DNA from: Chloroflexota bacterium
GTDB lineage: Bacteria; Chloroflexota; Anaerolineae; J102
Direction: 5' to 3'
Assembly (NCBI GenBank): GCA_013151415.1
Contig: JAADII010000007.1
Location: 1-36,231 of the forward strand
Length of the DNA stretch: 36,231 nucleotides
Shown here: positions 1 through 36,231 of the stretch, piece after piece
Numbering within the stretch: position 1 is the first letter of the stretch
How the letters are laid out: each line of letters starts with the position of its first letter
Notes under the pieces: model-generated
Databases searched by the model: none
What the model was told of the DNA's origin: nothing
What the model saw: the letters and a program-made list of their open reading frames with translations, nothing else
Position numbers and translations under genes: made by a program

Positions 1-484
1 CATCCTTGGCCGCCTTCACCGCCGGCACAATCTGGTCGCCGGCATTGTTGGATATCATGATCGCATCCATCCCTTGCGTGGCCGCCGTCGTTACAATGTC
101 GATCTGCCCCGCCACGCTATTCTCAGGCGTCGGACCAAGAAACTCCAGTTTGCCGGGATTTTGTAATTCAGCGTGCGCTTCCTGAGCGCCTTCATTGGCC
201 TGATCAAACACGAGAATGCCCAGGAACTTGGGCAGCAAGACCATGTTGGCCTCTATGCCAGGCTTGGGCTTGACGACCTCGCCGCCTGGGGTTTCGGGCA
301 TTGCTTCTTTGGTTGGCTCCTCCTTGGGCGCTTCCGTGGGCGGTGGAGCCGTTGTAGGTTCTTCCTTTGCCGGGGGTTGTGTTGGCTGCGCAGGAGCCGT
401 TGTGGGCTCGGCCGCGCCGGCGCACGCGGCCAACAGCAGCGCGACCAACAGCAAAACGATCATCGAGCGGAGATGCTTTTTCAT
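1..484 (-). CDS. CUT2 ABC importer, substrate-binding lipoprotein (3' end outside window)
   Basis: Partial gene running off the left edge; about 161 residues are visible. It starts at ATG 484 behind a strong AAAGGAGGACAAG ribosome site. The N-terminus is a lipoprotein signal (MKKHLRSM, hydrophobic core, lipobox LLAAC), followed by a Pro/Thr/Glu-rich linker of roughly 50 residues and then the start of a periplasmic-binding fold ([20 protein letters not shown], then [15 protein letters not shown] and [11 protein letters not shown]). The GPT-x-x-S-x-x-x-Q pattern followed by a GxDAI strand is typical of the LsrB/RhaS branch of sugar-binding proteins (family knowledge). It is last in the leftward operon after the ATPase and two permeases. 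It should capture a sugar (rhamnose or AI-2-like) at the outer face of the membrane; the exact ligand cannot be read from this fragment. Confidence 0.9.
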
Positions 485-617
485 TCTTGTCCTCCTTTGA
501 GAAACGATGAAAAAAAGGTTGGAGAGGGTGTGAATTTATGAAACGGGTTTTGTGTGAACCGGATGCTCGCCTTTAGAAAAGCGGCGCCATGAAAGAGAAA
601 AATAAACGCGGCAGGGT

Positions 618-1622
618 TCAGGGCATTTGCACCGCTTCCTCGCCAGATGACGAGCGATACCGTCGCCGCCGCCAGAGTTCTTGCACGCGCTGCGCCAGGT
701 TTGGAAGAAGAACAGAGAGGATGAGCAAAATGCCAATGACGCCGGTTTGAAGATGACCGGTGAGATTGAGCAAAGACATGCCATTCCGAAGATTGAGGAT
801 GATCAAAATGGAAAGAAGCACGCCGAAAATCGAGCCGGAGCCGCCAAAAATGCTCACGCCGCCCAATAAAACCATGGTGATAATATCCAGCTCGAAACCC
901 AATGCGGTGTCTCCTCGCACAGCGCCCAAACGAGCGGCAAACAAAATCCCCGCCATGCCGGAAATCAATCCTGAAAAGGTGAATAGTATCAACTTGATGC
1001 GACGAACATTAATGCCCGAGTAACGCGCCACCTCTCGATTGTTCCCAATCACATAAACATAGCGCCCAAATCCAGAATATTGCAGGATGATGATGGCGAG
1101 CGCGGCGAGAATCACGAACAAAATCAGGGCGAAGGGCAAGGGGCCGATCAGGCCCTGTTGGCCCAAGTTGTTGAACCATTCTGGAAAATCGCCGAAGGAT
1201 TTATCCTCCATGAACACGCGCGCGCCGCCCCGATACATGATCATGGTGGCCAGGGTCACCACCAACGAGGGCAAGCCCACATAGGCGATCCAGAATCCAT
1301 TGAATGCTCCGGCCAACGCGCCCATCAGAAACGCCGTGGCCAAGGCCAGGGCAAAGGGATGGCCCGCGTGATTCATCCAGGCCAACACCGCCGCGGTCAG
1401 CCCCATGGTCGAAGCCACTGAAAGATCGATCTCCGCGTTGATGATGATGAAGGCCATAATCAGCGCCACGATGATTTTTTCGATGGACAACTCGAAAAGA
1501 TTGATCCAATTATTCACTTGCAGATACTCGGGCGCCAGTGTGCTATTGAAAATGACAATCATGGTCAGCAGAGCCAGCAAAAAGCCCTCCCATCCCTTCA
1601 GAGCCTTGATGATCTTAGCCAT
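618..1622 (-). CDS. CUT2 ABC importer permease (second of pair)
   Basis: 334-residue polytopic membrane protein of the RbsC/BPD_transp_2 family (ribose, rhamnose and AI-2 importers). Family hallmarks seen are [17 protein letters not shown] near residue 60, the conserved [14 protein letters not shown] segment, and the cytoplasmic loop [18 protein letters not shown], which docks with the ATPase; about 8-10 hydrophobic helices are visible. It starts at ATG 1622, overlapping the preceding permease by 8 bases, so the two are translationally coupled. It forms the membrane channel with that permease as a heterodimer. A 133-base gap separates it from the binding-protein gene. By gene order (ATPase, permease, permease, binding protein) it corresponds to LsrD or its rhamnose-system equivalent. 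Confidence 0.92.
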
Positions 1623-2673
1623 GACTCACCCCCTCGATAGGATGCTCGTCCCGGCGTCCGGAGATGGCCATGTCCTTTCTGGCCCACAGGCGCTTCAAAC
1701 GATTCATCACCACCGCATCCAAAGCCACCGACATCAAGATCAAGAACCCGAGCAAAAAGTCTCGCCAAAACTCACTGATAGCCATCCACCGGATCAGGCT
1801 TTGGTCGAGAATATTGATGAGCGTTGCGCCGAGCAAAGCGCCAAGCATGGTGCCCGAGCCGCCAAAAATGTTGACGCCGCCCACAACCACCGCGCCCACA
1901 GCCGCAAATTCCAACCCCAATCCTGCAACCACGGTAATGGTGCCAAAACGAGCCAGAAACATGAACCCGGCTAGTCCTGACAACGCGCCCGAAAGCAAAA
2001 AGGCCATAAACACGATGCGCTTCGAAGGAATGCCGGCCATTTCCGCCGCTTCTGAATTGGAGCCAATGGCATAAAGCCGCCGACCATACGAAGTGTATTT
2101 GAGAATGAAATGAAATAGCAATACGACGGCCAAGGCCAGCGCCACCATCACCCGAAAATCAAGCTTTCCGATGCTAAAAACATTCATACGCGGCAGTTCG
2201 AGAATCCATTCGGGCAGATTGGCCGTAAGCACAGTTTGCGCGCCCGAAAACTGAACCAGAGCCGAACGGTAAATGGCCAATGTGCCCAGGGTGACAATAA
2301 TCGAGGGCACGCCGCCATAAGCCACCAAAGCGCCATTGATAAGCCCCATGATCAAACCCATGCCGATGGCGATAAAGACAATGAGCAGAGGCGGCATGTC
2401 GTTGTTATGAGCCAGTATCTGACCGCCAAAATAAGCGGTAAAGCCAACGATGGAGCCAATGGATAGATCGATGTTCGCGGTGAGCACCACCAGCGTCTGA
2501 GCCACGGCCAACACGGCAATAATGGCCACGCTGGTGGAGACGCGATTGAAAAAACGGGGGCTGAAATAATTTTGAATCTGGGTGCTGAAGAAAAACATCA
2601 TCAGCAAAATTAATATGAAGAGCACCAACTCGCGCAGTTGCTCAGGCTGGAAATGGCGCATCAATCGACTCAT
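1615..2673 (-). CDS. CUT2 ABC importer permease (first of pair)
   Basis: 352-residue integral membrane protein of the RbsC/BPD_transp_2 family. Visible signatures are [20 protein letters not shown] (family NIDLSVG motif), [20 protein letters not shown], and the loop [18 protein letters not shown] that contacts the ATPase. The start ATG at 2673 shares bases with the stop of the ATPase gene (ATGA overlap), and its stop overlaps the next permease, so three transporter genes form a tight translational unit. It builds the inner-membrane pore for sugar uptake together with the neighbouring permease. Two different permeases rather than one homodimer is the arrangement of the rhamnose and AI-2 (lsr) systems, unlike the ribose system. 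Confidence 0.93.
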
Positions 2674-4193
2674 GACGCCCCCTCCGCAACGGCGTTATTT
2701 TGTCCCATGGCCGCGGTCATGATCACCTCTTGGGTGGCCTCATCGCGCGAGAAAACGCCCATTTGCCGCCCTTCGCGCATCACAAGAATGCGATCGCACA
2801 TAGAAAGCACCTCCGGTAAATCAGAGGAGATGACAATAATGGCCAGCCCTTGCTCCGCCAGCTCATCCACCAACTGGTGAACTTCGGCCTTCGCACCCAC
2901 ATCGATGCCTCTTGTGGGTTCGTCGAGAATAAGCACTTTGGGGCCGGCGTTGAGCCATTTAGCCAGCATAACCTTTTGTTGGTTGCCGCCCGAAAGCTGA
3001 GCCACAGGCGCTTCAACGGAAGGCGCGCGGATGCTCAAACGCTCTTTGAACTTCTCGGCCACGCTTTTCTCCTTTTGGCGCTGCACCAAACCCAAGCCGT
3101 TGAGATAGCTTCTTAGCGTGGGCAAGGTGATATTTGCCGTAATGGACATGGGCAACACCAGGCCGAGCTGCCGCCGATCTTCGCTCATGTAAGCCACGCC
3201 ATGTTCGAGAGCCTGTCGCGAGGAGCGTATCTCAACCTCTTGCCCATCGAGAATGATGCGCCCCTCATCGGCCGGCTCAATGCCAAACAACGCCAAACCC
3301 ACGTCGGTGCGTCGCGAACCCACCAGGCCGGCGAAACCCAACACCTCGCCTCGCCGAACTTGAAAATGAATGCCCGAAAAAACCCCCCGCTTGCCCAAAT
3401 TTTCCACCGTGAGCGCGATGTCGCCTCGTTCGGCCGTCGTCTTGGCGAAAAATTCCTCCACCTCGCGCCCCACCATTTCTCGAATCACTTGCTCGGCGCT
3501 GACCCCTTCAGACGCGAGATGGCTGGCGATCAATTTGCCGTCTCGCAGAATGGTGATGCGGTCCGCGATCTCGAACACCTCCTCCAGGCGGTGTCCGATG
3601 AAGAGAACCGCCACCCCCTTCTTTCGCAGCCGCTCCACCAGTAGAAAGAGTTGGCGCACTTCGTGAGCCGAAAGCGAGGCCGTAGGTTCGTCCATAATCA
3701 GCACGCGCGCATCCAAAGAAATCGCCTTGGCGATTTCCACAACTTGCTGAGCCGCCAGAGTCAGGCCGCGAGCAGGTTGGCGCACATCCAGCCGAACGTC
3801 GAGCTGAGCCAATATCGCTTCGGCCCGGCGGTGCATTTCCTTCCACCGCACCAGAGGCCCAAAATCTCGATGGCTGATAAAAATATTTTCCGCCACGTTC
3901 AAATCGGGAAACACCATAGGCTCCTGATAGATGGCGGCAATGCCATACACTTGCGCTTCCTGCGAATTTCTCACCTTGATGGGCCGCCCCTCCAGTCGCA
4001 TCTCTCCCTGATCCGGCTGATAGATGCCCGTCATAATCTTGATCAGCGTGGATTTCCCGGCGCCATTCTCCCCGATCAGCGCTTGCACCTCCCCGGGATA
4101 GATGTCCAGCGACACATCATCCAACGCTTGCGTGGCGCCAAAGCGTTTTGAGATGCGTCGCAATTGCATGATGGGTTGTGAGGCAGGATTCAT
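2670..4193 (-). CDS. CUT2 ABC importer, double ATP-binding subunit (RhaT/LsrA-like)
   Basis: 507-residue tandem ATPase of the RbsA/XylG/LsrA group. Domain 1 (residues ~1-250) has Walker [10 protein letters not shown], a degenerate signature [14 protein letters not shown], Walker [12 protein letters not shown] and H-loop FIGHRLEEV. Domain 2 (~255-500) has an atypical Walker A position ([11 protein letters not shown], no GKS/T), signature [14 protein letters not shown], Walker [13 protein letters not shown] and the SSDLPEV end typical of this family. The LTLAAQQ signature and the [19 protein letters not shown] stretch resemble rhamnose-system ATPases as I know them. It starts at ATG 4193 preceded by AAAGGATG. 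First gene of the leftward operon; it energises sugar import. The missing P-loop lysine in the second site is common among CUT2 ATPases with one working site, so it need not mean inactivity. Confidence 0.93.
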
Positions 4194-4329
4194 AGCCGTT
4201 CATCCTTTGGTAACGCAGGGCGAATGGCTCCTCTGTTTTCCGTAAATCGGTGACCGTTGCCCACGAGCGGAATCCTGATGAGGGTGCAAAAAGGGGGTGA
4301 ATATCGTGCTTGCGAGGCGTTCGTAAGGC

Positions 4330-4376
4330 ATTCTACTATAACTTTCTTTTGATGTCAAGCACTTCCGAAAGAAAGT
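4330..4376 (-). promoter_or_regulatory. Promoter and inverted-repeat operator of the CUT2 sugar importer operon
   Basis: Read on the minus strand: -35 TTGACA (4353-4358), a 17-base spacer, then -10 TAGAAT (4330-4335), an almost ideal sigma-70 promoter. A perfect 9-bp inverted repeat, ACTTTCTTT (4341-4349) and AAAGAAAGT (4368-4376), separated by 18 bases, brackets the -35 box. Its half-sites are two helical turns plus a few bases apart, as expected for a dimeric repressor or a DeoR/GntR-type regulator (inference; no regulator gene is adjacent). The predicted leader before ATG 4193 is about 130 bases. The 320-base interval 4194-4513 otherwise holds only this promoter and a divergent one for the next gene; no credible gene was seen in it. 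Confidence 0.6.
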
Positions 4377-4426
4377 AAAAACATTATATCGGATTTTCTG
4401 AACCAAACCCTGCCGCGACGCGGACT

Positions 4427-4456
4427 TTGGGTGCGCGCGAGGATTTATGCTAAACT
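4427..4456 (+). promoter_or_regulatory. Probable promoter of the secreted Thr-Pro-rich protein gene
   Basis: Extended -10 element TGC-TAAACT (TG at 4448-4449, hexamer 4451-4456) with a weak -35 TTGGGT (4427-4432), spacer 18. It points rightward, about 58 bases ahead of ATG 4514, and is divergent from the sugar importer promoter. Only the extended -10 is convincing. Confidence 0.35.
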
Positions 4457-4513
4457 AATTGCTTGCGCCCGCATCATGCGCGCGCATCACCCCCTTCATC
4501 GCGAAAAAACATC

Positions 4514-5224
4514 ATGCCCCAATGGCTCCTTCGGCTTGCGCCGCTCCCACTAATCGCTTTGTTCATTTTCTTCGCCCCGCGTCTTTTGCACGCGCAGGGC
4601 GGGTCTGGCATCAGTTATCCGCCCGAAACCGAAGTTTTGCGCGGGGTTGTGGTTATTCGCGGCACGGCTGTGCATCCGGATTTCTGGAAATATGAACTTG
4701 CGGCCGCGCCTTTCGGCACCGAAAACTGGTTCAATATCGGCGTATTTGAAACGCCCGTTCAAAGCGGAGAGCTGGGCCGGTGGGATACGCGCACCGCGCC
4801 CGACGGCACCTACACGCTGCGTCTACGCGTGGTGCGTCGCGACGGCAATTTCGATGAATATTTCGTCCGTCGCGTGCTCGTGGGCAACGCGCTTCCCACC
4901 GAGACGCCCACGCCCGAACAAACGCCCACTCCCACCGTCACCCCCACGCCCGAACCCCCCACGCCCACGCCTGTCGTAGTCACGCCCGAAATCCCCACGC
5001 CCACGCCAGCGCCCAGCCCGACCCCCACCCTGGCCATCGGAGCCGGCCCCGAAGAGCATGACGACAATCAGGAATTGGCGATAGCTCATTTGTTCGAGCG
5101 CTCGACGCAGGCGTTCTTCACAGGCGCGAAAGTCGTTTTATTCACCTTTCTTTTCATCGGCGTCTTCTTCGCCATCAAAAACATCCTCACCTGGCTCTAC
5201 TATCGATTGATCATGCGGTATTGA
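4514..5224 (+). CDS. Secreted, C-terminally anchored Thr/Pro-rich protein
   Basis: About 236 residues from ATG 4514; the open frame extends upstream to a TTG at 4463, but ATG 4514 places a clean signal peptide (basic MPQWLLR, hydrophobic core, cleavage near LLHAQG) at the N-terminus. Residues ~25-120 form a beta-rich domain (YPPETEVLRGVVVIRGTA ... FWKYELAAAP ... WDTRTAPDGTYTLRLRVVR) like the Ig-like domains common in Chloroflexota surface proteins. A linker of repeated TPTP/PEPTP units follows (~125-180), then one membrane helix near the C-terminus (KVVLFTFLFIGVFFAIK) and a short basic tail. The likely topology is an extracellular domain on a mucin-like stalk held by the C-terminal helix. Function unknown. 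pth follows after 93 bases. Confidence 0.75.
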   Translation: MPQWLLRLAPLPLIALFIFFAPRLLHAQGGSGISYPPETEVLRGVVVIRGTAVHPDFWKYELAAAPFGTENWFNIGVFETPVQSGELGRWDTRTAPDGTYTLRLRVVRRDGNFDEYFVRRVLVGNALPTETPTPEQTPTPTVTPTPEPPTPTPVVVTPEIPTPTPAPSPTPTLAIGAGPEEHDDNQELAIAHLFERSTQAFFTGAKVVLFTFLFIGVFFAIKNILTWLYYRLIMRY

Positions 5225-5249
5225 TTAAGATTACTGGTTATTGGTTGTT

Positions 5250-5264
5250 GGATATTGGATACTG
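5250..5264 (+). repeat. Dispersed intergenic repeat unit (GGATATTGG type)
   Basis: The gap before pth carries TTATTGGTTGTTGGATATTGG-like low-complexity sequence (5231-5264). Its 15-mer GGATATTGGATACTG at 5250-5264 is found exactly, reverse-complemented, at 32477-32491 next to the GTATTGGG array. This suggests both gaps carry members of one dispersed repeat family. Confidence 0.5.
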
Positions 5265-5317
5265 CGTCGCTTAGCGCAGTTGACCGGCAACTCATTGCTC
5301 CTCGACCTCCGTTCCTC

Positions 5318-5965
5318 ATGAAGCTCATCGTTGGCCTGGGTAATCCTGGTCTGCGTTATCGTAATAATCGCCACAATGTCGGCTTTCAAATCGTCGATGC
5401 GCTGGCCGCTGCGCACGGGCTGGAATTCGGCAAAGTCAAATACAAAGCCCGGCTGGCCGATGGCGTCATCGGCGATCAACGCGCGCTTTTGATCAAACCA
5501 ATGACCTACATGAATCTCAGCGGCGAGGCCGTGCAGCCGTTGGTTCATTTTTATAAGATCGACCTGGACGACCTCATGGTTGTGTACGACGACCTGGATT
5601 TGCCCCTGGGCAAGATTCGGCTGCGGCCCTTTGGCGGCGCAGGCGGCCATAATGGCATGAGGTCCATTATCCAACGTCTGGGCAGCGATCGCTTTCCGCG
5701 ACTGCGCGTGGGCATCGACCGACCTCCCGGCCGCATGGACCCCGCCGCGTATGTATTACAAGACTTTACACCCGAGGAAGAGGCCATCATGGCGCAGGTG
5801 CGCGAGCGCGCGGTGCAGGCCCTGGAATGTTGGCTGACGAATGGCATCGACGCGGCCATGAACGCGTTCAACGCGATGAAAAGCGACTTGAGCGCGGCGA
5901 AGAGAGCTTGCAGCGCACGCGCCGAGGAAGACGAACAAGACGCAGCAAACGGCCCAAACGGATAA
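5318..5965 (+). CDS. pth: Peptidyl-tRNA hydrolase
   Basis: 215 residues from ATG 5318, which gives the family N-terminus MKLIVGLGNPG; an upstream in-frame extension to 5255 is not conserved in the family. The enzyme cleaves peptidyl-tRNA released from stalled ribosomes, recycling tRNA in the cytoplasm. Active-site elements are all present: Asn9 in GLGNPG, the catalytic His19 in NRHNVGF, Asn66 in TYMNLSG, the Asp pair of VVYDDLDLP (residues 91-92) and Asn112 in GGAGGHNG. Length is slightly above the usual ~190 because of a charged C-terminal tail (ARAEEDEQDAANG). mfd starts 28 bases downstream; pth next to mfd is a widespread arrangement in bacteria. Confidence 0.97.
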   Translation: MKLIVGLGNPGLRYRNNRHNVGFQIVDALAAAHGLEFGKVKYKARLADGVIGDQRALLIKPMTYMNLSGEAVQPLVHFYKIDLDDLMVVYDDLDLPLGKIRLRPFGGAGGHNGMRSIIQRLGSDRFPRLRVGIDRPPGRMDPAAYVLQDFTPEEEAIMAQVRERAVQALECWLTNGIDAAMNAFNAMKSDLSAAKRACSARAEEDEQDAANGPNG

Positions 5966-5993
5966 GAGGGGCGACCGGTGACGCAACCAGAAA

Positions 5994-8900
5994 ATGGCCA
6001 ACAAATCATCCCACCAAGCGCTGCGCCAATCTCATCATGAGGAACGCGTCGCACCCACGGGGGCGTCGCTTCACCTGGGAGGGCTAGTCGTCCTTTTGCG
6101 CGAACGGCCCGAGTTCGCGGCCCTGCTCGAGAGCCTGATCGCGGGCGAAAGACCCGCGCATCCCCTGGGCGTTATCGCCTCGGCGCGCAGTTTTGTGGCC
6201 GCGGGCCTGGCGCTGGCGGAATGGCCCATTGCTCTGCTCACCGCGCGCAGCGAAACCGCGCGGCAAATGGCCGAGCAACTGCAAGTGTGGTTGGGGCCTG
6301 AAAGCGGCCGCGTGCATCTATTTGCCGAGCCAGACGCCCTGCCCTTTGAACGCATCCATTGGTCGCGAGAGACGCGGCAGGCCCGCCTGGCCGCGTTGGT
6401 CGCGCTGGCGTCGTGGCGGCGTCCTGGCATGCAACAAACCACACCGCCTGTGGTGGTGACTTCAGTGCGAGCGCTCATGCAACGCACCGCGCCCCCGCGC
6501 GCGTTTCGCCGTTATTTGCGCAGCCTTCGCCGCGGCGACATCATCGATATGCGCGAGCTCATCGAGCGTTGGCTACGCGCGGGCTATCGGCATGAAAGCC
6601 TGGTTGAGGCGCCGGGCCAGTTTAGCCGTCGCGGGGGCATCATCGACATCTGGCCGCCCAACGAACCCTATCCGGTGCGCATGGAGCTCTGGGGCGACGA
6701 AATCGATAGTCTGCGCCGTTTCGATCCGGCCACACAGCGCACGTTGCCTGGCGGATTCCTCGAACGCATCCTGGTGGGCCCGGGCAGCGAAGCGCTCCTC
6801 GACCGCGGCGAGGCCGCAGCCGAAAAACTGAGCCGTCTTGATCTCGGCGGTTGTCATCCGCCCGCGCAACTGGCTTTTGAAACCGCACGCGACCATTTGG
6901 CGGCAAAAACCGCGTTTGCGGGCATCGAATTTTATCTCCCCTATCTCTATGAGCAGCCGGCCACGCTATTGGATTATCTGCCCAAGGAGGGCTTGCTGCT
7001 CATCGACGCCGCGGCCGACGCGGCCGCGACCGCGCTTGATCTCGAAGGTCAGGCCCATCAAATCGAAGCTGATCTGACGGCAAGCGGCGACATCCCCGCT
7101 GGTCTGCAACGGCCTTTTCTCACCTGGGACGAACTGCGCCCTCATATCGAGAAGCGACGGCCCATCGTGCTGGGGCAAGGCAAATTGGATGGCCACATAA
7201 CCAGCGTTGGTTCGCCTTTGGGCCGGCAGTTTCATGCCGGCCCGCGCTGGGGAGGACAGCTGAAACGAGTGGTCGAACAGGTGGAGGCCATGCGCAAGGC
7301 CGGGCAGCGCATCGTATTGGTGACCAGACAGGCCGCGCGGCTCGAAGAGATATTTCACGCCCAAGGCGTCATGGTGCATGTGCAAAGCGAACTGCCCAAC
7401 CAGCCGCCCGAGGGAAGCATCAGTCTCATTCAGGGCCAGTTCGACGAGGGCTGGCGATTTGCCGACCGTTCGATCACACTCTCTTTTTTGACCGATGCAG
7501 AAATATTTGGTTGGGGCAAAGCTCGCCGACGTCGTAGCCGGCGACCGCGCGCGGCCGCGCCCGAATCCTTTTTCGCGGATATCCGCGCCGGAGACTATGT
7601 GGTGCACATGGAGCATGGCATCGGCAAATTCGTGGGCCTCACCAAAATCGAAATCGATGGCATCGAGCGGGATTATCTCCTGGTGGAGTATGCGCACAAC
7701 GATAAGCTCTATGTGCCCGTGCATCAGGCCGACCGACTGGTGCGCTATGTAGGACCGAGCGACATCGCTCCCAAGTTGCATCGCCTGGGCGGGGCCGATT
7801 GGGGATTGGTGAAGGCTCGCACCAAAAAAGCCGTGGCCGAAATCGCCGAGGAGCTGCTCGAACTCTACGCGCGACGCGAGATCGCAAGCGGACACGCGTT
7901 TTCACCCGACAGTGAATGGCAACGCGAACTCGAGGCCTCCTTTCCCTATGTAGAAACCGACGACCAATTGGTGGCCATTGAGGCCGTGAAAGAGGACATG
8001 GAGAAACCGCGGCCCATGGACCGGCTGGTGTGCGGCGATGTGGGCTATGGCAAGACCGAAGTGGCCCTGCGCGCGGCCTTCAAGGCCATTATGGACAACA
8101 AACAGGTGGCCTTGCTCGCGCCCACCACTGTGCTTGCGCAGCAACATTTCAAGACATTTCAGGAGCGATTGCGCGCGTTTCCCGTCGAGGTGCACATGCT
8201 TTCGCGATTTCGCACGCCCCGACAACAGCGCGAGACCTTGCAGGGCCTGGCCGAAGGAACCGTAGATGTGGTCATCGGCACGCATCGCCTGCTCTCCAAG
8301 GATGTGGAATTCAAGGACCTGGGCCTGCTCATCATCGACGAGGAGCAGCGTTTCGGCGTGCGTCATAAGGAGCGCATCAAGCAACTGCGCACTCAAGTGG
8401 ATGTGCTCACGCTGACGGCCACCCCGATTCCTCGCACCCTCTATATGAGCCTGACCGGCGTGCGCGATCTCAGCACCATCGACACCCCGCCGGCCGAGCG
8501 TCTTCCCATCCAGACCACGGTCGCTTTTTACGACGAAACCCTGATTCGCAACGCGATCTTGCGGGAATTGGACCGCAACGGCCAGGTTTTCTTTGTGCAC
8601 AACCGGGTGCGCGGCATCGAGCAGATGGCCAATCGCATTCGCAAGCTGGTTCCCGAAGCGCGCGTGGCCGTGGGCCACGGACAGATGCCCGAACGCGAGC
8701 TCGAGCGCACCATGCTCGAATTCGCGGAAGGGAAATACGATGTGTTGGTGTGCACCACCATCATCGAGAGCGGCCTGGATATTCCCAACGCCAACACCAT
8801 CATCATCAACCGGGCCGATACGTTCGGCCTGGCCCAGCTCTACCAGCTTCGGGGACGGGTGGGCCGCGCCGCGGTGCGGGCCTACGCTTATTTGCTCTAC

Positions 8901-9599
8901 GATAAGCATAAGCCCCTGACGCTCGAAGCGCGTCGTCGCCTTGAGGCCATCCAGGAGGCCGGGGAGCTGGGCGCAGGCTTCCGCATTGCCATGCGCGATC
9001 TGGAAATACGCGGCGCGGGCGAGCTTCTGGGCGCGCGGCAACATGGGCACATCGCCGCGGTGGGCTTTGATCTTTATGTGCGACTGTTGGCGCAGGCCAT
9101 CGAAGACCTGCGAAACGAGGGGCGTCTTCCTCAGGGCGCGCTGGATGTGGCCGCGCTCATCGAACCCATGGGCCCCACCGTGCATATGGATCTCCCCCTG
9201 GACGCAGGCTTGCCCCCCCATTACATTCAGGACGAGGCCCTGCGCTTGCAGTTGTATCGACGCATCGCCGGCCTACACACGCCAGGCGAGATAGACGAGA
9301 TGGCTCGCGAATTACGCGATCGCTTTGGCCCCCCGCCGGCCGAGGTGGAAAACCTTTTGTATCAGCTTCGGGTGAAGGTGTTGGCTTTGCGAGCGGGCGT
9401 CACCAGCATTGGCCGCGACCACGACCAGTTGGTGGTGCGCAGCGACGCGGTCGCGCGCCTCCAGCGCGAGCGTCTGCAATATCAGTTGGGCGAGGGCGTC
9501 CATGTGGGACGCACTGCGCTATGGATTCGGCTGGACGAAGAGGGGATATGGCGCGAGAGACTGCTGCGCGGGCTGGATATTTTGAGCGCGGGAACGTGA
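5994..9599 (+). CDS. mfd: Transcription-repair coupling factor Mfd
   Basis: 1201 residues, a normal family length. Mfd displaces RNA polymerase stalled at DNA lesions and recruits UvrA. Domain order as expected: UvrB-like N-terminal module (residues ~25-350, with [16 protein letters not shown] and [14 protein letters not shown]), the RNA-polymerase-interacting CarD-like domain (~525-600, [15 protein letters not shown]), the helicase motor with Walker [10 protein letters not shown] (~680), Walker [10 protein letters not shown] (~780), motif [12 protein letters not shown], motif VI RGRVGR (~955), and a C-terminal UvrA-masking domain after ~1045. The start is ATG 5994; the first ~25 residues are not conserved and a later start is possible. 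It ends 11 bases from the converging histidine-kinase gene, with no terminator hairpin visible between them. Confidence 0.97.
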
Positions 9600-9610
9600 A
9601 GAGACGAAAA

Positions 9611-11245
9611 TCATCCACTCACTTTGGGATGGGGTATTTCCACTTCGATGATGAGCCCGCCATCAATTTGATTGCGCAAATTCAGCTTTCCTCCCATCAA
9701 GGTCACGCGTTCACTTATGCCGAGCAGGCCATAGTGGCCCGAACGACTCACCTCGACCAAGTCAAATTCATCGGGAATGCCGATGCCATTGTCGGCGATG
9801 GTCATCAATAGTTTCCGGGGCGAGGGATGACACAGGGTGATGCGCACGCAATCAGCGCTGGAGTGCTTCCATACGTTGCTCAGGCTTTCTTGAACAATGC
9901 GAAAAATGGATAATTCGATCGACTCTGGCAATCGCCCAACCTGCGCTTCGAGCACCAACTCGACGCGTATGCCGGTGCGCGCGGACCATTCTTGCGTATA
10001 CGATTGCAAAGCCGCGCCCAGCCCAAGGCTGTCGATGGTGGGCGGTCGCAGGTCTCGGCACACCCGACGCAATGAGTCCACCAATTCTCGAATGCCTTCG
10101 CGCACGTCATTCAGGTCATCGCCGATGGGTTGCTTTTTCACGGCCTTATCTCGAATGCCCTCCAATTGATAACTCAGACCCAACAACGCCTGAATCATCT
10201 CATCGTGCAATTCGCGGGCCAAGCGCTTGCGCTCGAGCTCTCGTTCGGTCAGCAATCGGCGCTGGGCGTTTTGCAAGGCCAGGTTGGCCGCGTCCAAGGC
10301 TTTGACCTGTTCGGCCAGTTGGTCGACCAGGCGACGATTGAGCACATCTTGCGCGGCCAGATTCTGCTCTAGCAGCATCTGATTGTGCCGAAGGATTTCG
10401 GCCTGTTTTCGGGCTTGGAAATAACTATCCAGCGCCCATATTGTGGGCGTGCGTTGTTTGCGATCGGCCGCGTCTATCATGGCGCCAACAATATTTTCGC
10501 GCGAGGTTTGATCGGTGGGCGTGTCGGCCACGAGTCGGCCCTGCTGCAAAACAATGATTCGATCCGCCACCGCAAATAAATGATCGAGATTGTCACTGGC
10601 GAATATGACGCTTGCGCCGGCATTTTGCCAGGAGCGGATAAGGGCCAACAGCTTTTGTTGATAAGGGTAATTCAAAAAAATGCTGGGATCATCCACGAGC
10701 ACCAGCTCCAAAGGCCGAATCATCGTCTTGGCGATGGCGATAAGATGGCGCTGCTCATTGGATAGATAGCCCACAGGCATGCGCAAATTGTCAAGATATA
10801 GGTCGAGTTCGTTTAAGATGCGTCGCGTTTCGACCTCCATCCGACCCCGATTTGGGACCTCCAAGAACGGAATGGGCCAACACAATTCGTGCCCCAAAAA
10901 GACATTGCTTGTAATATCGAGAGAATCCACCAACTCGGGTTGGTGATGAATCGCGCCTATGGGGAAATTATGGGCAGGAAATGGCCACTTCTGCGCCACT
11001 CCCTGGTAATATATTTTCCCGGTCTCCGGCGTGATCTGGCCGGTGAATATGCGCAAGAGCGTGGTTTTTCCCGCGCCGCTGCTTCCGGCCAAACCAACCA
11101 CCTCCCCGCGGTTCAAACAAAAGCTCACATCGCGTAATATCTCGAGCGCACCAACTCGATAGGATACGCCTGACACCTCCAACAACGCCCCAGTCTGCTT
11201 TTCAGTAGGCGATATCCGCAAGGATTTGGCGAATGGTAATGGCAT
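9611..11245 (-). CDS. ABC-ATPase/histidine kinase fusion (HisKA_3 type)
   Basis: 544 residues from ATG 11245 (upstream GTG 11293 and ATG 11281 would enlarge the overlap with the regulator gene). Residues ~20-260 are a sugar-importer-type ABC ATPase: Walker A GSSGAGKTT (~54), Q-loop HHQPELVDSLDI, signature LSNEQRHLIAIAK (~161), Walker B LVLVDD (~181). The catalytic Glu after Walker B is Asp (VDDPS), the H-loop His is replaced (FASDNLDHL), and the D-loop is lost, so ATP may bind without fast hydrolysis. A coiled coil (~280-344) leads to a NarL-type phospho-acceptor box ERKRLARELHDE (His ~347) and an HATPase domain (N-box VQESLSNVWKH, G1 DNGIGIP, G2 GHYGLLGI). No membrane helix. Co-translated with the response regulator. 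The ABC part probably senses or docks to a transporter (inference). Confidence 0.9.
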   Translation of the reverse strand: MPLPFAKSLRISPTEKQTGALLEVSGVSYRVGALEILRDVSFCLNRGEVVGLAGSSGAGKTTLLRIFTGQITPETGKIYYQGVAQKWPFPAHNFPIGAIHHQPELVDSLDITSNVFLGHELCWPIPFLEVPNRGRMEVETRRILNELDLYLDNLRMPVGYLSNEQRHLIAIAKTMIRPLELVLVDDPSIFLNYPYQQKLLALIRSWQNAGASVIFASDNLDHLFAVADRIIVLQQGRLVADTPTDQTSRENIVGAMIDAADRKQRTPTIWALDSYFQARKQAEILRHNQMLLEQNLAAQDVLNRRLVDQLAEQVKALDAANLALQNAQRRLLTERELERKRLARELHDEMIQALLGLSYQLEGIRDKAVKKQPIGDDLNDVREGIRELVDSLRRVCRDLRPPTIDSLGLGAALQSYTQEWSARTGIRVELVLEAQVGRLPESIELSIFRIVQESLSNVWKHSSADCVRITLCHPSPRKLLMTIADNGIGIPDEFDLVEVSRSGHYGLLGISERVTLMGGKLNLRNQIDGGLIIEVEIPHPKVSG

Positions 11246-12251
11246 CGAGATCTCGTTTATCGATAAAGGCGGACGCCCCATGCTCCAGTCCACTGCGATG
11301 GAATTCGCGATCGGGATACGCGCTAATAAGAATAATGCGCGTCTGGGGCGAACGTTTTTTCAACAAGGATGTGCATTGAATGCCATTCTCATTACCGAGC
11401 AGGACATCGATGAAGGCCAGTTTTGGTTGCACTTGTTCGGAGATGGTCAATGCCTGGCGGACATTTTGCGCTTCGTAAACCACCACGATGGGGGAGATGT
11501 TGGCGATCATCTGAGACAATTGCTGCCGATATCGCCCGTTGTCATCCACAATCAAGACCGCGATCTGCGATTTGACGGGCATCTCGATGGTGTATTCTTG
11601 CAATTTTGCCTGAGAAACAGGGGCTGTTTCCAAGATGAGGGGGTTATCGTGGACATAACGAACCGCCTCCAAACGACTAAGCACGCCCAGCCGACGATAA
11701 AGTCGCGTAAGATGATTTTCCACCGTCTTGACGCTGATGCCCATCTGGTTGGCAATGTTTTGATTATCGTAGCCCAAATACAAGAGCTTCAGTATCTGAC
11801 GCTGCCGTTCGGTGAGCATGGGGACGCTTGGCTGCTGGTTCGATTTGGAAAGCAACCTATCCAATAAGGGTGGAGAAAGCCAGCGCTCTCCGGCCATGAC
11901 GCGCTGCACGGCCAGTCGCAGATCGCTCAACGGTTGGTCTTTCAAATGATATCCATCCACACCCACACTGAGCAAGCCCTGAACATAAACATCATCGTCA
12001 TACGCGCTCACAACCAATATGCGCATATCAGGATATTGGGCGCGTATTTCACGAATGGCCGCAATCGGTTCGAAATCGGGCATGGTGACATCGACCAAAA
12101 GGCAATCGGGCCTATATTTGGCCAGCGCCCGAAAAAGCTCCGCTCCGCTGCCCACCTCGGCAACCACCTCTGTCTCCTCAAGTTCGCTGAGCGCGGTGCG
12201 CAAACCGTATCGGACCACACTGTGATCATCGGCAAGTAAAATACGATTCAT
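11202..12251 (-). CDS. Response regulator, REC-LuxR HTH-REC
   Basis: 349 residues from ATG 12251 (MNRILLADDH, the normal receiver N-terminus; an upstream extension to 12290 is unlikely). Receiver 1 (1-120): acidic pocket Asp8/Asp9, phospho-acceptor Asp54 in VDVTMPD, Ser82, Lys104. A LuxR/NarL DNA-binding domain follows (~145-205: LTERQRQILKLL, helix-turn-helix IANQMGISVKTVENHL). Receiver 2 (~228-349): Asp236/237 in IVDDN, acceptor Asp282 in FIDVLLG, Ser in ISAYPD, Lys in FIDKRD. Both receivers keep every residue needed for phosphorylation. NarL-type regulators usually end after the HTH, so the second receiver is an addition. It overlaps the kinase gene by 44 bases, so the two form a pair that likely controls the transport/carboxylase genes upstream. 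Confidence 0.93.
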   Translation of the reverse strand: MNRILLADDHSVVRYGLRTALSELEETEVVAEVGSGAELFRALAKYRPDCLLVDVTMPDFEPIAAIREIRAQYPDMRILVVSAYDDDVYVQGLLSVGVDGYHLKDQPLSDLRLAVQRVMAGERWLSPPLLDRLLSKSNQQPSVPMLTERQRQILKLLYLGYDNQNIANQMGISVKTVENHLTRLYRRLGVLSRLEAVRYVHDNPLILETAPVSQAKLQEYTIEMPVKSQIAVLIVDDNGRYRQQLSQMIANISPIVVVYEAQNVRQALTISEQVQPKLAFIDVLLGNENGIQCTSLLKKRSPQTRIILISAYPDREFHRSGLEHGASAFIDKRDLDAITIRQILADIAY

Positions 12252-12330
12252 GACTGACGGCTCAATGGGAAGAGGAGTGGGCGGACGCAATCCTTTTCAT
12301 TGGCGCGCGCGATGGCGTCGATGAGCCTCA

Positions 12331-12359
12331 ATCATACAAAACAGACGCCCGCATCGCAA
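12331..12359 (-). promoter_or_regulatory. Probable separate promoter for the two-component pair
   Basis: Minus strand: -35 TTGCGA (12354-12359), 17-base spacer, -10 TATGAT (12331-12336). It lies in the 200-base gap between bioY and the regulator gene, the largest gap in this gene run, and would give a leader of about 70 bases. It suggests the regulator and kinase can be expressed independently of the catabolic genes upstream. Confidence 0.42.
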
Positions 12360-12451
12360 GAATGCATCTTCCATCCTGGTAGAGATGAAGGGGGTGATCG
12401 CGGCGTCGCGGCTATGGTCATTATGAGCATCTCGGTTTTCGACATGCCAGA

Positions 12452-13039
12452 TTATGGCTCCATCTTATGAGTGGCTCCGATGAGCCTCCAGCCCAAGGGA
12501 AGCGCGAGAGCGGCCGCCACCATCTTTAGGGCGTCTCCCAGCAGGAAGGGCAGCACGCCCGCCACGATGGCTTGTTCAAGCCCGATCAAAAGGCCAAGCC
12601 AAAGCGCGCCAAAGCCATAGATCGCGACATTGCCCATGAACATGGCCGCGATCGTGCTTGAAAAACCGCGATCCCAACCGCGCTCGGCCAACCATCCAAC
12701 CAGGAAAGCCGCAACAACAAAGCCAAACAGGTAGCCCGCGGTGGGACCGAGCAAAACATAAAAACCGCCCGCGCCGCCGGCGAACACGGGAAAGCCCAAA
12801 GCGCCTTCCGCGAGGTAGGTCAACACGGCGGCCGCGCCGCGCACTCGGCCCAAGAGCGCCGCCAATAGAAGAACAGCAAACGTTTGACCGGTGATAGGCA
12901 CTGGGTTAAAAGGCAAACGAATGGCCACTTGGGCCGAAAGCGCGATCAATATAGAGCCAAACAAAATGAGACTCATGTCGTAAAGAAGCGCATCTCGACG
13001 TTTGGCGGGACGAAAAACATCCATATACGTGGGGTGCAT
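12452..13039 (-). CDS. bioY: Biotin transporter substrate-binding subunit BioY
   Basis: 195 residues, starting at ATG 13039 behind CAGGAG. Six hydrophobic segments and the BioY core LPFNPVPITGQTFAVLLLAALLG, followed by GFPVFAGGAGGFYVLLGPTAGYL, match the ECF-transporter S component for biotin. No EcfA/EcfT (BioM/BioN) partners are next to it; BioY can work with a shared energising module encoded elsewhere or, in some species, alone (family knowledge). It lies directly downstream (47 bases) of the pxpC-like gene and in the same run as accB and accC, which fits a job of feeding biotin to that carboxylase. Confidence 0.95.
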   Translation of the reverse strand: MHPTYMDVFRPAKRRDALLYDMSLILFGSILIALSAQVAIRLPFNPVPITGQTFAVLLLAALLGRVRGAAAVLTYLAEGALGFPVFAGGAGGFYVLLGPTAGYLFGFVVAAFLVGWLAERGWDRGFSSTIAAMFMGNVAIYGFGALWLGLLIGLEQAIVAGVLPFLLGDALKMVAAALALPLGWRLIGATHKMEP

Positions 13040-13086
13040 CTTTTTTTGCTCCTGAGTGGTGTGAGGTGATGAACCAATCGGCGGGT

Positions 13087-14058
13087 TCAGGCTGCGAGGG
13101 CTTCTCGTAATCTGGCAATACGCTGGTTGCGCTCTTGCCGAGCCGCCAAAGCCTGATCGAGATCAACGGCGATGAAACGGGTTTTGCTGTTGGGCTGGGT
13201 CTGAGCGACCGCGTCCATATCCGCGCTAATGACGGTGCCGATCATGGCGTATCCGCCGCCCGAGACTGCGTCGCGATGCAAGATGATCGGCTCCAGCCCG
13301 CCGGGCACTTGAATCGAGCCAATGGGATAGGCCGCGTCGACGATGTTGGAAGGATCGCTTCCGGCTCCGAAGGGTTGTTTTCTTTTGATGAAACGCAACT
13401 CCGAGCCTTTGTACCGAAATCCAATGCGATCGGCCACCGGCGTTAGCGTCCACGTGGTCTCGAAAAAGTTCTTCAACCCTTCTTCGGTGAGCAAATAATC
13501 GTAAAGCCCCATCATCACCCGAATTTCGATGAGCTCGGGAAAGGCGATGCGCAGGTCCTGGGGGACCGAGCGCTCCACAAAGGCGGAGCCATTCGCGCCT
13601 ATGGGCAACAAATCGCCCTCCTGAAGGTTCCGGCCTTCGAATCCGCCAAACGCGCCCAACCCGTAAAGCGAGCGACTACCCAGGATGATGGGCACATCGA
13701 TGCCGCCAGACACGGCCACATAAGTGCGCGCGCCGCGTTTGAGAAAGTCAAAAGAGAGTCGATCTCCCGCTCTCACTTCAAACGATGTCCATAGCGGCAT
13801 CTCTTGACCATTCAAACGCGGGCTCATCTCAGCGCCCGTCACCGCGACGACGGCGTTCTGTTGGAATTCAAGCTCGGGGCCCAGGTAGGTGCATTCGAGG
13901 ACCGCGGCGTTTTCGTCGTTGCCCACCAACAAATTGGCGGCCAGGAAGGAATATTGGTCCATCGCGCCCGAAGGGGGAATGCCCACATGATAGTAGCCCC
14001 ATCGTCCTCTGTCTTGAATCGAGGTTGCCAGACCGGGTTTGATTACTTTAATTGCCAT
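13087..14058 (-). CDS. pxpC: Biotin-dependent carboxyltransferase subunit, PxpC/KipA (AHS2) family
   Basis: 323 residues. The family start MAIKVIKPGLATSIQDRGR and GYYHVGIPPSGAMDQYS are textbook for the KipA/AHS2 domain shared by 5-oxoprolinase subunit C and urea carboxylase; further conserved blocks are NAAVLECTYLGPELEF, YVAVSGGIDVP and LGSRSLYGLGAFGG, and near the C-terminus GGYAMIGTVISADMD. With PxpB it forms the heteromeric carboxyltransferase/ATP-dependent ring-opening part of the complex. Its start overlaps the end of pxpB by 11 bases, so the two subunits are made in a coupled way. In Bacillus the homologue KipA also takes part in kinase KinA regulation, a role not implied here. Confidence 0.93.
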   Translation of the reverse strand: MAIKVIKPGLATSIQDRGRWGYYHVGIPPSGAMDQYSFLAANLLVGNDENAAVLECTYLGPELEFQQNAVVAVTGAEMSPRLNGQEMPLWTSFEVRAGDRLSFDFLKRGARTYVAVSGGIDVPIILGSRSLYGLGAFGGFEGRNLQEGDLLPIGANGSAFVERSVPQDLRIAFPELIEIRVMMGLYDYLLTEEGLKNFFETTWTLTPVADRIGFRYKGSELRFIKRKQPFGAGSDPSNIVDAAYPIGSIQVPGGLEPIILHRDAVSGGGYAMIGTVISADMDAVAQTQPNSKTRFIAVDLDQALAARQERNQRIARLREALAA

Positions 14059-14944
14059 TGAGCGCCTCCATTAAACCACGATTGTAGCCGTCGGGATCGG
14101 AGAGAAACTCGCTCAATTTGAAATGCACTTCCCTCTTGTGAAAACGGAAAGCGCCATCTTCAACTTGAGCGCGATATTCATCATACTCTTCACGATCGAT
14201 GGGCCGGAACTTTACAATATCGCCAGGATTGAAAAAAATCATAAAATCTGCAAAGTCGGGCAGCCGTTGCTCCGGATCGAAAATCGGGGCCGGCGTGATG
14301 CCAAACATTTGATACCCGCCCGCGCCGCGCACAGAATAAATGCACGAAAAGCAACCGCCATGGCCAATGGTCAGCGCGGGCGTGTCTGTTCGCGGTCGCA
14401 AGTATTTTGGCACCTCCAACTGACGTTCGCGAGGCGTCATCTGAAAGAGAAACGGCAACCCGGCCACAAAGCCAACCATGGATGTAAACCAGGGCGAACC
14501 GGAGTGCGCCTCAATGAACGCCTCGACCGAATCGAGCCCATTGATGCGCGCCGCGTATTCCAGGTCGGTCGTTTCGGGCGATTGGTGCCGATCTCGAAAC
14601 CGCATCAGCGTTTCATAGGTCCAGGGATCGTTATAATAGACCGGAACCTCGATAATGCGAGTGGTTAAATCAAAATCCATGGCGTCTCCCACTTCGTTGT
14701 CGATAGCCTGCAGCTCTTGCATAAGATCCTGTGGATGGATGACATCGGGATCAAAAAGCACTTGATAAGATGCATTGGCCGGACAGACATCGACGATCCC
14801 CGGAATGGCGCGCTGGCGTATGAGTTCAGCAATGGCCATGGCCCGAAAATTGGCTTGTAAGCTCATCTCTTCATCCAATTGAACGAAGATCTGCTCGTCG
14901 CCGCCATAACTGTACCGCGCAGTTGAACGAGCGTTTTCTGACAT
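14048..14944 (-). CDS. pxpB: Carboxyltransferase subunit, PxpB/KipI (AHS1) family, long form
   Basis: 298 residues from ATG 14944, set by a strong AAGGAGG site; an open frame continues upstream to 15106 without conserved sequence. The core follows AHS1/KipI: YSYGGDEQIFVQLDEEMS (N-terminal), GIVDVCPANASYQVLFDP, WFTSMVGFVAGLPFLFQM, and GGYQMFGITPAPIFDPE. It is longer than a typical PxpB (about 220-240 residues): an inserted segment after residue ~110 (VYYNDPWTYETLMRFRDRHQ) and an extended C-terminus are visible. The usual Gly-Gly-x-Gln-x-Gly-Ile-Tyr stretch reads HGGCFSCIY here. It partners PxpC. The differences suggest a subfamily with its own substrate (inference). The gene sits 79 bases after accC. 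Confidence 0.88.
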   Translation of the reverse strand: MSENARSTARYSYGGDEQIFVQLDEEMSLQANFRAMAIAELIRQRAIPGIVDVCPANASYQVLFDPDVIHPQDLMQELQAIDNEVGDAMDFDLTTRIIEVPVYYNDPWTYETLMRFRDRHQSPETTDLEYAARINGLDSVEAFIEAHSGSPWFTSMVGFVAGLPFLFQMTPRERQLEVPKYLRPRTDTPALTIGHGGCFSCIYSVRGAGGYQMFGITPAPIFDPEQRLPDFADFMIFFNPGDIVKFRPIDREEYDEYRAQVEDGAFRFHKREVHFKLSEFLSDPDGYNRGLMEALNGN

Positions 14945-15023
14945 GGCAGCCTCCTTGAAAAATATGGTTTGAAATAGGAATGGTGATGTATGAGATAGAG
15001 AGCGCCCGGCGTGATGAGGGCGG

Positions 15024-16394
15024 CTATGCTTGGCGATATTCGGCGTCGAGCCAACGCTCGAGAAAGTTTGTGTGATATTGACCGCTGGCAAAGCAGGGAT
15101 TGACAAACAACTGTTCGAGCATGGATTTGGTGGTGCTCACGCCTTCGATGTGCAGTTCATAAAGCGCGCGCCGCATTCGCCGAATGGCTTCTTCTCGCGT
15201 CTCACCCCAAACAATGACTTTGGCGATGAGCGAATCGTAAAAGGGTGGAATGGTGTAACCTTCGTACAACGCGGTGTCCACTCGCACCCACGGGCCGCCA
15301 GGGAGCCGCAGACGTTGGACCTGGCCCGGATGAGGCATGAAGTTTTGGGAAGGGTTCTCAGCATTGATTCGACATTCGATGGCCCATCCCTGAGGCCGGA
15401 CATCCTCTTGCCGAAGACGAAGCGACGCGCCGGCCGCGACCCGAATTTGTTCTTGCACCAGGTCCACCCCACAAACCAGTTCCGTGACAGGATGCTCAAC
15501 CTGAATGCGGGTGTTCATTTCGATGAAGTAAAACGCCTTCGTTTCGGGATCAACCAAAAATTCGAGGGTCCCCGCGCCGCGATATGCCACGGCATTGGCC
15601 AGACGCACGGCGGCAAGGGTGATTTGCGACCGTTGTTCGTCGTCGATGCAGGGGGAGAGCGCCTCCTCCACGACCTTTTGTCGCTTACGCTGGATTGAGC
15701 ACTCCCGTTCAAAAAGGTGAATGCACTGGCGGCCATCTCCGAGAATTTGCACTTCGACATGACGCGCATGAGGAATGAATTTTTCCAAATAGACGGCTTT
15801 GTTTCCAAAGGCCGCCTGGGCCTCGTATTGGGCGATGGGCAACGCCTGCTCCAGCTCGTCGCGGTTTTGCGCCACTCGAATGCCGCGGCCGCCGCCCCCG
15901 CCAGCGGCCTTTATCATCACCGGATACCCGATCTCATCGGCCCAAGCCCTGGCGTCTTCGACATCGCGAATCGGTTGTGGTGTGCCGGGAACCGTGGACA
16001 CGCCCGCCAATTCGGCCGTTCGCCGCGCCAATGCTTTATCGCCCATGGAGGCGATGGACTCAGCCAAAGGACCCACAAAGATCAAGCCGGCCTCCGCGCA
16101 CTTTTTCGCAAATTCGGCGCTCTCCGCCAAAAAACCATAGCCCGGATGAATCGCCTGCGCGCCTGACTGTTTGGCTGCGGCAATGATGGCGTCTGGATTC
16201 AAGTAGCTCTTCCCGGCCGGAGGCGGGCCAATGCAAAGGGCTTCATCCGCAAGCCAGGTGTGGAGGGCGTCGCGATCGGCTTCACTATAGATCGCGACTG
16301 TGCGGATTCCTAAATCGCGCGCCGCGCGAATGATGCGAACGGCGATCTCGCCACGATTGGCAATAAGGAGTTTGTCAAACGCGTTGCTGTGCAT
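15024..16394 (-). CDS. accC: Biotin carboxylase
   Basis: 456 residues from ATG 16394, preceded by GAGGTGG; the frame is open to 16412 but that start has no ribosome site. The enzyme uses ATP and bicarbonate to carboxylate the biotin on AccB. All hallmarks are present: N-terminal FDKLLIANRGEIAVRI, HPGYGFLAES, the ATP-grasp glycine loop IKAAGGGGGRGIR, KFIPHARHVEVQILGD, ERECSIQRKRQKV, the catalytic EMNTRIQVEHPVTE, and the C-terminal domain up to LERWLDAEYRQA. Length is standard. It lies between a minimal accB and pxpB rather than next to accA/accD, so it probably serves the Pxp-type carboxyltransferase. It may still be shared with other biotin enzymes. Confidence 0.96.
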   Translation of the reverse strand: MHSNAFDKLLIANRGEIAVRIIRAARDLGIRTVAIYSEADRDALHTWLADEALCIGPPPAGKSYLNPDAIIAAAKQSGAQAIHPGYGFLAESAEFAKKCAEAGLIFVGPLAESIASMGDKALARRTAELAGVSTVPGTPQPIRDVEDARAWADEIGYPVMIKAAGGGGGRGIRVAQNRDELEQALPIAQYEAQAAFGNKAVYLEKFIPHARHVEVQILGDGRQCIHLFERECSIQRKRQKVVEEALSPCIDDEQRSQITLAAVRLANAVAYRGAGTLEFLVDPETKAFYFIEMNTRIQVEHPVTELVCGVDLVQEQIRVAAGASLRLRQEDVRPQGWAIECRINAENPSQNFMPHPGQVQRLRLPGGPWVRVDTALYEGYTIPPFYDSLIAKVIVWGETREEAIRRMRRALYELHIEGVSTTKSMLEQLFVNPCFASGQYHTNFLERWLDAEYRQA

Positions 16395-16429
16395 GGGTCG
16401 CGGCCACCTCATTGGCTTGAAACGCGTTG

Positions 16430-16675
16430 TTATTCTATCTCGACGATGGCAATGGGTTGGCCGGCCATGACGGCGTCTTCGTTGGCCACCAGGAATTCCA
16501 CTAATTTGCCATTCACCCCGGCCTTGACCTCATTGAACTGTTTCATAATCTCTATCAGACAAATGGTTTGGTCCGCGGTGACTGGATCGCCTTCGGTCAC
16601 ATAAGGCTCCGACGTTGGATTGGGACGACGATAGAATGTGCCTGGTAAGGGAGACAAAATTTGCTGACGCGACAT
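16430..16675 (-). CDS. accB: Minimal biotin carboxyl carrier protein
   Basis: 81 residues, the biotinyl domain alone. The biotin-accepting lysine is Lys45 in IEIMKQFNEV, the equivalent of the AMKM/EAMK motif; flanking PLPGTFYRRP and the C-terminal GQPIAIVEIE complete the lipoyl-type fold. It lacks the ~70-residue N-terminal part and Pro/Ala linker found in most acetyl-CoA carboxylase BCCPs (about 150 residues). It starts at ATG 16675 behind GGAG. It shuttles the carboxyl group from AccC to the PxpB/PxpC pair. Tight spacing to pxpA (38 bases) and accC (35 bases) supports one complex. Confidence 0.93.
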   Translation of the reverse strand: MSRQQILSPLPGTFYRRPNPTSEPYVTEGDPVTADQTICLIEIMKQFNEVKAGVNGKLVEFLVANEDAVMAGQPIAIVEIE

Positions 16676-16713
16676 GATGGCGCTCCTGGATTAGGTGGAA
16701 AAATGAGGATGGA

Positions 16714-17448
16714 TCAATGGTCTTGATTGAAGGCTGTCACAACCTCCTTGACAGCGCGAGCGATGGCTACGGCATTGGGCGTGTCTGAATGCACGCAAAT
16801 GCTTTCGGCTCTGATGGAAATGTCCACGCCTTCGGCCGAACGAACCTTGCCTTCGGTCAACATGCGATGCACGCGCCTGGCGGCCTCGGCTGGCTCCACC
16901 GCATGATGTTCACGCGTGATGATCAACCCGCCATTTTCATTGTATTCGAGATCTGAATAGAACTCGGCCACCAGGGGAACCCCCACCATTTCAGCCATTT
17001 GCTGATGAAGCGTGTTCGCCATGCCAAAAATAGGCACGCCAAACAATGCCGCCACTTCACACACCACCCGGGCGACCGATTCATCGCGCGCGGCCATGCC
17101 ATATAGGGCCCCGTGCGGCTTGATATGATTCAGCTCCATGCCCTCGATATCGAGAAAGGCTTTGAGCGCGCCCACCTGATAAATAAGGAAATCGGTCAGC
17201 TCCTCCGCTTCCAAATGCATCACGCGCCGACCAAACCCTTGCCTGTCTGGCAGAGAAGGATGCGCGCCCACTTTCACCCCATGTTTCTTGGCCAGCCTGA
17301 CCGTTTTGTGCATGATGATCGGATCTGAAGCGTGAAACCCGCAAGCCACGTTGGCCACATCAATATAGGGCATGATGCCGGCGTCATCGCCGATCTTATA
17401 AAGTCCGTACCCTTCACCCATATCACTGTTTACGGTGATTGTGGTCAT
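16714..17448 (-). CDS. pxpA: 5-oxoprolinase subunit A-like protein (LamB/YcsF family)
   Basis: 244 residues with the full LamB/YcsF pattern: TVNSDMGEGYG, DVANVACGFHASDP, VKVGAHPSLPDRQGFGRR, NHIKPHGALYGMA and SICVHSDTPNA. In PxpABC the A subunit works with B and C to open 5-oxoproline to glutamate using ATP; the fungal lamB relatives act in lactam use. One block differs: where the Escherichia coli protein has FADRGYQADGSL, this one has FYSDLEYNENGGL, losing the Arg of the ADR motif. Starts at ATG 17448 after GAGGAGC; 33 bases behind the permease gene. It links the importer genes to the carboxylase genes. Substrate: 5-oxoproline or a related amide/lactam (inference). Confidence 0.94.
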   Translation of the reverse strand: MTTITVNSDMGEGYGLYKIGDDAGIMPYIDVANVACGFHASDPIIMHKTVRLAKKHGVKVGAHPSLPDRQGFGRRVMHLEAEELTDFLIYQVGALKAFLDIEGMELNHIKPHGALYGMAARDESVARVVCEVAALFGVPIFGMANTLHQQMAEMVGVPLVAEFYSDLEYNENGGLIITREHHAVEPAEAARRVHRMLTEGKVRSAEGVDISIRAESICVHSDTPNAVAIARAVKEVVTAFNQDH

Positions 17449-17481
17449 GGTTGCTCCTCCTGCAGCAGATAAATGGCGAAT

Positions 17482-18507
17482 TCAATCATGCAAAACCGCG
17501 ACATATCGCTGGCGCAGCTGATCGGCGATAACAGCTACAATCAGCAATATGCCCAACACAACAATTTGCAAATAGGATTCGATTCTGGCGAGGTTCATGC
17601 CATTCTGAACCAGACCAATGAATATGGCGCCCAGGACAACATTTTCGATGCGTCCCACGCCGCCGCGCAGCGACACGCCGCCTATAACGCATGCCGCGAT
17701 GGATTCAAGAGGAAATGAGGCCCCGATATTTGCTTCGCCCGTTTCCAGGCGCGCGGTGAGAAGCAAGCCGGCAATGGCGGCCAACGCCGCGCTTAGCACA
17801 TAAACATGAAATAAAATATATTTGGTGTTGATCCCGGATAACGCTGATGCCTTGATGTTGCCGCCAACCGCATAAAAATATCGGCCTGTTTTTGTCCAAT
17901 TCAGACGTAAATATGAGATAAGAATAATGCCTAACGTAACCCAAATGGGCGTGGGCACATTCAAGAGATCGCCGAAGCCAAAAATATCACTGTACTGAGG
18001 AGGCAACCCATACACCGGAACGCCCCCTGTCATGAACAGCGAGACCCCAAACGCCACCGACGACATGCCCAATGTCATCATGAAGGGCGAGACGTCAAAA
18101 AGCGCGACGCCCGCTCCATTGAGCACGCCCACAAACGAGCCAACCACCAGACCCGCCAACACGCCCAACACAATGGCCAGCGCAACCGCATCGTTGTTCG
18201 CCCCATACACGGCCGACATAACGGTTGCCGACACCACCGAGGTGAGCGCGATGATAGACCCCACAGAAAGATCGAACCCGCCGGTTAGCAACACAATCAT
18301 TTGCCCGATGGCGACAATGATGAGATAGGTGGACTGACGAGACACATTGAGCATGTTGCGCCAGGTCAAATAATTATCCGACAAAGTTGTAAAAATAATG
18401 ATGGCGATCACAAGCAAGAATGGCAATACGCCCACTTTGACAAAAATTCTCTGAACTGATGAAACCACTTTTCTCGGTATTGTCGAGCTAACGGCTTCTA
18501 CAGGCAT
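17482..18507 (-). CDS. CUT2-type ABC importer permease (TorT-like receptor system)
   Basis: 341-residue membrane protein of the RbsC/BPD_transp_2 family, starting at ATG 18507 behind AAAGGAG. Signatures: LTGGFDLSVGSIIALTSVVS (residues ~75-95), VSPFMMTLGMSSVAFGVSLF, the ATPase-docking loop VGGNIKASALSGINTKYI, and the C-terminal ENVVLGAIFIGLVQNGMNL. Around nine transmembrane segments. It is the only permease gene in this system, so it should act as a homodimer, as in ribose transporters. It lies between the ATPase gene (65 bases upstream) and pxpA (33 bases downstream), tying uptake to the carboxylase genes. Confidence 0.92.
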   Translation of the reverse strand: MPVEAVSSTIPRKVVSSVQRIFVKVGVLPFLLVIAIIIFTTLSDNYLTWRNMLNVSRQSTYLIIVAIGQMIVLLTGGFDLSVGSIIALTSVVSATVMSAVYGANNDAVALAIVLGVLAGLVVGSFVGVLNGAGVALFDVSPFMMTLGMSSVAFGVSLFMTGGVPVYGLPPQYSDIFGFGDLLNVPTPIWVTLGIILISYLRLNWTKTGRYFYAVGGNIKASALSGINTKYILFHVYVLSAALAAIAGLLLTARLETGEANIGASFPLESIAACVIGGVSLRGGVGRIENVVLGAIFIGLVQNGMNLARIESYLQIVVLGILLIVAVIADQLRQRYVAVLHD

Positions 18508-18572
18508 AGAAAAACACTCCTTTGCTTATGATGAAGAGGCAAGAAACCACTTATACTTATGATGCAGCTTTA

Positions 18573-20111
18573 TCACGTTGTCGGCCGCGCCGGAGCGCCT
18601 TGGGCGGTTGCATGGCCATCGTTGCCCCCAAAGAAATGACGCAACACATTTTCCTCTGTAATATCCGCGTCTTGAAGCTCGGCTTTGAGTCGGCCGCGAT
18701 GAAAAATGTAAACTCGATTCGCGAGGTGCAAAACCTCGGGCAAGTCTGACGAGATGAGCAGCACAGCGGCCCCCTGTTCACACAATTGGGCAATGAATTC
18801 ATAAATGGCCACGCGCGCGCCCATATCAACGCCAATGGTGGGCTCATCCAAAATAAATAGGTCGAAATCACGCGTGAGAGAACGCGCCAAAAGCACTTTT
18901 TGCTGATTTCCGCCGGAAAAGAACTCCACAGGGCGCTCCATATCCAGCGGCTGCAAACGAAGTTGTTTGGCCAACGCGCGCGTATGACGGCTTTCGGCGT
19001 GGCGTCGTAAGAAGCCAAAACGAGAAAACATGCTCAGATCCAGGGCTGGCAATGAGATGTTCTCGCGAGCGCCGCGCTGCATGAGCAAGCCTTCGGAGCG
19101 ACGGTCGGAAGGGAGGTAAAACGCACCCCGCGCCAACATCTCTTTCGGCGATGACCGGGTTACATCCTCCCCGCGGAAGCGAATCTCGCCCCAACGCGGA
19201 TGGACCGCGCCAAAGCAGGCGCGGGCCGCGCTCGACTTGCCCGAACCAACCAGGCCAGCAAAACCCACGATCTCCCCGCGTCGGACATAAAACGAAACAT
19301 GATCGACATCGCGCGTCGATAGATTGTTCACCTCGAGCACCACCTCTTGCGGCCGGTAGTTGATCTGAGGAAACACCTGCTCGATCACGCGGCCGGTCAT
19401 CAGGCGCAACAGTTCATTTTCATCCACAGCGTCGGCGTCAACGGTGGCGATCACCCGTCCATCGCGCAATACAGTGATTCTATCGGCAATTTGCTTGATC
19501 TCGGCCATGCGATGAGTCGTGTAAATAATTCCCACGCCCTCGGCCTTGACTTGTTTGATAAGAGCGAAAAGGCGCGCGGTTTCTTTTTCTGTCAACGATG
19601 CCGTAGGTTCATCGAGAATGAGAACAGAAAGCTCCGACCGAAAAGCCTTGGCTATTTCCACCATTTGTTGTTCGGCTCGGCTGAGATGCCCCACAACCTG
19701 ATTTGGATGCAACGGGAAGGCCAGTTTTTGAATAATGGCGCTGGCTTCATTTTGCATCGCCCGTTTATCCAAGAGCCATCGATTTTCGCGCTCCGCCCCC
19801 AAAGCAAGGTTTTCACCCACGGTGAGTTGCGGCACAAGGGAGAATTCTTGAAACACCGCACTGATGCCATGACTGCGCGCGTGATGCACAGATTGGTTTT
19901 TTATCTCCTGGCCGCGAAAGAGCATGCGGCCTGAAGTTGGTTGATACGCCCCCGTTATGACGCCGATAAGCGTTGATTTCCCCGCCCCATTTTCGCCAAA
20001 CAACACATGCACCTCACCGGCGCGCAGGTCAAAATCCACCTGGTCGAGCGCCAAGACGCCCGGGAAACGCTTCGAGATGCCTTGGCAATGCAAAATGATG
20101 TTCTCTTCCAT
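18573..20111 (-). CDS. CUT2-type ABC importer, double ATPase subunit (TorT-like receptor system)
   Basis: 512 residues from ATG 20111 (other in-frame starts are ATG 20138 and GTG 20207; the last lies inside a hairpin and none has a good ribosome site). Domain 1: Walker [11 protein letters not shown]-loop VFQEFSLVPQL, signature LSRAEQQMVEIAKA, Walker [13 protein letters not shown]-loop TTHRMAEI. Domain 2: Walker A GLVGSGKSS, signature [15 protein letters not shown], Walker B LFILDEPTIGVDM, and the family-typical SSDLPEV instead of a His. Unlike the ATPase at the left end of the window, both P-loops are intact. It drives uptake through the permease encoded next. A C-terminal tail (GHATAQGAPARPTT) is unique. 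Confidence 0.93.
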   Translation of the reverse strand: MEENIILHCQGISKRFPGVLALDQVDFDLRAGEVHVLFGENGAGKSTLIGVITGAYQPTSGRMLFRGQEIKNQSVHHARSHGISAVFQEFSLVPQLTVGENLALGAERENRWLLDKRAMQNEASAIIQKLAFPLHPNQVVGHLSRAEQQMVEIAKAFRSELSVLILDEPTASLTEKETARLFALIKQVKAEGVGIIYTTHRMAEIKQIADRITVLRDGRVIATVDADAVDENELLRLMTGRVIEQVFPQINYRPQEVVLEVNNLSTRDVDHVSFYVRRGEIVGFAGLVGSGKSSAARACFGAVHPRWGEIRFRGEDVTRSSPKEMLARGAFYLPSDRRSEGLLMQRGARENISLPALDLSMFSRFGFLRRHAESRHTRALAKQLRLQPLDMERPVEFFSGGNQQKVLLARSLTRDFDLFILDEPTIGVDMGARVAIYEFIAQLCEQGAAVLLISSDLPEVLHLANRVYIFHRGRLKAELQDADITEENVLRHFFGGNDGHATAQGAPARPTT

Positions 20112-20180
20112 AGCGGCTTGCGGTGGTCGCTGGCTCATCGAATGCGTGGCTCTGCACCTAAAATGCAAACAGGATGGATG

Positions 20181-20211
20181 ATGGGTGGCCGGCTTTGATC
20201 CGGCCACCCAT
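20181..20211 (-). promoter_or_regulatory. GC-rich stem-loop between binding-protein and ATPase genes
   Basis: Perfect 12-bp stem (20181-20192 with 20200-20211, ATGGGTGGCCGG and its complement) and a 7-base loop. It sits 18 bases after the stop of the binding-protein gene. On the transcribed (minus) strand no T-run follows directly (CATCCATCCTGTTTGC), so it is unlikely to be a strong terminator. It more likely protects the upstream mRNA or partially stops transcription, giving more receptor than ATPase. Confidence 0.65.
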
Positions 20212-20228
20212 GCAAAGACGGCAAAGAC

Positions 20229-21413
20229 TTACTCGGCGGTGACCCGGAACACAGGGCTAAATCCATCGGGCGCCAAGGAGGAATCTCGATCAAAGGTGTT
20301 GATGTTGTTGGAGTCAACAACATACAGTTTTGGGCCAACATGCTTCAAGTAATCTTTGCCTTCAAGAATGCGCACAGCTTGATCGATGGCGATGCGTCCT
20401 TGAATGACGGCTGAATCGGTGGGAGCGGCCAACATGCGACCACTTTGAATGCCCTGGTAGACGCCGGGCGTGAAGTAATAGGAAATCACCTTAATCTTGT
20501 CATCAAGACCTCGGTCGCGCAGGATGCTCACAGCGGCTTCGGCCGTCACCGCGGTGCCAGCGATGTAATCAATATCGGGATTGGCCTCGAGTGCGTCTTC
20601 GATAAGCTGCGACTGAACTTCTTTGCCGGTGTCGCCATATTTCGTATCCACCACCTCGATAGCTCCTTGAGCCACGGCCTCGAGGAAACCGGCGTTCCCC
20701 GCTTCCACCCATCCGGCGCCGGCCGGACCCGGGAACCAGGCCACCTTGACGGAATCCCCTCCCGCGGGGTGCAGCTTGGCCAGGTATTCACCGGCTTTAT
20801 AGCCCATCTCGCCAAAAGAAACCAGCGACTTGGCGGAAAGTTCGGGGGATGACATGCCATTGATGACATCGATGACCGGAATATTTTGAGAACGAAGTTC
20901 TGAAACAAGATTGTTCAATCCATCATACGAAATGGCCCCAATGATCACCGCGTCGGCGCCGGCCGCGACGCAATCTTCAATTTGAGAGATTTGGGTATTG
21001 AGTTCGGTGTAGCCTCCCGCTTCGACCAACTGCATATTCACACCCAGTCGACGAGATTCATCCACTACACCGTAGTCAACTGCCAGCCAATAGGCGTCTT
21101 TCATATGGGGGAAAGAGACGCATAACTCCCAAGGCTTTTCCGCTTTTTCCAGAGGAACATAATCCACGGTTTTGCGCGGGCTATCCATGTTGAAAGGAGG
21201 ATCCCACACCTCCACCGGATAGGGATACCACTTATCCCCCTCTTCACCGGCGGTTGATTGCGGTGATTCCTCTTGAGCGGTTTCCCCGGCGCTTACGCTT
21301 TCTTGCTCTGACGCCGATGATTGGTCCTGAGCAGCATTGCAAGCGCTCACCGCCAAAGCCAAAGCGATGAGAGCCACCAGTAGGAATGTGAGGCGTTTGA
21401 TTTGGGAATCCAT
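20229..21413 (-). CDS. TorT-like periplasmic binding lipoprotein of an ABC importer
   Basis: 394 residues from ATG 21413, set by AAGGAGAG; a longer frame to 21473 has no signal. It has a lipoprotein signal (MDSQIKRLTFLLVAL ... LAVSAC) and a Ser/Glu/Gln-rich linker, then a type 1 binding fold. The mature part resembles E. coli TorT block by block: WELCVSFPHMKDAYWLAVDYG, EAGGYTELNTQISQIEDC, FGEMGYKAGEYLAKL, VAWFPGPAGAGWVEAGNAGF, IDYIAGTAVTAEAA, and LAPDGFSPVF near the end (recognised from memory of TorT, not a search). TorT binds TMAO for the kinase TorS; here the gene heads an ABC importer operon instead. It is the first gene of the run to 9611. Ligand unknown; the downstream genes suggest an amide or lactam (inference). 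Confidence 0.88.
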   Translation of the reverse strand: MDSQIKRLTFLLVALIALALAVSACNAAQDQSSASEQESVSAGETAQEESPQSTAGEEGDKWYPYPVEVWDPPFNMDSPRKTVDYVPLEKAEKPWELCVSFPHMKDAYWLAVDYGVVDESRRLGVNMQLVEAGGYTELNTQISQIEDCVAAGADAVIIGAISYDGLNNLVSELRSQNIPVIDVINGMSSPELSAKSLVSFGEMGYKAGEYLAKLHPAGGDSVKVAWFPGPAGAGWVEAGNAGFLEAVAQGAIEVVDTKYGDTGKEVQSQLIEDALEANPDIDYIAGTAVTAEAAVSILRDRGLDDKIKVISYYFTPGVYQGIQSGRMLAAPTDSAVIQGRIAIDQAVRILEGKDYLKHVGPKLYVVDSNNINTFDRDSSLAPDGFSPVFRVTAE

Positions 21414-21463
21414 TCTATCTCTCTCCTTGAGACAACAAACGTGGACGGGTGATAACGATTTCC

Positions 21464-21492
21464 AGAATAGCATACAGCACTTCGGTTGTACA
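21464..21492 (-). promoter_or_regulatory. Promoter of the TorT-like importer/carboxylase gene run
   Basis: Minus strand: -35 TGTACA (21487-21492), spacer exactly 17, -10 TATTCT (21464-21469) with an upstream TG giving an extended -10. Predicted start near 21457 and a ~44-base leader containing AAGGAGAG ahead of ATG 21413. The gap 21493-21677 upstream also has two perfect palindromes, GGGAATTCCC (21519-21528) and GCCTCGCGAGGC (21533-21544), which could be operator sites; their role is unknown. Confidence 0.55.
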
Positions 21493-21677
21493 TAAGACCA
21501 TTCCCCCCTCCCCTATAAGGGAATTCCCCCATGCCTCGCGAGGCTCATGACAAAACCCCTCCCCCCGGCCCCCTTGTCTACGCCGGGCGCGGAACGCCTG
21601 CATCCAGCGTTATCAGAAAGAGCTCGGTTGTTATTCCGTTTTTCTCAACCAGGAAAACAGGGGCCCCTGCATCCGCC

Positions 21678-22352
21678 CTATGGCAGCTCCACCACCGTGC
21701 ATTTTCGCCGTTCGCGCGCGTCCAGCACCTCCACTTCTTCTGCTTCAAGGGCTGCATACAGGCTTTTCACATCCGCGCCCTCTTCTTTGATGAGCACCTG
21801 CTTATGCTTGCCATCTGGCTCGTTGAGGGTGGCGATGGCGATGACGCGGCCGCCATGCTCGTTGACCAGAGCCGTAAGCCTGGAAACCACCCCTTTCTCG
21901 CGTTCGACGCGCAACAAGAGCCGCATCCCCGGCTCATTGCCCCCGCTGAGCATGTTCACCAGGGTGCGAAAAATGTCCGTCTCGGTGATGATGCCCACGA
22001 GTTTCCCCTCCTCCACCACGGGCAACGAGCCGAACTTCCGCTCCAGCAAAATGCGCGAGGCCTCTTCGATAGGGCAATCGCGCGTCACGGCCAGCACCGG
22101 CCTCGACATGACGAATCGGGCCTTGATGCGCGCCATGAACTGACGACGCTCCCACGCGGGCAGGGTGCTGGTGATGGCAGGGCTGGCGGCCAACACATCG
22201 CGCTGCGAAACGATGCCCACGAGATGGCCATCGTCGTCCACCACGGGCACGCGACGAAATCGATGCTCTTGCAACAATTCCGAGATTTCCAGGACCGATG
22301 CATTGGGCGAAACCGCGACGGGATTGGGCGTCATCGCGTCTTGAACAAACAT
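21678..22352 (-). CDS. CBS-pair and ACT domain protein (AcuB-like), copy 1
   Basis: 224 residues from ATG 22352, set by GGAGGTG; the frame is open to 22430 without conserved sequence. Two CBS motifs form a nucleotide-binding pair: residues ~1-60 (FVQDAMTPNP ... RRVPVVDDDGHLVGIVSQRDV) and ~80-140 (VMSRPVLAVTRDCPIEEA ... GSLPVVEEGKLVGIITETDI). An ACT-like domain follows (~145-215, LRVEREKGVVSRLTALVNEHG). Such proteins sense adenine nucleotides or amino acids and regulate partner proteins (family knowledge). It is the last gene of the liv operon, 92 bases after livF, and is a same-length paralogue of the protein at the other end of the locus. Confidence 0.88.
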   Translation of the reverse strand: MFVQDAMTPNPVAVSPNASVLEISELLQEHRFRRVPVVDDDGHLVGIVSQRDVLAASPAITSTLPAWERRQFMARIKARFVMSRPVLAVTRDCPIEEASRILLERKFGSLPVVEEGKLVGIITETDIFRTLVNMLSGGNEPGMRLLLRVEREKGVVSRLTALVNEHGGRVIAIATLNEPDGKHKQVLIKEEGADVKSLYAALEAEEVEVLDARERRKCTVVELP

Positions 22353-22444
22353 CTTCCACCTCCGATAAAGTCCAGTGTCCGAAGTCCAACGCCCGAGGTC
22401 AATCGTCGATGGGGCGTAGTTCAACCACAACCGTTGCGCTGACG

Positions 22445-23239
22445 CTACGACAGCCAGCGTTTGCGGCGTTTATAGTGTTTGACATCGCGATAGCTCTTGC
22501 GCTGCCCCACCTCGGTGAGACCGAGATAAAATTCTCTTACGTCCGCGTTGTCGCGCAAAGTGGCGGGGTCTCCATCTAGCACAATGCGGCCATTTTCCAT
22601 GATATAAGCATAATCGGCAATTTGCAGGGCGATATTTGCGTTTTGCTCCACCAATAACACGGTTACGCCTTGCTCCTGGTTGATGCGCTGCACAATATGA
22701 AATATCTCTCGCACCAGAAGCGGGGCAAGCCCCAAAGAGGGTTCGTCCAACATCATGAGCTTGGGGCGGGCCATAAGCGAGCGGCCAATGGCCAGCATTT
22801 GTTGCTCACCCCCCGAAAGATAACCCGCGGTTTGCGTGCGGCGCTCTTTTAGCCGCGGAAAATAACGATACACCATTTCGATGTCATCCGCGATGTGGCG
22901 GCGGTCCTTGCGAGTGTATGCGCCCGCGTGCAAATTCTCCTCCACCGTGAGGTGCTCGAACACGCGGCGGCCCTCCATCACCTGAAAGATGCCGCGCTGC
23001 ACAATATCTTCTGCGTCCAAAACATGAATCGGTTCGCCTTGAAAGAGGATTTCGCCGTCGGTGACCTCGCCATCCTCGGGTTTCAACAGGCCAGAGATGG
23101 CCTTGAGGGTGGTCGATTTGCCCGCGCCATTGGACCCGAGCAACGCGACAATTTGGCCCTCCTCCACCTGCAACGACATGCCTTTCAGCACAAGGATGAC
23201 ATGATCGTAAATGACCTCGACGTTGTTGAGAACGAGCAT
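22445..23239 (-). CDS. livF: Branched-chain amino-acid-type ABC importer ATPase LivF
   Basis: 264 residues, ATG 23239 after CAGGAG. Single ABC ATPase with Walker A GSNGAGKST, Q-loop FQVMEGRRVFEHLTVEENL (the LivF-typical EGR-x-x-F), signature LSGGEQQMLAIGR, Walker B LMMLDEPSLGLAP and H-loop LVEQNANIAL. A basic C-terminal tail (KSYRDVKHYKRRKRWLS) extends ~25 residues beyond the usual LivF end. It pairs with LivG to power uptake through LivH/LivM. It is separated from the binding-protein gene by a perfect palindrome. Confidence 0.95.
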   Translation of the reverse strand: MLVLNNVEVIYDHVILVLKGMSLQVEEGQIVALLGSNGAGKSTTLKAISGLLKPEDGEVTDGEILFQGEPIHVLDAEDIVQRGIFQVMEGRRVFEHLTVEENLHAGAYTRKDRRHIADDIEMVYRYFPRLKERRTQTAGYLSGGEQQMLAIGRSLMARPKLMMLDEPSLGLAPLLVREIFHIVQRINQEQGVTVLLVEQNANIALQIADYAYIMENGRIVLDGDPATLRDNADVREFYLGLTEVGQRKSYRDVKHYKRRKRWLS

Positions 23240-23263
23240 GGCCGCGCTCCTGGACGATAAGGA

Positions 23264-23293
23264 GGTCGGCGACCGGCGCGCCGGTCGCCGACC
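23264..23293 (-). promoter_or_regulatory. 30-bp perfect palindrome between liv binding-protein gene and livF
   Basis: GGTCGGCGACCGGCG followed directly by its reverse complement; as RNA it would fold into a ~13-bp GC-rich stem. It starts 15 bases after the binding-protein stop and ends 24 bases before ATG of livF, with no T-run after it. Same position as the stem-loop behind the TorT-like gene, so probably an mRNA-stabilising or attenuating element raising receptor levels. Confidence 0.7.
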
Positions 23294-23308
23294 AAAACCA
23301 ACGTTGAA

Positions 23309-24508
23309 CTACTTGTGGGCTTTGGCTTCGATGCGGCTGTGAATGTAATCGCTCACGGCCACCCACTGACCATTCTGAACCTGATACAACTTGGCCGCGT
23401 CGTTGCCGCGATGATCGGTGGGGCTGAAGTTGAGAGGCGCGGTCACGTCGCCCGTATCAAAATTCTGAATGCCCTCAAGACTGGTTCTGAGATTGGCGCC
23501 GGTGAGCTCCTTCTTCGCATCGAGCGTGCGCTTGACGCCCTCGAGCATCACTTTGACGGTGGTCCACCCCTGCACATAATGCAGACCATAATCTTCCAGC
23601 TTTTCGCCCTTCGATTCCAAGAACTTGGCCGCGTCTTGCGCGCCGGGCACGGTTAGATCAGGCGAGAAAGGCATGACGCCCAAAACCCCTTCGGACGCGT
23701 CTTCGGCCAGCTTGACAAACAGCTCGTCAGCACACCAGTTCAGGCAGATGATCTGCACGTCCATGCCCAGACTCTTGGCGTTCTTGGCCAATAGAGCCGC
23801 GGGGCTGGACACATTTTGAATGACAATGTAGTTTGCGCCGAATTCTTGCGCCTGGGTCAGCTGAGGCGTGAGGTCGGTGGCCCCGCGCGGCATGGCCAGG
23901 TTTGTATAGGCGATGCCGTTTGCATCGGCATAAGCCTGACCATCGGGCACAGGGCTCTCGCCAAAGGGGCTATCATGGTGGAACACAACCACCTTTGCAT
24001 CCACCCCCTTGCTCGCGGCGTCGTCCTTGATCCACTGCAAGGCGATGACCATCTGATCAGAATAACTGGTGCCGGTCAAGAAATTGTAAGGCGCTTCGTT
24101 GATGTCGGCCAGGTTGATGGAATAGGAGGCCGACATAAAGGGGATCTCGTCCGCGGCGATTTTGGCGCGCAACGCCTCGGTGTCGCCGGTGCCCCAACCC
24201 AAAAATGCGATCACCTTGTCCTGATTCACATATTGCGAATAGAGTTGCTCGGCCTGATCCACCTTATAGGCGTAATCCTGAGCGATTAACTCGACCTTGC
24301 GCCCATTGATGCCGCCGTTCTCATTGATCCATTCGACATAGCCCTTTTCACCTTCGGCATATGGCGTGCCCACATCGGATGTGGGGCCGGTGAGATCGAA
24401 AATCGCCCCGATCTTGATAGGTTCGGCCTCGCCGCCACCGCCGCACGCCGCCAATAACAACGCGGCCAGCAACGCCAAACCAATGGCTAAAACAGTGCGC
24501 TTTTTCAT
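23309..24508 (-). CDS. Branched-chain amino-acid-type ABC importer binding lipoprotein
   Basis: 399 residues, ATG 24508 after AAAAGGAGG. Lipoprotein signal with lipobox LLAAC followed by GGGGEAEP. The mature part is a Leu/Ile/Val-binding (Peripla_BP_6) fold: IKIGAIFDLTGPTSDVGTPYAEG, WINENGGINGRKVELIAQDY, FLGWGTGDTEAL, YIVIQNVSSPAALLAKNAK, and a late DVTAPLNFSPTDHRG. This family binds amino acids but also amides, urea and aromatic or short organic acids, so the ligand is open. The acyl-CoA ligase in the same operon suggests a carboxylic acid rather than an amino acid (inference). Confidence 0.93.
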   Translation of the reverse strand: MKKRTVLAIGLALLAALLLAACGGGGEAEPIKIGAIFDLTGPTSDVGTPYAEGEKGYVEWINENGGINGRKVELIAQDYAYKVDQAEQLYSQYVNQDKVIAFLGWGTGDTEALRAKIAADEIPFMSASYSINLADINEAPYNFLTGTSYSDQMVIALQWIKDDAASKGVDAKVVVFHHDSPFGESPVPDGQAYADANGIAYTNLAMPRGATDLTPQLTQAQEFGANYIVIQNVSSPAALLAKNAKSLGMDVQIICLNWCADELFVKLAEDASEGVLGVMPFSPDLTVPGAQDAAKFLESKGEKLEDYGLHYVQGWTTVKVMLEGVKRTLDAKKELTGANLRTSLEGIQNFDTGDVTAPLNFSPTDHRGNDAAKLYQVQNGQWVAVSDYIHSRIEAKAHK

Positions 24509-24583
24509 GACTTCTGCCTCCTTTTTTCGGGGAGAGGGGGAGTGAGAAGATAAGAGAAATGGGTGAATGAAAGGGAACGATGT

Positions 24584-25633
24584 TCAATAACTAAAAGGCC
24601 ACAGCCTGAAATAGTCCTTGATGTTCCGCCACATTTTGGCAATGCCTTCGGGTTCGAATATCAAGAACACAATGATGACAATGCCGAACACGGCCTGTTG
24701 AATGAAGGGGATGATGCGATCCATGAAGGGTATGGCGCTGCCCAAGCTTTGCCCCACATTGAGCAAAAACGCCGGCAACAAAGTCATGAAGATGGCGCCA
24801 TATATGGAGCCGGAAATCGAGCCGAGACCGCCGATGATGATCATGGCCAGGTAGAGGATCGAGACCTCGATGGTGAACCGCTCCCAAGTCACGATCTGCC
24901 GCCAATGCGCAATAAGCGCGCCCGCCAACCCGATCATGAAAGAAGAGGTGGCGAACGCAGCCACCTTGTAGCGAAACACATTCACGCCCATGACCTCGGC
25001 CGCGATGTCTTGATCGCGAATGGCGATGAACGCGCGACCGGGTCGCGTGCGGAAAAGATTGACAGCCGCCATCACCACCAGCACGGCCACGGCCATGATG
25101 ATCCAATAGAATTTGAATTCGTTGAACCGAACTTGTTGGCCATCAAACCAGAGATAATTTTTCACAAACAGGGCGTCCACCCCTCCCGTGACTGTGTCCC
25201 AATGCGTCACCACCCAGATGATGATCACCTGAGCGGCCAACGTGGCGATGGCCAAATAGAGACCCTTCAAACGCAGCGATGGAATGCCGAACAATCCGCC
25301 CACCAGCGCCGTCATTAGCGCGCCGGCCGGGATGGTGATCCACATAGGCATGTTGAAGCGAATGGCCAGCAACGCGGCCGTATACGCGCCAACAGCCAAA
25401 AACGCGCCCGTGCCCAAAGAAATTTGCCCGGTGAAGCCCGTGAGAATGTTCAACCCCACCGCGCCGATGACCGCGATCCCGATCTGGTTGGCCAACGTCA
25501 AATAATAATTATCCGCCAAAAACGGAAAAATGAGTAAAAATACAATTATCAACAAAAGACGCACCTTTTGCGCAGGCGTATGGCGCAAAGCCATGTCTTT
25601 TTGATAGCTAGAGTGAAAAATTCCGCTTTGCAT
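24584..25633 (-). CDS. livM: Branched-chain amino-acid-type ABC importer permease LivM
   Basis: 349-residue membrane protein. LivM features: NQIGIAVIGAVGLNILTGFTGQISLG (residues ~48-75), GIPSLRLKGLYLAIATLAAQ, the ATPase-contact segment GRAFIAIRDQDIAAEVMGVNVFRYKV, and a C-terminal GSIYGAIFMTLLPAFL region; roughly 8-10 helices. The start at ATG 25633 has no clear ribosome site, and ATG 25594 (MALRHTPAQK) is an alternative giving 336 residues. Forms the pore with LivH, encoded 75 bases upstream. Confidence 0.94.
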   Translation of the reverse strand: MQSGIFHSSYQKDMALRHTPAQKVRLLLIIVFLLIFPFLADNYYLTLANQIGIAVIGAVGLNILTGFTGQISLGTGAFLAVGAYTAALLAIRFNMPMWITIPAGALMTALVGGLFGIPSLRLKGLYLAIATLAAQVIIIWVVTHWDTVTGGVDALFVKNYLWFDGQQVRFNEFKFYWIIMAVAVLVVMAAVNLFRTRPGRAFIAIRDQDIAAEVMGVNVFRYKVAAFATSSFMIGLAGALIAHWRQIVTWERFTIEVSILYLAMIIIGGLGSISGSIYGAIFMTLLPAFLLNVGQSLGSAIPFMDRIIPFIQQAVFGIVIIVFLIFEPEGIAKMWRNIKDYFRLWPFSY

Positions 25634-25708
25634 AATTATCGATTAATGAACTGGTATGGGGTTGACCATGGATCGATTGAGCGAGGGCGCCATGTCGTTG
25701 TCGTCGCG

Positions 25709-26584
25709 TCAGACCCTCTCGATGATTTCTTTGCCAAAGAGTCCGTAGGGTCGGACCATGAGAATGAACACGAGCACAATGTAAGGGATAACCTGGCTAA
25801 GGCTGCCATCGCCCACATAGCCGCCGGTGTAGGCTTCGAGCAAGCCAATGATGGCCGCTCCGATGAGCGCGCCGGGAATGCTATCCAACCCACCCAGAAT
25901 GACCACCGGAAAGACCGTAAGGCCAATGGCCGATAGATTTCCGCTCACCTCGAGCGTGTTGGCCACGACCACGCCGGCGATGGCGGCTGTAATGGCTGAA
26001 ATGGACCAGGCCATGGCGAAAATGCGCTTGACGCTGATGCCCATGCTCAAGGCCGCTTGTTGATCATCGGCCACGGCCCGCATGGCGATGCCCTCGCGCG
26101 TGTAGCGAAAGAAAAGGGTGAATATCAATAAGAACACGCCCGCCACCGCGATCGCGCCCAGTTTTTCGGTGGTGACCACCGCGTTGAAAATGTAGACTTC
26201 GTTTTTGGGGAAGAACGCCGGAAACACCTTGGGCTTGGTGCCCCAAATTCCCAGCACCAGGGCGCGCAACAGGCTGGCCAGGCCAATGGTGACCATAATC
26301 ACCGAGATGATAGGTTCTCCGATGAGCGGGCGCAGCACCAATCGCTCGATGACCACGCCCATGGCCGCAGCAATGATCACCGTGAGCACCGCGCCAATAG
26401 GCCAAACCAGGCCCAAATCGCCGATGAGAAACGCGGCCACATACGCGCCCACCAACAAGAACTCCCCTTGAGCGAAGTTGATCACGTCGCTCGCTTTGTA
26501 GATGAGCACGAAACCCACGGCCACCAGAGCATAGATGGCCCCATTTGTCAGACCAGTTACGGTGAGTTGCAAGAATTGATCCAT
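25709..26584 (-). CDS. livH: Branched-chain amino-acid-type ABC importer permease LivH
   Basis: 291 residues of typical LivH length, ATG 26584 after GAGG. Conserved N-terminus TGLTNGAIYALVAVGFVLIYKASDVINFAQGEF, middle VIERLVLRPLIGEPIIS, cytoplasmic loop REGIAMRAVADDQQAALSMGI and late VILGGLDSIPGALIGAAIIGLLE. About eight membrane segments. Forms the transport channel with LivM. It is placed 42 bases after the acyl-CoA ligase gene, inside the same operon. Confidence 0.95.
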   Translation of the reverse strand: MDQFLQLTVTGLTNGAIYALVAVGFVLIYKASDVINFAQGEFLLVGAYVAAFLIGDLGLVWPIGAVLTVIIAAAMGVVIERLVLRPLIGEPIISVIMVTIGLASLLRALVLGIWGTKPKVFPAFFPKNEVYIFNAVVTTEKLGAIAVAGVFLLIFTLFFRYTREGIAMRAVADDQQAALSMGISVKRIFAMAWSISAITAAIAGVVVANTLEVSGNLSAIGLTVFPVVILGGLDSIPGALIGAAIIGLLEAYTGGYVGDGSLSQVIPYIVLVFILMVRPYGLFGKEIIERV

Positions 26585-26626
26585 AAAAGAGCCTCAAGCG
26601 ATGAAAAGAGAGATGAAACCCGGGTG

Positions 26627-28555
26627 TCAGGATGCGCTCACCTTCTCCATGCGCTGGCCGTTAAGGCTTTCGATGTGAAGGCGCGTCTGCAAAGTCGCGG
26701 TGCGACCATCCTGATAAGTGATGGTGGTGGTGACGTCGAGATAATCCTTTTCTCCATACAGCGCGGCGATGATCTCTTCATAGCGCTGCGCCACAAACCG
26801 GCGGCGCACTTTGCGAGTGCGGGTCAGCTCAGCGTCGTCCGCGTCCAGTTCCTTATGCAAAAGGAGAAAACGCCGGATGCGCGCGGCCGGAGGCAGGTCG
26901 GCATTGCTCCGCTCCACATGTTTGCGCACCAGTTCATAAACCTCTGGCTTTTGCGCCAGATCGGTGTAGGTGGTGTAGGCCAGCTGATGGTTTTCGGCCC
27001 ATTTGCCCACCGTTTCCATGTCGATATTGATCATGGCGGTCACATATGGATGTTCGCCCCCGCCGAACACCACGGCCTCTTTGATATAAGGACTAAACTT
27101 GAGCTTGTTTTCGATGAATTGCGGGCTGAACTTGGTGCCATCTTGCAGGGTCATCACATCCTTGGCGCGATCAATGACAATGAGATGGCCATCTTCGTCG
27201 AAATAGCCGGCGTCGCCTGTGTGGAGCCAACCATCCACCAGGGTGGAGGTCGTGGCTTCGGGGTTGCGATAATAGCCCCGAAACACGGCCTGGCTTTTGA
27301 TCAAGATTTCGCCATTCTCGGCAATGCGCACCTCGGTGCCCGGAATGGGAAGCCCCACAGTTTGAAATTTGACATCGCCATCTCGGTGGAGCACCGCAAT
27401 GCCGCTCACCTCGGTCTGGCCATAAATCTGCTTCAGGTTGACGCCCAACGCATGGAAGAAACGAAAGACGTCGGGACCCAAAGCCGCGCCGCCCGTGTAG
27501 GCCCGTTTGATGTGGCGCAATCCGAGTTGGTCTTTGATGTGTTGAAACATGAGCCAATCGGCCAGGAAATATTTGAGTTTCAGGCTCCGACTCGGCTCTC
27601 GCTTTTCGAAGCGAACATCGGCCATTTCATAGCCAATGGGCAAGGCCCACTCATACATCTTTTGCTTCAAGCGCGTCGCGTCCTCGATTTTCACCTGAAC
27701 GCGGCTCACCATATTCTCCCAAATACGCGGGGGCGAAAACATGACTTGCGGCCCGATTTCGCGAATGTTTTCTTGCACGGTCTCCGGCTCTTCGGGGAAG
27801 TTGAGGGTGAAACCCACCTGCAAGCCGCAGGCCATAGACATCATCTGCTCGCCGATCCAGGCCAAAGGCAAAAAGCTCACAAACTCGTCGTCGGGCGTCA
27901 TTGGGTCAACCGCCATAAGATTGGCGCCCATGCTTAGCAGATTGTCGTGCGTCAGGACGGCCAGCTTTGGGTTGCCGGTCGTGCCCGAAGTGGTGGAGAG
28001 GATGGCGATATCGTCGCGTTTGCCCTCGGCCACTCGCCGCTCAAACCAGCCCGGATGCTTCTTTTCAAAGGCCCGTCCTAGCTCCTCCACCTCGGGAAAG
28101 AACATGAGATAGGGTTCGGTGTAGTTTCGCAGCCCTTTGGGATCGTAGTAGATCACCTTTTCCACGCCATGGAGCTGAGGCCAAATCTCGATGATCTTGT
28201 CCACCTGCTCCTGATCCTCCACCACCACGAACTTGCAATCGCTGTGGGTGATAATGTAGGTGACCTCGCGCACAATGCTATCCTGATAAATGCCAATAGA
28301 TTGCCCATGCGCGGCCTGCGCCGCCAATTCGGCATAAACCCATTCGGGGCGGTTGTCGCCAATGATGGCCACCGTATCGCCCGGTTCGAAGCCCAGGCTC
28401 ACCAGCCCCAGGCAAAAATATTTGACATGCTCCAAATACTCGGCCCAGGTGACCGGCTGCCAGATGCCATATTCTTTCTCGCGCAAGGCGACCTTATTAT
28501 GGCCATACTGTTTCGCTTTTTCGACCAGTAGTTGGGGAAAGGTTTCCGCAGGCAT
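26627..28555 (-). CDS. AMP-forming long-chain acyl-CoA synthetase (liv-linked)
   Basis: 642-residue adenylate-forming enzyme, ATG 28555 after AAAGGATG. Motifs: P-loop STTSGTTGNPK (residues ~185-200), FLPLAWIGEQ, the adenine-binding YGQTEVSG, the TGDAGYFDEDGHL motif and IDRAKDVMTLQDG of the hinge, and a C-terminal RTRKVRRRF containing the expected lysine. Member of the long-chain (FadD15/AAE) branch that activates a carboxylic acid to acyl-CoA via an acyl-AMP. It starts 3 bases after livG and precedes livH, so it is part of the transport operon and likely activates the imported acid at entry (inference). Clusters of this ligase type with liv genes are known in several phyla; the substrate is usually unassigned. 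Confidence 0.93.
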   Translation of the reverse strand: MPAETFPQLLVEKAKQYGHNKVALREKEYGIWQPVTWAEYLEHVKYFCLGLVSLGFEPGDTVAIIGDNRPEWVYAELAAQAAHGQSIGIYQDSIVREVTYIITHSDCKFVVVEDQEQVDKIIEIWPQLHGVEKVIYYDPKGLRNYTEPYLMFFPEVEELGRAFEKKHPGWFERRVAEGKRDDIAILSTTSGTTGNPKLAVLTHDNLLSMGANLMAVDPMTPDDEFVSFLPLAWIGEQMMSMACGLQVGFTLNFPEEPETVQENIREIGPQVMFSPPRIWENMVSRVQVKIEDATRLKQKMYEWALPIGYEMADVRFEKREPSRSLKLKYFLADWLMFQHIKDQLGLRHIKRAYTGGAALGPDVFRFFHALGVNLKQIYGQTEVSGIAVLHRDGDVKFQTVGLPIPGTEVRIAENGEILIKSQAVFRGYYRNPEATTSTLVDGWLHTGDAGYFDEDGHLIVIDRAKDVMTLQDGTKFSPQFIENKLKFSPYIKEAVVFGGGEHPYVTAMINIDMETVGKWAENHQLAYTTYTDLAQKPEVYELVRKHVERSNADLPPAARIRRFLLLHKELDADDAELTRTRKVRRRFVAQRYEEIIAALYGEKDYLDVTTTITYQDGRTATLQTRLHIESLNGQRMEKVSAS

Positions 28556-28558
28556 GGT

Positions 28559-29404
28559 TCATCCTTTACTCAGAGCCAATTCTTCGCCCAAATAGGCCTC
28601 GATGACTTCAGGGTTTTCGCGCACTTCATCGGGGCGGCCATCGCCAATGACCTCCCCAAAATTGAGCACGACCACGCGATCGGAGATGTCCATGACCACG
28701 CCCATGTCGTGTTCGATGAGCAAGATCGTCACGCCGTGCTCTTCGTTTACATCCAGGATGAAACGGGCCATGTCCTCCTTCTCCTCTGCGTTCATCCCGG
28801 CCATGGGTTCGTCGAGCAACAGTAGCGCGGGGCGCATGGCCAGCGCGCGAGCCAGCTCCACTCGCTTTTGCAATCCATAAGAAAGCGAGCCCACCATTTG
28901 CTTGCGAATGGACTCGATCTCCAACAAGTCGATGATCTCCTCTGCATACGCGCGATATTTGATCTCCTCTTGCTGAGCCTTGCCCCAATACAATGCGCCC
29001 GAAAGCACGCCGGTTTTCATATGGACATGAAAGCCCGACATGATATTGTCGAGCACGGTCATGTGCTTAAATAATTCAATGTTTTGAAAGGAACGAGCCA
29101 CACCGATCGCCGCGATCTTGTAAGGCGCCAGCCGCGTGAGATCATAGCTCTGACCATCATTATAGAAGCGAATGCTCCCACGCTGAGGCCGATAAAGACC
29201 GCTGATGCAATTGAGTAACGACGTCTTGCCCGCGCCATTTGGCCCAATAATGGCCATAATCTCCCCCTGGCGCGTTTGGCAGCTCACACCGGCCAGAGCG
29301 GTCACTCCACCAAAACGCAAGACGACATTTTCGACCTCCAGTTGGAGATCGCCGGGATTCAAGGCGCTACCGTTGAGCTGGTATTCCATCACATGGGTGG
29401 ACAT
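28559..29404 (-). CDS. livG: Branched-chain amino-acid-type ABC importer ATPase LivG
   Basis: 281 residues from ATG 29404, set by GAAGGAG; a longer frame to 29539 is not conserved. Walker A GPNGAGKTS, LivG-typical ARSFQNIELFKHMTVLDNIM, signature LSYGLQKRVELARAL, Walker B LLLLDEPMAGMNAEE and H-loop LIEHDMGVVM. About 20 extra N-terminal residues precede the ABC core. First gene of the liv operon, with the ligase following after 3 bases. It hydrolyses ATP with LivF to drive uptake. Confidence 0.95.
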   Translation of the reverse strand: MSTHVMEYQLNGSALNPGDLQLEVENVVLRFGGVTALAGVSCQTRQGEIMAIIGPNGAGKTSLLNCISGLYRPQRGSIRFYNDGQSYDLTRLAPYKIAAIGVARSFQNIELFKHMTVLDNIMSGFHVHMKTGVLSGALYWGKAQQEEIKYRAYAEEIIDLLEIESIRKQMVGSLSYGLQKRVELARALAMRPALLLLDEPMAGMNAEEKEDMARFILDVNEEHGVTILLIEHDMGVVMDISDRVVVLNFGEVIGDGRPDEVRENPEVIEAYLGEELALSKG

Positions 29405-29415
29405 GCAAGCTCCTT

Positions 29416-29443
29416 CGTATTGCGTGTTGCGTATGACGTATGG
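29416..29443 (+). repeat. Short degenerate repeat in the livG leader (GTATTGCG type)
   Basis: Three degenerate copies of an 8-9 bp GTATTGCG-like unit (CGTATTGCG, TGTTGCG, TATGACGTATGG) lie between the ribosome site of livG and its leader. It resembles the low-complexity material at 5231-5264 and 32341-32438. No function is evident. Confidence 0.3.
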
Positions 29444-29582
29444 ATTTTGTCGTCTTCTCAACATCGACCAATAGCTTGATCGACGGCCCACTTTTGAGCT
29501 TTGCAAACCCCATGCGCTACAAGAAGCGCTTCGACACAAATTTTTTTTGCAGGATAATCAGGTCAGCCGCGCACCCAAAAGG

Positions 29583-29612
29583 GTTCGTCAGCCCGAACGG
29601 ATGAAAAGTATA
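29583..29612 (-). promoter_or_regulatory. Promoter of the liv/acyl-CoA ligase operon
   Basis: Minus strand: a perfect extended -10, TGG-TATACT (hexamer 29607-29612), with only weak -35 candidates (TTTGCG/TTGCGT) 16-18 bases upstream. A short inverted repeat GTTCG-N6-CGAAC (29583-29598) overlies the predicted start and may be an operator. The leader to ATG 29404 is ~196 bases and includes the palindrome GAAGCGCTTC (29523-29532). The 376-base gap 29405-29780 holds, from left to right, this leader, the promoter, the 10-bp repeat array and a terminator; no gene was seen in it. Confidence 0.5.
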
Positions 29613-29668
29613 CCAGGTTACGTTGGCAACGCAAAATCCGAGCGGGTGAGTTGACTCCCCTCTCGCTT

Positions 29669-29730
29669 ATCCCACACCGGTTGTGGGATAATGTGGGATA
29701 TTGTGGGAAAATGTGGGATATTGTGTGATA
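29669..29730 (+). repeat. Five tandem 10-bp repeats plus inverted half-copy upstream of liv promoter
   Basis: Five consecutive 10-mers of consensus WTGTGGGATA occupy 29681-29730 (units 1 to 5 begin TTG, ATG, TTG, ATG, TTG; unit 3 ends AAA and unit 5 reads TTGTGTGATA). Alternation of TTG and ATG starts gives a 20-bp super-period. The first copy is preceded by an inverted half, TATCCCACA (29669-29677), across a CCGG loop. The unit equals one helical turn, so all copies face the same side of the DNA, about 70-120 bases upstream of the liv promoter. Confidence 0.8.
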
Positions 29731-29736
29731 ACAAGG

Positions 29737-29765
29737 GACCTGCCGGTCATCGCGCCCGGCAGGTC
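29737..29765 (-). terminator. Probable terminator of CBS-ACT copy 2
   Basis: Stem of 10 bp, GACCTGCCGG (29737-29746) with CCGGCAGGTC (29756-29765), and a 9-base loop, 15 bases after the stop of the gene at 29781. Read leftward it is followed by CCCTTGTTATC, moderately T-rich but not a clean T-run. It separates that gene from the liv operon. Confidence 0.55.
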
Positions 29766-29780
29766 TGGACCACCAAAGAT

Positions 29781-30455
29781 TCATCCCACAGTGGGGAAAG
29801 CGCAACGGCCGCGTTCGCGCACATCCAAAACCTCGACATCCGCATCTTCCAAAGCCGCGCGCACGCTCTCGGCATCCGCGCCCTCTTCTTTCACCAGAAC
29901 GCGCTTGTGTTTGCCGTCCGGCTCGTTCAACGTTGCCATACTGATAATGGACCCCCCGTTGTCGTTGACAATATGGGCCAGCTGCGAAAGAATGCCCCGA
30001 TGACGCTCCACCCGCAACTCGAACCGCAAACCGGGAATATCTCCACCGCTCAACATGTCGACAAAGGCGCGAAAGATGTCGCTCTCCGTCACAATGCCCA
30101 CCAACCGATCCCCTTCCATTACCGGCATGGCGCCGATCTTTCTATCTCGCAAAAACCGCGCCACCTCTTCCAACGGACAATCGGGCGAGGTGACATAGAC
30201 GGGACTGGTCATGAATTCCTTGGCTTCCAGTTGGTCCAACAACGTGTTCATTTCCCACTTGCTCAAGGTCGTGGCCGGAGAAGGCAAAGCCGTCATGACG
30301 TCGTGGTCGGAAATGATGCCAACCAATTGGCCGTTTTCGCGAACCACCGGCACGCGGCGAATGTTGTGCTCTTTCATGAGATCCCGAATTTCCGGCAAGG
30401 TCGTCGTGGGACGAACAACAATGGGGTCTGTAGTCATTGCATCTTTGACGAGCAT
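29781..30455 (-). CDS. CBS-pair and ACT domain protein (AcuB-like), copy 2
   Basis: 224 residues from ATG 30455, set by CAGGAGGG (the frame extends to 30542 without conserved sequence). CBS 1 (LVKDAMTTDPIVVRP ... RRVPVVRENGQLVGIISDHDV), CBS 2 (FMTSPVYVTSPDCPLEEV ... GAMPVMEGDRLVGIVTESDI) and an ACT-like domain (LRVERHRGILSQLAHIVNDNG). It has exactly the same length and architecture as the protein at 21678-22352, with shared stretches such as MATLNEPDGKHK versus IATLNEPDGKHK. It has its own promoter and terminator and lies immediately upstream of the liv operon. Likely an adenine-nucleotide- or amino-acid-responsive regulator of transport or acyl-CoA metabolism (inference from AcuB-like relatives). 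Confidence 0.88.
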   Translation of the reverse strand: MLVKDAMTTDPIVVRPTTTLPEIRDLMKEHNIRRVPVVRENGQLVGIISDHDVMTALPSPATTLSKWEMNTLLDQLEAKEFMTSPVYVTSPDCPLEEVARFLRDRKIGAMPVMEGDRLVGIVTESDIFRAFVDMLSGGDIPGLRFELRVERHRGILSQLAHIVNDNGGSIISMATLNEPDGKHKRVLVKEEGADAESVRAALEDADVEVLDVRERGRCAFPTVG

Positions 30456-30495
30456 GGCTCCCTCCTGGCGACAGGCGAGTGTGAGAGAAATAACG

Positions 30496-30542
30496 AGAAC
30501 GCGTTCTTTGCCAAGTATAACAGCACGTTGCACGGATGACAA
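30496..30542 (-). promoter_or_regulatory. Promoter and palindromic operator of CBS-ACT copy 2
   Basis: Minus strand: -35 TTGTCA (30537-30542), spacer 17, -10 TATACT (30514-30519) with TG one base upstream, near-consensus. A perfect 12-bp palindrome AGAACGCGTTCT (30496-30507) covers the predicted start site, a classic place for a repressor operator. The leader is ~50 bases and includes CAGGAGGG. Confidence 0.6.
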
Positions 30543-30595
30543 TCTTTCATCATTTGGAAATTTGATGACATCTATTCACCAACGATAAGCCAGAC

Positions 30596-30625
30596 TTGAC
30601 GACTCGACCACTTCTTTTTTATCCT
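30596..30625 (+). promoter_or_regulatory. Possible promoter of the DinB-like gene
   Basis: TTGACG (30596-30601), spacer 18, TATCCT (30620-30625), pointing rightward about 120 bases before ATG 30749. It is divergent from the CBS-ACT promoter. Both hexamers match moderately. Confidence 0.33.
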
Positions 30626-30748
30626 CCGCCAGCATCTTACCATGGCTAAAAACGATTGCGCCGCTCGATGAGAATAAAAAACGCGCAAATTCGAACCATG
30701 AAAACCCCGCTCTCAACTCAATCCTTTCATACACCCTTGACATTATCC

Positions 30749-31327
30749 ATGAAATCCATTGATTTTGGCCCCTTGGCGCGTCGTGAAATGCGTTTGGCCG
30801 AACTGGCCAAGGCCCAGAACGTAGACCGCGAAAAATTGATCGAAGCCACCAACGAGATGATCGACCTCATGCTCCAGCTGATCCAAGACGCTGTGGACGA
30901 AGATGTGGTGTTCACGCCGGAAGATCCCGAAGCCGAGGACCCTTTTGCGGAAAATCCCGAAGATGTGCATGTGGGATGGACTTTGGGCCATATTATTGCC
31001 CATGTCACCGCATCGAGCGAGGAAACATGCGCGCAGGCCGCCGAACTGGCGCGGGGGGTTGAAGTGTGTGGTCGTAGCCGCTATGAAGTCCCCTGGCGCG
31101 AGATTCGCACCGTGGATGACGTGGTGCACCGCTTAGAAGAGAGTCGTCGCATTCGCCTGGCTTACCTGAACGCCTGGCCCGACCAACCGCATTTAGAGAG
31201 GGTTTACACGCCATATCGCAGCCCACACAATTGCATCACCCGCGTTTTGGCCGGTCTTTTTCACGATTATAGTCATCTGGAGCAGATCAAGGACGTGATG
31301 CAACAAGCGCGCGCGGCGCGGTCATAA
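30749..31327 (+). CDS. DinB-like metal-binding four-helix protein
   Basis: 192 residues from ATG 30749 (MKSIDFGPLARREMRLAELA); earlier in-frame starts back to 30656 add no conserved sequence, though no good ribosome site fixes the choice. The sequence is mostly helical, with the DinB-superfamily histidines in WTLGHIIAHVTASSEE (residues ~85-100) and LFHDYSHLEQIKDVMQQ near the C-terminus, which together would form the three-His metal site. DinB relatives include thiol-transferases (bacillithiol/mycothiol-linked) and proteins of unknown role. The specific reaction cannot be assigned. It stands alone, converging with the glycosyltransferase gene 13 bases away. Confidence 0.72.
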   Translation: MKSIDFGPLARREMRLAELAKAQNVDREKLIEATNEMIDLMLQLIQDAVDEDVVFTPEDPEAEDPFAENPEDVHVGWTLGHIIAHVTASSEETCAQAAELARGVEVCGRSRYEVPWREIRTVDDVVHRLEESRRIRLAYLNAWPDQPHLERVYTPYRSPHNCITRVLAGLFHDYSHLEQIKDVMQQARAARS

Positions 31328-31340
31328 TGCAAGGCGCGAT

Positions 31341-32330
31341 TCAGGCCGCCTCGGACCTTTCGTCTGCATCGCCCATATGCTCGAATCCCACGGCTTCATC
31401 AACAATATACAAAGGACGATGCTTCACCTCATCGTAAATGCGTCCCAAATATTCGCCAATGATGCCCAAGGAGATGAGCTGAATACCGCCCAAAAAGAGC
31501 ACCGTGACCAATGTGCTGGCCTGGCCATAAAAGGCCCGGCTGCCCGACAAACGCAGCCCAATCGTGATGAGAATGGCCACCACGCTAAGCCCAGCAATGA
31601 AGAACCCCATATAAGTGGCGAGCTGCAAAGGAAAGTAGGAAAAAGAGGTGATGCCATCTAAGGCGAAACGGATCATTTTACGCAGCGGATATTTGGTCTC
31701 GCCTGCGTAGCGCTCTTCGCGCACATACTCCACGCCCGTTTGCTTGAACCCCACCCACACCGACATGCCGCGCATAAAACGGTGATGCTCTCTCATACGA
31801 CGCAACGCGTTCACAGCCTTGCGGTCGAGCAACCTGAAATCGCCCGTATCGCGCGGGATGTTCACGCCGGTGATTTTGTCGATGAGTCGGTAAAAGAGGC
31901 TGGCCGTCCATAGTTTGAATTTGCTCTCACCTTTGCGCTCTTTGCGCACCGCGTAAACCACTTCATAGCCCTCGCGCCATTTCTTCACCAATTCGGCGAT
32001 GACGCTGGGCGGATCTTGCAAATCGGCATCAATAATGATGACCGCGTCGCCCTGAGCGTAATCCATGCCCGCGGTGATCGCGATCTGGTGGCCAAAATTG
32101 CGAGAAAAGCTCACAATGCGCACGCGCGGGTCTTGTTCATGCAATTCATGCATGATTTCCAGTGAACGATCATAGCTGCCATCATTAACCAGCACCAACT
32201 CCCAACTCTCGCCCAATGCGTCCATGGTCTCGGCGACGCGGCGATAGAGCTCTGGCAGGATGGCCTCTTCATTGTAAACTGGCGCGACAATGGAAATGGT
32301 GGGGCGGGGGGAGGGAGAAGATGAGGGCAT
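31341..32330 (-). CDS. Family 2 glycosyltransferase with C-terminal membrane helices (polyprenyl-phosphate type)
   Basis: 329 residues from ATG 32330; the open frame continues to 32468 only through the adjacent repeat array and is not coding. N-terminal GT-A domain: [52 protein letters not shown], and the DxD-bearing [11 protein letters not shown] (~residue 110), then [14 protein letters not shown] and an acceptor-site VKFKQTG-like stretch ([14 protein letters not shown]). Two membrane helices (residues ~235-265 and ~275-305) follow, as in GtrB/ArnC-type enzymes that load a sugar on undecaprenyl phosphate. The product is probably a lipid-linked sugar for surface glycan. It is downstream of queA across 170 bases of repeat-rich DNA. 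Confidence 0.9.
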
Positions 32331-32340
32331 GGTTCGTCTG

Positions 32341-32438
32341 GGTATTGGGTATATTGAGATATTGGGTATTGGGGTACTGGGGTATTGAGGTATTGGGATA
32401 CTGGGGTATTGGGATATTGAGGTATTGGGGTAATTGGG
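32341..32438 (+). repeat. Tandem octamer array GTATTGGG, with inverted copies
   Basis: About twelve degenerate copies of the 8-mer GTATTGGG (variants ATATTGAG, GTACTGGG, ATACTGGG, GTATTGAG) fill the gap between the glycosyltransferase and queA genes. Inverted copies (CAGTATCCAATATCCC...) follow at 32477-32499, so the two could pair. The 15-mer at 32477-32491 recurs in inverted form at 5250-5264. Frames reading through it give Asn/Tyr/Pro/Ile-rich nonsense. Confidence 0.85.
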
Positions 32439-32500
32439 AGTTTCGCACAGGGTTTTGGTCGTCAGCATTCAATGTCCAGTATCCAATATCCCAATATCCG

Positions 32501-33574
32501 CTAGAGAATTAACATCGCATCGCCAAAGGAATAAAACCGATAACCGGTGGCAATGGCCTCGGCATAGGCTCTGTCGATGAGTTCCTTTCCCGCAAACGCG
32601 GCTACGAGCATGAGCAGGGTGGAGCGCGGCAAGTGAAAGTTGGTGAGCATCGCATCGACCGCGCGGAAAGTGTGTCCGGGCAGGATGAAAAGATCGGTTT
32701 CGCCCGTCCATGCCGCGATGGTTTGCCAACCGCACGCCGCGCCTTCAGGCGCGGGATCGCACGGAGCCAGCCCCAACGCAATTTTGGCTGCGGTTTCCAG
32801 GGCGCGCACGCAAGTGGTGCCAACGGCCACGATGCGATGGCCGCGCAATCGGGCTTCGTTGACCAACCGCGCGCTCTCTGGGCTAATGGAGACCCACTCG
32901 CGATGCATTTTGTGTTCGTGAGGGTCTTCCTCGGTTACGGGTTTGAAGGTGTCTAGGCCCACATGCAGCGTGACATACGCGAACTGCACGCCTTTTTCGC
33001 GCAGGGCCAAAAGCAGCTCCGGCGTGAAGTGCAATCCGGCCGTGGGCGCAGCAACCGAACCGGCGCGCCGGCCAAACACCGTTTGATAGCGTTCGGGATC
33101 AGGCAATGGTTCATGGATGTATGGCGGCAGGGGAACCTCGCCCAAATCATCGAGCAGGTCTTCAATAGGCGGCTCGAAGCGCACCACCCGCACCGGGCCC
33201 TCCTTCACTTGCTCAATGGTCGCCCACGCGTGCGCGGCGTTTTCTTCACCCACCAAAACGCGCTTGCCTTCGTTGAGGTTTCGGCCTCGCACCAAAACCT
33301 GCCATGCGCCATTCGCCAATCGTTTCAGCAAGAAAATTTCGGCCCGACCGCCGGTCTCCTTGCGGCCAGGCAAACGAGCATGGATAACGCGAGTGTCGTT
33401 GAGCACCAATACATCGCCTGCGCGCAAATACTCGGGCAAATCATACACGCGGCGGTGTTCGATGACGCCCGTCGCGCGATGAAGCGCCATCATCCGCGCA
33501 TGATCGCGCGGCTCGATGGGGGTTTGAGCAATGCGCTCGGGCGGTAGATGATAATCAAAATCAGCGGTCTTCAT
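32501..33574 (-). CDS. queA: S-adenosylmethionine:tRNA ribosyltransferase-isomerase QueA
   Basis: 357 residues from ATG 33574, giving the family start MKTADFDYHLPPERIAQTP; the longer frame to 33769 overlaps the preceding gene and is rejected. Catalyses transfer of the ribosyl part of SAM to preQ1 in tRNA, forming epoxyqueuosine. Conserved blocks: RDHARMMALHRATG, GDVLVLNDTRVIHARLPGRKETGG, VPLPPYIHEPLPDPERYQTVF, GSVAAPTAGLHFTPELL, VTLHVGLDTFKPV, HREWVSISPE, AVGTTCVRALE, LFILPGHTFRAVDAMLTNFHLPRSTL. It follows the amidotransferase-like gene by 10 bases, so the two are co-transcribed. No tgt or queG in the window. Confidence 0.97.
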   Translation of the reverse strand: MKTADFDYHLPPERIAQTPIEPRDHARMMALHRATGVIEHRRVYDLPEYLRAGDVLVLNDTRVIHARLPGRKETGGRAEIFLLKRLANGAWQVLVRGRNLNEGKRVLVGEENAAHAWATIEQVKEGPVRVVRFEPPIEDLLDDLGEVPLPPYIHEPLPDPERYQTVFGRRAGSVAAPTAGLHFTPELLLALREKGVQFAYVTLHVGLDTFKPVTEEDPHEHKMHREWVSISPESARLVNEARLRGHRIVAVGTTCVRALETAAKIALGLAPCDPAPEGAACGWQTIAAWTGETDLFILPGHTFRAVDAMLTNFHLPRSTLLMLVAAFAGKELIDRAYAEAIATGYRFYSFGDAMLIL

Positions 33575-33584
33575 ATCCAAATCT

Positions 33585-34286
33585 TCAATGATTCGGCTGA
33601 GCGGCCGCCACAAAGGCCTCGAACAGCCGCCTGTGTTCAGGGCCAAGTTCGTAAAGACGCTCAGGATGCCACTGGACGCCCAAAAACCACGGATGGGTGG
33701 GCATTTCCACCACCTCGACTGTGCCATCGGCCGCAAAACCAGTGGCCACCAAACCCGGGGCCAAGCCATCGACGCACAGCGCCTGGTGATGATAAGAGTT
33801 GGTCAGAACTTCTGAGCCATTGGCCATCACGCGCTCGATCAAGCTGCCCGACTGCAAATGCACCATATGCGATCGCGGTTGTTCAAACGTGTTGTTCTTG
33901 CCGGTATGCCCCTCGATATGTTGAATGAGGCATCCGCCCAACGCCACGTTCATCACCTGGATGCCGCGACAGATGCCGAAAATGGGCAGACCGCGCTCAA
34001 CGGCCGCGCGAGCCAGGCCTATCTCCATGCGATCGCGTTCTGGATAGATGGTGCTGGGGTCGGTTCCATTCAAAGTCTGGCCATAGAGTTGGGGGGCAAT
34101 GTCGCCGCCGCCGGTGAGTAAGAGGCCATCGAGCCCCTCCAAAGCGGCATGATAATCGTGCACGGCTTCAGGATAAAGCCGCACCGGCTCGGCTCCGGCC
34201 AATTGCAGGCAAAACCAATAGTCGCGCTGCCACTGCATGAAATATTCGATGTTTTTCTCGCGAGAAGTGAATCCGATTCGGGGCAT
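33585..34286 (-). CDS. Class I glutamine amidotransferase-like hydrolase (peptidase C26, PuuD-like)
   Basis: 233 residues from ATG 34286 (MPRIGFTSREKNIEYF); the upstream TTG 34349 extension is unlikely. The gamma-glutamyl-gamma-aminobutyrate hydrolase (PuuD) fold is clear: GLDGLLLTGGGDIAPQLYG, RDRMEIGLARAAVERGLP, the nucleophile Cys106 in FGICRGIQVMNVALGG, SYHHQALCVDGLAPG and the His207/Glu209 pair in GVQWHPERLY. The triad is complete. Relatives hydrolyse gamma-glutamyl amides, for example in putrescine breakdown. No other puu genes are present, so the true substrate is open. Confidence 0.9.
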   Translation of the reverse strand: MPRIGFTSREKNIEYFMQWQRDYWFCLQLAGAEPVRLYPEAVHDYHAALEGLDGLLLTGGGDIAPQLYGQTLNGTDPSTIYPERDRMEIGLARAAVERGLPIFGICRGIQVMNVALGGCLIQHIEGHTGKNNTFEQPRSHMVHLQSGSLIERVMANGSEVLTNSYHHQALCVDGLAPGLVATGFAADGTVEVVEMPTHPWFLGVQWHPERLYELGPEHRRLFEAFVAAAQPNH

Positions 34287-34364
34287 AAGAAACGCGTTGT
34301 TATTGCATGGGATGTGAAAAAATGGCCAAGATAAGACGTTGACAATCAAAGAAAGAACACCGTT

Positions 34365-34394
34365 AGTATACTTGGAATCCCGCCGGGATGTCCA
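34365..34394 (-). promoter_or_regulatory. Possible promoter of the amidotransferase-queA operon
   Basis: Minus strand: -35 TGGACA (34389-34394), spacer 18, -10 TATACT (34365-34370). The -10 lies in the palindrome AGTATACT, so the same bases also read TATACT rightward, towards the acyltransferase gene. Predicted leader ~75 bases. Confidence 0.38.
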
Positions 34395-34495
34395 GCATCC
34401 TTCATCCTATTTGCCTCACTTTTCTCAGCGCTTTACAATGTCTGGCGGCTCCCTCGCGTCCTCCTTCCACAAGCAGAGCGTTTCATCTTCATTGC

Positions 34496-35098
34496 ATGTC
34501 CATGTCTTCACCAGCCAACGCGATTCTCGGCGAAAATTGCCTCATCCAGCCCGGGGCCATTGTTGGGCTCGTCTATCGGCCCGGTTGCGAGCCCGCGCGC
34601 ATTGGGCGAGATGCAGTCATCCGTAGCCAAACCATTGTTTACGGCGACGTGCGCATTGGCGATTCGTTTCGCACCGGTCACCATGCCTTGATTCGCGAAC
34701 ACACCACCATTGGGAATCATGTGCTGGTCGGCTCCGCGGTTATTATCGATGGGCATGTAACCATTGGCGATTACGTCAGTTTGCAAAGCCGAGTCTACAT
34801 TCCCACGCATACGGTTATCGGCAGTTATGTGTTTATCGGTCCGGCCGCCGCGCTAACCAACGATAAATATCCCCTTCGTCAACGCGAGTCCTACCAACCT
34901 CTCGGCCCCATCCTCGAAGACCACGCGACCATTGGCGCCAACGCCACTTTGTTGCCGGGCGTGCGCATCGGCCAAGGGGCCATGGTGGCCGCGGGCGCAG
35001 TGGTCACGACGGATGTGCCTGCATGGAGTTTGGCCGTGGGCGTCCCCGCCCGCATTCTGCCGTTGCCCGAACATCTTCGCGAGCGCAATCGGTTTTAA
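34496..35098 (+). CDS. Left-handed beta-helix (hexapeptide repeat) acyltransferase
   Basis: 200 residues from ATG 34496 (MSMSSPANAILGEN; ATG 34502 is equally possible, and 34388 has an unlikely leader). Repeated [LIV]-G-x4 hexapeptides run almost the whole length (ILGENCLIQPGAIVG, IGRDAVIRSQTIVYGDVRIG, IGNHVLVGSAVIIDGHVTIG, IGSYVFIGPAAALTND) with the family C-terminus GAMVAAGAVVTTDVPAWSLAVGVPARI. The NDKYP loop resembles sugar N-acetyltransferases of the WbbJ/Wbp type that modify UDP-sugars. Likely a trimeric acetyl/acyltransferase for surface glycans (inference). No neighbouring nucleotide-sugar genes in this window apart from the glycosyltransferase at 31341. Confidence 0.85.
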   Translation: MSMSSPANAILGENCLIQPGAIVGLVYRPGCEPARIGRDAVIRSQTIVYGDVRIGDSFRTGHHALIREHTTIGNHVLVGSAVIIDGHVTIGDYVSLQSRVYIPTHTVIGSYVFIGPAAALTNDKYPLRQRESYQPLGPILEDHATIGANATLLPGVRIGQGAMVAAGAVVTTDVPAWSLAVGVPARILPLPEHLRERNRF

Positions 35099-35147
35099 CC
35101 GGGGAGAGAGAATATAGGCTTTGGCGGAAAATGGCGGGGGCATTGGT

Positions 35148-35360
35148 TCATATGCGCACGCGCACAATCGCATTGTAGGGGCATTCGTGCAGGCAAACCC
35201 AACATTGCTGACAACGCGCTGCGTCCACATAGGGCGCTTCATCGCGCTCGAAACGGAGGATCGCCCGGCCTTTACACGCGTTCATGGCCGGGCAACGGCG
35301 ACACAACGCGCAGAGCGTTTCGTCGATCAGGGGATAACCGGCTTCGGGATTGCGAGACAT
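35148..35360 (-). CDS. Small 2x[4Fe-4S] ferredoxin-like protein
   Basis: 70 residues from ATG 35360 (a TTG two codons upstream is possible). Eight clustered cysteines: first group C-x2-C-x2-C-P-x4-C (LCALCRRCPAMNAC), second group C-x2-C-x2-C-x3-C-P (CQQCWVCLHECPYNAI), the second being the canonical ferredoxin pattern and the first having an altered fourth-Cys spacing. It probably carries two iron-sulfur clusters for electron transfer in the cytoplasm. It is 11 bases after hflX and likely co-transcribed with it, but no functional link is evident. Confidence 0.8.
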   Translation of the reverse strand: MSRNPEAGYPLIDETLCALCRRCPAMNACKGRAILRFERDEAPYVDAARCQQCWVCLHECPYNAIVRVRI

Positions 35361-35371
35361 GATCAAACTTG

Positions 35372-36231
35372 CTATTCGATCTGCACACGGCGATATGCGT
35401 TGAGACGACCCAGCAGAGAAGCGGGCACGCGCCCCGCGATAAGAATGCCATTGGGTTCATGACTCTGCCGGCTCACCACGCCCAAACGATGAATCACATC
35501 GACCAATTCGCCCGCCTCATAGGGGATGAGCACCTGGATGGGGACCATGGCCTCGGTCAAGGCCAATTCGAGCCGTTCGAGAAGCTCGTCCAGGCCTTGG
35601 CCGGTAAGCGCGGAGACGGGCGCTGCATCGGCAAACGCATCAACGCGCTCCAGACGAGCCAAATCGCGGCTGGGCAGCAAGTCGATTTTATTCAGAGCCA
35701 CCAACGCCGGGATATGCGACGCGTTCAGCTCGTCCAGCACTTCGCGCACGATAGCGGCCTGCTCCGCGGCGTTGGGATGCGATGCATCCACAACATGCAG
35801 CAACAAATCGGCCTCGCGAATTTCCTCCAACGTCGCTCGAAAGGCGGCCACCAGTTGGGTGGGCAGTTTTTGAATAAAGCCCACCGTGTCGGTCATCAAC
35901 GCCTCGCGCCCTGAAGGCAGCGCAAAACGCCGCGTGGTGGGATCGAGCGTTGCGAAAAGCTGGTCCTCCGCTCGCACATTGGCATGAGTGAGCGCATTGA
36001 GCAGGGTCGATTTTCCGGCGTTGGTGTAGCCCACCAAGGCGATGAGTGGAAGGTGGGATTTACGACGTCTGGCCCGATATTGCTGGCGGTGGGTGCGCAC
36101 ATGTTCGAGTTCTCGGCGCAAGAAGGCCATGCGTCGCCCGATCTCGCGGCGGTCGATCTCGAGCTGGGTTTCGCCCGGCCCGCGCACGCCCACGCCGCCG
36201 GTTGCTCCGCCCGCGCGGCCGCCGGCTTGCC
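35372..36231 (-). CDS. hflX: Ribosome-splitting GTPase HflX (5' end outside window)
   Basis: The visible part, ~286 residues, runs from the HflX linker to the C-terminus; the frame is open to the right edge (QAGGRAGGATGGVGVRGPGETQ, so the N-terminal HflX domain lies outside). GETQLEIDRREIGRRM and the coiled segment RRELEHVRTHRQQYRARR are HflX-specific. GTPase motifs: G1 GYTNAGKSTL, G2 around LFATLDPTTR, G3 DTVGFI, G4 NKID, G5 region PVSALTGQG. A C-terminal domain of ~90 residues follows (ELALTEAMVPIQVLIPYEAG). HflX rescues or dissociates ribosomes under stress. Confidence 0.95.
   Translation of the reverse strand, partial: QAGGRAGGATGGVGVRGPGETQLEIDRREIGRRMAFLRRELEHVRTHRQQYRARRRKSHLPLIALVGYTNAGKSTLLNALTHANVRAEDQLFATLDPTTRRFALPSGREALMTDTVGFIQKLPTQLVAAFRATLEEIREADLLLHVVDASHPNAAEQAAIVREVLDELNASHIPALVALNKIDLLPSRDLARLERVDAFADAAPVSALTGQGLDELLERLELALTEAMVPIQVLIPYEAGELVDVIHRLGVVSRQSHEPNGILIAGRVPASLLGRLNAYRRVQIE

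Follow-up and report, generated by a model that had tools for sequence, protein, structure and literature searches.

A Chloroflexota histidine kinase with a CUT2-type ABC domain as the candidate partner of importer permeases

In the SLC5-STAC kinases CbrA and CrbS, the sensor is a fused module of transporter origin, and activation is reported to be independent of transport through the SLC5 domain (PMC5715377). In BceAB-BceS and PstSCAB-PhoU-PhoR, an ABC transporter informs a histidine kinase, the coupling relying either on a kinase in the membrane or on an adaptor, and the kinase carries no fused ABC domain (PMC6978683, PMC3023708). In XylFII-LytS, as far as it is outlined where cited in PMC10384115, an importer-type sugar-binding protein feeds a two-component system by contacting the kinase's own extracellular domain, and neither a permease nor an ABC domain is described as involved. 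The locus analysed here lies in a contig of a Chloroflexota bacterium (JAADII010000007.1, positions 1 to 36,231; this whole stretch of 36,231 nucleotides is called the window) and encodes a kinase that shares features with each of these systems. Whereas CbrA and CrbS carry the membrane transporter itself, this kinase carries a soluble domain of the ATPase type, and the membrane component is a distinct protein. Its ABC domain and the permeases and binding proteins encoded near it and its relatives are homologous to those of the CUT2 importers (RbsABC, XylFGH, AraFGH), from which 16 of the loci described below differ by a kinase-adjacent permease that has a changed coupling helix and no ATPase gene of its own.

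The kinase gene occupies positions 9611-11245 of the minus strand, with an ATG at 11245 giving 544 residues or, possibly, a GTG at 11293 giving 560. Searches against Pfam placed ABC_tran at residues 37-187 (2.6e-21), HisKA_3 at 338-402 (1.1e-14; 10040-10234, minus strand) and HATPase_c at 444-540 (3.9e-11; 9626-9916, minus strand) in this one frame, in agreement with the initial annotation, which had joined a CUT2-like ABC domain, a coiled coil, a His box and an HATPase from the letters only. The nearest NCBIfam models were the CUT2 ATPases AraG, YtfR and XylG for the ABC half (1e-30 to 1e-34) and NarX/UhpB/LiaS-type kinases for the other half; a fold search against the PDB matched a large number of ABC ATPases without singling any out. 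The ABC domain spans residues 20-256 (10478-11188, minus strand) and is followed by a long conserved linker helix with a TP-x-IWAL-x-x-Y motif (residues 262-345; 10211-10462, minus strand), which runs on into the kinase. In a structure model the ABC domain (pLDDT of about 95) was followed by a single helix of 108 residues, 262-369, passing through the phosphoacceptor His347. As proposed before, no membrane span was detected by a hydropathy scan.

Relatives were gathered from Chloroflexota genomes, and the counts and alignments given here rest on the resulting 80 kinase copies, including some that we take to belong to Chloroflexus aurantiacus and Herpetosiphon aurantiacus. Of the 396 genomes of the class that were searched, 61 yielded matches below 1e-60; of 400 searched across the phylum, 27 yielded matches below 1e-50, and 19 of these lie outside the class. 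A second copy, 44% identical, is present in the window's own genome beside a CUT2 importer (at C66). No match was found in the plasmid records searched, and a scan of contigs with peptides from poorly conserved stretches gave no fusion, a result that says nothing about other phyla. The literature searches, which reached few subscription papers, likewise returned no described ABC-kinase fusion, just as the initial annotation had known of no characterised example. Nearly all relatives are single frames, closed chromosomes included, which rules out an assembly join or a frameshift at the junction, the two artefacts by which the fusion might have been explained away. In a tree of ABC domains, those of the fusions grouped together in a single clade (SH-aLRT 100), close to CUT2 ATPases of the half-size and first-half kinds, as would be expected if the fusion had arisen once.

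This kinship to CUT2 ATPases is not accompanied by the full hydrolysis machinery. The P-loop is intact in the window kinase, as had been noted (Walker A GSSGAGKTT, residues 54-62; 11060-11086, minus strand), and across the family 72 of 77 copies retain the Walker A Lys and 78 of 80 the Walker B Asp. At the H-loop position the window kinase has Asp218 (10592-10594, minus strand) in place of His, which is missing from all 80 relatives, and the D-loop is lost in the family; both losses had been recognised earlier. The reported replacement of the catalytic Glu by Asp needs rewording for the family as a whole, in which the position is not conserved and Glu is not uniformly lost (35 of 80 copies have E and 33 have D). 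Similarly, the signature motif read as LSNEQ is present, its family form being LSxEQ, with the Glu in 79 of 80 copies. The Q-loop position, which had escaped mention, is His in the window kinase and Gln in 68 of 78 relatives. In a small clade (L075, L076 and L085), all but the P-loop has been kept. From this pattern of residues we infer that the ABC domain of the family probably binds nucleotide and hydrolyses it poorly or not at all. The features of a NarL-type kinase are all present: His347, the N box and the G boxes are each kept in 79 or 80 of 80 copies, and the cognate regulator, found in the window and near the kinase in many relatives, has a LuxR/GerE output. The linker that follows the ABC domain hardly varies over much of its length in the 80 copies, and several ABC columns, including L161, E164 and E120, are likewise nearly invariant.

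The same linker motif was found in a second architecture of about 850 residues, encoded after an ATPase-permease pair, in which it is placed between an ABC domain and GAF, HisKA and HATPase domains (L182:3120-5681, L183:2930-5491 and L184:3184-5778). Searching 392 genomes of the class with a profile of the linker yielded about 67 strong matches (at least 88 bits), and the next ones (41 bits or less) covered mainly the ABC end; no linker joined to a non-kinase output was recognised in the 392 and 345 genomes searched, the 297-residue frame of G354 being left out. One look-alike of the linker, WAWSGYAEARRHLETLRDRQLELKQAL, located after a membrane part in L201 (G241:C191:39000-46942), was assigned to an ordinary membrane histidine kinase.

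In the window, the partner regulator gene (11202-12290, minus strand; an ATG at about 12251 is likely the real start) lies upstream of the kinase gene and overlaps it. The regulator consists of two receivers flanking a DNA-binding domain (REC-GerE-REC), and the phosphoacceptor Asp of both receivers is kept in 51 of 51 relatives. These two genes end a same-strand run that starts with a CUT2 importer comprising a TorT-like binding protein (20229-21473), a full-length CUT2 ATPase (18573-20207) and an RbsC-like permease (17482-18507), all on the minus strand; between importer and regulator are six genes (12452-17448) for LamB_YcsF, biotinyl carrier, biotin carboxylase, CT_C_D, CT_A_B and BioY proteins. 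Gaps in the run are short, the largest, of about 160 bases, being situated before the regulator. The binding protein passed the curated cut-off of one TorT model with 423 bits (cut-off 200) and narrowly missed that of another with 296 bits (cut-off 310). The kinase's ligand may be linked to the LamB_YcsF/biotin carboxylase pathway and be of the 5-oxoproline type. The permease is the best local candidate for a membrane partner and has a canonical GGN coupling helix, GGNIKAS, with Lys where most others have Glu. Judged from gene order, the co-directional importer (17482-21473) is probably, though less certainly than the docking itself, the partner of the window kinase. This assignment is the weakest point of the docking reading, because no dedicated permease was found in the window's genome, six genes separate the importer from the regulator, and the importer permease carries the unusual Lys.

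Gene neighbourhoods of relatives were determined by simple calling of open frames together with profile searches, and the counts are partial since contig ends cut many loci. Among 45 relatives with both flanks reaching 6 kb, a CUT2 permease gene was found within 8 kb of the kinase in 38; the proposed check of whether homologues always sit near CUT2 importers comes out positive for most copies and negative for six Herpetosiphon-type copies and L073, which have no permease nearby. A transporter gene beside those of kinase and regulator is the arrangement of transporter-coupled two-component systems. Many relatives, the window kinase and its paralogue at C66 among them, share an operon with a complete set of binding protein, ATPase and permease or are transcribed divergently from one, and the window kinase falls in a supported set of 17 on the kinase tree, many members of which face importers transcribed away from them. 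Half-size ATPases are encoded in about a dozen loci.

A different arrangement was found in 16 loci (L044, L051-L054, L060, L061, L066, L069, L070, L083 and L127-L131), five of them from Chloroflexota classes other than the window's, where the kinase gene is accompanied by a CUT2 permease of its own, often with a binding protein, and the locus holds no ATPase gene for that permease. Several have the gene order permease, binding protein, kinase, and a complete importer with its own ATPase adjoins the locus in L044, L054, L070 and L127-L131. A seventeenth permease of this type lies beside a regulator at a contig end (L158). L077 is a separate case, in which a binding protein, a permease with a canonical helix and the kinase form a set with no ATPase gene. 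In L069, a single frame (2748-4865) immediately ahead of the kinase encodes a fusion of permease and binding protein.

Permeases were sorted by gene context, the shorter of the two present being taken in L127-L131. In a tree of 93 permeases, built by a quick search with no bootstrap and with the coupling-helix columns included (about 29 of 439 kept), the 17 dedicated ones formed one group (SH-aLRT 97). None of these 17 has the GGN motif in the coupling helix, against 71 of the 76 others. When a profile of the dedicated permeases was run over 396 genomes of the class, the eleven best full hits and L158 all adjoined a kinase or regulator gene and lacked GGN, and the next group of hits had the canonical GGN helix where it could be read and lay mostly beside ATPase genes. 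The dedicated permease itself looks to be of single origin. Explaining the dedicated-permease arrangement on the kinase tree takes seven changes, of which four or more fall on well-supported branches; the arrangement was therefore gained or lost more than once. A search for matched changes between kinase and permease had only four independent pairs on supported branches to draw on. At kinase residue 65 (R65 in the window, about 11051-11053), 14 of 41 copies lacking a dedicated permease have Lys or Arg and none of the 16 that possess one do, a difference that comprises too few independent pairs for a test. The changed helix and the missing ATPase gene suggest that the dedicated permeases probably transport nothing.

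We consider it probable that the ABC domain occupies the ATPase site of a CUT2 permease and passes the permease's conformation to the kinase, the whole acting as an importer-derived receptor. That the domain takes the ATPase's place on a permease had been put forward in the initial annotation, and is supported by gene context (the 38 of 45 relatives and the 16 loci above), with the partner in the window itself being a guess from gene order. A nucleotide-binding domain of a CUT2 ATPase would have been joined once, in Chloroflexota, to a HisKA_3 kinase through the characteristic helical linker, and would dock on the cytoplasmic coupling helix of the permease. Such kinases act as dimers, which here would bring two ABC domains, and permease dimers have two ATPase sites, so that the numbers would match. 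The docked domain would bind ATP, hydrolysing it poorly or not at all; a loaded binding protein would engage the permease, whose conformation would move the ABC pair, and this movement would be conveyed by the long helix to switch autophosphorylation of His347, from which the signal would pass to the paired REC-GerE-REC regulator. The permease would be a separate, dedicated receptor copy in many relatives and, more likely, the importer's own permease in the window's clade. Somewhat less firmly, though still better than evenly, we favour the view that the dedicated loci form a Chloroflexota receptor class in which binding protein and permease were kept, the fusion came to stand for the ATPase, and the coupling helix changed to fit, giving a receptor and not a pump.

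The initial annotation had proposed that the kinase could report transport flux, which would place the ABC domain on a working importer, beside or instead of one ATPase half, as in BceAB-BceS and with no separate receptor state. The many relatives in operon with or divergent from a complete importer, among them both copies of the window's genome, accord with this, as do the half-size ATPases, which leave room for a mixed dimer; we nevertheless regard it as unlikely, since sensing of flux needs none of what the 16 loci hold, namely a dedicated permease with a changed helix and no ATPase gene, often beside a complete importer. For those loci flux reporting is unsupported, a permease of that kind probably not transporting, and they are better explained by a receptor whose occupancy or conformation is sensed.

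Sensing of ATP alone by the ABC domain is possible, and the mostly kept Walker A and Walker B, the lack of a membrane span and the Herpetosiphon-type copies apart from importers would suit a soluble sensor of cytoplasmic ATP/ADP that touches no permease, the neighbourhood then reflecting only the regulation of importers. This account is improbable in our estimation: one clade has dispensed with the P-loop alone, and a permease clade that co-occurs with the kinase and has its own type of coupling helix is left unexplained. We give even less credence to the idea that the dedicated permeases are ordinary importer parts served by an ATPase from elsewhere, with the kinase merely co-transcribed and its ABC domain a relic. 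ATPases are shared in other families of ABC importers, and the ATPase of the complete importer adjoining some loci could serve both permeases, but the coupling helix of the 17 permeases is unlike that of 71 of the 76 importer permeases, and the near invariance of the linker and of L161, E164 and E120 over 80 copies is unlike a relic.

The receptor reading, with docking of the kinase on an importer membrane protein that is in many species a reserved copy, suggests a route from uptake machine to nutrient receptor, and, if true, would provide a clear example of the conversion of an ABC importer into a signalling receptor. The arrangements coexist in living genomes: a kinase beside a complete importer, a kinase whose permease is dedicated to it, and another type of kinase built on the same ABC-linker unit. 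Communication between coupling helix and ATPase would become testable, because the listener here is a kinase with an easily read output.

Binding proteins encoded near the kinases are often tandem fusions of Peripla_BP_4 stretches, two in L085 (2079-4223) and three in L054 (12320-15265), and a binding-protein frame of 1452 residues lies near the kinase in L067.
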